Source: an uncultured Pedobacter sp. (GTDB lineage: Bacteria; Bacteroidota; Bacteroidia; Sphingobacteriales; Sphingobacteriaceae). Taken from it: 64,000 nt of DNA. Both the position numbers and the translations under genes were made by a program. The stretch lies in contig NZ_CAJYOJ010000078.1 of the NCBI RefSeq assembly GCF_913776295.1, positions 1 to 64,000 of the forward strand, read 5' to 3'. Below the pieces are notes generated by a model, which was not told the origin of the DNA, did not search any database, and saw only the letters and a list, made by a program, of their open reading frames with translations. Shown here piece by piece: positions 1-64,000 of the stretch; the stretch's first letter is position 1, and each line of letters begins with the position of its first letter.

Positions 1-119
1 TTACTTTTTGATGCCAAAAAGTAAGAGCCCTTCGGCGGCGGTGAGCCGAGGCAAGACTGTGCTGTATGGCATAAGAAATCAGTTACGTCATTTATATTGA
101 TTTTTATACCATAAATTAT
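1..119 (+). repeat. dispersed repeat family A, copy 1 (truncated by window start)
   Basis: This is the 3' part of a roughly 330-bp repeat that recurs at 122-483, 18796-18897 and 45060-45388 (reverse). It starts with a perfect 10-bp hairpin (arms TTACTTTTTG and CAAAAAGTAA, loop ATGC). A GC-rich stretch containing GGCGGCGG and a tail ending ATAAATTATT follow. No gene is supported here. Confidence 0.8.
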
Positions 120-121
120 TC

Positions 122-483
122 CTACCATTGACGTTATTTTGTAATTATTTGATAGTTAAACATTTATGAAATATGCATTTCCATCCAAAAAGGCCTTCGC
201 ACTGTGCCCCCCGTTCTACTTAAGTCCGGCCTAACAAATTTTTCGGATTCTACTGACCAAGCCCTATTACTTGCTTTAAAAGAAAAATTTTCAGCCGGCA
301 TTTTATTAATGTTTGTCTATTGTTTTTTATCTGTATTAATGAGCTCGGCAATGCCTCGGTTTTGTTACTTTTTGATGCCAAAAAGTAAGAGCCCTTCGGC
401 GGCGGCGAGCCGAGGCAAGACTGGGCTGTATGGCATAAATAATTAGTTACGTCATTTATATTGATTTTTATAAAATAAATTAT
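122..483 (+). repeat. dispersed repeat family A, copy 2
   Basis: Near-full-length copy directly after copy 1, in the same orientation. It carries the same hairpin (about 365-388), the GC-rich stretch and the tail. Relative to the copy at 45 kb it has about 55 extra bases before the hairpin. An 80-codon frame (204-446) has the same protein sequence over most of its length as a frame in the 45-kb copy. I treat this as a property of the repeat rather than a proven gene. Confidence 0.8.
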
Positions 484-603
484 CCCTCAGGATGACAGGG
501 TGACAAAAAGATTGCAGTGGAATGGCGGGACTACCGTAACCAACTGGCACAGAACCCTGCTTTCCAAAAAACAATGAATCTTTTAAAAGTGAATCGTGGA
601 AAC

Positions 604-1545
604 CTATACCGACGGGATAATCTTATCCAACTTACTATAATCCATTACCAGTTTACCTTCTTCGTTATGGTAAAACATTTTTTCAAACTTTGCATCCATT
701 TCTATATCTTCATCCTGGTAGCTGGTGCGCGTATGAATGGTTTGGGAAAATGTATCATCAAATGCCTTAAGCATGACGAAAACTTCGACCTCTGCCTGTT
801 GCAGTTCCATTAACGATTTTTCGTATAAAGGACTTTCTTCGGTGATAGGGTGTACCAAAGTCCAGTTTAAAGAGAGGATGCCGATTTTATCGCGTTCTAA
901 TGTCAAAGGATAAAACCTGCGCACATTTTTGCCATCTACGGTTTCATTGTACGACATTACCATCTGCACTTCTACCTCGATAAGTTGGTTACGGCGTAAA
1001 TTAACCAAACGGCACATTAAACCATGACCTTTTTCGTAAGGTGCAATCACCATTTTTTTACTGAAACTCACTTTAGAAGTAGGCCGGCTAAAGCGCCCAT
1101 ACAATAATCCTGTAGCCAATGCGAATGCCAACAGCCCAAGCATACTTTCGAAAGCAGCTAAAATACTGGTTGCAAATCCCTGTGGAGAAATATGGCCATA
1201 ACCCACCGTAGAAATGGTTTGGGCCGAAAAGAAAAAGGCATCAAAAAAGTGATCACGAAAGGTAAGACCTTTAGCACCTTCTAAATTTTCAATCCCGACA
1301 ACGTTATATAACACTGCAAATATGGTATTTACAACCAGGTAAGCTATCAGAATGACAAAGAAAAACCTCGCCCAGCTCATCGTGACCAGGCGGGTGTAGG
1401 TATCATCGAACTTAAACCAGGGCAGGCCGGTACGCTCGATATTTGCAGAACCATCCGGGTTTAGCATGCGCTGATTTTTGGTCACGGGATTGGAACCGAA
1501 ACCGAAATCATCATTAAACTGTACTTTTCTTTTAAAGAAAACCAT
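604..1545 (-). CDS. KirBac-type inward rectifier potassium channel
   Basis: Inner-membrane K+ channel subunit of 313 residues, expected to act as a tetramer. Residues 113-117 are the selectivity filter TVGYG, preceded by a pore helix. Two membrane helices lie at about 58-82 and 124-148. The second is followed by RFSRP and a C-terminal immunoglobulin-like cytoplasmic domain (about 155-300), the bacterial Kir layout. The length fits KirBac proteins. The gene is transcribed away from the trp leader. Gating ligand and physiological role cannot be read from the sequence. Confidence 0.93.
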   Translation of the reverse strand: MVFFKRKVQFNDDFGFGSNPVTKNQRMLNPDGSANIERTGLPWFKFDDTYTRLVTMSWARFFFVILIAYLVVNTIFAVLYNVVGIENLEGAKGLTFRDHFFDAFFFSAQTISTVGYGHISPQGFATSILAAFESMLGLLAFALATGLLYGRFSRPTSKVSFSKKMVIAPYEKGHGLMCRLVNLRRNQLIEVEVQMVMSYNETVDGKNVRRFYPLTLERDKIGILSLNWTLVHPITEESPLYEKSLMELQQAEVEVFVMLKAFDDTFSQTIHTRTSYQDEDIEMDAKFEKMFYHNEEGKLVMDYSKLDKIIPSV

Positions 1546-1561
1546 ATATTTTTAGAAAGAT

Positions 1562-1593
1562 TTTGGAATATTAAAAAACAATGTCAATATTTG
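1562..1593 (+). promoter_or_regulatory. candidate promoter of the trp leader
   Basis: TTTG at 1562-1565, a 20-bp spacer, then AATATTTG at 1586-1593. This matches the Bacteroidota primary-sigma consensus TTTG-N19-21-TAnnTTTG with one mismatch in the -7 element. Transcription would begin near 1597, nine bases before the leader peptide ATG. Confidence 0.65.
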
Positions 1594-1605
1594 CTTTATA
1601 CAAAC

Positions 1606-1659
1606 ATGATCATTAAAAACTTAAATAACAATTGGTGGTGGCATAACGAAATTCGTTAG
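1606..1659 (+). CDS. trpL: trp operon leader peptide (three consecutive Trp codons)
   Basis: A 17-codon frame, MIIKNLNNNWWWHNEIR, ends in TAG at 1657-1659. Codons 10-12 (1633-1641) are TGG TGG TGG, which is extremely unusual by chance and diagnostic of a Trp-sensing leader peptide. It sits between a promoter-like sequence and a strong intrinsic terminator (1708-1736), upstream of trpD. By analogy with enterobacterial trpL, ribosome stalling at the Trp codons under tryptophan shortage would control terminator formation. The peptide itself probably has no other function. It is far too short for ordinary ORF calling. Confidence 0.85.
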   Translation: MIIKNLNNNWWWHNEIR

Positions 1660-1736
1660 GCAAGTTCTATTGTTATATATTTTTAAAATATTTTAAATAC
1701 AACGAAGAGGATTGCCCAAAAAGCAATCCTTTTTTT
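1659..1736 (+). terminator. trp attenuator: antiterminator segment and intrinsic terminator
   Basis: Terminator stem AGGATTGC (1708-1715) pairs with GCAATCCT (1723-1730) across a 7-base loop, followed by Ts to 1736. GGCAA at 1659-1663, touching the leader stop codon, can pair with TTGCC at 1712-1716, inside the terminator's 5' arm. A ribosome at the stop codon would cover GGCAA and allow termination. A ribosome stalled on the Trp codons would leave it free for antitermination. TAACG/CGTTA (1644-1648/1654-1658) could form an early pause hairpin. Confidence 0.75.
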
Positions 1737-1840
1737 ATGCAATTTTTTAAAGATCGCCATGGCTCACGTCTCCAGAGACCGGAACGGACACAGATGGTTT
1801 GTGGAAACATAAACTATGGCTTAGATAAATTTTTGAGTGA

Positions 1841-1925
1841 TCGTCATGCTGATCCGATAGCTATCGGATTTATTTCAGCATCCGGACTGAAGATTCTGAA
1901 ACAAGTTCAGAATGACGATAAGAAG
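1841..1925. repeat. palindromic intergenic element (GTCATGCTGA family) with nested CCGAT hairpin
   Basis: The ends form an inverted repeat (ATCGTCATGCTGA against TCAGAATGACGAT). Inside is a perfect hairpin ATCCGATAGCTATCGGAT at 1852-1869. A related element at 47668 lacks this inner hairpin. The element lies between the attenuator and trpD. Confidence 0.7.
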
Positions 1926-1933
1926 TAAGAAAC

Positions 1934-2923
1934 ATGAAAAAAATATTAAACCATTTATTCGAGAACAAGAGCTTTAGCAGGGAAGAAGCCAAAAATATTT
2001 TAATTTCCATTTCTGAGGGAGCATTTAATTCTTCGCAGATTGCCGCTTTTATTACTGCTTATGCCATGCGGAATATCACGGTACAAGAGTTACAGGGCTT
2101 TAGGGACGCCATGTTGGATATGTGCGTAAAGGTTGACCTTTCCGCTTACGATCTGATCGATCTTTGTGGTACCGGTGGTGACGGGAAAGATACTTTCAAC
2201 ATTTCTACCTTGTCCTCATTTGTGGTAGCAGGGGCAGGGCATCATGTGGCTAAACATGGTAACTACGGGGTTTCATCGGGCTGCGGATCATCAAATGTGA
2301 TGGAATACCTGGGCTACAGCTTTACCAACGATGAAACTACTTTAAAGCGCAATCTGGATGCGGCAGGCATTTGCTTTTTGCATGCACCGCTTTTTAACCC
2401 CGCCATTAAAATTGTGGCACCGATCCGGAAAGAATTGGGCGTAAAAACATTTTTTAATATGCTTGGGCCAATGGTTAACCCAGGGCAACCAAATTACCAG
2501 ATGGTAGGCGTTTTTAGTTTGGAACTGGCTCGTTTATATGCTTATTTATACCAGGATACCGATAAAAATTATACCATTGTACATGCACTGGAGGGTTATG
2601 ATGAGATTTCGTTAACCTGCGATGTGAAAACCTTTTCGAATAAGGGAGAACAGATTTTAACCCTTGGCGATATGGGCTTTGAAAAAGTGGATGTCAATGG
2701 AATTAAAGGTGGTGATACCGTAGAGTCGTCAGCTAAAATATTTGTGGATGTGCTTAATGGCGAGGCGACTGATGTGCAGAACAATGTGGTATTATGCAAC
2801 TCTGCACTCGCTATCCGGACCATCAAGCCTGAACTTTCATTTGCCGATTGCTACTATGAAGCAGAAGAATCGCTGATGAGCAAAAAAGCTTTAAACAGTT
2901 TTAAACAGTTACTGGCATGCTGA
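1934..2923 (+). CDS. trpD: anthranilate phosphoribosyltransferase
   Basis: Cytoplasmic enzyme that transfers phosphoribosyl from PRPP to anthranilate, the second step of tryptophan synthesis. It has 329 residues, the usual length for a stand-alone TrpD. PRPP/anthranilate-binding motifs are visible: GTGGDGKDTFN at 79-89, KHGN at 107-110 and SSGCGS at 114-119. It is the first structural gene after the Trp-codon attenuator and overlaps trpF by 7 bases, so translation is probably coupled. No trpE or trpG lies upstream, which is unusual because the substrate-forming synthase is normally encoded with it. Confidence 0.96.
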   Translation: MKKILNHLFENKSFSREEAKNILISISEGAFNSSQIAAFITAYAMRNITVQELQGFRDAMLDMCVKVDLSAYDLIDLCGTGGDGKDTFNISTLSSFVVAGAGHHVAKHGNYGVSSGCGSSNVMEYLGYSFTNDETTLKRNLDAAGICFLHAPLFNPAIKIVAPIRKELGVKTFFNMLGPMVNPGQPNYQMVGVFSLELARLYAYLYQDTDKNYTIVHALEGYDEISLTCDVKTFSNKGEQILTLGDMGFEKVDVNGIKGGDTVESSAKIFVDVLNGEATDVQNNVVLCNSALAIRTIKPELSFADCYYEAEESLMSKKALNSFKQLLAC

Positions 2924-3549
2924 AATTAAAGGTTTGCGGCATGCGTTTAGCTGCTAACATTGCGGCCGTCGCTGAGTTACATCCGGAATATCTGGGTTTT
3001 ATCTTTTATGGTAAATCGCCCAGGTTGATCAGCGATGTTTCTGCCGAACTGATTAAATACATTCCTGCAGAAATTAAAACCGTGGGTGTTTTTGTAAATG
3101 AAGACCTTAAAAAAGTAAAAGATAAAGTAAACTTACTGAAGTTAAAAGCTGTTCAGTTACATGGCAGCGAATCGCCTGAATACTGTGAAGCATTAAAATC
3201 AAGCTTCTCATCGTTAGAGGTTATCAAAGCGTTTGGAATAGACGAAGATTTCGATTTTTCGACTTTGGAAGCTTATTTAAAGGTGACAGATTATTTCTTG
3301 TTTGATACCAAGACAAGAGCACATGGCGGATCAGGAAAAACATTTAACTGGTCTGCTTTGGACCAATATACATACACAAAACCATATTTTTTAAGTGGTG
3401 GGATTGATTTGGAACATACCACTGCGATTAAAAGCATAAACGATGATCGTTTATATGCACTAGACATCAACAGCCGGTTCGAAACTGAACCCGGGTTGAA
3501 AGATGCTGAAAAGATTAAAGAATTTATTAAAGAAATGAATACAAATTAA
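2917..3549 (+). CDS. trpF: phosphoribosylanthranilate isomerase
   Basis: Catalyses the Amadori rearrangement of phosphoribosylanthranilate, third step of tryptophan synthesis, as a TIM barrel of 210 residues. The catalytic Cys7 is in KVCGM, the acid Asp130 is in FLFDTKT, and the phosphate-binding HGGSGKTFNW is at 136-145. It starts inside the end of trpD. The gene that would normally follow trpD (trpC, indole-3-glycerol phosphate synthase) is missing, and no IGPS domain is fused to this protein. Confidence 0.96.
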   Translation: MLKLKVCGMRLAANIAAVAELHPEYLGFIFYGKSPRLISDVSAELIKYIPAEIKTVGVFVNEDLKKVKDKVNLLKLKAVQLHGSESPEYCEALKSSFSSLEVIKAFGIDEDFDFSTLEAYLKVTDYFLFDTKTRAHGGSGKTFNWSALDQYTYTKPYFLSGGIDLEHTTAIKSINDDRLYALDINSRFETEPGLKDAEKIKEFIKEMNTN

Positions 3550-3611
3550 TGTCATCCTGAGCCTGTAGAAGAAATCCTAGTAAAGAATTTCGACGAGCTC
3601 CATGTGACAGA
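3550..3611. repeat. partial GTCAT-family palindromic element between trpF and trpB
   Basis: Begins TGTCATCCTGAGCC and ends CATGTGACAG, giving weak terminal inverted repeats of the GTCAT family seen elsewhere in this window. It separates trpF from trpB without a T-run terminator. Confidence 0.5.
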
Positions 3612-3627
3612 CTAGTTGATAGATATC

Positions 3628-4809
3628 ATGAAATACAAAGTAAACGAAAAAGGATATTACGGGGATTTTGGCGGTGCGTACATCCCTGAAATGCTTTATC
3701 CGAATGTAGAAGAACTGCGTCATAATTATTTAAAGATCATTGCTGATCCTGATTTTCAGAAGGAGTTTCATCAGCTGTTAAAAGATTATGTAGGGCGTCC
3801 TTCGCCTTTATACCTGGCCAAAAGATATTCGGAACGCTACGGCGCCAATATTTTCCTAAAAAGAGAAGATTTAAACCATACCGGGGCGCATAAAATCAAC
3901 AATACCATCGGGCAGATTTTACTGGCCGAAAAACTGGGGAAAAAACGGATTATTGCCGAAACCGGTGCCGGCCAGCACGGTGTGGCTACCGCGACGGTTT
4001 GTGCATTGCGCAACCTGGAGTGTGTGATTTACATGGGTGAGGTGGATATCGAGCGACAGGCACCAAACGTGGCCCGCATGAAAATGTTGGGTGCAAAAGT
4101 AGTTCCGGCAAGTTCTGGGAGTAAAACTTTGAAAGACGCTACCAATGAGGCCATGCGCGATTGGATCAACAATCCGGTTGATACGCATTATATTATCGGT
4201 TCAGTTGTGGGGCCACATCCTTACCCTGATATGGTGGCGATTTTCCAGTCGATTATCTCCGAGGAAACCAAAAAACAGCTTCTGGAACAAACCGGAGGCG
4301 ATCAGCCTGATTATGTATTAGCCTGTGTGGGTGGTGGAAGTAACGCCATGGGCATGTTCTACCACTTCATGGATGATGAACATGTAAAACTGATCGCTGT
4401 TGAAGCAGCAGGAAAAGGTGTTTCAAGTGGATTATCAGCAGCCACTACCTATCTGGGCAATGAAGGGGTTTTGCATGGCAGTAGAAGTATTTTAATGCAG
4501 ACGCCAGACGGTCAGGTAGTAGAGCCTCATTCGGTTTCGGCTGGACTGGATTATCCAGGCATTGGTCCTCAGCATGCACATTTGTTTAAAACCGGTCGTG
4601 GGCAATATGTTTCCATTACTGACGATGAAAGTCTGGAAGCAGGTTTATTGTGTACCAAACTGGAAGGCATTATTCCTGCGATAGAAAGTGCACATGCCCT
4701 GGCTTATTTGGAAAAAATGGAATTTAAAGGTGGCGAAAATGTAGTGGTTTGCCTTTCCGGTCGCGGCGATAAGGATCTGGATACTTATATTAAATATTTT
4801 AATTTATAA
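3628..4809 (+). CDS. trpB: tryptophan synthase beta chain
   Basis: PLP enzyme that joins indole and serine to give tryptophan, working as an alpha2-beta2 complex with TrpA. The PLP lysine is Lys89 in HTGAHKIN, and the phosphate-binding [10 protein letters not shown] loop is present. I chose the ATG at 3628 ([12 protein letters not shown], 393 residues) over the TTG at 3616 because the family begins at this point. It is followed by trpA after a 75-bp palindromic spacer rather than the usual short overlap. Confidence 0.96.
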
Positions 4810-4810
4810 T

Positions 4811-4883
4811 CCCTAAATCCCCTAAAGGGGACTTATGAGGTAATTTTTCACACAATTAATAAAGCCCCTTTAGGGGTATGGGG
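4811..4883. repeat. inverted repeat filling the trpB-trpA gap
   Basis: CCCCTAAAGGGG at 4819-4830 and CCCCTTTAGGGG at 4865-4876 form inverted arms around a 34-bp centre, and each arm is itself nearly palindromic. There is no T-run, so it is unlikely to be a full terminator. It may reduce or stabilise expression between the two synthase subunits. Confidence 0.7.
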
Positions 4884-4884
4884 T

Positions 4885-5652
4885 ATGAACAGAATTAAAC
4901 AACTCTTTCAGGAGAAGAAAAATATATTATCAATTTATTACACTGCCGGTTATCCTAACACCGGCGATACCATTCAGATTGCTGAAGCACTGCAGAAATC
5001 AGGCGCAGATATACTGGAGATAGGCTTTCCATATTCAGATCCTGTTGCCGATGGACCAGTGATCCAGGCCAGTAGCAAACAGTCTTTAGATCAGGGCATG
5101 ACCCTTAAACTGCTTTTTGAGCAACTGAAAGACTTACGTAAACACGTAACTATCCCGGTTTTGTTAATGGGGTATGTAAATCCGGTTTTGCAGTTTGGCG
5201 TAGAGAATTTTTGTAAAGCTTGTGTCGAAGTTGGGGTAGACGGCTGTATTGTACCGGATTTGCCAATGGTAGAGTATGAGGAATTTTATAAAGATTGCTT
5301 TGAGAAATACAATTTAAGCAATGTGTTTTTAATTACTCCTCAAACCACTGAGGAGCGTATTCGTAAAATTGATGGTTTGACGAATGGATTTATCTATCTC
5401 TTGTCATCTTCTGCTACAACAGGTAAAAACTTAGAGGTAGGTGATACCACTGAAGCTTACTTTGGCCGCATCAAAGCCATGAACCTTAAAAACCCAACCA
5501 TGATCGGTTTCGGGATCAGCGATAAACAAACTTTCGATAAGGCATGTTCTTATGCAGATGGAGCCATTATTGGTACGGCTTTCGTTAAAGCCATTGCTGA
5601 TGGGAATTTAGAAGAAAGTATAAGCAATTTCATGAAGAAATTTAAGGATTAA
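4885..5652 (+). CDS. trpA: tryptophan synthase alpha chain
   Basis: Cleaves indole-3-glycerol phosphate to indole and glyceraldehyde 3-phosphate and channels indole to TrpB. It is a TIM barrel of 255 residues. Catalytic residues are Glu45 in EIGFPYSDP and Asp56 in VADGP, equivalent to E49 and D60 of the Salmonella enzyme. A conserved glycine-rich phosphate site lies near the C terminus (IGFGIS and GAIIGTAFV). It is the last gene of the trp cluster. Confidence 0.96.
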   Translation: MNRIKQLFQEKKNILSIYYTAGYPNTGDTIQIAEALQKSGADILEIGFPYSDPVADGPVIQASSKQSLDQGMTLKLLFEQLKDLRKHVTIPVLLMGYVNPVLQFGVENFCKACVEVGVDGCIVPDLPMVEYEEFYKDCFEKYNLSNVFLITPQTTEERIRKIDGLTNGFIYLLSSSATTGKNLEVGDTTEAYFGRIKAMNLKNPTMIGFGISDKQTFDKACSYADGAIIGTAFVKAIADGNLEESISNFMKKFKD

Positions 5653-5670
5653 AATTCTAATTCCTTTAAC

Positions 5671-5750
5671 GATCGTCGTCTTACGGAGTAGCGCAGTAGT
5701 GAAATTTAAAAATGGATATCTCACCAGGTGTTCTTCAGGAGATGACGATC
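5671..5750. repeat. palindromic element downstream of trpA
   Basis: Terminal inverted repeats GATCGTCGTCT (5671-5681) and AGATGACGATC (5740-5750) match at 10 of 11 positions. It belongs to the same general class as the elements at 1841, 42724 and 47668. Confidence 0.65.
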
Positions 5751-5775
5751 ATTTATAACCGTCATTTGATAGATT

Positions 5776-6438
5776 TTAGTTGATTCCGTGGTTCAATATC
5801 AAATCGTCAATAATGCCAGAAATTATCTTCGCATTTTGATAAACCATAAAATGCGTTCCATTTTCGATTACGAAATCAGGCATTGCCTTTGTCGAATAGA
5901 GGATTTTATCATTCGTGCCGTGGATGTGAAAAATCCTTTCCGGTTTAGTTTTATTTTGCCAGCTTAAAATGCTTCCAATTGCCCATTTAAGAAAATGAGG
6001 ATCAGTATCTTTTATAATCCTGCCCAGCAGTGTTTTCTCACTACCAGACCGTGTGCCAAAATAATAATGCTGCGTAAGTTGGTTAGATGCTTTTAAAAGC
6101 CTGGCCGGGATAAACTTTAACAGTTTAAGCTTTCCGGCAAAGCGGTATAATGCTGGTAAATGTTGACTTAACATGGTGCTAGACACAATAATCGTTGCTA
6201 CAGGCTGTAATATTTTAGCAATTTCCACTGCAATCATCCCACCAAACGATACACCTACCAAAGCAAACGGCTGGCAGGTATCAATAACCCGGCTTAGTCG
6301 TTCAGCATAAGCTTCAAGTGACTCATTTTTATGAGGATCAATCCAGTCAATATGGATAACTTTGATCTTTTCACTAAGTTTTAATTTGGAAAAAATCCGC
6401 CGATCAGCTCCGAGGCCGCTAATAAAGTAGGTATTCAT
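5776..6438 (-). CDS. alpha/beta hydrolase
   Basis: Small 220-residue alpha/beta-fold hydrolase with no signal peptide, so probably cytoplasmic. The nucleophile elbow GVSFGG holds Ser64. Asp177 (HGTND) and His196 (NGTHF) complete a catalytic triad. Substrate is unknown. Its ATG overlaps the stop of the upstream uracil-DNA glycosylase gene as TAATG, so the two genes are co-transcribed and probably translationally coupled, although no functional link is evident. Confidence 0.85.
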   Translation of the reverse strand: MNTYFISGLGADRRIFSKLKLSEKIKVIHIDWIDPHKNESLEAYAERLSRVIDTCQPFALVGVSFGGMIAVEIAKILQPVATIIVSSTMLSQHLPALYRFAGKLKLLKFIPARLLKASNQLTQHYYFGTRSGSEKTLLGRIIKDTDPHFLKWAIGSILSWQNKTKPERIFHIHGTNDKILYSTKAMPDFVIENGTHFMVYQNAKIISGIIDDLILNHGIN

Positions 6439-7118
6439 TAGGCCGGTAAATTCCAGTCGATCGGTTTTAAATTATTCTGCACCAACAATTGATTGGCTTT
6501 AGAAAAATGTTTCGATCCAAAGAAACCATTATAGGCTGAAAATGGCGACGGGTGAGCAGCTGTTAATACATAATGTTTTTTCTGATCGATTAGTGCAACT
6601 TTTTGCTGTGCATATCTGCCCCACAATAAAAATACAATATGTTCGCGTTTCTGAGATAAAGCCTTGATCACTTCATCAGTAAAAATTTCCCAACCGCGGT
6701 TTTGGTGTGAGCCAGCTTCTGAAGCGCGAACGGTTAAAGTCGCATTCAATAACAATACACCTTGTTCTGCCCAGTGCGTTAAATGACCGTGGTTTGGCGT
6801 CTTAAAACCTTCAATATCAGTTTCCAGCTCTTTGTATATGTTTTTTAACGAAGGCGGAACCGCAATACCGCGTTGTACCGAAAATGATAAACCGTGTGCC
6901 TGTCCCACACCATGATAAGGGTCCTGGCCCAAAATCACAACTTTTACTTTATCAAATGGCGTCGTATTTAATGCATTAAAAATATCCGCACCCTTGGGAT
7001 AAATAGTTGCACCCCTCTGTTTTTCCTCCTGTAAAAAAGACTTCAGTTTAATCATATAGTCTTTTTCAAATTCTTCTTCTAAAACGGCTAACCATCCCGG
7101 TTCTAGTGCTGCTGACAT
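6438..7118 (-). CDS. ung: uracil-DNA glycosylase
   Basis: Family 1 UDG that removes uracil from DNA to begin base-excision repair. GQDPYHG at 64-70 contains the catalytic Asp66, and the C-terminal leucine-loop region has [18 protein letters not shown] chose the ATG at 7118 (MSAALEPGW, 226 residues) because the 26 codons upstream in frame are not conserved in this family and contain low-complexity intergenic sequence. It is first gene of a two-gene operon with the alpha/beta hydrolase. Confidence 0.96.
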
Positions 7119-7261
7119 AGTGCTGATGTATATTAAATGTAAGATGTATGATTTAAAATGGATTATGGGTAATGTCTGTAAATAAATTTTAGTCAATGGT
7201 TTGACAGACTATAATCAATCGTCAGGGTAGATCGACATAGGCCAATAGGTTGTCTGTTATC

Positions 7262-7312
7262 AAATACTTCCGCAATCAACCATGAACTATCAAACTATGA
7301 ACCATGAACCAA
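7262..7312. repeat. degenerate short tandem tract (ATGAACYAT words)
   Basis: Loose repeats of ATGAACTATC, ATGAACC and similar words between ung and the thioredoxin-like gene. It is one of several such intergenic tracts in this window, each with its own word. No coding or terminator signal is seen in it. Confidence 0.45.
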
Positions 7313-7329
7313 AAAAAACTCAGAAAAAT

Positions 7330-7848
7330 TTAAGATTTCTTCTTGTATATTTCCAATAAATCTCCCTCTAATGTGGTCTTAGGTCCTTCAATAATCCGTC
7401 CCAATTCTTTGTCTTTTTTATCAAAAACAATGAAAGTTGGTACCATTTTAATATCCAGGCCATTCAATAGTCCATTCTCGGCTTTTTTGTTTCCATCAAC
7501 AGCAATAATCTCTACGTTTTTCTCTTTAAAGTGCAGGGCATCTAATATTTTAAGAAAATTGGGTACGTTAGCCTTACTGTCGCCACACCAGGTTCCTAAA
7601 ACAATTTTGATTTTTTCGTTCCTGACTAATTTTTTTAGTTCGATCATTGTTGCGGCATCAGGCACATATGCCTCATAAAGTGGATCATACATTTCCTTAA
7701 ATTCGGGGAAAGTAGTAATGCCTTCTCGCGTACAAGCGTTAATTAGTATATCCTTGTTGTGGACTTCGTCGTGTATTTTTTTATTCAAATCTTGTGCAGA
7801 AACGTTCATTGCAAGTATGATTAGGGTTATGGATAAGAACATTTTCAT
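7330..7848 (-). CDS. secreted thioredoxin-like protein with CGDS motif
   Basis: 172 residues with a cleavable signal peptide ending near Ala18 (NVSA-QD). The thioredoxin fold is indicated by GTWCGDS at 85-91 and a cis-proline motif MVPTF. The active site is Cys-x-x-Ser (Cys88, Ser91) rather than CxxC, so classical dithiol oxidoreduction is unlikely. A monothiol or chaperone-like role in the periplasm is inferred. It is transcribed divergently from the neighbouring membrane protein. Confidence 0.75.
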   Translation of the reverse strand: MKMFLSITLIILAMNVSAQDLNKKIHDEVHNKDILINACTREGITTFPEFKEMYDPLYEAYVPDAATMIELKKLVRNEKIKIVLGTWCGDSKANVPNFLKILDALHFKEKNVEIIAVDGNKKAENGLLNGLDIKMVPTFIVFDKKDKELGRIIEGPKTTLEGDLLEIYKKKS

Positions 7849-7962
7849 AGTTTACAGATGTTTTTTTTGAGCTTTTAAATTTTTATTGAAATTATTGTTT
7901 TAAAATCTAATTTGTGCCATTTAAACACGATATTTGCAAAAAAAATAATTAGGATAAAATTT

Positions 7963-8502
7963 ATGCCAAATATCATCAGATTAATTGCGGGGTTTGCTTT
8001 ACTGGGTGGCGCAGTAGCTTTATTTATTTTCGGTTTCTGGCCTTGGGGTATTATTGCCATTTTATTGGGGATAATTGTACTGGTAACATATTTCTTTAAT
8101 GAAAACATGCTTTTAGCACAGTGGTTTCTTAGAAAAGATAACATGCCCAAAGCAAAAATGTTTTTAGACCGCATTACCAATTATGAAACCCAGTTGATTA
8201 AAGTGCAGCACGGTTATTATAACTTATTGATCGGCTTGATTGAAAGTAGAACAGCGCCGATGCAGAGCGAGAAGTATTTCAAGAAATCACTTGCATTGGG
8301 TATGCAGATGGATCATAATATTGCGCTCGCAAAATTAAGTTTGGCAGGTATTGCCATGGCTAAACGCAATAAACGTGAGGCAACCATGTACCTGGCTGAG
8401 GCTAAAAAAGCAGATAAGAATAAATTGCTGGCCGATCAGATTAAACAAATGAAAGATCAGATGGGTATGATGGATAAACAGCAGCAGGTCCGTTACAGAT
8501 AG
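7963..8502 (+). CDS. membrane protein with C-terminal TPR-like region
   Basis: 179 residues starting at the ATG at 7963 (MPNIIRLIAG). The longer frame from 7912 has a non-conserved, promoter-like N-terminal extension. Two hydrophobic helices at about 4-20 and 24-42 are followed by a soluble helical region with spacing like tetratricopeptide repeats (for example YFKKSLALGM and KLSLAGIAMA). Function is unknown. It ends just before a strong terminator. Confidence 0.7.
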   Translation: MPNIIRLIAGFALLGGAVALFIFGFWPWGIIAILLGIIVLVTYFFNENMLLAQWFLRKDNMPKAKMFLDRITNYETQLIKVQHGYYNLLIGLIESRTAPMQSEKYFKKSLALGMQMDHNIALAKLSLAGIAMAKRNKREATMYLAEAKKADKNKLLADQIKQMKDQMGMMDKQQQVRYR

Positions 8503-8523
8503 TCTTGATTGTATCGTATACAG

Positions 8524-8555
8524 AGCCATTTCAGAAATGAGGTGGCTTTTTTTTT
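8524..8555 (+). terminator. intrinsic terminator
   Basis: 10-bp stem AGCCATTTCA/TGAGGTGGCT (two G-T pairs) closed by a GAAA tetraloop and followed by nine Ts. It serves the TPR-like membrane protein gene. Confidence 0.9.
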
Positions 8556-8562
8556 GGTGTCT

Positions 8563-8966
8563 AATCTTTATGTATCTGGTGTTTTACAGAGCGCTTCTTT
8601 GATGATAATATTTTGGATTAGGAAATGAGCGTTCGTTAGTTCTTGGCGGCTTGCAGCCCCGCTTTCGCTTATAGTCCTCGCTGCGCTCCGGGCTATTCCG
8701 CTTAATCGTGTTTAGGAACAGGGGTTTGTGCGACATACAGCCCGATAAATGGAATACTGTTGTAGACACTTAGCAGCGGTTGCAGCTATGATTTCTTATA
8801 CAGTTTAATATCTTGGGAGATGATCTGTATGTAGTTGGCGGGTCGCTGATACAGTTTCCGATCGTTCCTTCTCGCAATGACGACTTTTTTACAGCAGATC
8901 CGCCATAGTCAAAAAATCAAAACCAAACTCAACTTTCCATTGTAGTTTATATAAAATTTCAAAATT
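8563..8966. other. 404-bp gap with degraded repeat sequence
   Basis: No supportable gene. It contains a GC-rich stretch (about 8640-8700) similar in style to repeat remnants at 18.6 kb, and a trailing CTCGCAATGACGAC resembling one end of the GTCAT-family elements (about 8872-8885). Confidence 0.5.
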
Positions 8967-9521
8967 ATGGCAATATCACAAGAGGGGAGTACAAACAATA
9001 CTCAGGAAGAAAATAATATCCAGGATTTAGGCGGTAAAGAAGCTGTCGAAAAACTGAGAACGCTGGCTGAGAAAGCTGAAAGCTGCTTTTTTTGTACCAA
9101 TATCAAAACAGGCGTGCCGCTATCAGTCAGGCCAATGGCCATTCAGCAGGTTGATGATGAAGGTAATATCTGGTTCATGAGCATGAAAGACAGTCATAAA
9201 AATGAAGAGATTTCGGCTGATCCTTTTACACACTTATTATTTCAGGCCGGCGCCCATTCAGGTTTTGTAAACATATATGGTATTTCAGAAATCAGCAGGG
9301 ATCAGGCTAAAATAGACGAACTTTGGAGTCCGTTTATTAAAACGTGGTTTCAGGGAGGGAAAGACGACCCGAATATTACGCTGATCAAAGTAATTCCATC
9401 AGAAGGCTATTACTGGGACACCAAACATGGCACCGCTGTTGCCTTTTTAAAAATGGCTGCATCCGTAATTACCGGAAAAACGATGGATGATTCAGTAGAA
9501 GGATCTTTGGATGTTGACTAG
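8967..9521 (+). CDS. pyridoxamine 5'-phosphate oxidase-like FMN-binding stress protein
   Basis: 184 residues with the split-barrel flavin-binding fold of the general stress protein 26 group. Conserved features are the N-terminal SCFFCTNI strand, the SVRPMAIQQVDDEGNIWFMS flavin-binding strand pair and the GYYWDTKHG motif near the C terminus. Members bind FMN or related flavins and are linked to oxidative or general stress, but the reaction is not established. It stands alone, convergent with a small hypothetical gene. Confidence 0.85.
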   Translation: MAISQEGSTNNTQEENNIQDLGGKEAVEKLRTLAEKAESCFFCTNIKTGVPLSVRPMAIQQVDDEGNIWFMSMKDSHKNEEISADPFTHLLFQAGAHSGFVNIYGISEISRDQAKIDELWSPFIKTWFQGGKDDPNITLIKVIPSEGYYWDTKHGTAVAFLKMAASVITGKTMDDSVEGSLDVD

Positions 9522-9524
9522 AAA

Positions 9525-9602
9525 GGTTAATTGTTCAAACTGGTTAATCGGTTAACTGTTTAAAAAAAGTTAACTGGTTAATCGTTATTTGAACCTTTAA
9601 CC
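9525..9602. repeat. inverted and tandem GGTTAA-type tract between convergent genes
   Basis: GGTTAATTGTTCAAA (9525-9539) and TTTGAACCTTTAACC (9588-9602) are inverted with 13 of 15 matches. Between them are repeats of GTTAACTGGTTAATCG. The tract may form a hairpin that terminates both convergent transcripts. Confidence 0.55.
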
Positions 9603-9625
9603 GCTTACTGCCAATTGCGAACTGA

Positions 9626-9838
9626 CTATTTATCACCCAAATAATCAAAACCTTCAAAGTCTTCTCTTTGGGCTCTTTTGCTTAAGATATCATCTTCTTC
9701 AACCTGTTTTCTGGAGAAGAACAAAGCTTCGGCCTGGATTCTTTTGATTAATTGACGAACCAGTGTTAAATCGAATGCATCTTTACTCAATTTTATGCAG
9801 TACTCTCTTTCGTTGATTTCTAAACTTGATGTATTCAT
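9626..9838 (-). CDS. small conserved-looking hypothetical protein
   Basis: 70 residues from the ATG at 9838 (MNTSSLEINEREYCIKL). The upstream in-frame extension runs through the lysS terminator and is rejected. It is mostly helical and charged, with a basic helix (LVRQLIKRIQAEA) and an acidic C terminus, and has no recognised domain. Its position directly behind lysS but beyond the terminator suggests independent expression. The AT-rich TATATTTA upstream resembles a -7 element. Confidence 0.55.
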   Translation of the reverse strand: MNTSSLEINEREYCIKLSKDAFDLTLVRQLIKRIQAEALFFSRKQVEEDDILSKRAQREDFEGFDYLGDK

Positions 9839-9877
9839 ATCGCAAATGATTTTATTTATCGATTGCTGTAAATATAG

Positions 9878-9912
9878 AAAAGGCTTGCTAAACAATTATT
9901 AGCAAGCCTTTT
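9878..9912 (-). terminator. intrinsic terminator of lysS
   Basis: Perfect 14-bp stem (AAAAGGCTTGCTAA with its complement) and a 7-base loop, with T-rich sequence on both sides. Reading from lysS it is a strong terminator. Confidence 0.85.
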
Positions 9913-9973
9913 AAGTTTATGTTATGTTTTTGTTAAAAACCAGTCCGGTATTTTACCGGTGGGTTAACAAATG

Positions 9974-11683
9974 CTATTTATGTGATAGGAATAAGCCGTC
10001 GTCTGTTTTGGCAACTTTCAAAATACCTTTACCTGTTAATGCCTTTAAGGTGGTATCCCATTTTTTATTGCTCCAGTCGGTCAATTTTGCTTTTACGTCA
10101 GTTAACAGGTACTGTTCGTTTTCTTTTACCAATGCATACAATTCACTTTCTTCAGCGCTCATCTCAATTTTCTTTTTCTCCGGGCGCATCTGCGGGAAGA
10201 AAAGAACTTCCTGGATCGTACTTTGGTTAGTCATTAACATCACCAAACGGTCTATACCAATACCTAAACCTGATGTTGGCGGCATGCCATACTCTAACGC
10301 ACGTACAAAATCATCATCCATCGCCATCGCTTCATCATCACCTCGGGCAGCTAATTTTAACTGATCTTCCAAACGTTCTTTCTGGTCAATCGGATCGTTT
10401 AATTCTGAATAAGCATTGGCGATTTCCTTACCATTCACAAATAGCTCAAAACGCTCCACCAAGCCTTCAGCCGTACGGTGTTTTTTAGCCAGTGGCGTCA
10501 TTTCGATCGGGTAATCGGTAATATAGGTTGGCTGAATTAAATTTGCTTCTACTTTCGCACCGAAAATCTCATCGATTAATTTACCACGCCCCATGGTATC
10601 ATCTATTTCGATACCAAGATCTTTACAGGTTTGTGCAATCTCATCCTCGGTCATTGCAGACACATCAATACCCGTATATTTTTGGATGGATTCGTACATG
10701 GTCAGTTTCTCGTAAGGCCCTTCGAAATTTATTTCATGCTCACCTACTTTAACCAATGCTGAACCTGTTGTTGCAATAGCTACTTTTTCTAAACATTCCT
10801 CAACCATGGCCATCATCCAGATATAATCTTTATAGGCCACATAAATTTCCATTGAGGTAAATTCAGGATTATGGGTACGGTCCATGCCTTCATTGCGGAA
10901 CATTTTACCAAACTCATACACTCCATCAAAACCAGCCACGATTAATCTTTTTAGATAAAGCTCATTTGCTATGCGCAGATAAAGTGGCATATCTAAAGTA
11001 TTGTGGTGTGTGGCAAACGGACGTGCCGCTGCACCACCATGAATAGGCTGTAGGATTGGGGTTTCCACTTCCATCCAGCCCTGGTTATCAAAATAACTGC
11101 GCATGGTATTAATCACCTTGCTGCGTTTGATGAAAATCTGTTTGTAATCAGGATTTACCGTTAAGTCTACATAACGCATACGGTAACGCAGTTCCGGGTT
11201 GGTAAATCCGTCATATACGTTTCCTTCATCATCACGTTTTACAATTGGTAATGGGCGTAATGACTTAGAAAGTACTTTAAATTCAGTTACATGTACGGAA
11301 ATTTCTCCGGTTTGCGTAGTGAAAACATAACCTTTAACGCCAATAAAATCGCCGATATCCAAAAGTTTTTTAAATACCGTGTTGTATAGTGTTTTATCTT
11401 CCCCCGGACAAAGTTCATCACGTTTTAAGTAGATCTGAATCCTGCCGGTAGAGTCCTGTAACTCCGTAAAAGAGGCAGCGCCCATAATATTTCGGCTCAT
11501 AATTCTACCGGCTAATACTACTGTCTTGTATGCTGTCTTATCTACTTCATAATTAGTTAATATGTCTGCTGCATAAGCATTTACTTCATAAGCTTCTGCA
11601 GGATAGGGTTCAATGCCTAATGCACGTAGTTGTTTTAGCGACTCACGTCGTAATTGCTCTTGTTCTGATAATCCTATACTCAT
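9974..11683 (-). CDS. lysS: lysyl-tRNA synthetase, class II
   Basis: Charges tRNA-Lys with lysine. 569 residues from the ATG at 11683 ([14 protein letters not shown]); the TTG at 11701 lies in the promoter and is not used. It has an N-terminal OB-fold anticodon-binding domain (about 55-170). The class II catalytic core follows, with motif 2 ([17 protein letters not shown]) and motif 3 ([12 protein letters not shown]). It is longer than the usual 500 residues: after motif 3 about 70 residues form a charged, helical, winged-helix-like tail starting [10 protein letters not shown]. Confidence 0.96.
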
Positions 11684-11698
11684 CTCGGGTATTTTTTG

Positions 11699-11706
11699 CA
11701 AAAGTA
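11699..11706 (-). promoter_or_regulatory. -7 promoter element of lysS
   Basis: Exact TAnnTTTG match (TACTTTTG on the minus strand). Transcription would start about 12 bases before the ATG at 11683. No clear -33 TTTG is seen at the ideal distance. The rest of the 11707-11983 gap shows no gene or strong structure. Confidence 0.55.
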
Positions 11707-11983
11707 AGAATTTGCAATGTGTTTATTGTAACAGATATCATTTCAAACATCATTCTTTGAAAAGACACCTTCTGGCAAAGATAAGAAAGGTATTGTAATT
11801 AATAAATGCTTTGTTTAGATAAAAATGGCTTTTAGGACGTGAAAAAACAAGGAGATAAAAACGTGAAATTTAAGATACCCAAGGTATTTATTCTACGATG
11901 ATAGAATGGAAGCAAGAATGCTTTTAAGGTGAATCATTGCAATTTTATGGGTACGCGATATGAATTTAGTGCTTTATGGATAT

Positions 11984-11991
11984 TATATTTG
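11984..11991 (+). promoter_or_regulatory. -7 promoter element of the DUF2461 gene
   Basis: TATATTTG matches TAnnTTTG exactly. The start codon is at 12018, giving a leader of about 23 bases. Confidence 0.5.
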
Positions 11992-12017
11992 CCTGAATGA
12001 TTTAGCCCTTAAAAACT

Positions 12018-12707
12018 ATGCCCGATATAAAACAAATACCACTTTCTAGTTTTGAGTTTTTAAGATTGTTAAAAAATAACAATGAACGCAATTGGTTTAA
12101 TGATCATAAAATGGCCTATCAGAAGGAGCTAGGCTACATAGAATCTTTTGCGCAGCAGTTGTTGGATTTAATGAATACCCATGATGTAATTGAAACAGCA
12201 TCCGGAAAGAAGAGTTTATACCGGATTTATCGGGATACGCGTTTTTCAAATGATAAAACGCCCTACAAAACACATTGGAGCGGAAGTTTTAAACGTGCTG
12301 GCAAACTAAGGAGAGGTGGCTATTATTTCCATATCGAACCAGGCAATAGCTTTGTGGCAGGTGGCTTTTTCGGGCCTTCGCCGCAAGATCTAAAACTAAT
12401 AAGGGAGCAGATCAGTTTTGATGCCGCGCCTTTGCGGGAAATACTAAGTGTAGAATCTTTTGCTTCTTTTTTCGGGTCATTGAAAGGAGAACAATTAAAA
12501 ACAGCTCCAAAAGGCTTTGATGCAGATCATCAGGACATCGATTTGCTACGCTACAAACAATTCTTGTTGATTCATCAATTTACCGATGAGGAGGTTTTGA
12601 GTACGGACTTCCTCGGCTACTGCAATCAGGGATTTAAAAATATGCGCCCCTTTTTTGACTACATGAGCGAGATATTATCAACTGATGCAAATGGAATGGA
12701 TCTGTAA
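12018..12707 (+). CDS. DUF2461 family protein
   Basis: 229 residues matching the DUF2461 (TIGR02453-type) family along its whole length. Key family signatures are NNERNWFNDHK near residue 20, SLYRIYRDTRFSNDKTPYKT around 66-85, GGYYFHIEPG and the C-terminal NMRPFFDYM. No signal peptide or membrane segment is present. The family's function is unknown. It is a single gene with its own promoter and a shared bidirectional terminator. Confidence 0.9.
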   Translation: MPDIKQIPLSSFEFLRLLKNNNERNWFNDHKMAYQKELGYIESFAQQLLDLMNTHDVIETASGKKSLYRIYRDTRFSNDKTPYKTHWSGSFKRAGKLRRGGYYFHIEPGNSFVAGGFFGPSPQDLKLIREQISFDAAPLREILSVESFASFFGSLKGEQLKTAPKGFDADHQDIDLLRYKQFLLIHQFTDEEVLSTDFLGYCNQGFKNMRPFFDYMSEILSTDANGMDL

Positions 12708-12723
12708 CTGATGCTTTATAAAT

Positions 12724-12759
12724 AAAGGGCCACAATTAATTTATAATGATGGCCCTTTT
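12724..12759. terminator. bidirectional terminator between convergent genes
   Basis: AAAGGGCCA (12724-12732) pairs with TGGCCCTTT (12750-12758). There is a T-run on the plus side and the complementary A-run on the other, serving the DUF2461 gene and the acyl-CoA ligase gene. Confidence 0.85.
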
Positions 12760-12761
12760 AA

Positions 12762-14678
12762 TTATGATTCCGCTTCCACGCCTTCCTCGTACATTTCGTC
12801 AATCGCTTCTGCATATTTCTTCTCAACGATACGGCGTTTAACTTTCAGGGTAGGGGTGATTTCTCCCTCGTCTATATTGAAAGGATTGCGCTTGATCTTA
12901 AAGTTTTTGATGCGCTCAAATTTGGCCAGTTCGTTAGATATTTTTTTGATGTCCTGTTCCATCCAATCTATAATTTCCGGATTTCGGATAAAAGGATCGG
13001 CTTCTTCAAAAAATGAAGGTTTAAGTTTAAAGGTTTCTTCTAGAGTTTCGCGGTTGGGAATAATGATGGCGGTAATAAACTCACGTTTATCGCCGATCAA
13101 AAACAATTGATCGATTTTCGGACTCTTTAAGTAAATGTTTTCCACCGGCGTAGGATATACGTTTTTACCGTAGGCATTTACGATCATATTTTTTAAACGA
13201 TCCGTGATCTGAAGATTACCTTTATAAAAACGGCCAATGTCACCCGTGTGGAACCACATATCCTTATCTATCGCTTCGGCAGTTTCTGCAGGTTTATTAA
13301 AATAACCTTTCATCACGCAATGGCCACGTACAATTACTTCCCCTTCAGCACATTCGAAATCTTCGCTGAACGTATGGTGGGTTTGGATACTGATCATTTC
13401 TTTACTATCCACATCCTGTATGGCTACTTCAATGCCAGGGATAATGCGGCCAACAGTACCATAAACCTGTCTGTGGTATTCGGTAACCGACATTACCGGC
13501 GATGTTTCGGTCAATCCAAAACCTTCCAGTATTTTTATCCCCAGATCGCCAAAAAACTCGCCTACATTTTTGGGCAGTGCAGCACCGCCCGAAATCATGA
13601 ATTTTAAACGTCCACCGGTTTTTTCTTTAATTTTACTGAACACCAGTTTCTCGGCAATGCCTTTTTTTGCCGATAGGATCAGACCTGGGTTTTCACCTGC
13701 TTCTTTTACTAGCCTATACTTATTGCCAATTTCCAGTGCCCAGGTAAATATTTTCGCTTTTGTGCCGCCGCCTGCAGTACCACCTTTAATTGCTTTGTCA
13801 TGTATGCGTTCCAGTAATCGCGGCACACAACTCATTACAGTAGGACGAACTTCGCCCATGTTTTTGGCCAGTAACTCTAAACTTTGTGCAAAAGCTATCT
13901 TACAGCCCTGGGCGCAGCAAACATGGTAAGTTGCGGTACGTTCGAAAACGTGCGATAACGGTAAGAAAGAAAGGAATGTCTCCGTCTGATCGATTACCGG
14001 AATCTGCTGCAGACAAACCTCTACATTTTTTACAAAATTATAATGGGTAAGCATTACGCCTTTAGGCGTTCCGGTTGTTCCTGAAGTGTAAATTAAGGAA
14101 GAAACATCCTCAGGTAAAACTAAACTTCTACACTGCTCAATTTCAGCCCTTTCTGCGGCCGTAATCTGATGTTTGAGTGCCAGAATATCAGAAAAGGCGA
14201 TCACTTCTACCTCTACATCTGCAGGAATGGTCACTTTTTCAAAATCTTTGAACGCAGGGATAATATATTTTAATTGCCTGCAGTTGGCCGCTACCTTTAA
14301 TACTTTGCGATAAAGGAAGTTATTTCCAACCAGAATAGCTTTTATACCAGAGTCGTTAATGATATAAGCTACTTCCTGCTCAGAGAGTGTAGGATAGATG
14401 GAAACATTGATTACGCCAATCTGCTGGATGCCCTGGTCATAATATACATATTCCGGAGAATTCTCAATCATCAAACCTAAACGATCGCCTTTTTTTATGC
14501 CTTTTTCCAGAAAGAATGCAGAAACTGCATCGGCTCTTTTTAAAGTATCTTCATAGGAAATTTCAGTCCATTCCGCGCCCTGTTTGTGGATCAAAAAGGT
14601 TTCCTGAGGTTTATGAATATTTTTTACAACATTCCGCAATAAGGTAGGAACAGTTGAAAATTCGTTTATTAATGGCAT
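12762..14678 (-). CDS. long-chain fatty acid--CoA ligase (AMP-forming)
   Basis: Activates a carboxylic acid, probably a long-chain fatty acid, to its CoA thioester through an acyl-AMP. 638 residues of the ANL superfamily. The P-loop YTSGTTGTPKG is at 197-207, the LEGFGLTETSPV motif follows, then WFHTGDIG and a C-terminal lid with DRLKNMIVNAYGKNV. Length and the long insertion after the P-loop fit the FAA1/long-chain group (COG1022) better than short-chain enzymes. It stands alone. Confidence 0.92.
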   Translation of the reverse strand: MPLINEFSTVPTLLRNVVKNIHKPQETFLIHKQGAEWTEISYEDTLKRADAVSAFFLEKGIKKGDRLGLMIENSPEYVYYDQGIQQIGVINVSIYPTLSEQEVAYIINDSGIKAILVGNNFLYRKVLKVAANCRQLKYIIPAFKDFEKVTIPADVEVEVIAFSDILALKHQITAAERAEIEQCRSLVLPEDVSSLIYTSGTTGTPKGVMLTHYNFVKNVEVCLQQIPVIDQTETFLSFLPLSHVFERTATYHVCCAQGCKIAFAQSLELLAKNMGEVRPTVMSCVPRLLERIHDKAIKGGTAGGGTKAKIFTWALEIGNKYRLVKEAGENPGLILSAKKGIAEKLVFSKIKEKTGGRLKFMISGGAALPKNVGEFFGDLGIKILEGFGLTETSPVMSVTEYHRQVYGTVGRIIPGIEVAIQDVDSKEMISIQTHHTFSEDFECAEGEVIVRGHCVMKGYFNKPAETAEAIDKDMWFHTGDIGRFYKGNLQITDRLKNMIVNAYGKNVYPTPVENIYLKSPKIDQLFLIGDKREFITAIIIPNRETLEETFKLKPSFFEEADPFIRNPEIIDWMEQDIKKISNELAKFERIKNFKIKRNPFNIDEGEITPTLKVKRRIVEKKYAEAIDEMYEEGVEAES

Positions 14679-15032
14679 GCTCGTAATTTGGTCTGCTGAT
14701 TATAATTAACAATTATAAGGCTTTTTGGTTTAAAAATGGCAACAGGATGATCAACCTGTTCTAAAATTAGATAAAAAGTAAAATTAGTCGTGTACACAGA
14801 CTGTAAAAAACAGGCAGTAATCTCTTTAAAAGCTAAACTCAACTACTTGATTTTAGGTAGCTCTATATAGTGGTTTGTCGTTATTTTTCGTCCATTAGCC
14901 TTAAATAATTGCTAGTGGCACTACAGTTGCAACGGGCTTTTTACAACTTAAAATTAAAAAATTGCAAGATGAGAAAAACAATAACAAAATTAACGATGGT
15001 AGCAAGAGGATGCGCATTTGCTTTAATAGCGG

Positions 15033-15680
15033 GTGACGCTGCAATTTACGGCTTGCTCTAAAAACAACGATGTTAATCCGAGCGATGAAGAAATCTTGAC
15101 CAAGAAAATAGAAGACATTATCCCGCAAAAGTATGTAGATAGCCTGACCAAACTGGGATTTACTGTAAATAAGGGGACCACGCCTCCAAATGTAAATGGC
15201 GCTTATCTATTTAAACCTTTTACCATAAAAAGCAGTAATATACCCTACGATACCTATCAGCCTGGTTATGTGCTTAATGATGGCGTGGTTAAACTTTATG
15301 AGCAAAGTACCAGCGATTTTAGCATAAAAATGTTGGGTAAAAACTTTATTGGTGCGGCAGATACGAGTGTTGTAACCGCGATTAGTGGCAATGGAAATAG
15401 GTTTACCGTTTACGGAAAGGTAAAAGCGTACAGAAACGGTGGTTACAATTTTTATGCTTTTTTAATGTCAGGAGAAAAAGACGGCATTAATATTAAAAAC
15501 GGAATCGCAGGTATTATTAATATTGATGATTCTCATTCAGGACCAAATACCATCAAAGAGGGGCAGGGCAGAGTTGCCTATGATGGCGATTATACTTCCG
15601 GACCTACAGATTTTAATAGCAAAACTGTTGCTGTTAGCGAAAGAAATACTTTTAGCAGTAATCCATCTCTATTTAAATAA
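15033..15680 (+). CDS. putative lipoprotein with a frameshifted signal peptide
   Basis: The mature part is a secreted protein of about 207 residues with no recognised domain. The open frame begins only at a GTG (15033) reading VTLQFTACSKNN, which contains a lipobox (FTAC) but no charged n-region. The missing start is one frame away: ATG at 14969 encodes MRKTITKLTMVARGCAFALI and then runs to a stop at about 15061. Removing one G from GGG at 15031-15033 joins the two into a perfect lipoprotein signal. The gene is therefore either broken or carries a sequencing or homopolymer error. No paralogue is seen here. Confidence 0.65.
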   Translation: MTLQFTACSKNNDVNPSDEEILTKKIEDIIPQKYVDSLTKLGFTVNKGTTPPNVNGAYLFKPFTIKSSNIPYDTYQPGYVLNDGVVKLYEQSTSDFSIKMLGKNFIGAADTSVVTAISGNGNRFTVYGKVKAYRNGGYNFYAFLMSGEKDGINIKNGIAGIINIDDSHSGPNTIKEGQGRVAYDGDYTSGPTDFNSKTVAVSERNTFSSNPSLFK

Positions 15681-15721
15681 AGAAAGCGGCTTCGGAAGGA
15701 TCCAAAGCCGCTTTCTTTTTT
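15681..15721 (+). terminator. intrinsic terminator
   Basis: 12-bp stem AGAAAGCGGCTT/AAGCCGCTTTCT (15681-15692/15705-15716) followed by Ts. It lies between the lipoprotein gene and the convergent iscA. Confidence 0.9.
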
Positions 15722-15732
15722 GCTTTTAAAAT

Positions 15733-16059
15733 TTACACGGAGAAACTTTCGCCACAGCCGCAGGTACGGCTGGCATTCGGATTTACAAAATTGAAACCTT
15801 TTCCGTTCAAACCATCAGTGAAATCGAGTTCAGTTCCGGCCAGGTAAAGGAAAGATTTCATATCTAAAGCAATTTTAATTCCTTTATCCTCAAAAAACTG
15901 ATCTCCTTTTTGTTCCTCGTTATCGAAATCTAAATTGTATGATAAACCAGAGCAACCACCACCTTTTACTGAAACACGTAAAAAGTAATCAGAACCCATT
16001 TCCGAATCCTGCATTAGGTGCTCAATTTTGTCTTTTGCTTTATCTGTTATCGTAATCAT
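15733..16059 (-). CDS. iscA: iron-sulfur cluster assembly A-type carrier
   Basis: Carries or inserts Fe-S clusters into apoproteins. 108 residues of the HesB/IscA/ErpA family with the three conserved cysteines: Cys36 (GGGCSG) and Cys100/Cys102 (TCGCGESFSV). It is third in the iscS-iscU-iscA order, separated from iscU by a palindromic element. Assignment as IscA rather than ErpA or SufA rests on the operon context, since sequence alone does not separate these. Confidence 0.9.
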   Translation of the reverse strand: MITITDKAKDKIEHLMQDSEMGSDYFLRVSVKGGGCSGLSYNLDFDNEEQKGDQFFEDKGIKIALDMKSFLYLAGTELDFTDGLNGKGFNFVNPNASRTCGCGESFSV

Positions 16060-16088
16060 AGTAATAAAGATTTGTGATTTGAGAGATG

Positions 16089-16141
16089 AGATTTGAGAAG
16101 TATCTGTACGCCTAAGTTAGCTGGCCTCACATCTCAAATCT
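16089..16141. repeat. AGATTTGAGA inverted-repeat element (copy 1)
   Basis: AGATTTGAGA (16089-16098) and TCTCAAATCT (16132-16141) are perfect inverted arms around 33 bases. The same arms, with a similar adjacent GTATC word, recur at 25528-25576. It sits between iscU and iscA. Confidence 0.7.
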
Positions 16142-16158
16142 ATTGTCTCACATCTAGT

Positions 16159-16572
16159 CTAGTGGTGTGATTTTTCCAGCGCAATTGCTTCTAAACCATT
16201 TTTAACACGGTAATCGTTAATAGCAGATTTGATTGCATCTTCTGCCAAAACTGAGCAGTGGATTTTTACCGGAGGCAAAGCCAATTCTTCCACAATATCC
16301 ATGTTATCAATAGCCAATGCCTCATCTATTGTTTTGCCTTTCAACCATTCTGTTGCTAAAGATGAAGAAGCAATAGCTGAACCACAACCAAACGTTTTAA
16401 ATTTGGCGTCGGTAATTACGTTATCTTCTCCAACCTCAATCTGCAGGCGCATTACGTCGCCACACTCAGGCGCACCAACTAACCCGGTGCCTACAAATTT
16501 ACTGTCTTTATTTAAAGTACCTACATTACGTGGGTTATTGTAATGATCAATTACTTTTTCTGAATATGCCAT
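16159..16572 (-). CDS. iscU: iron-sulfur cluster scaffold protein IscU
   Basis: Scaffold on which IscS-derived sulfur and iron form [2Fe-2S] clusters. 137 residues. The cluster ligands Cys37 (PECGD), Cys63 (FGCGSA) and Cys106 (IHCSVL) are present, with the LPPVK chaperone-recognition motif at 99-103. This classes it as IscU rather than SufU (no zinc-loop insertion). It is the middle gene of the isc operon. Confidence 0.95.
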   Translation of the reverse strand: MAYSEKVIDHYNNPRNVGTLNKDSKFVGTGLVGAPECGDVMRLQIEVGEDNVITDAKFKTFGCGSAIASSSLATEWLKGKTIDEALAIDNMDIVEELALPPVKIHCSVLAEDAIKSAINDYRVKNGLEAIALEKSHH

Positions 16573-16677
16573 GTTTTTATTTTTTAATCTCCTTACGGAG
16601 TAAATTTTTAATTAATTTTCAATTATCAGTTTTCAATTGCCAGTTTAGTTATGCCAAACTGCAAACTCCCAACTGGC

Positions 16678-17889
16678 TTAGTGTTCTGCCCACTCAATTT
16701 TACTCAAATCGATTCCTTCTTTAAACATTTCCCAAAGTGGAGAAAGTTCTCTGAGGTGATTTACCGCTTTTTGCGTTACTTCAATGGCCTGGTCTATTTC
16801 TGCTTCAGTAGTAAACCTTCCTAAACCATAACGGATGGAAGAGTGTGCCAAATCATCAGATAAACCCAAACTTTTCAATACATAAGATGGCTCTAAAGAA
16901 GCCGAAGTACAAGCTGATCCTGAAGATACCGCCAAATCGCTCATCGCCATCATCAAACCCTCACCCTCAACATATTTAAAAGAAATATTGGCTACATGCG
17001 GTAAACGGTGTTGGGTATTACCATTAACATAACTTTCTTCCATTTTGCTTAAAGTAGACTCTAATTTATCGCGTAAAGCCGATAAACGAATAGCTTCACT
17101 TTCCATTTCCAGGCGGCAAAGTTCGCAAGCCTTACCTAAACCTACTATACCTGGAACATTTAAAGTACCAGAACGCATGCCGCGCTCGTGGCCACCACCA
17201 TCCATTTGTGCAGTAACTTTAACCCTTGGGTTTTTACGGCGAACGTAAAGTGCACCAACACCTTTCGGGCCGTACATTTTGTGAGCCGAGAAAGCCATTA
17301 AATCAATACCATCGGCATTTACATCAACCGGGATTTTACCTACTGCCTGCGTAGCATCGGTCATAAATAATGCACCATGTTTATGTGCAATAGCCGCAAT
17401 TTCTTTAACCGGTTGAATTACACCGATTTCGTTATTGCCATACATGATTGAAACTAAAATCGTTTCAGGCGTCATGGCCGCTTCCAATTCAGCTAGGTCA
17501 ATTAAACCATCTTCTTTAACACCTAAATAAGTAACGCGTGCGCCATTTTTTTCTAAGTGTTTGCAGGTATCTAAAACTGCTTTATGTTCAGTAACCGCGG
17601 TGATAATGTGGTTACCTTTTTCTTTGTACATTTCAAATACACCTTTAATCGCCAGGTTATCGGCTTCGGTAGCACCTGATGTAAAAATAATTTCTTTTTC
17701 AGTACAGCCGATTAATTTGGCTACCTCCTCGCGGGCGTAATCTACACCCTCTTCAGCCACCCATCCAAAGGCATGGTTACGGCTTGCGGCGTTTCCAAAT
17801 TTTTCGGTAAAGTAAGGTAGCATGGCTTCCAGCACACGTGGATCTAACGGTGTTGTAGCATTATTATCTAAATATATCGGCTGTTTCAT
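16678..17889 (-). CDS. iscS: cysteine desulfurase IscS
   Basis: PLP enzyme that takes sulfur from cysteine and passes it as persulfide to IscU. 403 residues. The PLP lysine is in [11 protein letters not shown] and the mobile active-site cysteine in [13 protein letters not shown]. The early residues [14 protein letters not shown] and HHHTEHKA-like site ([11 protein letters not shown]) are typical. It is first gene of the operon. The promoter at 17912-17939 has an exact -7 element. No iscR homologue is nearby. Confidence 0.95.
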
Positions 17890-17911
17890 CTCTATTCTGT
17901 TAATTATACCA

Positions 17912-17939
17912 CAAAGATACGAAAAAACTTATTTAACAA
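17912..17939 (-). promoter_or_regulatory. promoter of the isc operon
   Basis: On the minus strand TATCTTTG (17912-17919) matches TAnnTTTG exactly, with TTG 17 bases upstream (17937-17939). The predicted start is about 19 bases before the iscS ATG. The sequence TTTTCGTATCTTTG is shared with the guaB promoter. Confidence 0.7.
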
Positions 17940-18006
17940 TTATAAATAATAGCTATGAGCTTATAGAGAAAAGCTGCATTTTTACATTAACATAACCTTA
18001 TATTCT

Positions 18007-18414
18007 ATGAAAAAGATAGAACACATCGGTATCGCGGTAAAAGACCTTAACCGTTCCATTGCCATTTATGAAAAACTGCTTAATACCGATTGTTATAAAA
18101 CGGAACAGGTGGCATCCGAATTGGTCAATACCGCTTTTTTTAAAACCGGCGAGAACAAGGTAGAGTTGCTTCAGGCTACTGCTCCTGACAGTGCAATTGC
18201 GAAATTTATTGAGAAAAAAGGAGAAGGCATTCATCATATCGCTTTCCTGGTTGATGATATTCTGGCCGAAATGGAAAGGCTTCACCAGGAGGGGTTTGTA
18301 TTGCTTAGCGAATCGCCCAAAAAAGGAGCAGATAATAAAATGGTATGTTTTGTTCATCCAAAAGATACCACTGGCGTGCTGATTGAAATCTGCCAGGAGA
18401 TTAAATGGATTTAG
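18007..18414 (+). CDS. mce: methylmalonyl-CoA epimerase
   Basis: Interconverts the (R) and (S) forms of methylmalonyl-CoA in the propionate/succinate pathway. 135 residues of the vicinal-oxygen-chelate fold in two beta-alpha-beta modules. Metal ligands are suggested by HIGIAV at the N terminus, HHIAFLVDD in the middle and LIEICQ at the C-terminal end. It is transcribed divergently from iscS. No mutase genes are adjacent. Confidence 0.9.
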   Translation: MKKIEHIGIAVKDLNRSIAIYEKLLNTDCYKTEQVASELVNTAFFKTGENKVELLQATAPDSAIAKFIEKKGEGIHHIAFLVDDILAEMERLHQEGFVLLSESPKKGADNKMVCFVHPKDTTGVLIEICQEIKWI

Positions 18415-18416
18415 AG

Positions 18417-18480
18417 GATGTAAGATGGAAAAGGCAAGATGGAAAAGGCAAGATGGAAGATGGGAAAGGTAAAAGGGAAA
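18417..18480 (+). repeat. degenerate tandem tract (GGAAAAGGCAAGAT words)
   Basis: Repeats of GATGGAAAAGGCAAGATGG-like words run from the mce stop codon onward. An overlapping 103-codon frame here is low-complexity and not accepted as a gene. Confidence 0.55.
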
Positions 18481-18795
18481 GTGGCTTAATTTGTCGTCGA
18501 GTTTATATTATTTTCGAATTTGGTACCCGCGATAACCGAAAGTATCTCTGCATCATGCGATCTGCTACCTGGCCTGGCAGATTTCCGCCGGAAAAAGCAC
18601 GAAAATCTTTGCAGTTTCCCTCTCGTAGCCTACAGCCCGAGGCAGGATCAAAGCGGGAGCGGTGGACTAAGCAAAGGGTAAAAGCCTCGATGCTGCCGTT
18701 ATCGAGATTTCCGTAGCTTTTTACAAGGAATTGCGCAGCAATCTTTTATACCGATAAAAACAACATTAGCGAATAAAAAACGCTGCAAGCCTTGA
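18481..18795. other. gap with probable repeat remnant
   Basis: No supportable gene. A GC-rich block around 18570-18670 (with words such as CAAAGCGGGAGCGG) looks like a decayed dispersed repeat next to copy 3 of family A. Confidence 0.4.
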
Positions 18796-18897
18796 TCTTT
18801 TGTTGCTTTTGGATCAAGCCAAAAGTAAGAGCCCTCTCGGCGGCGGCGAGCCGAGCCAAGACCGGGCTGTATGGCATAAGGAATCAGTTACCTCACT
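18796..18897 (+). repeat. dispersed repeat family A, copy 3 (short, diverged)
   Basis: It contains only the hairpin/GC-rich/tail half. The hairpin arms are TTGCTTTTGG and CCAAAAGTAA. Relative to other copies a T-A pair has become G-C on both arms and an A-T pair has become G-T, so pairing is kept despite sequence change. Confidence 0.7.
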
Positions 18898-18967
18898 CAT
18901 ATGGAAATTCAGTATTTTATATATAACCTCACTTGAAAACGAACGGTTCCGCATTTTATAGCATCTA

Positions 18968-19034
18968 CAGCCCTGCTAACCGCTATAGTCCCGATGAAGA
19001 ATCGGGTGCTGCCGCTTTTATCAGGTTTATTTAA
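18968..19034 (+). repeat. repeat family B copy with internal CCGAT hairpin
   Basis: CAGCCCTGCTA...ATAGT and ATCAGGTTTAT match the family B copies at 55253 and 55386. Between the two halves sits the hairpin CCCGATGAAGAATCGGG (18990-19006), at the same position as a longer hairpin in the 55386 copy. Confidence 0.6.
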
Positions 19035-19129
19035 ATTTGGCCTGTGGTTCTAGGGCGGAACAATTGCATAAAACAGATAATTTTAAAGCTCCTGATCCTG
19101 AAATCCTGTAATCTTAAAAATCCTATTCT

Positions 19130-19414
19130 ATGTCACTAATCAATATCATCAGCAAAGATTTCGATATTCCAGATCAGCTTTCCGAAAATCAATTGCGTAC
19201 GGTTCTGGTTGATGCCTTTGCTTACCTCATCGATAACGATTTTCCTAAACTGATCCAGATTTTATATAAAGCGGATGTGGATCAGTATAAATTAAAGGAA
19301 TTGCTGGAGACGGTTGAAGACTCCAGTTCAGCTGAAGTCATTGCTGATGCTTATATTGCCCGGCAGAAGGCCAAAATAGAAACCTGGAAGAAATATAGTC
19401 CGAAAAAGGATTAA
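19130..19414 (+). CDS. hypothetical protein, 94 residues
   Basis: Not recognised. A soluble, acidic, helix-rich protein without signal peptide: residues 19-58 (LSENQLRTVLVDAFAYLIDN and following) look like an amphipathic helical bundle, with a basic tail KIETWKKYSPKKD. It has a normal start, good length and clean boundaries and is flanked by non-coding sequence. Codon use resembles neighbouring genes, so it is probably a real, single-gene unit. Confidence 0.6.
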   Translation: MSLINIISKDFDIPDQLSENQLRTVLVDAFAYLIDNDFPKLIQILYKADVDQYKLKELLETVEDSSSAEVIADAYIARQKAKIETWKKYSPKKD

Positions 19415-19489
19415 ATTCGCTTCGTCGTGCCTTTTCCAATAATGTTTTATCTATAACGATACCTTAATGATAAACCTGATGGGACGGAA

Positions 19490-19507
19490 GCCGATCCTTT
19501 AATCGGC
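19490..19507. repeat. CCGAT hairpin in the 19.4-19.7 kb gap
   Basis: Perfect hairpin GCCGATCCTTTAATCGGC. It resembles the CCGAT...ATCGG modules nested in other repeats of this window. The rest of this 294-bp gap shows no gene. Confidence 0.6.
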
Positions 19508-19708
19508 AGGAGGTACAGCAGGGAAAACCCACTTCTATGAAACATAGTTCTTTCATTTCCAAAACAAAAAAATGAAATATGTTCCGTTATCTTTAGCTGA
19601 TCTTGGCACGTGTCTAATTTTTATAAAACACTATGTTTACAATATTTGGATGGTAGAGATATCCGTTTTTTATCGTCAGTGAAAACTATATCATTTCTAA
19701 ACGTGTGC

Positions 19709-20398
19709 TTATTCTTGCGAAGGATTAAAGCGGTTATACATATCCATATCGAAAAATGAAACCGAGTTGATCTTATCTGCTTTCAGCACAAGATCCGTTT
19801 TCAGCTCATCGGTATTTGCTACGGATCCATCCTCAATATAACTGGCATAAACGGTTAGATACTGCGTGGTAAAAACCAATTCCCTATCATCAGCCTTGCG
19901 GTAACCGCTAAAGGCAGGGGTAATGCGGATATAACTGGTGGTAAACGGTTTTGGCAATTCTTTTACCCATCCAATATAGAATTTGCCGCTATCCATGGTA
20001 AACTGTAAAAGATGGGCATCAAAAAAAGACGAACTTAGTAGCAATTCAAACTCATTTCCTGAAGTCGCTATCGCTTTTTTAATGGCTTTAAGGCGATTGA
20101 TAAATAGATTAGCTATTTCTGTGGCCGCAACTGCAACGAATAATGACAAGCTTGTGGTGCCGAAATAAGGTGCATGGATGGGGAGTAATTTGCTAAGGTA
20201 TTCAACTGCTTCTGGCCAGATGGCAATAAAAATTGCCCTTAATATAAAACATGCGCCAAGTAATAAGATGCCTGCAAAAGCGGAATTTAATAAGATACGC
20301 TGACTTTCGAGCCGGTATTGTACATAGCGTAAATACCTGAACCTGATTAATATATAATAGCCGCCTACAAGAGGAAACAAAAGTAGGTTAAAAGGCAT
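19709..20398 (-). CDS. membrane protein of unknown function
   Basis: 229 residues. Hydrophobic segments at about 4-20, 38-62 and 82-98 suggest three membrane helices, followed by a soluble C-terminal domain of about 120 residues that begins near NEFELLLSSSF. No family recognised. It starts 8 bases after the stop of a 55-codon gene on the same strand, so the two form an operon. Confidence 0.65.
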   Translation of the reverse strand: MPFNLLLFPLVGGYYILIRFRYLRYVQYRLESQRILLNSAFAGILLLGACFILRAIFIAIWPEAVEYLSKLLPIHAPYFGTTSLSLFVAVAATEIANLFINRLKAIKKAIATSGNEFELLLSSSFFDAHLLQFTMDSGKFYIGWVKELPKPFTTSYIRITPAFSGYRKADDRELVFTTQYLTVYASYIEDGSVANTDELKTDLVLKADKINSVSFFDMDMYNRFNPSQE

Positions 20399-20406
20399 TT
20401 ATCAGG

Positions 20407-20574
20407 CTATTTTTTGTTTTTGTCCTTTTCTATCTTTTTGAAGATATTTGATTGCATTAATGCACCCACCATCTGGATAACTCTTGGCTGTGCAAAAAAA
20501 TCAGGACTTTTTATATAGAGCTTCCCGCTGCTATCTGCATGGATGATGCTCTCTAATTCGCCGTGTTTTCTCAT
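20407..20574 (-). CDS. small hypothetical protein, 55 residues
   Basis: Starts MRKHGELESIIHADSSGKLY and ends in a lysine-rich tail. It contains SPDFFAQPRVIQMVGALMQS, a predicted amphipathic helix, and no membrane segment or signal peptide. An exact TAnnTTTG element lies five bases upstream of its ATG, and the next gene starts 8 bases after its stop. Both support a real gene although it is very short. No function is assigned. Confidence 0.7.
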   Translation of the reverse strand: MRKHGELESIIHADSSGKLYIKSPDFFAQPRVIQMVGALMQSNIFKKIEKDKNKK

Positions 20575-20578
20575 ATCT

Positions 20579-20586
20579 CAAATTTA
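20579..20586 (-). promoter_or_regulatory. -7 promoter element giving a nearly leaderless mRNA
   Basis: TAAATTTG on the minus strand matches TAnnTTTG exactly. Transcription would start at about 20575, one base before the ATG at 20574 of the 55-residue gene. A TTTT tract lies 21 bases upstream. Confidence 0.6.
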
Positions 20587-20657
20587 CATATATTTTTTAA
20601 ATATCTGAAAAACAATATTAAACTTTAAAAGTTTACTTTTGCCCCATTCGGCTACGG

Positions 20658-20692
20658 TATGTTTTTGCTCCTCCGCAGGCGGAAAAAACATA
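20658..20692. repeat. AT-arm palindrome with GC-rich centre
   Basis: TATGTTTTT (20658-20666) and AAAAACATA (20684-20692) are inverted arms around CTCCGCAGGCGG. It lies upstream of the rpmE promoter and looks like a small dispersed palindrome. Confidence 0.5.
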
Positions 20693-20716
20693 TAATTTAA
20701 AATTCTTTATTTAGGC

Positions 20717-20747
20717 TTGTAAATCAAAAATAAAATTAGGATATTTG
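20717..20747 (+). promoter_or_regulatory. promoter of rpmE
   Basis: TTG at 20717-20719, 20-bp spacer, then GATATTTG (20740-20747), a one-mismatch TAnnTTTG. Predicted transcription start is near 20751, leaving a leader of about 110 bases. Confidence 0.55.
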
Positions 20748-20750
20748 CAT

Positions 20751-20861
20751 CCTCTAAAATAGAGGTAGAAAGACTAATAGGAAATGTCATAAGCGTTGTT
20801 GCCAGCAAATTGCAAGAATGTTCTTGATGCTTTCACACAAATAACTAAAAATAATATTCAA
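20751..20861 (+). promoter_or_regulatory. long 5' leader of rpmE, candidate regulatory RNA
   Basis: The leader begins with the hairpin CCTCTAAAATAGAGG (20751-20765) and continues as about 95 bases without a gene. L31 autoregulatory leaders are known from other phyla. Whether this one binds L31 is inference. Confidence 0.35.
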
Positions 20862-21110
20862 ATGAAAAAAGATTTGCACCCATCAAGCTACAGACCAGTT
20901 GTTTTTAAAGACATGTCTAACGAATATGCTTTCTTAACAAAATCTTGTGTAGATACTAAAGAAACAATTAAATGGGAAGATGGTAACGAGTATCCGCTTT
21001 ATAAATTAGAGATTTCTCACACTTCACACCCTTTTTATACTGGTAAAATGAAATTGGTTGATACAGCAGGACGTATCGATAAGTTCAAAAACCGTTACGC
21101 TAAGAAATAA
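20862..21110 (+). CDS. rpmE: 50S ribosomal protein L31, type B
   Basis: Large-subunit ribosomal protein of 82 residues. The type B form is recognised from [24 protein letters not shown] and the C-terminal basic [10 protein letters not shown], and it lacks the zinc-binding CxxC pairs of type A. I chose the ATG at 20862 because the 22 upstream codons are leader sequence. It has its own promoter and terminator. Confidence 0.93.
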
Positions 21111-21135
21111 TTTTAGCAACAAAAAGCATTTTTTG

Positions 21136-21169
21136 AAGTCCCTTTGCCAAAAGCATCGGGACTTTTTTT
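21136..21169 (+). terminator. intrinsic terminator of rpmE
   Basis: AAGTCCC (21136-21142) pairs with GGGACTT, followed by a run of Ts. It ends 14 bases before the GlmU-like gene start. Confidence 0.85.
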
Positions 21170-21182
21170 ATTTTTGCTGCTT

Positions 21183-22349
21183 ATGACAATCAATTTATTT
21201 GATGATGCTTCCTGGATGTCCTTACGTCCGCTTACGTTTACCAGGCCTGTGGCCGATTTACGGATTGGTATTCTAACCATTGCCGAAAAATGGGCAAGAT
21301 ATTTAAATGCTGATTTTGGTTTTTATACCCAGGATTACCTTTCCATTAAATTTGCACCAAAACCCAATGCCGATTTATTTATAAATGGCGCTGTGTGTCC
21401 TGATGAATCCTTAATTGAGGCAATTTCTGGGCTAAAAGCAGGTGAAGCACTTCATAAAAATGATATTGTTGTAGCTTACATTTCTGATCAGCACGATCCC
21501 GAAGCCGTTAAGTTGTTAAAACAGATTGAATATCCCGGAGATTTTACCCGGATTGTTTATCCGGAGCATATTTTTGGAAATAACCCGGCAGAGATCAGAA
21601 AAGATTTTAAACTGTTAACCGAAGGACGCAGCTCTGCAAAACTAAGCAGTACCAATCAGTTGTTAGGCGACGATATTTTTATGGAGGAAGGTGCAAAGGC
21701 CGAATGCTGCGTGTTTAATAGTACTTATGGGCCAATTTACATCGGTAAAAATGCAGAGGTTTGGGAAGGCTCTTTAATCAGGGGATCTTTTGCATTATGC
21801 GAAAATTCGTCCATAAAAATGGGTTCGAAGATATATTCGGGTACCACAATTGGTCCCAATAGTCGTGCCGGTGGTGAAATTAACAATGCTGTAATCTGGG
21901 GTAATTCGGCCAAAGGCCATGAAGGGTATCTGGGCAATTCGGTAATGGGCGAGTGGTGTAATATCGGCGCCGATACCAACAATTCAAATTTGAAAAATAA
22001 TTACGCAGAAGTGAAACTTTATGATTATGAAGATCGGAAGATGCGGAATACCAGCCTGCAGTTTTGTGGCCTGATTATGGCCGACCACGCTAAAGCTGGC
22101 ATAAATACCATGTTTAATACCGGTAGCGTAGTAGGGGTTGGGGCCAATGTTTTTGGAGCTGGTTTTCCACCAAATCACATCGCCGATTTTAGTTGGGGCG
22201 GTGCCGCCGGTTTCGATACCTATAAATTGCACAAAATGTTCGAAACAACCGGAAAGGTATTTGCAAGAAAAGATGTGGCTTTTGATGAGGCAGAAAAAAA
22301 CATTTTGACAAAAGTATTTGAATTAACCGAATCGTATAGGCGATTTTAA
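21183..22349 (+). CDS. alternative GlmU: sugar-1-phosphate uridylyl/acetyltransferase-like protein
   Basis: 388 residues from the ATG at 21183 (MTINLFDDASW). The earlier TTG lies inside the rpmE terminator. It matches the alternative bacterial GlmU family typical of Bacteroidota (TIGR03991). The N-terminal nucleotidyltransferase half contains RPLTFTRPVADLRIG. The C-terminal left-handed beta-helix has hexapeptide repeats (IYIGKNAEVWEGSLIRGSF and following). Expected product is UDP-N-acetylglucosamine for the envelope. It is followed closely by tpiA and prmA, probably one operon. Confidence 0.85.
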   Translation: MTINLFDDASWMSLRPLTFTRPVADLRIGILTIAEKWARYLNADFGFYTQDYLSIKFAPKPNADLFINGAVCPDESLIEAISGLKAGEALHKNDIVVAYISDQHDPEAVKLLKQIEYPGDFTRIVYPEHIFGNNPAEIRKDFKLLTEGRSSAKLSSTNQLLGDDIFMEEGAKAECCVFNSTYGPIYIGKNAEVWEGSLIRGSFALCENSSIKMGSKIYSGTTIGPNSRAGGEINNAVIWGNSAKGHEGYLGNSVMGEWCNIGADTNNSNLKNNYAEVKLYDYEDRKMRNTSLQFCGLIMADHAKAGINTMFNTGSVVGVGANVFGAGFPPNHIADFSWGGAAGFDTYKLHKMFETTGKVFARKDVAFDEAEKNILTKVFELTESYRRF

Positions 22350-22396
22350 TATAAAACCTGATCTAAAAAGATCAACCAACCATTAAATAATACAAA

Positions 22397-23158
22397 ATGA
22401 GAAAAAAGATTGTTGCCGGTAACTGGAAAATGAATTTAGATTATAATGAAGGTGTTTCGTTGTTCAGCGAAATCGTAAATATGGTTAAAGATGAGCGTAA
22501 AGGCGATCAGCTGGCCATCATTTGCTCGCCATTTATTCATTTGAACAGTCTGGCAAAATTGGGTGGTAACGATGTTAAAATTGGCGCTCAAAATATCAGC
22601 GATAAGGAAAGTGGCGCCTATACAGGCGAAATTTCGGCTAAAATGGTTAAATCCGTTGGCGCAGAATATGTGATTTTGGGTCACTCAGAACGCAGGCAAT
22701 ATTTCGCCGAAAGCGATGCTTTATTGGCTGAAAAAACTAAAATTGCTTTAGCCAATGGTTTAACCCCAATTTTCTGCATCGGCGAAACCTTAGACGAGCG
22801 TAATAACGGCAGTTATTATGAAGTGTTGAAAAAACAATTAGTAGGGGGGATCTTTAGCTTAACTGAAGAAGATTTCAAAAAAATTGTGATCGCTTACGAA
22901 CCTGTTTGGGCTATCGGAACGGGATTGACTGCTTCGCCGGAACAGGCACAGGATATCCACGCTTTTATCCGCAGTGAAATTGAAGCCAATTATGGATTCA
23001 ATGTGGCTGATGACACGACTATTTTATATGGTGGCAGCTGTAACCCGGGCAATGCAGCAAGTTTATTCGCGCAAAAAGATATTGATGGTGGACTGATTGG
23101 TGGTGCATCGTTAAAATCACGCGATTTTACAGATATTATTAAAGCATTAAACAGCTAA
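22397..23158 (+). CDS. tpiA: triosephosphate isomerase
   Basis: Glycolytic and gluconeogenic interconversion of dihydroxyacetone phosphate and glyceraldehyde 3-phosphate. TIM barrel of 253 residues, the usual length. Catalytic Lys11 is in AGNWKMN, the histidine in GHSERR and the glutamate in [11 protein letters not shown], with the phosphate loop [10 protein letters not shown]. The stop overlaps the prmA start as TAATG. Confidence 0.97.
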
Positions 23159-23997
23159 TGCAATACATAAAAGCAATATTTACTTTCAAAGGTATCGAAG
23201 ATTATCAACAGGATCTGCTCATTAGCGATCTTGCTGACCTGGGTTTCGATACTTTTGAAGATAGTGATGGTGGTTTTACGGCTTTCGTCATCAGGGATAA
23301 TTTTAATGAGCAAGAATTAAAGAATTTATTAGGCAATTACAGGGAAGAGTTTGTAACAGAATACACTTTAGAAGATGTTGCCGACGAAAACTGGAATGCC
23401 GAATGGGAAAAGAATTTTAGTCCGTTGATTATTGATGATGTGTGTTATGTAAGGGCAACCTTTCATGAACCACAACCGTCATATCCTTACGAGATTGTGA
23501 TTGATCCCAAAATGTCTTTCGGCACTGGTCATCATCAAACGACTACCATGATGATGCAATATATTTTAGCCGCCGATTTAAAGGATAAAAATATCCTGGA
23601 TATGGGCTGTGGAACCGGAATTCTGGCAATCCTGGCGGCAAAACTCGGTGCTAAAACTTTAATGGCCATTGATTATGACGATATCTGTTACGAAAGCACT
23701 GTAGAAAATGCTGAGCTTAATCAGGTGTATAATTTAAAAGCACTTTGTGGCAGTAAGGAAGTCATTCCGGATGATGAATACGATGTGATTTTTGCCAACA
23801 TCAACAGGAATATCCTTTTAGATCAGATCCATCGCTATGCGGATGTTTTAAAAGGCGGAGGACGAATTTTCTTCAGCGGTTTCTATTTAGATCCTGATTT
23901 AGGAATGATTACTGATGAATGCGCTCAATACGGAATAAAATACGTTGACCATAAACAGAATGGTGATTGGGTAGCCGCACAGTTCGAGAAGAGGTAG
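23158..23997 (+). CDS. prmA: ribosomal protein L11 methyltransferase
   Basis: SAM-dependent methylase of ribosomal protein L11. 279 residues: an N-terminal substrate-recognition domain (about 1-95), then the Rossmann-fold methyltransferase domain. SAM-binding motif I is DMGCGTGILAILAAKLGA, preceded by the PrmA signature FGTGHHQTT. An NxxxN motif (FANINRNILL) fits motif IV. It is translationally coupled to tpiA. Confidence 0.94.
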   Translation: MQYIKAIFTFKGIEDYQQDLLISDLADLGFDTFEDSDGGFTAFVIRDNFNEQELKNLLGNYREEFVTEYTLEDVADENWNAEWEKNFSPLIIDDVCYVRATFHEPQPSYPYEIVIDPKMSFGTGHHQTTTMMMQYILAADLKDKNILDMGCGTGILAILAAKLGAKTLMAIDYDDICYESTVENAELNQVYNLKALCGSKEVIPDDEYDVIFANINRNILLDQIHRYADVLKGGGRIFFSGFYLDPDLGMITDECAQYGIKYVDHKQNGDWVAAQFEKR

Positions 23998-23999
23998 AA

Positions 24000-24150
24000 G
24001 GGTGGAAGGTTTAGGGTTTAAGGTTTAAGTTTTAGGGTTTAGGGAATGGTTTCCATGTTTCAAATGTTGTATATCCTATCGTATTTTCAATCCAGCATCT
24101 CACCCCTGATGTCTCCAATCTCATATCTCCTGTCTCACACCTAAAATAAA
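24000..24150 (+). repeat. degenerate tandem tract (GGTTTAGGGTTTAAGG and CTCATATCTCC words)
   Basis: Two word types follow one another: GGTTTAGGGTTTAAGGTTTA-like repeats at about 24008-24045 and ATCTCA/GTCTCA-like repeats at about 24098-24140. There is no coding potential. It separates prmA from mpl. Confidence 0.5.
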
Positions 24151-24155
24151 AAAAT

Positions 24156-25508
24156 ATGCGTATACATTTTATCGCGATCGGTGGGAGTGCCATGCATAAC
24201 CTGGCCATCGCCCTACATAAAAAAGGTTACCAGATTTCAGGATCCGATGATGTGATCTTTGAACCTGCAAAATCACGTCTGGATAAATACGGTTTATTGC
24301 CAATTGAAATGGGCTGGGATGAAAACCGCATTTCAAATGATCTGGATGCCGTGATTTTGGGTATGCATGCCCGTATCGACAATCCTGAGTTATTGAAAGC
24401 ACAGGAGTTGGGTATTAAAATCTATTCTTATCCTGAATACATTTACGAGCAGAGCAAAAATAAACTGCGGGTAGTAATTGGTGGAAGTCATGGTAAAACG
24501 ACCATCACCAGTATGATCCTGCATGTGCTTAATTATTATAAACGTGATTTCGATTATTTAGTTGGTGCGCAATTGGCAGGTTTCGAAACCATGGTAAAGG
24601 TTACGGAAGAGGCACCTGTAATGATTATAGAAGGAGATGAATATTTGTCTTCACCAATTGACAGAAGACCAAAATTTCATCTGTATCAAGCAAATGTTGC
24701 GGTAATTAGTGGTATTGCCTGGGATCATATCAACGTGTTTCCGACCTATGCTGATTATGCCCTGCAGTTTGATAAATTCATCGATACCATTGAACCAAAA
24801 GGCGTATTGATTTATTGTAAAGCGGATGCTGACCTGAATGAAATGGTATCGCGTTCAAAATCTGGTGTGACGAAGATCGGTTATGCTATTCCTGAACATG
24901 CGATCAGAAACGGTATCACATACCTCCTGCCGGAAGAAACGGCGCTTAAGATTTTTGGCGATCATAACCTGATGAACCTTAATGCTGCGAAATTGGTTTG
25001 TAAGGAATTGGGCATCAATGAAAATGAATTTGATGCTGCAATTGCTTCGTTTACAGGTGCTTCCAAGCGTTTAGAAGTGATTTCAGCAGATGAATCGACC
25101 AATGTTTACAAAGATTTTGCACATTCACCATCAAAATTAAAAGCTACGATTGATGCAGTTAAAGCGCAGTTTACCGACCGTAAATTAGTAGCCTGTATTG
25201 AATTACATACTTTTAGCAGTTTAAACAAAGATTTTTTGAAAGAATATACGGGTGCGATGGATAAAGCTGACGAGGCCATTGTGTTTATCGACATTAAATC
25301 TTTCGAACAAAAACGCATGGAGCCGTTTTCTGAAGATGATGTACAACAGGCTTTCGCCAATCCAGAACTGAAGTTTTTTAACGATGCAGTTAAGTTAAAA
25401 ACTTATTTATTGAGTTTGCATTACAAAGATACCAATCTGTTGATGATGAGTTCTGGTAATTATGCAGGTTTTGATCTGCCTGAACTGGCGGCTGCTCTAA
25501 AGAAATAG
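24156..25508 (+). CDS. mpl: UDP-N-acetylmuramate:tripeptide ligase
   Basis: Murein-recycling ligase that attaches recovered L-Ala-D-Glu-meso-DAP tripeptide to UDP-MurNAc. 450 residues of the Mur ligase family. The N-terminal Rossmann motif is HFIAIGGSAMHNLAIAL (MurC has GxGG-x-GMSG here), and the ATP P-loop GGSHGKTT is at 109-116. Central EGDEYLSSPIDRRPKF is typical of Mpl and distinguishes it from MurC. Confidence 0.9.
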   Translation: MRIHFIAIGGSAMHNLAIALHKKGYQISGSDDVIFEPAKSRLDKYGLLPIEMGWDENRISNDLDAVILGMHARIDNPELLKAQELGIKIYSYPEYIYEQSKNKLRVVIGGSHGKTTITSMILHVLNYYKRDFDYLVGAQLAGFETMVKVTEEAPVMIIEGDEYLSSPIDRRPKFHLYQANVAVISGIAWDHINVFPTYADYALQFDKFIDTIEPKGVLIYCKADADLNEMVSRSKSGVTKIGYAIPEHAIRNGITYLLPEETALKIFGDHNLMNLNAAKLVCKELGINENEFDAAIASFTGASKRLEVISADESTNVYKDFAHSPSKLKATIDAVKAQFTDRKLVACIELHTFSSLNKDFLKEYTGAMDKADEAIVFIDIKSFEQKRMEPFSEDDVQQAFANPELKFFNDAVKLKTYLLSLHYKDTNLLMMSSGNYAGFDLPELAAALKK

Positions 25509-25527
25509 ACATGAAATATTAGACGTG

Positions 25528-25576
25528 AGATTTGAGAGGTATCAGTCTCCGATTTCAAGTCTAATATCTCAAATCT
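25528..25576. repeat. AGATTTGAGA inverted-repeat element (copy 2)
   Basis: AGATTTGAGA (25528-25537) and TCTCAAATCT (25567-25576) are perfect inverted arms, identical to those at 16089-16141. It lies between mpl and the XRE regulator. Confidence 0.7.
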
Positions 25577-25584
25577 AAAAAAGG

Positions 25585-25911
25585 ATGAAAAGCATTGGAG
25601 ATCATATCAAACAAACTAGATTGTCTCTGGGGTTAAGCCAGGCTGATGCTGCTAAAAAATTAAATATCTCTACGCCGGCTTTCTGTAAAATAGAAACCGG
25701 ACAAACCGACATCAATATCTCCCGCTTACTGCAGATTTCTAAAATATTTAAGGTTCCGGTAATACAATTAATTACGGGGCAGCCGGGGGTATCAGAATCT
25801 GATTTCTCGCAAGAGCTCATTGCACTTAAAAAAGAACTGATCGAAAAGGAAGAAGAACTTAATAAACTAAGAAAAAAAGTAATCGACCTGTACGACAAAC
25901 TTGGGATGTAA
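25585..25911 (+). CDS. XRE-family transcriptional regulator with coiled-coil tail
   Basis: 108 residues. The N-terminal helix-turn-helix (about 5-62) is of the Cro/cI type: HIKQTRLSLGLSQADAAKKL with the SISTPAFCKIE-like recognition region. The C-terminal 35 residues (SQELIALKKELIEKEEELNK and onward) are a strongly predicted coiled coil, likely for dimerisation. Target genes are unknown. No toxin-like partner is adjacent. Confidence 0.85.
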   Translation: MKSIGDHIKQTRLSLGLSQADAAKKLNISTPAFCKIETGQTDINISRLLQISKIFKVPVIQLITGQPGVSESDFSQELIALKKELIEKEEELNKLRKKVIDLYDKLGM

Positions 25912-25992
25912 GATTTGATATCGTCTATTGAACCGATTTATTATCATTAAAAAGCTATTTAATAGAATAAAATTCATTTTTATTTAAAATAT

Positions 25993-26024
25993 TTTGAATT
26001 ATATTCTTACTATCAATAGCTTTG
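25993..26024 (+). promoter_or_regulatory. consensus promoter giving a leaderless lrp-type mRNA
   Basis: TTTG (25993-25996), exactly 20 bp, then TAGCTTTG (26017-26024), a full match to the Bacteroidota consensus. The predicted start coincides with the ATG at 26029. Confidence 0.75.
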
Positions 26025-26028
26025 AAGA

Positions 26029-26508
26029 ATGGTAATTGAAAGCAATTTTAATCTGGATCATATTGATCTGGCGATACTCAGACTCATGCAGGATAATGCC
26101 CGGATCTCAAATGTAGATTTAGCGAGGGCGTTAGATCTTGTTCCATCGGCAGTACTGGAACGTGTAAAAAAACTCGAAAAGAAGAATGTCATTACCGGAT
26201 ATCATGCGAAGGTAAACCCCGCTGCGGTTGATTTAAAATTATTGGCGTTTATCTCCATGAAATCATCACAAAGTTTTAGTTGTAATGATACCGCAAGCGA
26301 GCTGGCTAAAATTCCGGATGTGCAGGAAGTACACGTCATTGCTGGCGATGATTGTTTCCTGGTGAAAGTGAGAACAACTGATTCAGCATCTTTAATGGCT
26401 TTGCTACGCGATGAATTTAGTAAGGTTCCCAATATTTTATCCCTGAAGACTACCATTGTGTTAGAAACAGTAAAGGAACAGCAACAATTGATCATCCCCG
26501 AAAATTAA
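26029..26508 (+). CDS. Lrp/AsnC family transcriptional regulator
   Basis: 159 residues: N-terminal winged helix-turn-helix (about 8-65, LDHIDLAILRLMQDNARISNV onward) and a C-terminal RAM effector-binding domain (about 75-150, with VHVIAGDDCFLVKV). It is only two bases upstream of a DMT exporter gene, so the pair is probably an amino-acid-responsive regulator with its exporter. The mRNA appears leaderless. Confidence 0.9.
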   Translation: MVIESNFNLDHIDLAILRLMQDNARISNVDLARALDLVPSAVLERVKKLEKKNVITGYHAKVNPAAVDLKLLAFISMKSSQSFSCNDTASELAKIPDVQEVHVIAGDDCFLVKVRTTDSASLMALLRDEFSKVPNILSLKTTIVLETVKEQQQLIIPEN

Positions 26509-26510
26509 AA

Positions 26511-27443
26511 ATGGCAGATTTAAGTAAAAAAGCATCTCCGGTAATGGTTTACCTGGCTTTTGCGATCGTATATATTGTTTGGGGTTCTACCTATTTTTTT
26601 ATTCAAAAAGCCCTGGCCGGTTTTCCACCTTTTATTTTAGGTGCATTTCGTTTTTCTATTGCAGGCATGCTGATGTTGACCTGGTGCAAGCTCAAAGGAG
26701 AAGATATTTTCAATCTGAAAACCATCAGGATTGCTGCGGTAAGCGGTATTTTAATGTTGGGTTTAGGTAATGGAATCGTAATCTGGGTAGAGCAGTTCAT
26801 TCCTAGCGGTTTAGTGGCTATTATGGTGGCTTCGGCAGCCATATGGTTTGTTATTTTAGATAAATCGCATTGGAAAGAAAACCTAAGCAATAGGTATATC
26901 GTTTCGGGTCTGATCATTGGATTTTTAGGTGTGTTGCTCTTGTTTGGTAATCAAATCAGGCAAGCACTGGATAAACCGCAAAGTAACCTGCAGATTTTAG
27001 GCATGATACTGCTGGTGTTTGGGCCGATTGCCTGGGCCGGAGGATCGCTTTATTCAAAATATAATCTTACTACACAGCGTTCAGTTTCGGTAAATACAGG
27101 CTGGCAGATGTTAATAGCGAGTTTGGCTTTTTTACCCGGTGCATTATTGAAATCAGAATTTGGATTATTGGATTGGGCTGGCATATCGCCGGATGCCTGG
27201 CTATCTATTATTTATCTCATTTTATTCGGTTCCATTGCAGGATTTAGTGCCTATGTGTGGTTGCTGAAAGTACGTCCGGCCACACAGGTGAGTACTTATG
27301 CTTATGTAAACCCTGTTGTTGCTGTATTGTTGAGTTTAATATTTACCAATGAAGTGATTGGCTTAATACAAGTGGTTGGATTAGTCATAATTTTAGGCAG
27401 CGTACTGTTGATTAATTTGCCGAAGTATAGAAGTGTAGATTAA
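26511..27443 (+). CDS. EamA/DMT-family transporter
   Basis: 310-residue inner-membrane transporter with about ten hydrophobic helices in two EamA repeats (roughly 10-145 and 160-305). The first repeat starts YLAFAIVYIVWGSTYFFIQK, a signature of YedA/RhaT-type metabolite exporters. Co-transcription with the Lrp-type gene suggests amino acid or related metabolite efflux. Its stop codon lies in a palindrome that was the insertion site of the adjacent IS element. Confidence 0.88.
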   Translation: MADLSKKASPVMVYLAFAIVYIVWGSTYFFIQKALAGFPPFILGAFRFSIAGMLMLTWCKLKGEDIFNLKTIRIAAVSGILMLGLGNGIVIWVEQFIPSGLVAIMVASAAIWFVILDKSHWKENLSNRYIVSGLIIGFLGVLLLFGNQIRQALDKPQSNLQILGMILLVFGPIAWAGGSLYSKYNLTTQRSVSVNTGWQMLIASLAFLPGALLKSEFGLLDWAGISPDAWLSIIYLILFGSIAGFSAYVWLLKVRPATQVSTYAYVNPVVAVLLSLIFTNEVIGLIQVVGLVIILGSVLLINLPKYRSVD

Positions 27444-27447
27444 TTAT

Positions 27448-28809
27448 TTAGTCGAGCCTTAAAAAGTCAATAAAGAAAGCTTGATACTGTAATAGTGTTG
27501 TTGTGATAATGTTTGGACAAGCTGAATAAAGTGTAAAATGTAAAAACAGTGCCAAAAGATTGTCTTTCCAGATATTCATCATTCTTTTGAAGTTCATTGC
27601 AGCAGCAGCCAGCATCACATTGATGTTATCGCCTTTAATTCCTTTGTAAAAGTTGCGGCTTAGACGGTGATCTGCTTTCAGATGACCGATTTTAGGCTCG
27701 ATGGCGGCTCTTTGGGTGAAGCCTTCCTTTAATTTGGTTTTTCGATATCTTGTTAGCTTGCTGCTGAAGGTTTTGGGGGTATGGATAGTGGTTCCCAATA
27801 CATCTTTCCTTCCCCGGTAGCCCCGGTCAACGAAGGCTTCTTTGAGTTTATGGCCGGTAAGCCTTTGCTGTTGTTCAAGGGCTGCATCCAGCGTATGCCC
27901 GTCGTAATCATTTCCTGCGATGTTCAGCGCCCCGATGATTACGCCACTTTTTTGGGTAACGGTGATCGACACTTTACTTCCAAACTCGTATTTCTTATGC
28001 TCTTTACCTTTGCTGATGCATACCACCTCCGGCTCATGGAGGCTATAAACCTTGTTTTTGTCCTGACGTTTTTGACGAAGTACACGCCCGAACAGCTCCA
28101 GGTCGGTCTGGTAACTCTCTGCTGGTAATTTCCTTTGGAGTTCCCTTACCAGTCTGCCGGCTATAGTCTTTACTTTCTTATCGGCTTTCCTTGCTTTTGC
28201 CCCGTTTTTGGGATGATTCCTGAAGCGCTGGTCGATGCCCAGCTTCTTTAAGGTACGCGTATAACGCTGGCGAAGTTCCAGCCCTTCCCTGTCGGCTATC
28301 CCAATACACTTTTTGATGATCTTCCGGTGAAGTTTGCTATCGGTAGGATAGGTAATGTTCTTCTCCTGGACGGTCGTATCTATGCTCGCCTTATCTTCTT
28401 TGCCGCATTTGCCGTTGATGCGGATACTCTCCCTGAAGATCAGTTCCACTCCTTCTGCACCGATCCGGTTACGGAAATGCACTAATTCGGATGCTTCGCA
28501 GGGGGCTTTTGCGGTAAATACCAGCGCTCCACTAAAGTATTGATAGTAACCATTTTCAGCCCATTGCTCCACTACGCTTTCATCGCTCAGGTTACGAATG
28601 TGCTTCAGCATCAAAAGTGCTACCATCAGCCGTATCGGCTTGGCCGGGCGGCCAAAGTCTTCCCGGTAATGCTTCCTGAAAGCGTCCTGAAATAATTGCC
28701 AATCAAGCGTTTCCGCTAAAATGTAAAGCGGATGTTTATTAGATAATTGTTCTTTCAAGCCAGGCTGTAAAAAACTCAATTGCGTAGTGATTATCGGTTT
28801 GTTAAGCAT
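27448..28809 (-). CDS. IS5-family DDE transposase
   Basis: 453 residues from the ATG at 28809 (MLNKPIITTQ). The TTG at 28821 lies in an upstream hairpin. N-terminal IS5 motif GRPAKPIRLMVALLMLKH and LSDESVVEQWAEN. Catalytic residues are probably Asp144 (SIDTTVQEKNI), Asp328 (VDRGYRG) and Glu371 (IEPKIGHLK). The usual C-terminal signature NVMLAAAAMNFKRMM is followed by about 40 more residues that read to the very end of the element. The stop codon TAA (27448-27450) is made of target-site bases outside the inverted repeat. Confidence 0.9.
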   Translation of the reverse strand: MLNKPIITTQLSFLQPGLKEQLSNKHPLYILAETLDWQLFQDAFRKHYREDFGRPAKPIRLMVALLMLKHIRNLSDESVVEQWAENGYYQYFSGALVFTAKAPCEASELVHFRNRIGAEGVELIFRESIRINGKCGKEDKASIDTTVQEKNITYPTDSKLHRKIIKKCIGIADREGLELRQRYTRTLKKLGIDQRFRNHPKNGAKARKADKKVKTIAGRLVRELQRKLPAESYQTDLELFGRVLRQKRQDKNKVYSLHEPEVVCISKGKEHKKYEFGSKVSITVTQKSGVIIGALNIAGNDYDGHTLDAALEQQQRLTGHKLKEAFVDRGYRGRKDVLGTTIHTPKTFSSKLTRYRKTKLKEGFTQRAAIEPKIGHLKADHRLSRNFYKGIKGDNINVMLAAAAMNFKRMMNIWKDNLLALFLHFTLYSACPNIITTTLLQYQAFFIDFLRLD

Positions 28810-28921
28810 AAATATCTGCAAGCTTTTGACACTAATATCAGGAAAACCTGCAGATATTTATACCTGATTTTACCAACAAAGTGTTGGTAATCAAATTTTT
28901 ATACACTTTTTAAGGAACAAC
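27451..28921 (-). mobile_element. IS5-family insertion sequence, 1471 bp
   Basis: Imperfect terminal inverted repeats: GTCGAGCCTTAAAAAGT at 27451-27467 and, reversed, GTTGTTCCTTAAAAAGT ending at 28921 (14 of 17 match). The element is flanked by direct repeats TATTTA at 27445-27450 and 28922-28927. Six bases is more than the typical 4 for IS5, so part of the match may be chance. One intact transposase gene. The right end also contains a perfect hairpin TTACCAACA/TGTTGGTAA (about 28870-28890). Confidence 0.85.
28810..28859 (-). promoter_or_regulatory. hairpin abutting the transposase start codon
   Basis: AAATATCTGCA (28810-28820) and TGCAGATATTT (28849-28859) are perfect 11-bp inverted arms. 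On the transposase mRNA the hairpin would end exactly at the ATG. In transcripts entering from outside it could hide the start, as known for IS10-like elements. Confidence 0.55.
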
Positions 28922-28929
28922 TATTTAAT

Positions 28930-28995
28930 CTAATGTCATTTCGACTGCAGCGCAGCAGAATGGAGAAATCTGCTGAATAAAATTTAGAAAGGTGA
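28930..28995. repeat. GTCATTTCGACTG-type intergenic repeat
   Basis: Reads GTCATTTCGACTGCAGCGCA and then GGAGAAATCTGCTGAA. This is the widespread Bacteroidota intergenic repeat wording, also seen degraded at 37263. Confidence 0.55.
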
Positions 28996-29034
28996 AATCT
29001 GGTTACTCCATGTTTTAGTGGATCCATGACAAAA

Positions 29035-29058
29035 AAGGTTCGTGGAGACACGAACCTT
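29035..29058. repeat. GGTTCGTG hairpin (family C)
   Basis: Perfect 10-bp stem AAGGTTCGTG/CACGAACCTT with a GAGA loop. The same stem recurs at 55104-55127, 55307-55328 and 55674-55697. It lies after the IS element and before the convergent end of the GNAT-like gene. Confidence 0.75.
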
Positions 29059-29148
29059 GGCAGGTGGAAATATTATGTACCGTAGAGTTTCTTCAATTCG
29101 CTTACGGTTATAAATCAATATAATCCGATCGAAATTGGTGACGACAAA

Positions 29149-30267
29149 TCAAAAAACTTTTCGCATGGTTAAATGCTTTTTGCCAAAAGTGGCACCGGTA
29201 GCTTTATGGATGGCAATCATCTGTTCGTTGAAATCGCCCACCCAGCTCAATTCGAGTTCTTTGTACTGATTTTTAGGTAAAACATATTCTCCTAAGCGTA
29301 TAAAAAGTACCGATTCTAAACCGTGTTTTTGGAATTTAGGTTTAGTACCCATTACAATCGCCCTCATGCGGGTAACGCCCACCCAACGGCGGTAAGCAAA
29401 CTTTAATTTTTCAATTAAACCCAGTTTCCCGTTAAAACCTTTTATCATTTGGTTTGCATCCGGAATCAATACGACAAATGATGCCGGTTCGCCGTTAAAG
29501 TAAGCAAACTGAATCAGATGTTCGTCCATAATGGGTTCCATACTTTTAAAACTCTCTTCGAGGGTTTCTCTTTTAATGGGAACAAAGTTTTCAAAATTTT
29601 GCCAGCCATCATTGTAAATTTCCATTAAATCATTGATGTATTTGCCGGAATTGGCTTTGCTGAAATATTCGAAGGTATAACCTGGCTTGTTTCTTACCCA
29701 GTTGGCAATTTTTGTAAAACGCTCCGGAAAGGGAATGGTCAGGTTAATATGATTGGTTAACTGCTCATATTCTGTAATAAAACCATACTTCTCGAAAAAT
29801 TGATGATAATATGGAAAGTTATAGTTCATGCCAAAGGAAGGAGGAGTGAAGCCTTCAACCAACAGCCCCCAGAAACTATCATTCTCGCCAAAATTAATCG
29901 GACCATCCATCGCTTTCATGCCGTTTTCGGTTAGCCAGTTTTTGGCCGTATCGAATAACATAAAGGCAGCCTTTTCATCATCAATACATTCAAAAAAACC
30001 CATGCCACCTGTTGGTTGGTCGTAATGGTATGCTTTTTTCTCATTTATAAAAGCCGCTACTCGTCCAATTAGTTTTCCTGCATCATCTTTTAATACCCAA
30101 CGTGTGCATTTTCCGTGTGTAAAAAAGGTGTTTTTTTCAGGATCGAAGACATTTTCAATTTCACTATCCAGTGGGCAGATCCAGTTTTTGTCGTTTTTAT
30201 ATAAGATTTTGGGGGTATTTAGAAAGTCTTTTTTTAATGATGAATTGCTTACGGGTATTACTTGCAT
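29149..30267 (-). CDS. GNAT-like acyltransferase, function unknown
   Basis: 372 residues without signal peptide. The fold looks like tandem GNAT-type modules: RVAAFINEKKAYHYDQPTGG with GGMGFFECIDDEKAAFMLFD in the first half, and HLIQFAYFNGEPASFVVLIP with LELSWVGDFNEQMIAIHKATGA in the second. Proteins with this layout are common in Bacteroidota but substrates are unknown. The gene is followed by the acidic small protein on the same strand upstream. Confidence 0.7.
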   Translation of the reverse strand: MQVIPVSNSSLKKDFLNTPKILYKNDKNWICPLDSEIENVFDPEKNTFFTHGKCTRWVLKDDAGKLIGRVAAFINEKKAYHYDQPTGGMGFFECIDDEKAAFMLFDTAKNWLTENGMKAMDGPINFGENDSFWGLLVEGFTPPSFGMNYNFPYYHQFFEKYGFITEYEQLTNHINLTIPFPERFTKIANWVRNKPGYTFEYFSKANSGKYINDLMEIYNDGWQNFENFVPIKRETLEESFKSMEPIMDEHLIQFAYFNGEPASFVVLIPDANQMIKGFNGKLGLIEKLKFAYRRWVGVTRMRAIVMGTKPKFQKHGLESVLFIRLGEYVLPKNQYKELELSWVGDFNEQMIAIHKATGATFGKKHLTMRKVF

Positions 30268-30339
30268 GGGCAGATTTTAAAATTAAAAAGCATCCTACCA
30301 AGCGGGCGGATGCTTTTTCAAATATATGTTTTTTAAATA

Positions 30340-30531
30340 TTAATAATCGTCGTCGTCATCGTCAAAATTATCGAAGTTGTCAAGATCATCTAACGGCATG
30401 TCAAAATCATCATCGTCATCATCTTGAGGCTTCTTTTTTGTTGTTTGAATATCGTCATCTTCAAAATCATCATCTTCGTCTACCTGTTTTTTGGCAGTCG
30501 GTTTAGTTGGGAGTTTCTTTGGCGCTGTCAT
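30340..30531 (-). CDS. small highly acidic low-complexity protein
   Basis: 63 residues. The N-terminal third is basic (MTAPKKLPTKPTAKK), followed by a long acidic tract made almost only of Asp, Glu and Phe, including D-rich runs and repeated NFD/DD units, ending DDDDDDY. It is probably disordered. Similar acidic small proteins are frequent in Sphingobacteria near RNA- or DNA-related genes. Its function is unknown. Low complexity means chance is possible, but the clean start and stop favour a gene. Confidence 0.6.
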   Translation of the reverse strand: MTAPKKLPTKPTAKKQVDEDDDFEDDDIQTTKKKPQDDDDDDFDMPLDDLDNFDNFDDDDDDY

Positions 30532-30618
30532 AACACAAAAATAAAAATTGCTTTTATAGTTTAAAAATACAAAAAAACTTTTTTTAATAACAATCTGTGA
30601 ATAAATAAATTAATTTAT

Positions 30619-31185
30619 TTACTCTGCATTTTCTCCTACAGAATTTTCTTCTTTAACGATATCTTTTAACTGCGGAAGCTGATTTAGGTTATTTAAACCA
30701 AAATAATCCATAAATGATGTGCTGGTACTATAGAGGATAGGCCGGCCCGGAGTTTCCGCTTTTCCATCAATACTGATCAGCTCTTTCTCCAGCAGGCGTT
30801 GTACCGAATAATCAGAGTTTACCCCTCTGATCTGTTCAATTTCCAATTTAGTAATGGGCTGGCGGTAGGCGATAATGGCAAGCGTTTCCATCGCCGCCTG
30901 GCTTAATTTTTTTTTGGAGCGATGTAACTGCAGTTGGTTAACCGTTTCATGGTAATCTTTTTTGGTTAAAAACTGATAACCATTATTCAAAAATACCAAT
31001 CCGATTGCCAAATCATCATGGCTATATTTTTCCTTGATCTGCTCGATACTTTCGAAAACCTGTGCTTCTGTAAATTCCTCATTAAAAACTGCATTCAGGG
31101 CAAGTATAATTTCTGACGTGCTGATGCTCTGGCTGGAAGAGAATATAAGGGCTTCGATGTGTTTGGTGATGTTATGATTGGGCAT
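30619..31185 (-). CDS. scpB: segregation and condensation protein B
   Basis: Subunit of the SMC-ScpAB complex that organises and segregates chromosomes. 188 residues with tandem winged-helix domains. Conserved core LSQAAMETLAIIAYRQPITKLEIEQIRGVNSDYSV followed by GKAETPGRPILYSTS is the ScpB signature. I chose the ATG at 31185 (MPNHNITKHIEALIF) because an exact -7 element ends four bases upstream. Longer in-frame starts at 31209 or 31257 lie in the promoter and upstream terminator. Confidence 0.93.
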   Translation of the reverse strand: MPNHNITKHIEALIFSSSQSISTSEIILALNAVFNEEFTEAQVFESIEQIKEKYSHDDLAIGLVFLNNGYQFLTKKDYHETVNQLQLHRSKKKLSQAAMETLAIIAYRQPITKLEIEQIRGVNSDYSVQRLLEKELISIDGKAETPGRPILYSTSTSFMDYFGLNNLNQLPQLKDIVKEENSVGENAE

Positions 31186-31188
31186 ATA

Positions 31189-31196
31189 CAAAAATA
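31189..31196 (-). promoter_or_regulatory. -7 element giving a leaderless scpB mRNA
   Basis: TATTTTTG on the minus strand is an exact TAnnTTTG. Transcription is predicted to start at about 31185, the A of the scpB ATG. Confidence 0.65.
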
Positions 31197-31207
31197 AAAT
31201 TTTCGAC

Positions 31208-31247
31208 ATAAAAAAAGCGGTCTCGCTTTTAAAAACAAGACCGCTTT
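31208..31247 (-). terminator. intrinsic terminator of the LytS/LytTR operon
   Basis: On the minus strand AAAGCGGTCT pairs with AGACCGCTTT (31238-31247/31214-31223), followed by Ts. It is about 185 bases after the histidine kinase gene. A 180-base stretch between them holds no gene. Confidence 0.8.
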
Positions 31248-31431
31248 CAACACACAAATGAAACCTGAATTAAGATATAGTTTTAGGTTAGGTTATTAAA
31301 TATCTATATCAATTCTATAAGAACGTCTTTGATAAACACTATCGTTTATTTCTAACACAAGTTTAAGGCAAAATCGGGTTCGGCCAAGATTCTATTTAGT
31401 AAGTGGTATTAATAATTGAGTAAACGGTAAA

Positions 31432-34392
31432 TTACCTGTTTAACGGTATGGAAATAGATACGGTTGTGCCATTTGTGGCATTCTGCCTTACCTCCAGGTG
31501 TATAGGTTTTGCTCCAATCTGACCTAAAAGGTGTAACCTTTCTTTGGTTAGCTGCATGCCCTTACTAATATGTGTTTCTTTTTTATCTTTTAAAGAATTG
31601 TCTATTCCAATCCCATCGTCAATAATTTCGATGTTAAGATAGAATTCATCCATTAATTTAATATTGATCAGAATTTTTCCGCCGGTTTCTTTTGGCATAA
31701 TGCCATGCCATATGGCATTTTCTACGTAAGGTTGTAATAACATAGAGGGGATAAAAGTTTCTTCCCGGTCTATATTTTCATCCACATCGAAAATATAGCC
31801 TAATTTATCACCAAAACGGTTCTTTTCTAACTTCAGGTAGAGGTTTAAGTATTCTAATTCTTCTTCCAATGAGATATAACTTTTGGTACAGATTTCCAGG
31901 TTTTTTCTGATCAATCTGGCAAATCCGGTTAAAACTTTATTAGCAGAGGCTGTATTCTGCGTATTAATATAATGCTGAATGGAATTCATGACATTAAATA
32001 CAAAGTGCGGGTTCATCATCGCCTGCAGCGCTTGTTGTTCTAACATCAATACTTTGTTTTTTAACAGCAATTGTGCTTGCTCCTTATCTTTTTGCTTGCG
32101 GGTAATGTAAACAGCTACCTTGTAAAAAATATAGGCCACAAGTAAGATCAAAATGGATAAAAACCACAGGCTTTGCCAAAAGTGCTTTTTAATGGTAAAG
32201 GCAATTTTTGCCGGTTCGCCCCAATTGCCATTCTGCCTTTTTGCACTTACTTCGAATACATAATCGCCAGATTGGAGTGAAGAAAAATCCAATCGTCTTG
32301 TACGTGTTTCTACCCAGGCCGAGTTCCCGTTTAAGCGGTAGCGATAGGTAATATCACTCGTGGTAAAATCCACCGCGCTAAACGTAAAAAGAATGGTGTT
32401 GTTACCCGTTTCGAAAGTAAAATTGTCCTGGTCAACAGGTAAGCGCTCATTATCTTTGACAATGGAAGTAACATATACCTTGGGAAGATTCTTAACAAAG
32501 TTTTTATTGTTGTATTTAAATAAAATCAAGCCTTTATTTGTGGCAAAATAAGCGGTGCTGTCATCAATGAATAAACTGTTTACATCATCACTTAAAAGGT
32601 CTTTTCCATAGTCGAAATTGGCTACAGTGGGGTCGTTAGGATAATCGGCTATTTTATTAACGCCTTTATTGGTTAACACCCAGATTTCGTTGTTTTTAAT
32701 AAATATCCTGGTACATATATTATTGGTCAGCCCATCCTTTTGGGTAATTTGCCGGGTAATCTGGCTGTTTTTATAAAATATTAAGCCATAGCCATCAGTA
32801 GCCAGAATCAAGGTGCCATCAGCAAGCTGTTGAATATCGTTTATCCTTTTGGTAAGCAGGGGATGATTTTCATAGTGTTTGACCAGTTTACCTTTGGAAA
32901 ATTGAGAAAGTCCGTTAACATTTGAAAACCATAGATTACCTTCGCGATCATAAAAAACATGGTAAGATCTGTCTTTAAAAAAATCTTCTTTTTCTTTGTA
33001 TTTTGCCGCGTTAAATTCGAATTTATTTCTTCTGTCTGATAAGAAAACAACACCCGAGGATAGGGCCAAGGCAAGATGATTGTTGTTTTCACCGACGCTG
33101 AAGTGTTTAATTACAAACATGGAGTTATTAGACTCCCTCAAATAACTTACATCATTACTGCCGTTGTAGATATTATTGAAAACACCCATTCCATAATCGG
33201 ATGCGAAATATATAGATTGGTCTTTTGGGTCGAAAGTAATTTGTTTAATGGTTTTGTACTTTTTAAAATCATCTAACCCAATTTCATCAACCTGGTAATT
33301 GTTAATGGTCAGTACATCAATTACTGCATCGTCTGTACCCAGCCATAGCCTGTTTTTGCCGTCTTTGGTGATGCTTTTGATTACATTGCTGCTCAGGCCA
33401 GATTCTGCATCAATAATTGATAAACGGTTATTCGCATTGGGCAGCATGTATATGCCCTGATTGGTGGCAAACCACATGTTCTGATTATTGTCTTTGAGTA
33501 CCTGATTTACCGAAATGTCCTGGAGATACTGCACTGTTTTTCCGCTTTTATCCAGTGCAAAAGCCCCGTTGGCATTAGATAACCAAACCTCTTTAGCGGT
33601 TACATCATAATAAAAATATCCCGACATGTTTTTGATCAGGTTCTGCGGAATGGGGATTAGTTCGTTAATGTTTCCATGCCTATATTGTTTTAGCCCTTCA
33701 CTATCCAGGTAAAATAGTGATCTGTGGCTGCTATTTGCAGCAGTCATGTAAGAGAGCGGCTGCACTTTTGACCTGATCATGGAAAAAGTTTTTCCGTTAA
33801 ATTGCTGCACGCTCATATCGCTGTATGCGAATATATTACCTTGTTCATCTTCATGAATGAAGGCATTGATAAATTTATCTTTAGGATTTGGCGAAATATA
33901 TTTTTTAATTTTTTTTCCGTCCCAGCATACAATCAGGTTGGCATTTGTTCCTAGCCAGATCCGACCTGATTTATCGATCAGAAAGGAAACAATTACAGTA
34001 TTGAAGTTGAGCTTTTTTAGCAGTTCGTCGTTGCTCTGGTTGTAAAATTTGCCTTCTTTTAAATAGCTCAGCTGACCATTTAGCGCAAAAAACCACAGCC
34101 GGCCCGCTGCATCTTCTTTCATCTGAAGGATCTGGGTATCGGGCAGGCCATCTTCAATGGTGAAATTTTGGAAGTTTGTACCGTCAAAACGGCTCAATCC
34201 ATTATCGGTAGCGATCCATATAAAACCTTTTTTATCCTGTAAAATGTAATAACAGTTATTGCTGGCAAGCCCGTTTTTGGTGTTGTAATGAGGAAGGTAA
34301 GTGGTTTGCGAAAAAAGTTTTTGAGGCACACTAAAAACCAGCATCAAAACTAAAAAGACCATAAGAATATGGTTGAAGCGGAGCTTCAGCAT
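31432..34392 (-). CDS. LytS-type sensor histidine kinase with ligand-sensing beta-propeller
   Basis: Membrane sensor of 986 residues from the ATG at 34392. The signal peptide is MLKLRFNHILMVFLVLML and onward. A periplasmic region of about 680 residues is made of two-component-propeller repeats (GFIWIATDNGLSRFDG, RLWLGTDDAVID, NLWFSNVNGLSQF). A Y_Y_Y domain follows (ITYRYRLNGN), then one membrane helix at about 750-772. The cytoplasmic LytS-type kinase has the phosphoacceptor His796 in MNPHFVFN and an ATPase domain with PYVENAIWHG. A GTG start at 34440 is less likely. Partner of the LytTR regulator upstream. Confidence 0.9.
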   Translation of the reverse strand: MLKLRFNHILMVFLVLMLVFSVPQKLFSQTTYLPHYNTKNGLASNNCYYILQDKKGFIWIATDNGLSRFDGTNFQNFTIEDGLPDTQILQMKEDAAGRLWFFALNGQLSYLKEGKFYNQSNDELLKKLNFNTVIVSFLIDKSGRIWLGTNANLIVCWDGKKIKKYISPNPKDKFINAFIHEDEQGNIFAYSDMSVQQFNGKTFSMIRSKVQPLSYMTAANSSHRSLFYLDSEGLKQYRHGNINELIPIPQNLIKNMSGYFYYDVTAKEVWLSNANGAFALDKSGKTVQYLQDISVNQVLKDNNQNMWFATNQGIYMLPNANNRLSIIDAESGLSSNVIKSITKDGKNRLWLGTDDAVIDVLTINNYQVDEIGLDDFKKYKTIKQITFDPKDQSIYFASDYGMGVFNNIYNGSNDVSYLRESNNSMFVIKHFSVGENNNHLALALSSGVVFLSDRRNKFEFNAAKYKEKEDFFKDRSYHVFYDREGNLWFSNVNGLSQFSKGKLVKHYENHPLLTKRINDIQQLADGTLILATDGYGLIFYKNSQITRQITQKDGLTNNICTRIFIKNNEIWVLTNKGVNKIADYPNDPTVANFDYGKDLLSDDVNSLFIDDSTAYFATNKGLILFKYNNKNFVKNLPKVYVTSIVKDNERLPVDQDNFTFETGNNTILFTFSAVDFTTSDITYRYRLNGNSAWVETRTRRLDFSSLQSGDYVFEVSAKRQNGNWGEPAKIAFTIKKHFWQSLWFLSILILLVAYIFYKVAVYITRKQKDKEQAQLLLKNKVLMLEQQALQAMMNPHFVFNVMNSIQHYINTQNTASANKVLTGFARLIRKNLEICTKSYISLEEELEYLNLYLKLEKNRFGDKLGYIFDVDENIDREETFIPSMLLQPYVENAIWHGIMPKETGGKILINIKLMDEFYLNIEIIDDGIGIDNSLKDKKETHISKGMQLTKERLHLLGQIGAKPIHLEVRQNATNGTTVSISIPLNR

Positions 34393-34429
34393 AGCGTTTT
34401 GCGCTAATGGTTGCACGCTTATCTGCTGG

Positions 34430-35215
34430 TTAATGATCACTGTTGGCTTTAGTAAATAACTTTATTTTTTCAAAAAAATCGCTTGCCCTTCTTCTTGAAA
34501 TGTTGATGCTTTCGCCATTTTTCAGGAAAACCTGCAGTCCGTTTTTGGAGTTATATTCCTTTAAATGGTTCAGGTTAATAATACTTGATTTGTGGATCCT
34601 GACAAACTGATCTGTGGGTAATAATTCTTCAAACTCTCTTAAAACTTTAGAAACGGTAATTTTTTCGTGATTGTTTAAGTGTACTATAGAATAATTACTA
34701 TCAGCTTCAATGTAAATGATATCATCAATATCAATCATTTTGAAACCTTGCCCATAAGGAAGGGTAAGTTTCCTAATCTCTGATCTCGAACTTAAGCTGG
34801 AAGCCAGGTTGTTGATTCTTTCATCATTTTCGTTCTGGCTTTTAGATAATCTGATGTGTTGCGAAACTTTATCTACCGCTATCGTAAGTTCATCAATATC
34901 AATCGGTTTTAAAAGGTAATCCAATGCATTAGCTTTGATCGCTTTTAGCGCGTATTGATCGTAGGCTGTTGTAAATATAACGGCGGCATGGTGTTTCTGT
35001 GCGTCAGGAATTAATTCAAAGCCATTTCCTCCGGGCATGGCAATATCCAAAAAGATGAGATCAATAGGATGGTGGGCCAAAATATCTTTTGCTTCGGCCA
35101 CAGATCTTGCAATACCGGTAATCTCTACCTGTGTACAGTTCTGCTGCAACAAAAAAAATAATGACGAACGTGCAAACTCCTCATCATCAACAATAATGGC
35201 CTTTAATGTAGTCAT
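34430..35215 (-). CDS. LytTR-family response regulator
   Basis: 261 residues. N-terminal receiver domain with acidic pocket VDDEE (9-13) and phosphoacceptor Asp57 in FLDIAMPGGNG. C-terminal LytTR DNA-binding domain (about 150-255) with IIYIEADSNYSIVHL and RIHKSSIINLNHL. It is first gene of the two-component operon and is divergent from the two ferritin-like genes, making them the obvious candidate targets. Confidence 0.93.
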   Translation of the reverse strand: MTTLKAIIVDDEEFARSSLFFLLQQNCTQVEITGIARSVAEAKDILAHHPIDLIFLDIAMPGGNGFELIPDAQKHHAAVIFTTAYDQYALKAIKANALDYLLKPIDIDELTIAVDKVSQHIRLSKSQNENDERINNLASSLSSRSEIRKLTLPYGQGFKMIDIDDIIYIEADSNYSIVHLNNHEKITVSKVLREFEELLPTDQFVRIHKSSIINLNHLKEYNSKNGLQVFLKNGESINISRRRASDFFEKIKLFTKANSDH

Positions 35216-35334
35216 AGTTATAGGTTGGTGAATGTATTAAAATGGTCTTATAAAAAAAAATGCAAATTGAAAAAACCAGTAACCAAATTGTCACGTATGT
35301 ATCATCAAACGTATTCAAAACCACTAAAACATAG

Positions 35335-36075
35335 ATGACTATGAAAAACAATGAACTAGAAACAAAAAGCGAGCTTCAGGAGAAGAGTTTGTTTGACAAA
35401 ACTGTGGGCAGAAGATCTTTTCTGCAGTATGCAGGTGCAGGTGCTGCAGGTATTGCTTTAGTTGCTGCTGGTTGTAGCAAAGATCGCGGTTACGGTAACC
35501 CAACAATGAACGGTGCAACACTGGATTTTAAAGATGATTTCGGGGTGTTAAATTATGCTTATGCTTTAGAGCAACTGGAAGCTGCATTTTATATCAAGGT
35601 TGCGAACAGCAATACTCAATTTACAGGAACAAATGCTGCTGCCAAAAAAGCGTATTTCCAGGATATCCAGTTTCATGAAATAGCGCATAGAGAGTTTTTT
35701 AAAGCTGCTTTAGGAACTGCTGCGATTGGAAGTTTAGAAGTTGATTTTTCATCAATTGATTTTACCAGTGAAGCAAGCGTTTTAGCTACTGCGATGGCTT
35801 TTGAAGATTTAGGTGTTGCGGCCTACAATGGTGCAGGACCAAGACTTAAAAACGGCACATTTTTATTGTTAGCAGGTAAAATTGTTTCAGTTGAAGCCCG
35901 TCACGCTGCTTATGTTCGTGACATCATTTCAAATGGATCATTTGCAGATTTGAATAGCTTGGCTTCATTGGGCGCAAACAACTCAGGTGGTTTGGACGCG
36001 GCCTTAACACCGGATAAGGTTTTAGCTGTTGCTTCAAAATACATCAAAACCAAAATTAATGTAATCAATCTTTAA
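35335..36075 (+). CDS. secreted ferritin-like domain protein (first of a pair)
   Basis: 246 residues. An N-terminal RRSFLQYAGAGAAGIALVAAGC resembles a twin-arginine lipoprotein signal, so the protein is probably exported and membrane-anchored at Cys48. The remainder is a four-helix ferritin-like domain (Ferritin_2/desiccation-related type). Acidic and His residues sit at regular positions: YALEQLEAAFY, FHEIAHREFF, AFEDLGVAAY and VEARHAAY. Metal binding is inferred. It is followed 18 bases later by a paralogue. Confidence 0.82.
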   Translation: MTMKNNELETKSELQEKSLFDKTVGRRSFLQYAGAGAAGIALVAAGCSKDRGYGNPTMNGATLDFKDDFGVLNYAYALEQLEAAFYIKVANSNTQFTGTNAAAKKAYFQDIQFHEIAHREFFKAALGTAAIGSLEVDFSSIDFTSEASVLATAMAFEDLGVAAYNGAGPRLKNGTFLLLAGKIVSVEARHAAYVRDIISNGSFADLNSLASLGANNSGGLDAALTPDKVLAVASKYIKTKINVINL

Positions 36076-36093
36076 AACTTTAAACTAGAAATC

Positions 36094-37008
36094 ATGAATA
36101 TCGTAAATATATTAGAAGAAATTGAAAAAGTTGATGCTGAGGTTTATGAGCGTTTAAACCCGAGAAGGGCTGCCATGAAAAGCTTTTTCAACATCGGCAA
36201 AAAAATCTCTCTGGCTGCTATGCCGCTAGCTTTGGGTTCTATGTTTCAAAAAGCATACGGACAATCAACTTTACCATCAGGTGTTGCTGATGTACTAAAC
36301 TTCGCTCTGGCGTTAGAATATTTGGAATATCACTTTTACAACCACACTATTGTTGGTATAACCAAGAAAAATCAAGATGGTAGTACTAACAACAGTGTAA
36401 CCGATGTTACATTTGCATTTCCTAATGCAGCCAGTCAGGCTGCCATCACAACTATTCGTGATCATGAAAAAGCACACGTAGATTTATTGGTAGGTGCTTT
36501 GGGAAGTTCTGCACGTACGCCAATTGCCTATGCGGATACTGATTTCAGGGCCGGTGGCGCATTTTCAACAGTATACTCTGATTATAATACCTTCTTAGCT
36601 GTAGCACAGGGTTTTGAGGATACAGGTGTTAGGGCATATAAAGGCCAGGCAGCGAATTTAATGGCGGCTCCAGGTGTATTACAAACTGCACTTCAGATCC
36701 ATTCTGTTGAAGCCCGTCACGCTTCACATATCCGTCAAATGCGTACTGCTGCGGGTTCTGCCGTTTATAAACCTTGGGTAAGCCTTGGTGCTTCCGGACA
36801 GGCGAACGATTCAGGTGTAGCAGCTGTTGATGCTGTTTATGCAGGTGAGGATTTAACGGTACAAGCCGGAGCAAATATTGTTGGGATTGGTGGTTTCTCA
36901 GGTATCACTAAGGCAGCTGCTGTAGAAAGCTTTGATGAGCCTTTAGATAAGGCTAGCGTGGTAACCATTGCCAACCTGTTTTTACAGTCAGGTAAAAAGT
37001 TATCATAA
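36094..37008 (+). CDS. secreted ferritin-like domain protein (second of a pair)
   Basis: 304 residues. An export signal lies around residues 22-54 (RRAAMKSFFNIGKKISLAAM and onward, ending AYGQ), preceded by an unusual 20-residue acidic N terminus. The Ferritin_2 domain has LALEYLEYHFYNH, IRDHEKAHVDLL, GFEDTGVRAYKG and VEARHASH at the same spacing as the upstream paralogue. Both probably bind a di-metal site. Terminator at 37060. Confidence 0.82.
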   Translation: MNIVNILEEIEKVDAEVYERLNPRRAAMKSFFNIGKKISLAAMPLALGSMFQKAYGQSTLPSGVADVLNFALALEYLEYHFYNHTIVGITKKNQDGSTNNSVTDVTFAFPNAASQAAITTIRDHEKAHVDLLVGALGSSARTPIAYADTDFRAGGAFSTVYSDYNTFLAVAQGFEDTGVRAYKGQAANLMAAPGVLQTALQIHSVEARHASHIRQMRTAAGSAVYKPWVSLGASGQANDSGVAAVDAVYAGEDLTVQAGANIVGIGGFSGITKAAAVESFDEPLDKASVVTIANLFLQSGKKLS

Positions 37009-37059
37009 TCATCCAAAATACTGACATTATTAATGAAATAATGTTTCGTTTAAGGTAGG

Positions 37060-37095
37060 GGGAGGTAGAACTTATGTTTTACTTCCCTTTGTTTT
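37060..37095 (+). terminator. probable terminator after the ferritin-like pair
   Basis: GGGAGGTA (37060-37067) pairs with TACTTCCC (37080-37087) with one G-T pair, followed by T-rich sequence. Confidence 0.65.
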
Positions 37096-37530
37096 ATCAG
37101 AGTTTTTAGGATTACCAGATCTTAAGATTATTAAAAGAGAACTTCCTTTGCTTCTTGCAAGATTACGGAATTAAAATTTACTAAGTAATCTGTTGCCAAC
37201 TGGAGTTCGATTGAAAATTTAGTTTTAAATGGCTTCTCTGAGATACCTTCAATTCAGAATCGTCACCTCGACCTGTAGCGCAGCGGAAAGCTAAGTGGTA
37301 AATTCATTTCCGGGTCTTTCATATTAAAAAGATGCTGACCATATGACAGCTACGAGGCCATGGAAAATACTATTCCTTGCTTTTAAATATATTCAGCAAG
37401 ATAAATAGCGCAAAATCAATTGCCGTTAAAGCAGTATTTTTGACAAATAAATATAGAATTCGGGTTAATTGATCACTAATAATCGGCAGTGATCTTTTCC
37501 CTCATCCATTCGCCATTTTACCTCATCCCT
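37096..37530. other. 435-bp gap with repeat remnant and a hairpin
   Basis: No gene seen. At 37263-37310 is a GTCACCTCGACCTGTAGCGC repeat remnant of the GTCAT class. At 37471-37498 GATCACT/AGTGATC encloses AATAATCGGC and is followed by TTTT, possibly a second terminator on the plus strand. Confidence 0.5.
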
Positions 37531-38655
37531 TTAATAAGTAATCACTTGTTCTTCCAAATGTTCTGGCAAATCCCTGTAATTGTATTTTTGTCCGCGTAAC
37601 TGTGGTTCAAAACCAGCAGCTTTGATGGATTGCTGGATGCCACTGGCTGTAAAACGGTGTGGTGCACCAGCAGCAGATACTACATTTTCTTCGATCATGA
37701 TTGATCCAAAATCGTTTGCTCCGGCATGCAAACATAATTGAGCAGTCGTTTTACCAACGGTTAACCAACTGGCCTGGATGTTTTTGATATTTGGCAACAT
37801 GATGCGGCTTAAAGCAATCATCCGGATGTATTCATCAGCAGTTACGTTGTTACTGATTCCACGGAGCCGTTTTAATAAAGTACCGTCGTCCTGGAAAGGC
37901 CATGGAATAAAGGCGAGAAATCCATTTGCATCGGCTGGTTTTTCGCTCTGTACCTGACGGATCCATACCAAATGTTCAAAACGTTCCTCAATGGTTTCTA
38001 CATGCCCGAACATCATAGTGGCAGAGGTGGTAATATCCAACTGATGACAGGCGCGCATGACATCAAGCCATTCCTGGCCGCCGCATTTGCCTTTAGAGAT
38101 TAAACGCCTTACCCGGTCATTTAATATTTCGGCACCAGCACCTGGTAAAGAGTCCATTCCGGCTTCTTTTAGCGTTTTTAATACTTCCGTGTGCGTTAGG
38201 CCTTCGAGCTTGGCTACGTGTGCAATCTCTGGCGGGCCTAAGGCATGAAGTTTTAAATCAGGGTATAATTCCTTTAATTTTTTGAATAGATCGGCATAAA
38301 AAGCCAAACCCAGATCAGGATGGTGGCCGCCTTGCAATAATAACTGGTCTCCACCTAAACGGAAAGTCTCTTCTATTTTAACCTTATAGGTCTCTATGTC
38401 GGTAATATAACTTTCCTCGTGGCCGGGCCTGCGGAAGAAATTGCAAAATTTGCAGTTTGCAATACAAACATTGGTAGTATTTACATTACGGTCGATCTGC
38501 CAGGTTACTTTACCGCTGGGCACTTGAATTTTTCTTAGCTCATTGGCTACAAACATTAAAGATGCAGTATCGGCATGGTGATATAAGTGTACACCTTCCT
38601 CTTGCGTTAAAAACTCAAAATGTAGCGCCCGTTGCAGTAAATCGGCTGTATTCAT
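37531..38655 (-). CDS. mqnC: cyclic dehypoxanthinyl futalosine synthase
   Basis: Radical SAM enzyme of the futalosine route to menaquinone. 374 residues. The [4Fe-4S] cysteines are Cys64, Cys68 and Cys71 (CIANCKFC), after IDRNVNTTNV, typical of MqnC. The sister enzyme MqnE differs in this region. LLQGGHHPDLGLAFY and SLPGAGAEIL are further family motifs. The ATG at 38655 lies one base beyond the start predicted from its promoter. Other mqn genes are not in this window. Confidence 0.92.
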   Translation of the reverse strand: MNTADLLQRALHFEFLTQEEGVHLYHHADTASLMFVANELRKIQVPSGKVTWQIDRNVNTTNVCIANCKFCNFFRRPGHEESYITDIETYKVKIEETFRLGGDQLLLQGGHHPDLGLAFYADLFKKLKELYPDLKLHALGPPEIAHVAKLEGLTHTEVLKTLKEAGMDSLPGAGAEILNDRVRRLISKGKCGGQEWLDVMRACHQLDITTSATMMFGHVETIEERFEHLVWIRQVQSEKPADANGFLAFIPWPFQDDGTLLKRLRGISNNVTADEYIRMIALSRIMLPNIKNIQASWLTVGKTTAQLCLHAGANDFGSIMIEENVVSAAGAPHRFTASGIQQSIKAAGFEPQLRGQKYNYRDLPEHLEEQVITY

Positions 38656-38659
38656 GAAG

Positions 38660-38667
38660 CAAAAATA
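38660..38667 (-). promoter_or_regulatory. -7 element giving a near-leaderless mqnC mRNA
   Basis: TATTTTTG on the minus strand is an exact TAnnTTTG. Predicted start is about 38656, next to the ATG at 38655. Confidence 0.6.
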
Positions 38668-38718
38668 CTCGAAATAAGTATCACTATAATCACAGTTTTA
38701 TAAAAAAACAGTGTAGTG

Positions 38719-39336
38719 TTAATTATTTTTGGTGGTATCAGCCTTGCGTTTGAATAGGTTTAGCAGATCATTGCCCTGCTTTTTTATCTCTTCTAAACGT
38801 TTTTTAGTGCTATCATTAACTTTTTTCAAGCCTTCATTGGCCTTTATAACATTATTCCTAACGGTGTTTTGGCCAACAGCAACTGCATCTGAAACCTGTT
38901 TAACCTTGTTTTCACCGGTCGCGATAGCGCCTACAACCTCCTTTACTTTTTTATCAGCATTAACTTTGGTGCTATCCATAAATTTCTCGGCAGCAGCGGC
39001 CACAGTGGTTGTATCTTTAGCTGGTTTACCTAACGATGTATTGGCTTTGGCAAGCAGTTGATCATCTTCTGCTTTAACGACGCCTCCATTGGCCGTATAA
39101 TAGGTTTTACTGGTTAAATAATTGGTTTTGGCAGTTTCTAACTGGATTTTTGCAGCAGCTATTCTTGCAGTATCCTTACTCGCTACTGCAGCATCATAAT
39201 TTAGCTGGGCATCGGTAAGTGCAAGTGCCGCAGTTTCATAAGATTTAGTGAAATCAATTTTTTCTTCTTTTTTTGTAGCTGTATTGCAGGCTGTTAAGCT
39301 GAAAGATAATAAACAGATTATAATTACATTTTTCAT
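38719..39336 (-). CDS. lipoprotein with coiled-coil repeats
   Basis: 205 residues from the ATG at 39336: MKNVIIICLLSFSLTACN is a lipoprotein signal with Cys at the lipobox. The mature part is helical and Ala/Lys-rich with heptad-like spacing (SYETAALALTDAQLNYDAAV, VVGAIATGENKVKQVSDAV), suggesting a periplasmic coiled coil. Function unknown. It starts one base after the stop of the upstream membrane protein gene, so the two are co-expressed. Confidence 0.75.
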   Translation of the reverse strand: MKNVIIICLLSFSLTACNTATKKEEKIDFTKSYETAALALTDAQLNYDAAVASKDTARIAAAKIQLETAKTNYLTSKTYYTANGGVVKAEDDQLLAKANTSLGKPAKDTTTVAAAAEKFMDSTKVNADKKVKEVVGAIATGENKVKQVSDAVAVGQNTVRNNVIKANEGLKKVNDSTKKRLEEIKKQGNDLLNLFKRKADTTKNN

Positions 39337-39337
39337 A

Positions 39338-39967
39338 TTATTTCGATGTCGTAAATTGGTCAACTATTTTCTTTAAAGAGCTGGTTTCCTGCTCTTCTGT
39401 GAGGTTTCCACCAAGTCTTTCAATCTCTAGATTATTAATGCTTTTAGCAAATTCCAAATACTTCAGATACCGGTTAAGAATCTCAATTTTTGTTCCATTG
39501 TTGTTCTGTTCGGTATTGCTTAAGTTTTTAACAAAGGTTTCCATGTTATCTATACAAACAATATAAGCCTGAAAAGCATTTGGCGTAAAGTAATCATTAA
39601 CCAGATTATTGGTTGCCAGTTGTGGATATAACTTAGGCAGTTCCACAGGTGTTTTCTTTAAAGTTTCAGTTAAGTTTAATCCAGAATTTGATGTATTTAA
39701 ATACATTCCCTTTGTCTTCATCTGGCAGTTTTCTATCGCTAAATTAGTTGTGTTCAAGAGCTTAATCAAGTTCTTCTTTTTATCGATATTATCTAAAAAA
39801 GTATTTACTGACAGGGCAATAAATAATCCGGTAAAAGTGGAAATTAGCGAGATGATAAAACTAAATGTATCATTATTGTTTTTACGCCATTTACTTTCTC
39901 GTCTAAAATTGAGTAAAAAAAGACTTGTAGCTACTAAAATCAGTGATATTACAGCATAGGTGAGCAT
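39338..39967 (-). CDS. membrane protein with coiled periplasmic/cytosolic domain
   Basis: 209 residues. Two N-terminal hydrophobic segments (about 1-20 and 35-56) are followed by a soluble helical domain of about 150 residues. No family recognised. It is the first gene of a two-gene operon with the coiled-coil lipoprotein, so the products may act together at the envelope. Confidence 0.7.
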   Translation of the reverse strand: MLTYAVISLILVATSLFLLNFRRESKWRKNNNDTFSFIISLISTFTGLFIALSVNTFLDNIDKKKNLIKLLNTTNLAIENCQMKTKGMYLNTSNSGLNLTETLKKTPVELPKLYPQLATNNLVNDYFTPNAFQAYIVCIDNMETFVKNLSNTEQNNNGTKIEILNRYLKYLEFAKSINNLEIERLGGNLTEEQETSSLKKIVDQFTTSK

Positions 39968-40123
39968 ATTTTTTTGGTTTAAATTTTTTATAAAATTATA
40001 TAATTACAGGTAATAAAAAAATTACAAATTAGTTTTGCGACATTTTTTAAAAGATAAAAAATAAATAATAATCAGTTCACCGGATTAAATTGATTAAACA
40101 ATTTAGCAATTCAACAATTCGAT

Positions 40124-40131
40124 TATCTTTG
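40124..40131 (+). promoter_or_regulatory. -7 element of the M16 peptidase operon, near-leaderless
   Basis: TATCTTTG is an exact TAnnTTTG. The ATG is at 40138, so the predicted leader is about 3 bases. Confidence 0.65.
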
Positions 40132-40137
40132 TCACTT

Positions 40138-41382
40138 ATGGTAGATTTTAATCGTTTTACACTTGCCAATGGGTTAAAAGTTTTGGTGCATGAAGATGCT
40201 ACGACCCCTATGGCAGTTTTAAATATTTTATATGATGTAGGTGCGCGTGATGAGGATCCTGAAAAAACGGGCTTCGCACATTTATTCGAACATCTGATGT
40301 TCGGTGGATCGGTAAACATTCCCAGTTATGATGAGCCTTTACAACGGGTAGGAGGAGAAAATAATGCTTTTACGAGTAATGATATTACGAATTACTACAT
40401 CACTTTGCCTGCAGAGAATATCGAAACTGCTTTTTGGCTGGAGAGCGATCGGATGCTGAGCCTGGCGTTTTCTGAAAAAAGCTTAGATACGCAGCGTAAT
40501 GTGGTAAGTGAGGAATTTAAACAGCGTTATCTTAATCAGCCTTATGGTGATGTTTGGTTAAAGCTCCGTCCTTTGGCATATAAAAAGCATGCTTACCGTT
40601 GGGCAACCATAGGCAAAGAGCTTTCGCACATTGAAAATGCCACCATGGATGATGTAAAATCATTTTTTAAGAAACATTATACGCCACAAAATGCAATTTT
40701 GGTTGTTGGTGGAAATGTGAAAACTGCCGATGTGAAAAAACTGGCCGAAAAATGGTTCGAACCAATTCCTGCAGGTGAAAAATATCACCGGAATTTAATT
40801 CAGGAGGAGCCTCAAACCGAACCCAGAAAAGAAACAGTAAAGGCAAATGTGCCTCTAAATGCGATTTATATGGCTTTTAAAATGCCCGGGCGGTTAAGTC
40901 AGGATTATTATGCTTTCGATTTACTGTCTGACATTTTATCACGCGGGCAGTCTTCACGGTTGTACAATAGCCTGTTAAAAGAACAGCAGCTTTTTAGCGA
41001 TATCAATGCCTATATTTCGAGCAGTTTGGATCCGGGTTTATTTATTGTTGAGGGCAAATTGGTGGAAGGGGTAACCATCGAAGCCGCGGAAAAAGCCATT
41101 TGGGCCGAACTTGGAAAATTAAAAACCGAACTGGTTTCTGAAACTGAATTAACAAAAGTGAAAAACAAGGTAGAATCTGTACTTGTTTTTTCTGAGATGA
41201 ACCTGCTTGATAAAGCAATGAACCTGGCCTACTATGAGCTGTTGGGCGATGCAGCCATATTGAACCGTGAAACCGAAGCGTTTTTAAAAGTAGCGGCAGA
41301 AGATATCAAAAGGATATCCAATGAAACTTTTAATCCTGATTCATCATCTACTTTATATTACTTAACCGAAGAAAATGCTTAA
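40138..41382 (+). CDS. M16 zinc peptidase, catalytic subunit
   Basis: Peptidase of the pitrilysin/insulinase family, 414 residues from the ATG at 40138 (MVDFNRFTL). The 16 upstream codons overlap the promoter. The inverted zinc motif HLFEH is at 48-52, with the distal Glu ligand about 75 residues later (NVVSEEFKQRY). No signal peptide is evident, so it may be cytoplasmic. It overlaps the following non-catalytic partner by 8 bases. Such pairs typically form a heterodimeric clam-shell. Confidence 0.93.
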   Translation: MVDFNRFTLANGLKVLVHEDATTPMAVLNILYDVGARDEDPEKTGFAHLFEHLMFGGSVNIPSYDEPLQRVGGENNAFTSNDITNYYITLPAENIETAFWLESDRMLSLAFSEKSLDTQRNVVSEEFKQRYLNQPYGDVWLKLRPLAYKKHAYRWATIGKELSHIENATMDDVKSFFKKHYTPQNAILVVGGNVKTADVKKLAEKWFEPIPAGEKYHRNLIQEEPQTEPRKETVKANVPLNAIYMAFKMPGRLSQDYYAFDLLSDILSRGQSSRLYNSLLKEQQLFSDINAYISSSLDPGLFIVEGKLVEGVTIEAAEKAIWAELGKLKTELVSETELTKVKNKVESVLVFSEMNLLDKAMNLAYYELLGDAAILNRETEAFLKVAAEDIKRISNETFNPDSSSTLYYLTEENA

Positions 41383-42646
41383 CAGACAACAGGCACCTGA
41401 TTTTAAGCAGGTATCGACCATAAATTTTATCCAGCCGGAAAAAAAAGTATTGGATAACGGGGTACCCGTTTACACCATTTATTCCGGAGAACAGGATCTG
41501 GTGCGAATCGAATTTATTTTTGATAATGTAAACTGGAATCTGGAAAAACCATTGCAGGCTATTGCGGTTAGCGCATTAATAAACAATGGAACAAATAAAT
41601 TATCAGCAAAAGAAATAGCTGAACAGATTGATTTCTATGGTGCATTTTTTCAAACAGAATATATGCAGGATCAATCTTCTGTAACATTGTACACCCTCAA
41701 TAAACATTTGCACTCGGTATTGCCTATTGTGAAAGATGTTTTATCAGAAAGTCAGTTTCCGCAGTATGAACTTGATATTTATGTTCAGAACCAGAAGCAA
41801 AAGCTACAGGTTAACCTGAAGAAAAATGATATCCTGTCGAGAAAGGAATTTGCCCATGCTTTGTTTGGCGATACTGCGTATGGTGTAAATATCAAAGCCG
41901 AACATTATGACGCTTTGAAGCGCGAAGATTTGCTTGATTATTTTAAGGCTGCTTATGCCCCGAATAATTGCACGGTAGTCATATCAGGAAAGTTTGATGA
42001 TGCGGGATTCGATCTGTTGAATGAGTTTTTTGGCCGCAATTGGGAAAAAAGCGAAGCGGTAAAGAATAGTTTTAGTTTTAAGGCCACTGAAAAAAAGGTG
42101 GTTTATACGGAAAAACCGGACGCATTACAATCCGCTATCCGTATTGGCCAGCTGGCCATTAACCGTAAACACGAGGATTTTTCCGGACTTCAGATCCTAA
42201 ATACAATTTTAGGTGGATATTTTGGTTCGCGTTTAATGAACAACATCCGCGAAGACAAAGGTTATACCTACGGAATAGGTTCTGGTATTTCTTCGCTGCA
42301 GCAGGCCGGTTATCTTTTTATTGCTACAGAGGTTGGTGCTGATGTATGTTCGGCTGCGCTGACAGAAATTTACAAAGAAATCGAGCTGCTTAAAAACGAA
42401 CCTGTAGGAGCAGAAGAGCTGGATCTGGTTAGGAACTACATGCTGGGATCGATGTTAGGTAGTTTGGAGAATGTTTTTTCGCATGCAGATAAATTCAAGA
42501 ACATCTATTTTGCGGGACTCGATTATGGTTATTACACCAAATATATTGAAAAGGTAAGGACCATTACTGCCGAAGAGTTATTGGTATTGGCCAATAAATA
42601 CCTGACTACAGAAAATTTTACGGAAGTAGTGATCGGGAAGAAGTAA
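41375..42646 (+). CDS. M16 peptidase-like, non-catalytic subunit
   Basis: 423 residues of the same fold as the upstream protein but without the HxxEH zinc motif: the corresponding helix reads NNGTNKLSAKEIAEQIDFYG. The C-terminal motif GGYFGSRLMNNIREDKGYTYGIGS, which contacts substrate in this family, is well kept. Together with the upstream subunit this gives an active/inactive pair like mitochondrial processing peptidase. Confidence 0.92.
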   Translation: MLNRQQAPDFKQVSTINFIQPEKKVLDNGVPVYTIYSGEQDLVRIEFIFDNVNWNLEKPLQAIAVSALINNGTNKLSAKEIAEQIDFYGAFFQTEYMQDQSSVTLYTLNKHLHSVLPIVKDVLSESQFPQYELDIYVQNQKQKLQVNLKKNDILSRKEFAHALFGDTAYGVNIKAEHYDALKREDLLDYFKAAYAPNNCTVVISGKFDDAGFDLLNEFFGRNWEKSEAVKNSFSFKATEKKVVYTEKPDALQSAIRIGQLAINRKHEDFSGLQILNTILGGYFGSRLMNNIREDKGYTYGIGSGISSLQQAGYLFIATEVGADVCSAALTEIYKEIELLKNEPVGAEELDLVRNYMLGSMLGSLENVFSHADKFKNIYFAGLDYGYYTKYIEKVRTITAEELLVLANKYLTTENFTEVVIGKK

Positions 42647-42723
42647 GGCATATTTCCCTCCCGCTATTCATCATATCGATTAAAGCATAGTTTCGCTATC
42701 GGCGCCAGTTCATTAGCGTAATC

Positions 42724-42808
42724 GTCATTTCTGCGCAGGCGGGAATCTTAACGTAATAACATTAAGATTCCCATCCGATAACCATCGGATCAAGTTGGGA
42801 ATGACGAT
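42724..42808. repeat. palindromic element with nested CCGAT hairpin
   Basis: Outer ends ATCGTCATTTC and GGGAATGACGAT are inverted. Inner arms GGGAATCTTAA/TTAAGATTCCC form one hairpin, and ATCCGATAACCATCGGAT (about 42773-42790) sits in another, TCCCA...TGGGA. It is between convergent M16 and ppnP genes. Confidence 0.7.
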
Positions 42809-42898
42809 TCATCGCAACCTGTCAATTCTTTAAAATCATAGTGTCATCCATATTGTTTTTATGAAATAAATTCAAACTTGGCTGACCCTAAAGTCAAT

Positions 42899-43180
42899 CT
42901 ATCTATACTGGCACAGATAAGCGGTTTGCACAACCGCTTTTAATTTAAATGAAGCATTGGCTGGCACTTCGAAAAAGTTTCCTGCAGTGATGCTGATCCA
43001 TTCGGTAGCATCTGGTAAAAGTACTTCCAATTCGCCCTCTATAACATGCATCATTTCTTTTTGAGCAGTACCGAAGGTATATTCTCCCGGATTGATCACA
43101 CCAATGGTCGATTTTCCTTCAGCAGTTTCATAGCCTAACGATTTCACTTTGCCATCAAAATATTGGTTTTCAGTAATCAT
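42899..43180 (-). CDS. ppnP: pyrimidine/purine nucleoside phosphorylase
   Basis: Phosphorolyses several nucleosides. 93-residue single-domain cupin of the PpnP (DUF1255/YaiE) family: [14 protein letters not shown] at the N terminus, [19 protein letters not shown] and [13 protein letters not shown] across the barrel, and [13 protein letters not shown] near the end. Length is typical. A single gene adjacent to guaB on the other strand, both in nucleotide metabolism. Confidence 0.93.
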
Positions 43181-43428
43181 TGCAATTTATAAAGTTCTAG
43201 TCAAAATAGCTTTTTGTTTATCAGCCTGGTAAATCTTTCTGTAAAAAAATCTCTAAATCCTGGCATTTTCGCTTTTTGTATACAAGCCTGATCAAATTTA
43301 ATTAATTAGGCTGTTAAAACTAAAACTTAAATATTTTTAACCTGATCAGGTTGTGTAATTGCAATTGTCAGGCGAAGTCAATATTTAAGCATTTTCAATT
43401 TAACCCTTTTAATTTCATTCAATTTTCG

Positions 43429-43436
43429 TATCTTTG
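43429..43436 (+). promoter_or_regulatory. -7 element of guaB
   Basis: TATCTTTG, exact TAnnTTTG, in the context TTTTCGTATCTTTG, identical to that upstream of iscS. The predicted leader is about 29 bases. Confidence 0.65.
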
Positions 43437-43468
43437 CCTGGCAAATAATAGATCCTAATTTATTTGCT

Positions 43469-44938
43469 ATGCAACTCGATTCCACAAAGTTTATTGCCAC
43501 AGGTTTAACGTATGATGATGTACTATTGGTACCTGCATATTCTGAAATTCTGCCACGTGAAGTAAATACAACCACTTTTCTAACAAAAAAAATCAAACTT
43601 AATGTTCCATTGATTTCTGCTGCAATGGATACCGTAACCGAAGCTGAACTGGCCATTGCCATTGCGCAGAATGGTGGGATAGGTATGTTACATAAAAACA
43701 TGACGATAGACAGACAGGCTGCTGAAGTACGGAAGGTTAAGCGTTCAGAAAGTGGCATGATCAAAGATCCGGTAACCTTATTGGAATCAGCTGTAGTTGC
43801 TGATGCTTTCAAAATTATGAAAGAGCATAAAATAGGTGGTATTCCGGTAGTAAGTAGCGATAATAAACTGGTTGGTATTATTACAAACCGGGATCTGCGT
43901 TTCCAAAAGGACATGAAACGCCCAATTTCGGAAGTAATGACCAAAGAAAATTTAATCATTGCTCCGGAAGGAACTACTTTGATTCAGGCAGAAGAAATTC
44001 TGCAGAACCATAAAATTGAGAAACTTCCTGTTGTGAGCAAAGATGGTTACTTAAGTGGTTTAATTACCTTTAAAGATATTTCAAAAGTTAAAAATTATCC
44101 GGTAGCCTGTAAAGATGAACATGGCCGTTTAAGGGTAGGGGCCGCTGTAGGGGTAACTGCCGATACTTTGCAACGTGTAGATGCTTTGGTGCACGCTGGT
44201 GTTGATGTAATTACCATTGACACTGCTCATGGACACACCAAAGGGGTAGTAGATAAACTAAAAGAAGTTAAAGCAAAATATCCTGATTTACAGGTTATTG
44301 TGGGTAATATCGCTACCGGTGCAGCTGCGAAGTTTTTGGCAGATGCCGGTGCAGATGCCGTTAAGGTAGGTATTGGCCCGGGTTCTATCTGCACCACCAG
44401 AATTATTGCTGGCGTCGGTGTTCCTCAGTTATATGCGGTTTACGAATGTGCCAAAGCCCTGAAAGGTACAGGAGTGCCCGTTATTGCCGATGGTGGTATC
44501 AAACATACGGGTGATATTGCAAAAGCAATTGCTTCAGGTGCAAGCACCGTGATGGCAGGTTCTTTATTTGCAGGAGTAGAAGAGTCGCCAGGTGAAACCA
44601 TTATTTATGAAGGACGTAAATTTAAATCTTACCGTGGAATGGGCTCAATTGAGGCAATGGAACAAGGTTCTAAAGACCGATATTTCCAGGATGTAGAAGA
44701 TGATATTAAAAAACTGGTTCCGGAAGGTATTGTTGGTCGCGTACCATTTAAAGGTACTTTGGCAGAGGTAATGTACCAATATATCGGCGGTTTACGTGCA
44801 AGCATGGGCTATTGTGGAGCAGCTAATATCGAAGCCTTACAGGAAGCGCAATTTGTACAGATTACCGCTGCAGGCATGCGCGAAAGCCATCCACATGATA
44901 TCACCATTACCAAAGAGGCACCGAACTACACCAGATAG
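43469..44938 (+). CDS. guaB: IMP dehydrogenase
   Basis: NAD-dependent oxidation of IMP to XMP, the committed step of GMP synthesis. 489 residues, the usual bacterial length. A TIM barrel is interrupted by two CBS domains (about residues 95-215; [22 protein letters not shown] and [21 protein letters not shown]). The catalytic Cys is in [11 protein letters not shown] near residue 305. YRGMGS and the flap region GRVPFKGTL are intact. It is monocistronic, with promoter and terminator. Confidence 0.97.
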
Positions 44939-45002
44939 GGTTTAGGGTGTAAGGTTTAAGGCATAGGGTAAAGTATAATATCCTGGTATTTAAAATAATA
45001 GG

Positions 45003-45036
45003 ACGGGGCGTCAGTTGATGATAGCCCCGTTTTTTT
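45003..45036 (+). terminator. intrinsic terminator of guaB
   Basis: ACGGGGC (45003-45009) pairs with GCCCCGT (45024-45030), followed by seven Ts. Confidence 0.9.
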
Positions 45037-45059
45037 GTGCTGATCGTCATGCTGAGGAA

Positions 45060-45388
45060 TAATTTATGGTATAAAAATCAATATAAATGACGTAACTGAT
45101 TTCTTATGCCATACAGCACAGTCTTGCCTCGGCTACCGATGAAAAATCGGTACAGGTCCACCGCCGCCGAAGGGCTCTTACTTTTTGGCATCAAAAAGTA
45201 ACAAAAAATGCCGGCTGAAAATTTTTCTTTCAAAGCCAGTAATAGGGCTTGGTCGGTGGAGTCCGAAAAATTTGTTAGGCCGGACTTAAGTAGAACGGGA
45301 GCACAGTGCGAAGGCCTTGTTAGACGGAAATGCATTGCGCACAAGTGTTTAACTATCAAAAGATAACAAAATAACGTCAATGGTAGCT
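45060..45388 (-). repeat. dispersed repeat family A, copy 4, with nested CCGAT hairpin
   Basis: Near-full-length copy in reverse orientation to copies 1 and 2. The hairpin TACCGATGAAAAATCGGTA (45134-45152) and a few adjacent bases interrupt the GC-rich stretch that is continuous in the other copies. A 100-codon minus-strand frame (45078-45380) shares most of its protein sequence with a frame in copy 2. Confidence 0.8.
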
Positions 45389-45551
45389 TGTCGAAGGATC
45401 TTTTTTAAATGTCTTAAGTTGTTTCGATACTTCGTCAAGCTCAGCACAGGCTAAGCTCAACGTTACAAATTCGATTGAATAAAAATTTGTAATAAAGCTT
45501 AATGACGACCAATCTCAAGATGCTTTATCCTAAAATATTTATTTTAGCCTC
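45389..45551. other. gap downstream of repeat family A copy 4
   Basis: No gene. It contains a TTTCGATACTTCGTCAAGCT repeat-like stretch (about 45421-45450). A TATTTTAG near 45540, one mismatch from TAnnTTTG, lies four bases before the ATG of the next gene. Confidence 0.4.
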
Positions 45552-46112
45552 ATGCTTAACCATTCCTTGCTCGAAACCATTAAAACCACTCTCCAAAAAA
45601 GTAAAGTAGAAAAATTAGCGGCTATCGCCTCAGCAGATACCTTTTCGGTAAAAGACCTGATCGATTTAAGTTTTTATCAGGAGGAACAGATCGGATTTCG
45701 GGCAGCATGGATTTTGGAAAACGTATTTACTAACCACCAGCAGCGGTTTTTGCCCTATGCACTTTATTTTTTAGAGAAGTTTCCGCAACAAAGCAATTTA
45801 TCGGCATTAAGGCATTATGTAAAAATCTTAGCACTCATTACCAAAAGAAACGCTTCTATAGACAGCAAAAGTATTATTGACGATTATAATACTGATCATT
45901 TGGTTGAAGTTGTTTTTGCCTGGTTGATTGATGAGAAAATCCCTGTGGCCATAAAATCACATTGTCTGAATATTTTAGCTAATTTAACAATTAAACACAG
46001 CTGGATTAGGGAAGAACTTTTTCAAACCATGGATTTTCTGGTGGATAAAGAAAGTATAGGTTTCTTTGCCAAGGTTAAGCAGATCAGGAAACAGTTGTCA
46101 GTTGGCAGTTAA
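45552..46112 (+). CDS. alpha-helical (HEAT-like) protein of unknown function
   Basis: 186 residues, no signal peptide, almost entirely helical with repeating helix pairs (for example LIDLSFYQEEQIGFRAAWILENVF and VPVAIKSHCLNILANLTIK-like), suggesting a short alpha-solenoid for protein binding. No catalytic motif is seen. Low-complexity tandem sequence begins inside the last codons (about 46095). Confidence 0.65.
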   Translation: MLNHSLLETIKTTLQKSKVEKLAAIASADTFSVKDLIDLSFYQEEQIGFRAAWILENVFTNHQQRFLPYALYFLEKFPQQSNLSALRHYVKILALITKRNASIDSKSIIDDYNTDHLVEVVFAWLIDEKIPVAIKSHCLNILANLTIKHSWIREELFQTMDFLVDKESIGFFAKVKQIRKQLSVGS

Positions 46113-46330
46113 CAGTTGGCAGTTAATAATTTTCAGTTACCAATTAACCAATGACTAATTAACCAATGACCAATGACCAATGAACCAATGACCAATGAAC
46201 CAATGACTAATGAACCAATGTCTAATCACTAATTTTCAGTTAATAAAAAGTCAAATCTTCAGGGCTTTAGCCTTAAACCCTACACCTTCAACCCTACACC
46301 TCACCAAACCTTCGGCCTTTTACCTTATCT
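46095..46330 (+). repeat. degenerate tandem tracts (CAGTTGGCAGTTAA, then CCAATGAACCAATGA)
   Basis: Starts with CAGTTGGCAGTTAACAG words overlapping the end of the preceding gene. About ten loose copies of CCAATGACCAATGAA follow (about 46140-46220), then CTACACCTTCAACC words. No gene. Confidence 0.6.
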
Positions 46331-46337
46331 TTACCAC

Positions 46338-46913
46338 ATGAGTAACACATACGATATCATCTCGAAAGTTATAAAAGAACGTCGCAGTATTTTCCCGGCA
46401 AGCTATATTAAAAAAGAAATTCCGGTTGAAGTTATCAACCATATTTTGGAAACGGCCAATTATGCTCCTACACATAAATTAACCCAGCCATGGCGTTTCG
46501 TCGTAATCAGGAAAACCGGACTGGCCAGGTTGGGAGCGGAATTGGGTAAACTATACAAGGCATTAGTTTCTCCACAGCAGTTTTTACAGAAAAAGTATGA
46601 TAGCTTTGCTGAGAAAACAAGTCAGGCTGATTGTATTATTGCTATTAATATGCAAATAAGCGGTAAAATACCCGAGTGGGAAGAGCTTGCTGCGGTTTCC
46701 TGTGCGGTACAAAATATGGCCTTAACAGCAGAGAGTTTGAAAGTTGGCGCCTATTGGAGTTCGCCACCGTTGATTGATCAGCTAAGCGATTTCTTAAGCC
46801 TTGGCGAAAACGAAAAGTGCATCGGTTTATTCTATATGGGATACCATAACGAAAAACCCTGGGCGCCAAACCGCACACCGATGGAAGATAAGGTGAGGTG
46901 GATAGAGGGATAG
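46338..46913 (+). CDS. nitroreductase-family flavoprotein
   Basis: 191 residues of the FMN-dependent nitroreductase superfamily, YdjA-like. It opens with VIKERRSIFPASYIKKEIP (the usual RRSxR region), then the flavin-binding APTHKLTQPWRFVVI and the C-terminal GLFYMGYHNEKP. Natural substrate is unknown. The sequence TATCTTTA at 46326-46333 (one mismatch from TAnnTTTG) ends four bases before the start codon at 46338, implying a leaderless mRNA. Confidence 0.87.
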   Translation: MSNTYDIISKVIKERRSIFPASYIKKEIPVEVINHILETANYAPTHKLTQPWRFVVIRKTGLARLGAELGKLYKALVSPQQFLQKKYDSFAEKTSQADCIIAINMQISGKIPEWEELAAVSCAVQNMALTAESLKVGAYWSSPPLIDQLSDFLSLGENEKCIGLFYMGYHNEKPWAPNRTPMEDKVRWIEG

Positions 46914-47068
46914 TTTTAGTCCAGAGTCATCAGTCTTTTAGTCTTCAGTCCCTAGTCTATAGCCTCAAGTCTGGTTAAGGGTTTGATCATTCATGGCTAT
47001 CGTGCTGTGAACCATTGACCATTATTCCCATCTATTGACCATTTTATATCATTAATCATCCATCACCT
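46914..47068 (+). repeat. degenerate tandem tract (AGTCTTCAGTCC, then ATTGACCATT words)
   Basis: Loose AGTCTTCAGTCCCTAGTC words at about 46918-46972, then ACCATTGACCATT words to about 47045. No gene. It separates the nitroreductase and GreA-like genes. Confidence 0.5.
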
Positions 47069-47521
47069 ATGTCTGCTTTAAAATCTAAACTTTACCAGCT
47101 TTGTTTTGCTTTCATCCAAAAAAGGATAGAAAATATCGAATATTCCTTACAGCAGGCCAGGCAGGCATCTAACGATGACACCAAAAGTAGCGCGGGCGAT
47201 AAATATGAAACCACACGCGAAATGATGCAGCAGGAAATGGACCGTAACAGCAAACTATTGTACGAAGCAGGGCAGCAGAAAATTGCTTTGCAGCAAATTG
47301 AAAATGTAACGTCAGACCGATTGGTTAAAAACGGGAGTTTGGTGCTTACTTCCGGAGGTAACTTCTACATTAGCATTAGTGCCGGGGAGTTAAATACGGA
47401 CGGCCAAAAATTCTTTGCGGTCTCACAGGTTTCGCCTATTGGCAAGCTTTTGATCGGAAAAGCTGTAAATGACAGTTTTAAGTTTAATGGGAAAGAGTAT
47501 ATCGTAAAGGAGATACTGTAG
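47069..47521 (+). CDS. GreA/GreB-like protein
   Basis: 150 residues. The N-terminal half is a long coiled coil (about 15-85) including SSAGDKYETTREMMQQEMDRN. The C-terminal half ends SPIGKLLIGKAVNDSFKFNGKEYIVKEI, which matches the FKBP-like C-terminal domain of transcript-cleavage factors GreA/GreB. Acidic residues at the tip expected for cleavage activity are not obvious. It could therefore be a Gre-fold protein that binds RNA polymerase without cleaving. Confidence 0.7.
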   Translation: MSALKSKLYQLCFAFIQKRIENIEYSLQQARQASNDDTKSSAGDKYETTREMMQQEMDRNSKLLYEAGQQKIALQQIENVTSDRLVKNGSLVLTSGGNFYISISAGELNTDGQKFFAVSQVSPIGKLLIGKAVNDSFKFNGKEYIVKEIL

Positions 47522-47582
47522 CAGTTTTCAGTTGGCAGTTTTCAGTTGGCAGTTTTCAGTTGACAGTTTTCAGTTGACAGTT
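47521..47582 (+). repeat. tandem CAGTTTTCAGTTGG tract
   Basis: Four or five 14-base units of the form CAGTTTTCAGTTGG, starting at the stop codon of the GreA-like gene. It is the same word family as at 46095 and 16625. Confidence 0.7.
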
Positions 47583-47667
47583 TATATTATACCGATTAAC
47601 CAAAAATATGAGCTCAATAATTTTTATGAATACTGCTTTATAAATGCATCTGACTAAATTAATTCGT

Positions 47668-47762
47668 CGTGCTGAATTCATTGCAGCATCTTTTTATCGG
47701 GCAAGACCCTGCCATAAATTACCTTCGGTGAGCTCGCTAAGGCTCGGTTCAGGGTGATGACA
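47668..47762. repeat. GTCATGCTGA-family element without inner hairpin
   Basis: CGTCGTGCTGAATTCATTGC at the left and TTCAGGGTGATGACA at the right are inverted ends. Compared with 1841-1925 this copy lacks the CCGAT hairpin between CTGA and the downstream CAGCATC. The remainder of the 47583-47872 gap has no gene. Confidence 0.65.
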
Positions 47763-47872
47763 TATGAATTATCAAAGTCAGATTGAGACATCTCCGCTGA
47801 TTTAAGATGATCTACACAGAAGGTTTTAATAACCAGGTTTCAATTCACAGTTAACCAGCAATTATTGCAAAT

Positions 47873-49039
47873 TTATTTGATTTTCATTCTTTGCTTAAAT
47901 GCCGGTACTAAATAATTCTTCACATCCGAATAAGGAATAAATATTACAATCTGTCCTTGGGCATAACTGGCCACTTCATACGGATTGTACATAAAGGCAA
48001 TACCATTGGCATTGAAGTAGAAGTTGTTATTGGGCTTAATAAAATCATCAAAAAGAAAAGTGCTTAGTGCATCTTTTGCTTTGATATTATATTCCTTACG
48101 TAGATTGCGTTCCAAAATGCCTGACAAAGCATTTGAATCTATTTTGATGATATCATTTAGTTCGAGCTGTTTTTTGTTCGGCACATCTAAACAGATCATG
48201 CTGCTGTTGTAATTTCCGTGCGCACCGCCAGTGTAAGTGTCGGTAAGGAAATCAACTACCACATAACCATTATCATTGTAATTAACCGTTTGCTGACTAT
48301 TGTCTGTATAATTCATCCAGGCTTCAAATTCACTTCCCCGGCCATCTTTTTGCTGTTCGGCAACGTCGGTTTTATAATCGCTGAAATAGGTAGCTGCCAG
48401 ATTTTTGAAACCGGTTAAGCGATCAACTTTTTCCAGACCGAAGATTTTTTTTAGTTCTGAATCCAGCCATTTGCCATTTTCATCCCGGTTTTTGCTTTCA
48501 AGATATTGAAAACTAATTTCGGCGGTAGGAGATTTTGCCCGGTTAGCAAATGCATTGACTGAATCTCTGTAAATTCCGATGCTGAACGGATAGCTGCCTT
48601 CCGGATATTTTTCTGTCAAAATTACCGGGTATTTTTTTGTTTTATCGCCACTTTCCCATATACCATCAAAACCGTTCCCGGTCCATTTCAATTTTAAGAG
48701 CGGTGATTTTGAATTTTCATTAAAGTATGATTCATAGAAATTATATTCCGCCAGTATTATACTATCTTTTCCTATCACCGTATCAGTAGAAAGATTAAGC
48801 CATGATCCATCATAATAATAGGTGCCACTTACCTCATCATCATCAACTTTTTGCAGGTGCATTACTACTTTTTTACCGGCTATTGTCCCTTCTAGTCTTT
48901 TGTAAAAGCTCTTTCCAAGCGCTTTTTTGGTCACGTTTTCACCATCAGTCGTTACACTGCTATCGTTTCCGTTTTTAGGATTATTACAGGCGAACATTAT
49001 TGCACATCCAAAAAGCAGAAAAAGAGAAGAATACTTCAT
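47873..49039 (-). CDS. DUF3298-containing lipoprotein
   Basis: 388 residues. The lipoprotein signal peptide is MKYSSLFLLFGCAIMFACNN. The N-terminal half is a beta-rich domain (GTIAGKKVVMHLQKVDDDEV) of unknown type. The C-terminal half (about 165-388) matches DUF4163/DUF3298, a pair found in RsiV-like anti-sigma factors and lysozyme-binding proteins: DNGYVVVDFLTDTYTGGAHGNY is the clearest motif. Envelope location is likely; partner unknown. Confidence 0.8.
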   Translation of the reverse strand: MKYSSLFLLFGCAIMFACNNPKNGNDSSVTTDGENVTKKALGKSFYKRLEGTIAGKKVVMHLQKVDDDEVSGTYYYDGSWLNLSTDTVIGKDSIILAEYNFYESYFNENSKSPLLKLKWTGNGFDGIWESGDKTKKYPVILTEKYPEGSYPFSIGIYRDSVNAFANRAKSPTAEISFQYLESKNRDENGKWLDSELKKIFGLEKVDRLTGFKNLAATYFSDYKTDVAEQQKDGRGSEFEAWMNYTDNSQQTVNYNDNGYVVVDFLTDTYTGGAHGNYNSSMICLDVPNKKQLELNDIIKIDSNALSGILERNLRKEYNIKAKDALSTFLFDDFIKPNNNFYFNANGIAFMYNPYEVASYAQGQIVIFIPYSDVKNYLVPAFKQRMKIK

Positions 49040-49143
49040 AAGGTCATAATTAATGGGTTTAAATGTCGGGAAGATTGTGGCGCAGCATCAATTTCTCCAA
49101 CCTTTAACCTTTTAATACTTAATTTTAATCATTAACCCCTTTG

Positions 49144-50025
49144 CTAAGATTTTGTTTTATTAAAACTCTTATTGATGCTGTAATAAAGGTTTTTCGCAGT
49201 GTATCTTCCCGGATCGATAATTCTCCTGATGGTGTAAAGCGGATAATTTTCATCTCGTGCGGTCGAAAGGATAAAAGCAGCCTTAAAACCATGTTCTTTC
49301 AGTTTATGCAGGGTAGATGATTTGTAAACACCATAGGGAAACGCAAAATATTCTACTTTTTTACCTGTAATCTCTTCCAGTTTTTTGGTAGGTTCATCAA
49401 TCTGTGTCGTCCAATCTGCGTCAGTAAATTGTGCAAAATTTTTATGGTCGTACGTATGGCTTGCAATGGTATTTCCTTCGTCAGATAGTTGTTTGATCTG
49501 CGCTTTGGTCATGTAATTGATGCGCCCCTTTCTGCCTATGGATACTGTCATGATAAAATAAACCCCTTTAAAGCCATATTTTTTCAATGTAGAATTGCCA
49601 ACTGTAAATTGGTCTTCATCTGTATCATCGAAAGTGATCATAATGGGTTTTTCAGGTAATTTAGCGCCGTAAACCAGGTAATTATACAACTGATCGGGCA
49701 GAATAGTATGGTAGCCACTATCGGCCAGCATTTTCATGTGTTCCCTGAATTTTTGGGGTGCAATGATATCATCATGTGCTCTTTTGCTATCGCTGGCAAT
49801 GTTGTTTCTGATCTGATGGTAACACAGAACGGGTACCTCTCTGCGTGCCAAAATGGTTTTATTATCGGCAGGTTTGGTGTTTGCAGAATCTATTTTAACT
49901 ACAGACGAAGTGTTTTTTGTGATGGCCTTTTCTTTTTGCTTATTGCCCGAACAGGCAAATGAAAATAATGATAATCCCAGAGCGTATAACAGGCTGGTTG
50001 CCATTGGCTTTAAATGTGAATTCAA
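49144..50025 (-). CDS. polysaccharide deacetylase lipoprotein
   Basis: 293 residues. The N-terminal signal MNSHLKPMATSLLYALGLSL ends in a lipobox at FACS. NodB-type carbohydrate esterase 4 motifs: CYHQIR, then TFDDTDEDQF (metal-binding Asp pair) and SHTYDHKNF (metal-binding His residues). It probably removes N- or O-acetyl groups from an envelope polysaccharide. It lies 13 bases downstream of the peptidase gene and is paralogous to the gene at 51457-52338. Confidence 0.9.
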   Translation of the reverse strand: MNSHLKPMATSLLYALGLSLFSFACSGNKQKEKAITKNTSSVVKIDSANTKPADNKTILARREVPVLCYHQIRNNIASDSKRAHDDIIAPQKFREHMKMLADSGYHTILPDQLYNYLVYGAKLPEKPIMITFDDTDEDQFTVGNSTLKKYGFKGVYFIMTVSIGRKGRINYMTKAQIKQLSDEGNTIASHTYDHKNFAQFTDADWTTQIDEPTKKLEEITGKKVEYFAFPYGVYKSSTLHKLKEHGFKAAFILSTARDENYPLYTIRRIIDPGRYTAKNLYYSINKSFNKTKS

Positions 50026-50038
50026 GGTTTTTAACTAT

Positions 50039-51400
50039 TTATTTAATCAAAGATACAGCGTTTTCAGAAATGATAAAGTTTTTTTCGTAAGCATCCCACT
50101 CTTTATGAGTCACACCAGATTTCAGCGCGTTCCTTTTAAAGAAACTGTAATCGGTTAATTCATTTGTAGAAGTTAAGCAGGTATTCAAGAATTTAAACAT
50201 TCGTTTTTCGCCGATCATCTGCTCTAAACCACGGAGTAAAAACGGGCCGTAAGAATAACGGTAAGTTCCGGAGATTTCATTGGCATCTTTAATATCATTT
50301 AAAGGTTTGGCCTTAAAGTTTTTTAATTGCTTGCCTCTGTCTGCAAAGTATTTGGTGCTGAACGTTTTTCCAAATTTTTCTTCAGCCGCTTTAACTGCCA
50401 GATATTCGGCAGTTGATTCTAGAAAGAACCAAAATAAAGTAGAATTTGGCTGCAGCACATTTCCGAAATAGTAATGGCCAATTTCATGTGCGATAAATGG
50501 ATAATCGGTTGAGTCTTTAAGTTTGTTTTGCTGTACATCAATCATATCGCCCAATTTGATACCCGCAAAGGCAATTGTTGGGAACGACACAAAGCCCCAG
50601 CTTCTGCCTTTATTAAATTTTTCAACAGGTGAATGTTCTATAAATACATTTCTGGTATCATACGGAATATTTAAGACATTGAAATAATAGGCTTTCATTT
50701 CCGCTATGCTATTTTCGAAAACTTCCAGTTGTTTATCATCCATCTGGCTGTTTAAGAATAACGCTCCCTTGGTTTTTTGCACACCATAATCCCCCGCAAA
50801 AATCATGGGCGCAATAGGCACTTCAGATTTAAAACGCGCAACTGGTCCTGCTTTTGGCTGGTCGCCGTTGATGAAGATCATTTTGGCATCTTTGCTGGTT
50901 ACCTGAATATCAAAGGTCATCTGCTCAATTTGTCTGTCATTTTTGATGTCGTAAATAACAGGGTACCATTTGGATTGATCGGTGGCGCGCATTGTTTTAC
51001 CATTAAAGGCAATCAAACCCTTAAAATCAACAAAGTTTAAGGTGTCGGTATAAATCGGAAAAGCACCGGTATAGGTAATGTGCAGTTTTCCCGGATTGAT
51101 CAGTGTGCTGTCTTTATACAATGGCGTGTAGGTTAAACCTTCGCCGCGCATGGCTCCGCCATAAAAACCACTGTATTTTAAAGTCTGATTGGCAGCATCT
51201 TTTATGGCTTTAATGTTAAAACCTTTGTTCAGTAGTATTTGGTAGTCTTTACCAAGGTTAGGGATATTGCTTAAAACAAAATCGCAGGTAATTTGCCCCG
51301 TAGCCATAACCACTTCAACTTTTCCACTTAGATGGGGTGTCTGGGCATTGAGCTTAATAATCTGGGATAACAATAAAACAATCAAGGCTATTTTTTTCAT
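50039..51400 (-). CDS. M1-like gluzincin metallopeptidase, secreted
   Basis: 453 residues from the ATG at 51400 with a signal peptide MKKIALIVLLLSQIIKLNAQ. The zinc site HEIGHYYFG, with a downstream Glu in FLESTAEYL, is the gluzincin arrangement of family M1 and relatives. The N-terminal beta-rich domain fits the M1 group, but the GAMEN motif was not identified. It sits between two deacetylase genes and is co-transcribed with the downstream one. Confidence 0.82.
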   Translation of the reverse strand: MKKIALIVLLLSQIIKLNAQTPHLSGKVEVVMATGQITCDFVLSNIPNLGKDYQILLNKGFNIKAIKDAANQTLKYSGFYGGAMRGEGLTYTPLYKDSTLINPGKLHITYTGAFPIYTDTLNFVDFKGLIAFNGKTMRATDQSKWYPVIYDIKNDRQIEQMTFDIQVTSKDAKMIFINGDQPKAGPVARFKSEVPIAPMIFAGDYGVQKTKGALFLNSQMDDKQLEVFENSIAEMKAYYFNVLNIPYDTRNVFIEHSPVEKFNKGRSWGFVSFPTIAFAGIKLGDMIDVQQNKLKDSTDYPFIAHEIGHYYFGNVLQPNSTLFWFFLESTAEYLAVKAAEEKFGKTFSTKYFADRGKQLKNFKAKPLNDIKDANEISGTYRYSYGPFLLRGLEQMIGEKRMFKFLNTCLTSTNELTDYSFFKRNALKSGVTHKEWDAYEKNFIISENAVSLIK

Positions 51401-51420
51401 GTTGATGCGGTGGTTCATGT

Positions 51421-51454
51421 AAAAAAGAAAATCCCGATTTTAAACCGGGATTTT
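51421..51454 (-). terminator. intrinsic terminator after the upstream deacetylase gene
   Basis: On the minus strand AAAATCCCG pairs with CGGGATTTT, followed by Ts. It directly follows the stop codon at 51457 and precedes the peptidase start. Confidence 0.75.
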
Positions 51455-51456
51455 TA

Positions 51457-52338
51457 TTAGAAGCTGTTTTTAATGCTGTTGCTTAATGTTTTCGGCGACC
51501 AGTAGCCACTGGCGATAATCCGGCGGATGGTAAACAGCGGGTCTTTTTCATCACGTTTGGTTGATAATTGGAAGGCCATTCTAAAACCACGTTTTTTAAG
51601 CTCGGGAATACCTTCAGCATTCCATAAACCAAATGGATAAGCAAATTCGGTCATTTTTTTGCCCGTAATTTCTTCCAGTTTTTTGGTTGGTTTGTCTAAC
51701 TGTTCTTCCCAATCCTTACCGGCGTATTTTTTGAAGTTTTTATGATCGTAAGTGTGGCTGCCAATCACATTTCCTTCGTCAGCAAGTTGTTTAATCTGCT
51801 CTTTCGTCATGTAATCTACAAACTTACCTTTTCTGCCGATGGAAACGGTCATGATGAAATACACTGCCTTATAACCCAGTTTTTCTAGAGTGGGGCGCAC
51901 AACGGTAAACTGATCCATGTCGGTATCATCAAAGGTTAACATGATGGGTTTACTCGGCAGGGCGGCACCCGTATTGAGGTAGGCGTAAAGCTGATCGGGT
52001 AGAATGGTATGATAACCGCTATCGGCCAGCATTTTCATCTGATCTTTAAAATTCTGGATTTCTACGATATAGTCTTTACCTACTTTTCCATCGGTCGGTT
52101 TCCAGTTTCTTACCTGGTGGTAACATAGAATAGGAACTTGTTTTCTGGCCAGGATGGTTTTGGCATCAGCCACTTTTATTTTCGATACATCAACGGCTGC
52201 GGCTTTGGCATCCTGGCTCGTTTGTACTGTTTTTTCAGTGGAGTTTTCGCCTGTTGAATTGTCTGTTTGTGATTTAGATTTGCAGCTGGCCAATAAGATG
52301 GTGCCTGCCGTGAGTAAGGTTAAAAAGCTGTATTTCAT
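51457..52338 (-). CDS. polysaccharide deacetylase lipoprotein (paralogue)
   Basis: 293 residues from the ATG at 52338 (MKYSFLTLLTAGTILLASCK, lipobox LASC). The same esterase family 4 motifs as at 49144: CYHQVR, TFDDTDMDQF and SHTYDHKNFKK. Protein identity with that paralogue is high through the catalytic domain and low in the linker. It has its own promoter and terminator, so it can be regulated separately from the peptidase-deacetylase pair. Confidence 0.9.
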   Translation of the reverse strand: MKYSFLTLLTAGTILLASCKSKSQTDNSTGENSTEKTVQTSQDAKAAAVDVSKIKVADAKTILARKQVPILCYHQVRNWKPTDGKVGKDYIVEIQNFKDQMKMLADSGYHTILPDQLYAYLNTGAALPSKPIMLTFDDTDMDQFTVVRPTLEKLGYKAVYFIMTVSIGRKGKFVDYMTKEQIKQLADEGNVIGSHTYDHKNFKKYAGKDWEEQLDKPTKKLEEITGKKMTEFAYPFGLWNAEGIPELKKRGFRMAFQLSTKRDEKDPLFTIRRIIASGYWSPKTLSNSIKNSF

Positions 52339-52356
52339 TGTTAGTATATATGGGTA

Positions 52357-52364
52357 CAAAACTA
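52357..52364 (-). promoter_or_regulatory. -7 element of the deacetylase gene
   Basis: TAGTTTTG on the minus strand is an exact TAnnTTTG. The predicted leader is about 15 bases. Confidence 0.5.
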
Positions 52365-52514
52365 TAAAATCCTTCAGTTATTTATCCATCAAAATAAATG
52401 GTGTTAATAATTAATGCCGGTTGTAAGAAATTACACTAACTATCGCATTTATTACACATGAAAGCTTATTTAATATCCTTTAATTAAATAATTTAGCAGC
52501 TCAAACAAATTTTA

Positions 52515-55022
52515 ATGAACAAATTCTACAAATTTCTGCTGGGCGCGCAGTTTTTATCCTTAACTGTTGCTGCACAAAATAAAACATTTACCATAACCGA
52601 AAATATTCAGCCACAGGCTAAAGCAAATTATCAGCTTGCTTCTCGCTTTTCGCCAAATAAGCTGAAAAAAATGGTTTATTCTACCGCTGTAGATCCACAT
52701 TGGCTAAAGTTGAGCAACCGTTTTTGGTACACTTTCGAAAGTCCTAAAGGAAAATTCTGGTATTTGGTAGATCCTGCAGCCAAAAGCAAAAGGTTGATGT
52801 TTGATAATGCTAAACTTGCTGCAGATATTACGCTGATTGTTCGCGATCCGTTTGATGCGGAACATTTGCCACTTGAAAACTTAAAATTTGCCGCCGACGA
52901 AAAAAGTATTTCCTTCGAAGTTAAAAGTACGGTTGAAGAGCTAAAAAAAGATAGAAAAGATAAAAAAGCCGCAGATTCTATGCAGAAGAAGATATTTTCT
53001 TTCAAATATGAACTGGCCAGTGCAAAATTAACCGAGATTCCAAATTTTAGTAAACCCAAGCCCAAACCTTCATGGGGATCTGTTGCGCCCGATTCTTCTG
53101 CAATTATCTTTTCCCGCAATTACAATTTGTATTGGATGGATAAAGAGAACTACAAAAAGGCCGTTAACAACGAGGAAGACAGCACCATTGTAGAACATCA
53201 GCTGACTAAAGACGGGGTAAAATTTTATTCTTATGGAAGTGATGGCGATGGTGAAAACAACGTAGAAAACGAAAAAAACAATAAAAAACGCCGTGGCGCT
53301 TATGTGCTCTGGTCACCCAATTCGAAATATTTTGTATTAGACCGGACTGATTCGCGTAAGGTGAAAGACCTTTGGGTAATTAACAGTGTTACACCAGGTC
53401 GCCCGACTTTAGAAACCTATAAATACCAGATGCCGGGAGAGGCAGAAGCCCCTCAGGATGAAGTTTTGTTGTTCGATTTTGCCGCAAAATCCTATAAAAA
53501 ACTAAATGTAGCTGCATTTAAAGATCAAAGTGTATCTGTTTGGAGCAAACCTGCCTTAAATAAAGACCGCGATAACGAATTCCGTCCGTCTATTTGGCTA
53601 GGCAACAATAACAGGTTTTACTTTTCGCGTACCAGTCGCGATTTAAAGCGTATCGACATTGGTACCGTTGATATTGCCACAGGCAAAGTTACGCCATTAA
53701 TTGATGAACGTTTCAATACCTACGTTGAAGTGAACCGCCCTGGTTTGGTTAATGATGGTAAAGAATTAATTCACTGGAGTGAACGCGACGGTTGGGCACA
53801 TTTTTACCTTTTTGATGAGAACGGCAAGCTGAAAAATCAGATTACTAAAGGCGCTTTCCACTGCGAGAGCATTGTAAATATTGACGAGAAAAAACGCATC
53901 CTTTATTTTACTGCAAATGGCAGGGAAGGTAAAGAAGATCCTTATTACTTGCATTTATACAGCATCAATTTCGATGGCTCGAATATGAAATTGTTAAATG
54001 CGGGAGATTTCGATCACCTGGCCAATGTGAATGATAACAATACTTTTTTTGTTGATAATTACTCGAGGGTAAATACTGCACCAAAAGCTACACTTTATGA
54101 TGGAACGGGCAAAAAAGTAATGGATCTGGAAACAACAGACCTTTCATTGCTCATGGCTGCGGGCTACAAATTTCCTGAGCCTTTTAAAGTAAAAGCGGAT
54201 GACGGCATAACTGACCTGTATGGTGTGATGTATAAACCTTTTGATTTTGATCCGAATAAAAAATATCCAATCATCGAATATGTTTACCCAGGGCCACAAA
54301 CCGAAGCGGTGAATAAGGCTTTCAGCAAAAGCATGGACCGTACCGAACGTTTGGCTCAATTTGGCTACATTGTGATTACGGTAGGTAACCGTGGAGGAAA
54401 CCCTTCGCGTTCTAAATGGTACCATACTTATGGTTACGGCAATCTCCGTGATTACGGATTGGCAGATAAAAAAACAGCTGTGGAGCAATTGGCAGCCAAA
54501 TATTCGTATATCGACGAATCAAAAGTGGGTATCACCGGTCACTCTGGTGGTGGTTTTATGTCTACTGCAGCTATGCTGGTTTATCCCGATTTCTTCAAAG
54601 CGGCTGTGTCAAACGCCGGGAATCACGACAACAGCATTTACAACCGCTGGTGGAGCGAAAAACATCATGGTGTAAAGGAAACCATTTCTTTAAAAGGCGA
54701 TACCTCATTTAAATACAGCATTGATAAAAATCCTGATCTGGCAAAAAACCTTAAGGGGCATTTATTACTGATGCATGGTGACGTAGATAACAATGTGCAC
54801 CCGGCCAATTCGATCCGTGTAGCCAATGCTCTGATGAAAGCGGGCAAACGTTTCGATTTTCTGATCATACCAGGGCAGCGCCATGGTTTTGGAGATATGA
54901 CAGAATACGCTTTCTGGAAGCTGGCCGACCATTTTAACAAATATTTAATAGGTGATTTTTCTGAACCTGGCGATGTTGATATGGTAGAAATGGACCGGGA
55001 TATTGAGCAGAACGGTAAGTAA
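52515..55022 (+). CDS. DPP4-like S9 serine peptidase, secreted
   Basis: 835 residues with a signal peptide MNKFYKFLLGAQFLSLTVAA. An N-terminal beta-propeller (about 60-560) is followed by the prolyl-oligopeptidase catalytic domain. The nucleophile is Ser677 in GHSGGG, with Asp around 756-758 in HGDVDNN and His790 in GQRHGFG. Such enzymes release X-Pro or short dipeptides in the periplasm. The family can be N-terminal dipeptidyl peptidases, but the double-Glu motif was not verified. Single-gene unit. Confidence 0.92.
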   Translation: MNKFYKFLLGAQFLSLTVAAQNKTFTITENIQPQAKANYQLASRFSPNKLKKMVYSTAVDPHWLKLSNRFWYTFESPKGKFWYLVDPAAKSKRLMFDNAKLAADITLIVRDPFDAEHLPLENLKFAADEKSISFEVKSTVEELKKDRKDKKAADSMQKKIFSFKYELASAKLTEIPNFSKPKPKPSWGSVAPDSSAIIFSRNYNLYWMDKENYKKAVNNEEDSTIVEHQLTKDGVKFYSYGSDGDGENNVENEKNNKKRRGAYVLWSPNSKYFVLDRTDSRKVKDLWVINSVTPGRPTLETYKYQMPGEAEAPQDEVLLFDFAAKSYKKLNVAAFKDQSVSVWSKPALNKDRDNEFRPSIWLGNNNRFYFSRTSRDLKRIDIGTVDIATGKVTPLIDERFNTYVEVNRPGLVNDGKELIHWSERDGWAHFYLFDENGKLKNQITKGAFHCESIVNIDEKKRILYFTANGREGKEDPYYLHLYSINFDGSNMKLLNAGDFDHLANVNDNNTFFVDNYSRVNTAPKATLYDGTGKKVMDLETTDLSLLMAAGYKFPEPFKVKADDGITDLYGVMYKPFDFDPNKKYPIIEYVYPGPQTEAVNKAFSKSMDRTERLAQFGYIVITVGNRGGNPSRSKWYHTYGYGNLRDYGLADKKTAVEQLAAKYSYIDESKVGITGHSGGGFMSTAAMLVYPDFFKAAVSNAGNHDNSIYNRWWSEKHHGVKETISLKGDTSFKYSIDKNPDLAKNLKGHLLLMHGDVDNNVHPANSIRVANALMKAGKRFDFLIIPGQRHGFGDMTEYAFWKLADHFNKYLIGDFSEPGDVDMVEMDRDIEQNGK

Positions 55023-55103
55023 TTAACCACAGATGAAAAGGATAAGCACAGATCAATATTGTTAGCTGTGTTAATATCTTTTGTTGGAGTTCATAATAAA
55101 GCC

Positions 55104-55127
55104 GTGGTTCGTGTCCTCACGAACCAC
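55104..55127. repeat. GGTTCGTG hairpin (family C)
   Basis: Perfect 10-bp stem GTGGTTCGTG/CACGAACCAC with loop TCCT. A near-identical copy with one mismatch lies at 55307-55328. Confidence 0.75.
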
Positions 55128-55252
55128 TCATCCATTAAATGATTGTCTTAAGCAATCAGCATCTTTTGCAATGATCCGTATCTTCACTAACCATCTGTTT
55201 TTAAACATTGTTGTTTTTCGGAAAGCAGGCTTGGGTGGTTCTTGGGCTATTC

Positions 55253-55297
55253 CAGTCCTGCTATTGCCCATAGTTTGGCGCTATCGGGTTTATATAA
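55253..55297 (+). repeat. repeat family B, uninterrupted copy
   Basis: Reads CAGTCCTGCTATTGCCCATA, GTTTGGCGCTATC, then GGTTTATATAA. It is the same sequence as at 55386-55479 without the hairpin insertion. Confidence 0.75.
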
Positions 55298-55385
55298 CTA
55301 TCGCCTTGGTTCGAGTCCTCACGAACCATTAATTTTAATCATTTCTATTTTAGGTAAAGCAAGCTCCGGTGTTCTTCGGTTAGTT

Positions 55386-55479
55386 CAGTCCTGCTATTGC
55401 CCATAGTCCCGATTGAGTTTTCTTGAATATAATTTTTGCTTTAAATCGGGAGCTATTTGGCGCTATCAGGTTTATATAA
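55386..55479 (+). repeat. repeat family B, copy interrupted by a 43-bp CCGAT hairpin
   Basis: The two halves match 55253-55297. Between them CCCGATT (55408-55414) and AATCGGG (55444-55450) form the stem of an inserted 43-bp hairpin, plus about six extra bases. Confidence 0.75.
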
Positions 55480-55626
55480 TTGGGGTTTGTGTTCCAAAGG
55501 GAAACGGTTTCGATAGCAAAAAACTGTCTCCCGTCATGTAGCCGTAGCAAAATTAACAGATTTTGAGCTGGCAAAATAATTACGTTGGCGGTGTCAACAT
55601 GCTACGCTTAACATGGTATCTTTTTC

Positions 55627-55697
55627 GCCATGGTTCGCGTCCACTATCGCCATGGTTTGTGTCCACTATCGCCATGGTTCGTGTCTTCACGAACCAT
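55627..55697 (+). repeat. 22-bp tandem array ending in a GGTTCGTG hairpin
   Basis: Three units starting GCCATGGTT at 55627, 55649 and 55671. The last continues into the perfect stem ATGGTTCGTG/CACGAACCAT (55674-55697). Confidence 0.75.
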
Positions 55698-55951
55698 TAT
55701 TACTGCTACACAGCCAGGCGGCTTTTCTACCTCAAAAATGAAATGATGCCCTGGCCACCTAGCCCCCTAGCCGTTTCAGGCGGGCGGTTGAAGCGATACC
55801 CTGCAGCAACGAGGCAGCGAAGCGTATAAGCGTAAAACAGGAAGAAATTAACTGTTTTGCACTGGCTGCGCGATGCAACCCCAACATTACCAATACCTGA
55901 CTTTTGGAGCGTCTGGTCCGTAAACTTCCGATCATCTTTAATTTTAAATGA

Positions 55952-55987
55952 AAAGAGCCTTCCGAATGATTAAATCGGAAGGCTTTT
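55952..55987 (-). terminator. intrinsic terminator of the HEIGH metallopeptidase gene
   Basis: On the minus strand AGCCTTCCGA pairs with TCGGAAGGCT across a 9-base loop, flanked by T-rich sequence. Confidence 0.8.
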
Positions 55988-56016
55988 CATATCTAAAGTA
56001 ATCCTTTTATTTGATC

Positions 56017-56853
56017 TTATTTGTAAAGGTAATTCACGGCAATGACATCATTTGAATTGAAGGTACGGTTGCCGCCGTTAGAGCAAGCTAACATAAATGA
56101 TGCTGCATCAGGACTTGATGGAGTTCCAGGGATTCGGATTGCACCCACATTTGATGCACCTTCATTGCCTGCACCGCTCGAACCACAGCTGAAAGCACGG
56201 TTCATGTAATCAGTATGACGGAAACCAATGCAATGACCAACTTCGTGCTGGATCACTGATGCCAGATACAATAAATTAGGGTTAGAGCCATAGGCCGCCG
56301 AATTGGTATTCATTCTGATCTGGTTATAAGGCTGACCTGATGAAGTTGGGAAACCAGCAGAGCCCAAGGTAATAAAACCACCGCTCGGACCTTCGTTGAA
56401 ACCTACAACGTCGATATTTCCGGTTGTGCCGGCATTTGCCCTTTGGAAAGTGATCCGTAAACCTAACGAGTTGTATCTCGAAATCATGGTGTTTACCGCA
56501 TCGCTATATACCTGCGGCAAGTTGGTTACCGAGACTGTGATTACGCGTGGTAAAGATTTAACAATATTTGTGGTTCTGTATTGTTCGGTTTCGGCAATAT
56601 TTAAATTTGCGCCGGTAGCAGGTTCAGCTAAATTATCGTCGGTTAAAAGGATATCTCCCTCTACCAGATAACCTTCATCTATTTTACGGATATTATCGGT
56701 ACTGAAACCTAGTGCTTTGATCTGTGATAATTTGTTTGCTGAAATCTCAGTCTTGTTTTCTACTGCGTTTTCTGTATTATTACTTTTACAAGAATATAAG
56801 TTTGTAAGTAGAATGCAGGCTGTTGCAATCGATAAAAAATGGGTTGTTTTCAT
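56017..56853 (-). CDS. HEIGH-type zinc metallopeptidase lipoprotein
   Basis: 278 residues. The lipoprotein signal has Cys22 in LYSC. The catalytic zinc site HEVGHCIGFRH (203-213) is HExxHxxGxxH. With the surrounding family pattern it fits Peptidase_M57 (dual-action HEIGH). The prodomain-like N-terminal region is acidic. Probably a surface or periplasmic protease. Divergent from the subtilase gene that follows. Confidence 0.87.
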   Translation of the reverse strand: MKTTHFLSIATACILLTNLYSCKSNNTENAVENKTEISANKLSQIKALGFSTDNIRKIDEGYLVEGDILLTDDNLAEPATGANLNIAETEQYRTTNIVKSLPRVITVSVTNLPQVYSDAVNTMISRYNSLGLRITFQRANAGTTGNIDVVGFNEGPSGGFITLGSAGFPTSSGQPYNQIRMNTNSAAYGSNPNLLYLASVIQHEVGHCIGFRHTDYMNRAFSCGSSGAGNEGASNVGAIRIPGTPSSPDAASFMLACSNGGNRTFNSNDVIAVNYLYK

Positions 56854-56975
56854 CTTAGTTAGAATAAAATTAGTTTAGGTTGAATAAGTTAGTTAATAAT
56901 GTTTGTGGATTACCTTATAAATCCTAATTTAGTGAAGATATATGATGTAACCAAAATTTTATAATAAAATAATTA

Positions 56976-59798
56976 TTGAAAGTCAGTACTGTATTTTTAG
57001 TTTTATGTTTTTGTCTGTTTGTTTTTAGTTTAAACGCACAGGTACAACCTGGTGGAATAGATAAAAAAAATGAAAAATATATTTCAAAAACGGGCAATAT
57101 TTCAAATTTAAGCAGCGATCAGTCTGTTTTGGTCAGGTTCAACCATTCGCTAACAGCAGCCGAAATTCAATTGTTAAAACCTCAGAAAAGCCTCTCAGGG
57201 GATTATTACATTGTTCAAAAATCAAATGTTTCTAATTTTTCGAACAGTATCATTTATCAGGAAAAAGCTAACGGACTTTGGAAGCTTAGTGATAGGTTGA
57301 TGAAAGTGCTGAGTAAAGGCAATAAAAAAAATGATTCGGTGCTGGTGAGACTGGCCTTCAAAAATATAAATGCGCTCCCAAAAGCTGTTGCAGGTTTAAA
57401 TATTAAATCCACTGATCATATCAATCAAATTTGTACTGTTTACCTATCTCCAGGTGATTTTATGTGGCTGCTGGAACTTGATGATGTTTTATACGCAGAT
57501 GTTTTGCCTGTGGCTAAAGAGGAGGTGGTGATCAACGGTCTCGATCTTAGCCTGAACCAGATCTCCAATGCCCGAAACCTTTATCCTGATATTGATGGTG
57601 GAGGCATCAATGTTTCTTTTAAAGAAGGAATGTATGATGCCGCCGATCTTGACTTGCTGGGAAAAACTGTTCCCGGCGCCACTATTGGTAAAACGCCAAC
57701 TACTCATGCCACCATTATGGCGACCCTGGCTTTGGGAAAAGGAAATTCCTTTATCCGTGGCCTGGGTGCAGCACCAAAGGCCAGATTGGCTTATTCAGAT
57801 TTTACTAACCTGATGCCCGACCTGGCTACCGATTTAAACAAGCTGCAGGTTAAGGTTCAAAATCACTCTTATGGTACCGATATCGATAACGATTATGGGA
57901 TGGAGGCTGCGGCATACGATAAACAGATTTTTGAAACCGATACGCTGATCCACGTTTTTTCAGCCGGAAATAAAGGAACTGCTACGCCAACCGCAGGCTT
58001 TTATCAGAACATTACCGCCCGTGCCAATTTAACCGGCAATTTTAAGCAGGCCAAAAACCTATTGGTGATAGGGGGGATCAACAGAGAAAACATTGCTGAA
58101 AATTTGAGTAGCAAGGGACCTGCGTATGATGGACGCGTAAAACCTGAATTGGTTGCCTTGGGTGAAGACGGAACATCTGGCGCTGCAGCCATTACCAGTG
58201 GATCTATTGCTTTGGTAGAACAGTTTTATCAGCAGAAATACAAAAAACCGGCATCCGCTTCGCTCATCAGGGCCACCTTAATTAATGCTGCGGATGATTT
58301 GGGAACCCCACAGGTTGATTTTATATATGGTTATGGAAAACTAAATGTGGCCCAATCATTAAAAACGTTAGATGAAAACAGGGCATCACTATACGAAGTG
58401 GCTAAAAATCAGGATATGCTCATTCCATTGACTATTCCGGCTAATGTGGCGGAAGTGAAAGTAACCATCGCCTGGAATGATCCTCCTGCTATTGTAAATG
58501 CCGCGCAAAGCCTGGTAAACGGATTAGACTTAAGCCTCGAAACGCCTGCGGGGAATTTAATGCTGCCCTGGGTATTAAGCAGTTTTCCCCATTTAGATTC
58601 ACTTTCAAAACCAGCGGTTCGCAAGGCAGATCTGCTCAATAATGTGCAGCAGGTTACGCTCGATCAGCCATCTGCCGGTGCTTATACTGTTCACGTTAGA
58701 GGGAACCGGATTAATAGCGGCAATACGCAACCTTTTGCATTGGCTTATCGTTACACATTTAAAAACACTTTTTCCTTTGTTAGCCCTGTAAAAAACGAAT
58801 ACTTTTTTGCCAATGAAGATAATTATATCCGGTGGGAAAATACTTACACGGGAAAAACAGGAAACCTGTCGGTTAGTTACGATGAAGGTAGTACCTGGAA
58901 ATCTATTGCCGCCGGTGTTGATTTAAGTAAAGGCGTTTACCATTGGGTTCCACCAGATCTGTTTGTTAAGGCCATAATAAAAATGGAAGTGGGAGACAAT
59001 GTCATACTGAGTCAGTCGTTTGTTATTTCCCGCCCGAGGGTGTTGAACGTTGGTTATGCCTGCAAAGATGGCCTGGTACTCAGCTGGAATCCACAACCTG
59101 GGGCAAAAGATTATACATTGTATAATATCAAAGATGATATCCTTTCGCCGGTTTTAACGCTTGCTGATACCATCGTTAAGCTTGATGCCAGCAAGATCAA
59201 TAGCAACTATTTTGCTGTAGCCGCAAATGGCGCAGGTTTTACCGGATTAAAAAGTTATACGATCGATTATACACAACAAGGCATTGCCTGTTATATCAAA
59301 AACTTATCGGCATCTGTAAACGAAGATCAGATCAGGCTTGATCTGAATATCGGAACGACCCTTGATTTAAAGAACATTATCTGGGAAAAACAGACCGGAC
59401 CAAATACTTTTAGCGTTTTGCAGCAAACCAAACCCATTTCAAATCAGCTGGATTATACGGTTTTTGATGATAAGCCAAAAACCGGCATTCAATTTTACCG
59501 GGTTACGTTCGAAACGGCCGGCGGTCGGGTACAGAGCGATCTGGTATCGGTAGTGTACCTGAAGGAGAATGAATTTTCGTTTTTTCCTAATCCTGTAACT
59601 GATTATCTTACAATTCTGAGCGGTTCATTTGAAGATTACAGCTTGTCCATCTTCAATATGCTGGGACAGAAAGTTTTCGAAGAAAAAGCCACCAGTTCGA
59701 ATAAATTTGCGCTTAATGCTTTATCAACAGGGGTGTATGTGGGAGTGATCAATAAAAATGGCCAGCAACTGAAAAAAATTAAGCTGATTAAGAAGTAA
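56976..59798 (+). CDS. S8 subtilase-like protein with T9SS sorting domain
   Basis: 940 residues. The frame has no ATG near its 5' end and a stop just upstream, so it probably starts at TTG (56976). The signal peptide is KVSTVFLVLCFCLFVFSLNA. The subtilase domain (about 190-470) has His244 (THATIMA), Asn332 (FSAGNKG) and Ser401 (DGTSGAA). The usual DTG Asp motif is replaced by KEG (216-218), and Asp221 or Asp224 may substitute. The C-terminal 75 residues (FFPNPVTDYLTILSG, NKFALNALSTGVYVGVI) are a type A T9SS sorting domain, so the protein is exported across the outer membrane. Confidence 0.87.
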   Translation: MKVSTVFLVLCFCLFVFSLNAQVQPGGIDKKNEKYISKTGNISNLSSDQSVLVRFNHSLTAAEIQLLKPQKSLSGDYYIVQKSNVSNFSNSIIYQEKANGLWKLSDRLMKVLSKGNKKNDSVLVRLAFKNINALPKAVAGLNIKSTDHINQICTVYLSPGDFMWLLELDDVLYADVLPVAKEEVVINGLDLSLNQISNARNLYPDIDGGGINVSFKEGMYDAADLDLLGKTVPGATIGKTPTTHATIMATLALGKGNSFIRGLGAAPKARLAYSDFTNLMPDLATDLNKLQVKVQNHSYGTDIDNDYGMEAAAYDKQIFETDTLIHVFSAGNKGTATPTAGFYQNITARANLTGNFKQAKNLLVIGGINRENIAENLSSKGPAYDGRVKPELVALGEDGTSGAAAITSGSIALVEQFYQQKYKKPASASLIRATLINAADDLGTPQVDFIYGYGKLNVAQSLKTLDENRASLYEVAKNQDMLIPLTIPANVAEVKVTIAWNDPPAIVNAAQSLVNGLDLSLETPAGNLMLPWVLSSFPHLDSLSKPAVRKADLLNNVQQVTLDQPSAGAYTVHVRGNRINSGNTQPFALAYRYTFKNTFSFVSPVKNEYFFANEDNYIRWENTYTGKTGNLSVSYDEGSTWKSIAAGVDLSKGVYHWVPPDLFVKAIIKMEVGDNVILSQSFVISRPRVLNVGYACKDGLVLSWNPQPGAKDYTLYNIKDDILSPVLTLADTIVKLDASKINSNYFAVAANGAGFTGLKSYTIDYTQQGIACYIKNLSASVNEDQIRLDLNIGTTLDLKNIIWEKQTGPNTFSVLQQTKPISNQLDYTVFDDKPKTGIQFYRVTFETAGGRVQSDLVSVVYLKENEFSFFPNPVTDYLTILSGSFEDYSLSIFNMLGQKVFEEKATSSNKFALNALSTGVYVGVINKNGQQLKKIKLIKK

Positions 59799-59955
59799 TT
59801 AATGATAAAACTTGTTCTCTGTAGACAGTAGTCATCCGGATTTGAAAAATCAGGAACCGACACGCTAAGCTATCATCCTAGGTAAATTAAAATCTAAGTC
59901 AAAATGAATGCTGATATTTTTTACTACATTGGCCATAGCTAAATTAACATTCTTA

Positions 59956-61731
59956 ATGCGTATCCAAATTAAATTCCTGATCACAGTAGTTGTTTTCTAC
60001 TTTTTTGCCATCAATGGTTATTCACAGCCAGCTCAAATTACGAACAGTATCATATCGGCTTCAGAAAATACGGTTAAAGCCTATCATAAGAACACGCCGA
60101 AGACCAATAATGTGGTTAAGGTGGTGTATTTTTATGGAAAAGACCAAAAGTTGTCTGCCGATTTGCAAGAGCGCTTAAACCGCGTATTGACCGCTGTGAG
60201 TGATTTTTACAGAGACGAGTTCCAGCGATACGGGATTAAATGCGATGGCGTAAATTTTGATAAATCCGGCAACAGGTATCTGATCACTCCAGTTGAAGGA
60301 GATTTGGATTCAAAAAGCTATAATGTCAACTCCGCTAATCAGCTGCAAGCGGAAATCTCAAATAAAGCAGGTGGAAAAATTGATTTTTACAAAGATCATG
60401 TGCTGATCATAACCGGGTTATATTATAGGAAAGATAGTATAACCTATGTTTTTGATTCTCCGTATATGGGAATCGGTTCATCAGTTAACGGAGTAAGTTT
60501 TGCCGCCGATTGCCCGTTGCTTGATCCAAAGTTACTTACGGATAAGGCCGATCGGATTAAGTATGCCGAACCGGGCAGGACCGACAGGGAATGTAGTGTA
60601 GCAGAGTTTAACAGCTGGTACATTGGTGGTATTGCGCACGAAATGGGACATATGTTCGGCCTGCATCACGATTTTGGTAACCCTTCCGAATTAAAGCCGT
60701 CATCAATATCCTTAATGGGGGAGTATGGAAGCCGTCATTTTAAGGGCAGCGTTTGGGGCGATACCCAAACTTCTTTTATTTCAGCAGCAGGATTATTGCA
60801 GCTGCTCAGCCACCCCGTATTTACCGGATATGCAAAATACAATAAGACAGATACGCAACTAGCATTAAATAACATTGCTTGCAGCGATACTGGTAATGGC
60901 ATCCTGTTGAAAGCTGACATTGTCGGTAAATTAGCCCCTTACGCGCTTTCAGTCCTGATTAGTCCCTTAAATCAAACAGAATATTTCAATGAAAGCACGG
61001 TTTACTCCATTAACAGTACCGGATCGATCGCTGTGCCTTTAAAAAAATGGAAAGAAGGAAATTACCGGATGTATTTACTTTTTATGCTTCCTAATGGGAT
61101 GGTGTATCCTTTTTACAAAATTTTTGCAGTTGGACCTACCCATGCACAGGTCTTAGAAATTCCAACAGGAAAGGCAGTAGACCTTAAAGAACTTCATACT
61201 CGCTTATCGGTAATGGAGAAGAGTGAGGAGGTAAAGAAAAAGCTTAGCATTCTGGAGGGTGTGATGAATCCCATCGCACCCGCCGATCCTGCGACTTATA
61301 GCGGTGACAGCCTTTACCTTTCCGACGCAAAATGGGAAGTGGCCAAGGTTGGTTGGGAAAAACCTGCCCGCAATTATTTTACCACGGAGTCAGAAGATGT
61401 TTTTTTTCTTGCTAATATGGAGGAGCTTTATGAAAAAGGATTATTTGCGCATTCGCCTTCAGTTTATTCATTCCTGTTAAATAAGAAATGGAAACGGTTT
61501 TCTGCTATTATTGGTTTGAGGGATTATGCTCACCAGCAGGGGTCGGCGAAATTTACCCTCATCGGCGATGGTAAAGTGCTTTATCAGTCGCCGGCACTTA
61601 GAGTAGGACAGCGAAGCAGGGTAGACATCAGTATCGGGAATGTAAATAAAATCGAGCTTCGGGCTGAAGGAACAGAAGGGCACAACTATAATTCGTGGGC
61701 GATCTGGCTTAATCCATTGCTTAGCCGTTAA
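59956..61731 (+). CDS. metzincin-like secreted protease with NPCBM domain
   Basis: 591 residues from the ATG at 59956 (MRIQIKFLITVVVFYFFA, signal peptide ending NGYSQ). The frame from 59908 adds an unlikely extension. The zinc site is HEMGHMFGLHH with His228, His232 and His238, the metzincin pattern. A middle region of unknown fold is followed by a C-terminal NPCBM-type carbohydrate-binding domain (about 485-591; RFSAIIGLRDYAHQQGSAKF, DGKVLYQSP). A glycoprotein- or mucin-directed protease is inferred. Confidence 0.85.
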   Translation: MRIQIKFLITVVVFYFFAINGYSQPAQITNSIISASENTVKAYHKNTPKTNNVVKVVYFYGKDQKLSADLQERLNRVLTAVSDFYRDEFQRYGIKCDGVNFDKSGNRYLITPVEGDLDSKSYNVNSANQLQAEISNKAGGKIDFYKDHVLIITGLYYRKDSITYVFDSPYMGIGSSVNGVSFAADCPLLDPKLLTDKADRIKYAEPGRTDRECSVAEFNSWYIGGIAHEMGHMFGLHHDFGNPSELKPSSISLMGEYGSRHFKGSVWGDTQTSFISAAGLLQLLSHPVFTGYAKYNKTDTQLALNNIACSDTGNGILLKADIVGKLAPYALSVLISPLNQTEYFNESTVYSINSTGSIAVPLKKWKEGNYRMYLLFMLPNGMVYPFYKIFAVGPTHAQVLEIPTGKAVDLKELHTRLSVMEKSEEVKKKLSILEGVMNPIAPADPATYSGDSLYLSDAKWEVAKVGWEKPARNYFTTESEDVFFLANMEELYEKGLFAHSPSVYSFLLNKKWKRFSAIIGLRDYAHQQGSAKFTLIGDGKVLYQSPALRVGQRSRVDISIGNVNKIELRAEGTEGHNYNSWAIWLNPLLSR

Positions 61732-61795
61732 AGTTTTTAGCTACTGGCCTGCCTACCGTAACGCATCTTTACACCAAATGGTCTGCAAAACAAAA

Positions 61796-61826
61796 AGCGT
61801 CCCGATTTAACATCGTGACGCTCTTT
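61796..61826. terminator. hairpin terminator between convergent genes
   Basis: AGCGTC (61796-61801) and GACGCT (61817-61822) enclose CGAT/ATCG arms, followed by CTTTG on the plus side and A-rich sequence on the other. Confidence 0.65.
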
Positions 61827-61867
61827 GAAAAAAGTCATTTATTAATTGTCTCCTTAGGGAGAATTAA

Positions 61868-62470
61868 TTAAAAGTAGAATTGTACACCTAATCTTGGTGA
61901 AAAAGTATCAGCGTTTAAGCCAAATGTATTGGTTTTAACTTTAGCACCGGTTCCTTCAGCTTTAACAGTATAATTGTCGTAGCTTAAACCTCTAACTGAA
62001 AGTTCAATACCGATCTTTTTGGTTGGAAAGAAAGCAAAACCTGGGGCAAGTTCTACGCCGATATTGGTAGTAGTACCTAATTTTACTGCGTTATCGCCGT
62101 TAGCATCAGTTGCTTTTAACTCACCGAAAGCCAAAGGCACTGATAATTGACCGAAGAATTTAAACTGATCTGATAAACCAACATAGTAACGGCCAAAAGG
62201 GGCAACTTTAAAAGCGCCGGTCTGTGTTCTGTTGCTTACTTTTTTATCGTATTCGTAACCTACACCTGTACCAATTGCAAAGTTGTTGCCAACAAAATAG
62301 CCAACACTAGGTACTACGCTGAAGTTGAAATCGGCTTTTGGAGCGCCATCTACTTTTGTAGAGTTTACACCTACGTTACCACCTAACATAAAATTTCCTT
62401 TTTCAGTTTGTGCTTGTGCACCATAAACTAAACCAGCTACTGCTACTAAAGATAATAATAATTTTTTCAT
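61868..62470 (-). CDS. outer-membrane beta-barrel protein
   Basis: 200 residues. Signal peptide MKKLLLSLVAVAGLVYGAQAQ. The rest alternates polar and hydrophobic residues in barrel strands (NFMLGGNVGVNST, FAIGTGVGYEYDKK, IGIELSVRGLSYDNY) and ends LGVQFYF, the C-terminal aromatic needed for outer-membrane insertion. An OmpA/OprF-like small porin of the OMP_b-brl type; function unknown. A -7-like TATATTTT lies on the minus strand at 62495-62502. Confidence 0.87.
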   Translation of the reverse strand: MKKLLLSLVAVAGLVYGAQAQTEKGNFMLGGNVGVNSTKVDGAPKADFNFSVVPSVGYFVGNNFAIGTGVGYEYDKKVSNRTQTGAFKVAPFGRYYVGLSDQFKFFGQLSVPLAFGELKATDANGDNAVKLGTTTNIGVELAPGFAFFPTKKIGIELSVRGLSYDNYTVKAEGTGAKVKTNTFGLNADTFSPRLGVQFYF

Positions 62471-62694
62471 CTTTTTTATTATTTATTTGTGATTAAAATA
62501 TAGTCAATTTTACTATTTTAATTTCTGACTATATTTGCTTAAAAGTCAACACTTGTGCCAAAAAGCTTGCTTAAAGTCATCAAAAATTCAGTTTTTGATT
62601 AACTTATTAGCTTACAAACAGATGTAAATTCAGTGTTAATTCAATATTATTTTCGTGTGACGAAAAATCAATCGATTGATTAATTTTTTAGGTA

Positions 62695-62739
62695 TGACAA
62701 ATTGACAATCTGACTTTTTTTGTAGAAATGTCAGATTGT
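62695..62739. promoter_or_regulatory. period-8 TGACA repeats and inverted repeat, possible operator
   Basis: TGACAAAT, TGACAATC, TGAC recur every 8 bases from 62695. ACAATCTGAC (62705-62714) is mirrored as GTCAGATTGT (62730-62739). It lies about 225 bp upstream of the outer-membrane protein gene and just beyond the FMN reductase gene. The rest of the 62471-62787 gap is featureless. Confidence 0.4.
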
Positions 62740-62787
62740 TGTGTAGCAAAAATGGCAGGTTTCAGAAAAGGGTTTACCCGGAGTGGC

Positions 62788-63345
62788 TTAAACTTTACAG
62801 GCTGAAATGAGGTTGTCTATTTTCTTTTGAATAATGGAAATCGTTTTTTCGTCATTCAGATTTCCGTCGCTATCGAATTTATTCTGGGCCTGTGCAATCA
62901 AAACTTCTGGTTGTAAAACCGGATTCATATTAAGGAAAGTAAAAACAGGCGAAAATGCATGCTGCATTCTAACCGTTCCCCACATGCCCTGCGTTGCGCC
63001 CATAATAGCAACCGGTTTGTGCATCAATGGCGAATCTTTCCCTCGGCTGGCCCAGTCAATTACATTTTTTAGTCCACCGGGAATAGAATAATTATATTCG
63101 GGAGAGGCAATGATAAAAGCATCTGCAGTAGCCAAGGCATCCCTGAATTTCACCACACTTGCTGGTCGTTCCTCCACATTTGGTATATCGTGATCTTCAT
63201 TGTAAACAGGAAGGTCATCAAAACCAACGATTTCGAATTCGATATCTTTCGGGATCAAGCTTCCTGCAACTTTAAGTAACATCGCATTAAAAGAGCCTTT
63301 CCTTAAGCTTCCACATAAGCCAACAATTTTTCTGTTTTTTTCCAT
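62788..63345 (-). CDS. NADPH-dependent FMN reductase-type flavoprotein
   Basis: 185 residues of the flavodoxin-like FMN reductase family (ChrR/ArsH-like, PF03358). The phosphate-binding loop is GSLRKGSFN, and SPEYNYSIPGGLKNVIDW is the conserved flavin-contact region. No signal peptide; probably a cytoplasmic quinone or FMN reductase. Natural substrate unknown. Divergent from the MFS transporter gene. Confidence 0.9.
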   Translation of the reverse strand: MEKNRKIVGLCGSLRKGSFNAMLLKVAGSLIPKDIEFEIVGFDDLPVYNEDHDIPNVEERPASVVKFRDALATADAFIIASPEYNYSIPGGLKNVIDWASRGKDSPLMHKPVAIMGATQGMWGTVRMQHAFSPVFTFLNMNPVLQPEVLIAQAQNKFDSDGNLNDEKTISIIQKKIDNLISACKV

Positions 63346-63420
63346 GTTTATAAAACCAGCACTTTATCAAAATGTTTGCTTTTACGAGGCAAAACAGGAA
63401 CTGTTAAAAAATATAATCGC

Positions 63421-63428
63421 TAATTTTG
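63421..63428 (+). promoter_or_regulatory. -7 element of the MFS transporter gene
   Basis: TAATTTTG is an exact TAnnTTTG. The predicted leader is about 15 bases to the ATG at 63447. Confidence 0.5.
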
Positions 63429-63446
63429 ACAGATAAGCTAGCCGTT

Positions 63447-64000
63447 ATGACTGAAAATACATCTACCGCCTCCATTATTGAAAAAACCGTTTTCCCGATA
63501 CTTTTTGCACTGAGTTTTTCGCATTTGTTAAATGATACCATACAGTCATTAATCCCTGCTATTTATCCCATTATTAAAAACAGCTATCATTTAAGTTTTT
63601 CGCAGATCGGGCTCATCACCTTGACCTTTCAATTGGCCGCATCACTATTACAACCATTTGTGGGCTTGTACACTGATAAAAAACCTCAGCCCTATTCTTT
63701 GGCAATAGGTATGGGCTTTACCCTCCTTGGTTTAGTTTCACTTTCGCTATCCAGTCATTTCTACACCATATTAATTTCGGTATCGTTTATCGGGATCGGT
63801 TCATCGGTCTTTCACCCTGAAGCCTCCAGGATGGCACATGCCGCATCAGGGGGGAAGAGGGGACTGGCGCAATCCGTTTTTCAGCTGGGTGGTAACGCAG
63901 GTAGTGCTTTGGGTCCGCTATTGGCAGCCTGGATTATTGTTCCCTATGGACAGATCAGCGTCATCTGGTTTTCGGTTATTGCGCTTCTGGCAATTGTGAT
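63447..64000 (+). CDS. MFS transporter, fosmidomycin-resistance (Fsr) type, 3' end cut off
   Basis: The frame opens MTENTSTASIIEKTVFPILF and is still open at the window end, covering 184 residues. The start matches Fsr-type transporters: SFSHLLNDTIQSLIPAIYP, then TLTFQLAASLLQPFVGLYTDKKP and SSVFHPEASRMA. About six membrane helices fall in this half of a twelve-helix transporter. It is an inner-membrane drug or metabolite exporter. The C-terminal half lies outside the window. Confidence 0.87.
   Translation, partial: MTENTSTASIIEKTVFPILFALSFSHLLNDTIQSLIPAIYPIIKNSYHLSFSQIGLITLTFQLAASLLQPFVGLYTDKKPQPYSLAIGMGFTLLGLVSLSLSSHFYTILISVSFIGIGSSVFHPEASRMAHAASGGKRGLAQSVFQLGGNAGSALGPLLAAWIIVPYGQISVIWFSVIALLAIV

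Follow-up and report, generated by a model that had tools for sequence, protein, structure and literature searches.

In the trp leader of E. coli, stalling of the ribosome at Trp codons favours the 2:3 helix over the 3:4 helix. The Rfam collection furthermore contains RF01692 (Bacteroid-trp), the tryptophan peptide leader RNA of Bacteroidetes. The motif table of Weinberg et al. 2010 assigns Bacteroid-trp to the Bacteroidetes and scores it 'y' as an RNA, 'y' for cis-regulation and 'n' as a switch (PMC2864571). A 2019 paper on Flavobacterium psychrophilum describes the Bacteroid-trp element as conserved before the trp operon of that species and compares it to the leader of E. coli (PMC6414381), and the text of PMC4833913 cites a comparative attenuator study of 2010 by Lopatovskaya and others. 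Searches of the open-licence literature returned no paper on an attenuator or leader peptide in Pedobacter and none on ribosome-mediated attenuation in Bacteroidetes. Nor did we come across an experimental test of an attenuator of this kind in the phylum, in a search not dedicated to it.

Here, we describe a member of this attenuator class in a stretch of 64,000 nucleotides from an uncultured Pedobacter sp. (contig NZ_CAJYOJ010000078.1), referred to as the window. Its first structural trp gene, which we take from its sequence to be trpD, is followed by three genes that, judged by their sequences, are presumably trpF, trpB and trpA (Table 1). Judged from the sequence and its comparison with relatives, it is highly probable that the trpDFBA genes are controlled by an RF01692-type ribosome-mediated transcription attenuator, in which leader and terminator very probably serve to turn on tryptophan synthesis under a shortage of the amino acid.

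Table 1. Features of the trpD leader region and of the trpE leader of the same genome; positions refer to the window unless another contig is given.
Feature	Position	Strand	Basis
Bacteroidota-type promoter (putative): TTTG 1562-1565, 20-nt spacer, AATATTTG 1586-1593	1562-1593	+	sequence; fit to the Bacteroidota-type consensus
Leader peptide MIIKNLNNNWWWHNEIR, 17 codons and TAG stop	1606-1659	+	sequence; Trp run and in-frame stop in 81/81 sequences
Hairpin 1:2 over Trp codons and stop	1613-1686	+	fold of 1598-1737, cmscan alignment, sister-clade pair counts
Regulatory codons, three tandem TGG (Trp), TGGTGGTGG	1633-1641	+	sequence
Segment 2, antiterminator 5' strand, GGCAA-g-UUCU	1659-1668	+	fold of 1659-1722
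Segment 3, AGGAUUGCC, antiterminator 3' strand, overlaps terminator 5' arm	1708-1716	+	fold; sister-clade pairing
Intrinsic terminator: stem GGATTGC 1709-1715 / GCAATCC 1723-1729, 7-nt loop, seven T 1730-1736	1709-1736	+	sequence, fold
trpD, first structural gene	1934-2923	+	ORF; matches in 142/145 genus genomes
trpF, trpB, trpA	2917-5652	+	ORFs; gene order same in L044
trpE W-x-W leader MINNIHIWLWQSNSKTDCAGCV and strong terminator, upstream of trpE	L127 220-288 and about 327-366 (G000:C32)		

A first-pass annotation of this DNA had claimed a 17-codon frame with three consecutive TGG codons between a promoter and a strong intrinsic terminator, upstream of trpD. Frame, Trp run, terminator and trpD are all found in that arrangement (Table 1), and the promoter, too, can be accounted for, as set out below. 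The gene on the other side of the leader (604-1545) is divergent, starting at 1545 on the minus strand. As to the Trp run itself, the window contains three copies of TGGTGGTGG versus 0.27 expected, and three or more copies were seen in 0 of 100 shuffles. Since the other two copies lie elsewhere in the window, the run alone is weak proof, and it is conservation that excludes chance.

Promoters of the Bacteroidota type follow the consensus TTTG...TAnnTTTG. A scan for sigma-70-type promoters returned zero sites on the plus strand; a sigma-70 promoter for the leader was accordingly dropped and the Bacteroidota-type element considered in its place. The pair of elements upstream of the leader fits this type and would put the transcription start at about 1597-1599. 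In a relaxed form, that is NANNTTTG at most 20 nt from the ATG with TTG 17-23 nt upstream, it precedes 78 of 80 leaders (the window and 79 loci from relatives) as compared to 34 of 4000 random ATGs in the flanks, a rough comparison since this control is mostly coding DNA. The two misses are L058 and L059, where the printed 20-nt frame starts within the element.

The terminator folded by itself reaches -11.8 kcal/mol, while a simple terminator scan gave only its minus-strand image. Folding of the region 1600-1740 yielded a z-score of -3.85, and none of 200 shuffles was equally good. In the RNA that would remain uncovered during stalling of a ribosome on the Trp codons, as long as the terminator is incomplete (1659-1722, the footprint being presumed), segment 2 pairs with segment 3, and an inner helix is added, giving -10.9 kcal/mol. 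The pairing of GGCAA with TTGCC, which had been proposed from the letters, thus holds as far as it goes (1659-1663 with 1712-1716, the first G being the final base of the stop codon), and only its extent was understated, the antiterminator being longer. The fold of 1672-1737 alone, mimicking a ribosome at the stop codon with a likewise presumed footprint, is the terminator (-14.6 kcal/mol). Terminator and antiterminator are mutually exclusive, as in ribosome-mediated Trp attenuators of the E. coli type. The complete, ribosome-free segment 1659-1737 also folds as the terminator (-17.0 kcal/mol); read-through would therefore need an antiterminator formed earlier. When the RNA is taken from 1598 onwards and left free of ribosomes, 1598-1722 folds into the antiterminator and 1598-1737 into hairpin 1:2 and the terminator. 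Since the antiterminator is the fold present before the terminator 3' arm, default termination, too, should depend on ribosome coverage or on kinetics.

Conservation was assessed in the best 80 of 360 TrpD relatives. Of these loci, 76 carry Pedobacter in their titles, the other four being Nubsella, Sphingobacteriaceae, Sphingobacteriales and Flavobacteriaceae records, and since L063 and L080 are two contigs from one metagenome isolate, the 80 loci represent fewer genomes. Three tandem TGG codons with an in-frame stop lie at most 900 bases from trpD in the window and in 80/80 relatives. The codon following the Trp run and the stop codon occur as CAT/TAG in 46 of the 81 leaders, CAC/TAG in 19, CAT/TGA in 15, CCT/TAG in one and CAC/TGA in none. 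This conservation in the same place bears on the notion that an ordinary intergenic terminator merely follows a random short frame by chance. The three copies of the Trp run in the window are compatible with such a coincidence, but its recurrence in every relative and, in company with RF01692, its presence ahead of trp genes in other parts of the phylum leave this notion a nearly negligible probability.

The distance between terminator and trpD varies from 3 to 394 bases in the 80 relatives. In the window, this gap contains repeated DNA (about 1830-1941), parts of which match at least 38 other genomic sites at E up to 0.001, 40 of 108 candidates having been scored. Core motifs of the repeat are present in only 15 of the 80 gaps; as a cause of the varying distance, the repeat explains little. 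An inverted repeat was sought in 1738-1940 and not found.

The leaders fall into clade A, to which the window belongs and which mostly reads WWWHNEIR, and the sister clade B, mostly reading WWWHNA.A. From the 80 usable leaders, L063 being left out because its contig begins inside the leader, we retained 35 non-redundant sequences for alignment A1, the remainder being near-duplicates, and 23 sister-clade leaders for alignment A2. In A1, 99.4% of the 315 cells of the terminator helix are paired; two of its pairs show double changes, and G-C is replaced by A-U in 11 leaders. The two clades are off by one column at segment 2 in this alignment, and the antiterminator was therefore counted on A2 only. 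Here, all seven pairs are formed in 161 of 161 cells: post-stop bases, mostly GUAACCC, face a terminator 5' arm that mostly reads GGGUUGC. One pair is compensatory, the last one being C-G in 18 and U-A in 5 of the 23 leaders, and slid registers pair in only 27-56%. The alignment across related genomes, suggested as a check by the first-pass annotation, thus speaks for its attenuation scheme, in which stalling at Trp codons leads to antitermination and arrival at the stop codon to termination: the Trp run, the terminator and the antiterminator of the sister clade are all conserved.

The sister-clade hairpin 1:2, joining the Trp/His/Asn codons to the stop region, is paired in 99.3% of 295 cells, and in A1 the 13-pair hairpin in sister-clade register is paired in only 83.5%. 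These data also bear on a second alternative, namely that the short frame encodes a functional small protein and the terminator is incidental. WWWHN is indeed kept in almost all leaders, exceptions being WWWPN in L070, WWWHS in L106 and WWWHY in L110. The N-terminal half and the C-terminus, however, differ by clade (MIIKNLNNN..EIR as compared to, e.g., MILTNGLNN..AIA). Moreover, synonymous and stop-codon bases covary as RNA pairs: one hairpin pair, C-G in 14 and U-A in 9 sister-clade leaders, is formed between the third positions of the His and stop codons in 21 of 23. The exceptions, L106 and L113, have their stop codon two codons earlier, in the loop of a hairpin that is itself retained; the RNA is thus conserved while the peptide varies. 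A small protein is thus a very improbable explanation.

For clade B, none of 1000 segment 2/3 re-dealings was as good as the leaders' own duplexes (23 rows). Clade A, which is nearly invariant, provided no covariation signal: re-dealt segments 3 paired no worse than the real partners in 995 of 1000 cases (23 rows). Over the whole trpD set, the outcome was 0/1000 (46 rows), a figure that relatedness can inflate. At least four pairs formed in 80/80 folds with the real segment 2 versus 724 of 1600 folds with a shuffled one. Counting pairs with a double change did not separate real from shuffled alignments, the real count being reached in 412 (terminator), 355 (antiterminator) and 484 (hairpin) of 500 shuffles; counting cells with a double change, it was reached in 0 of 500 shuffles for each of the three.

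A default Rfam scan of the window returned no family at its cut-off. When E values of up to 10 were admitted, 1540-1940 gave eight matches, a single one of which lies under E 0.1, namely RF01692 on 1586-1716 (43.2 bits; E 6e-4 for the 401 bases). Its score is below the gathering cut-off of 49, which is why the default scan remains silent. The alignment is full-length and uncut (model positions 1-131 of 131), including the long hairpin; the window element also shares with RF01692 the adjacent Trp codons and the place before tryptophan genes, here trpDFBA, with the score alone falling short. One may ask whether, instead of a ribosome, a Trp-binding RNA or protein, i.e. a riboswitch or a TRAP-like factor, attenuates transcription, and terminator and alternative helix would indeed suit such a device equally well. 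Yet this would leave three in-frame Trp codons, with a stop codon at segment 2, unexplained, and RF01692 as the sole match under E 0.1, with no family reaching its cut-off in the window, argues against a riboswitch in particular. We therefore consider a ligand-sensing device of either type very unlikely.

The distribution of RF01692 supports assignment of the window element to this family. Of 144 sampled genus genomes, 93 give a match with an E of 1 or less, and not one reaches the cut-off, in searches whose filters lose some weak matches. In the wider family, matches with an E of at most 0.1 were obtained for 107 of 201 sampled genomes, and nine reach the cut-off; eight of these nine loci precede trpD, and at the ninth the contig ends first. 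Examination of 14 family loci, including these nine, revealed WWW leaders in all 14, with 13 leading into trpD and one contig ending. In the phylum, 395 genomes yielded 54 matches under the same limit of E, 37 of them over the cut-off. We examined 50 of the 54 matches (L198-L247; left out were three in the genus and G454) and found leaders with adjacent Trp codons before trp genes in 48. The first trp gene varies by family: it is trpE in 38 loci, trpD in six, all from this family, trpB in four and none in two. L237 and L243, in which both the Trp leader and a trp gene are missing, were taken as chance matches. As the family relatives over the cut-off, located before trpD, form a bridge to the window element, its membership in RF01692 is very likely despite the missed cut-off. 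In view of this below-cut-off match we count the attenuator class as known already, the Pedobacter trpD leader being a member that the catalogue misses here.

The following course of events may be envisaged for the RF01692-type attenuator. RNA polymerase would start near 1598, and a ribosome would load onto the leader very close to the 5' end of the RNA. When charged tRNA-Trp is ample, the ribosome would reach the stop codon (1657-1659) and cover segment 2, so that the terminator can form and the transcript ends early, at a length of about 140 nt. When charged tRNA-Trp is scarce, it would stall on the Trp codons and open hairpin 1:2, and the freed segment 2 could pair with segment 3 before the terminator is complete, which would permit read-through into trpD.

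The same genome carries, on another contig (C32), a trpE-type gene (PF04715) and a trpC-type gene (PF00218), separated by frames that we read as a chorismate-mutase-like protein and trpG. A W-x-W leader lies upstream of trpE (Table 1). TrpE matches were obtained in 143 genus genomes, and such a leader is present in every one of the 70 trpE regions examined among them; these comprise the 30 best matches, including that of the window's genome, and 40 hand-picked ones. In some of these leaders, a 2-base difference shifts the frame past the Trp codons, with the RNA kept. In folds that stop short of the terminator 3' arm, four or more bases of the 5' arm pair with the coding part of the leader in 54 of 54 unique sequences, a count made without a shuffle control. 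They come from 69 regions, L197 having been left out for want of a recognised terminator end. Re-dealing of segments 2 and 3 gave 0/1000 for the sister group (21 rows), no covariation signal for L128-L169, with 846 of 1000 re-dealings at least as good (12 rows), and 0/1000 for the whole set (33 rows), which relatedness can inflate. In other genomes of the family, WW or WWW leaders precede trpE in 8 of 8 cases examined.

Rfam searches of ten trpE loci produced no family at its cut-off; in the trpE region of the window's genome, RF01692 is absent from the 21 weak matches and RF00513 (Trp_leader) appears at chance level (16.2 bits, E 1.3). The trpE leader resembles the trpD leader in its Trp codons, alternative helix, terminator and Bacteroidota-type promoter element. 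It differs in having W-L-W, W-Q-W or W-H-W in place of W-W-W, in the sequence of its terminator and in the position of segment 2, which is inside the coding frame. Thus, Pedobacter and its relatives probably split their trp genes into trpE-G-C and trpD-F-B-A, each preceded by a structurally different Trp attenuator. That of trpD would be the WWW leader of RF01692 type, and that of trpE a leader with W-x-W (or WW) that matched no Rfam family at cut-off here. Two such independent attenuators would set the ratio of the two pathway halves, perhaps with differing sensitivities. If true, two attenuators acting on a split pathway offer a natural comparison of how spacing of Trp codons and helix strength tune regulation.

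Taken together, our data suggest that a catalogued attenuator family extends past its catalogue, the element being present in a large genus of which no searched genome reaches the cut-off. Like RF01692, the window has a Trp-codon leader that overlaps a long hairpin, with a terminator between it and the trp genes; the RF01692 consensus helix resembles hairpin 1:2 in layout, and over-cut-off members from the same family likewise have WWW leaders before trpD. Unlike most phylum members examined, which precede trpE or trpB, the element of the window precedes trpD, and it scores 43.2 bits against the cut-off of 49, with 0/144 genus genomes over this cut-off. The model of the enterobacterial trp leader (RF00513, E. 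coli type) has no match in 1540-1940 at E up to 10, and the working that we propose for the window element is the same as that of this leader.
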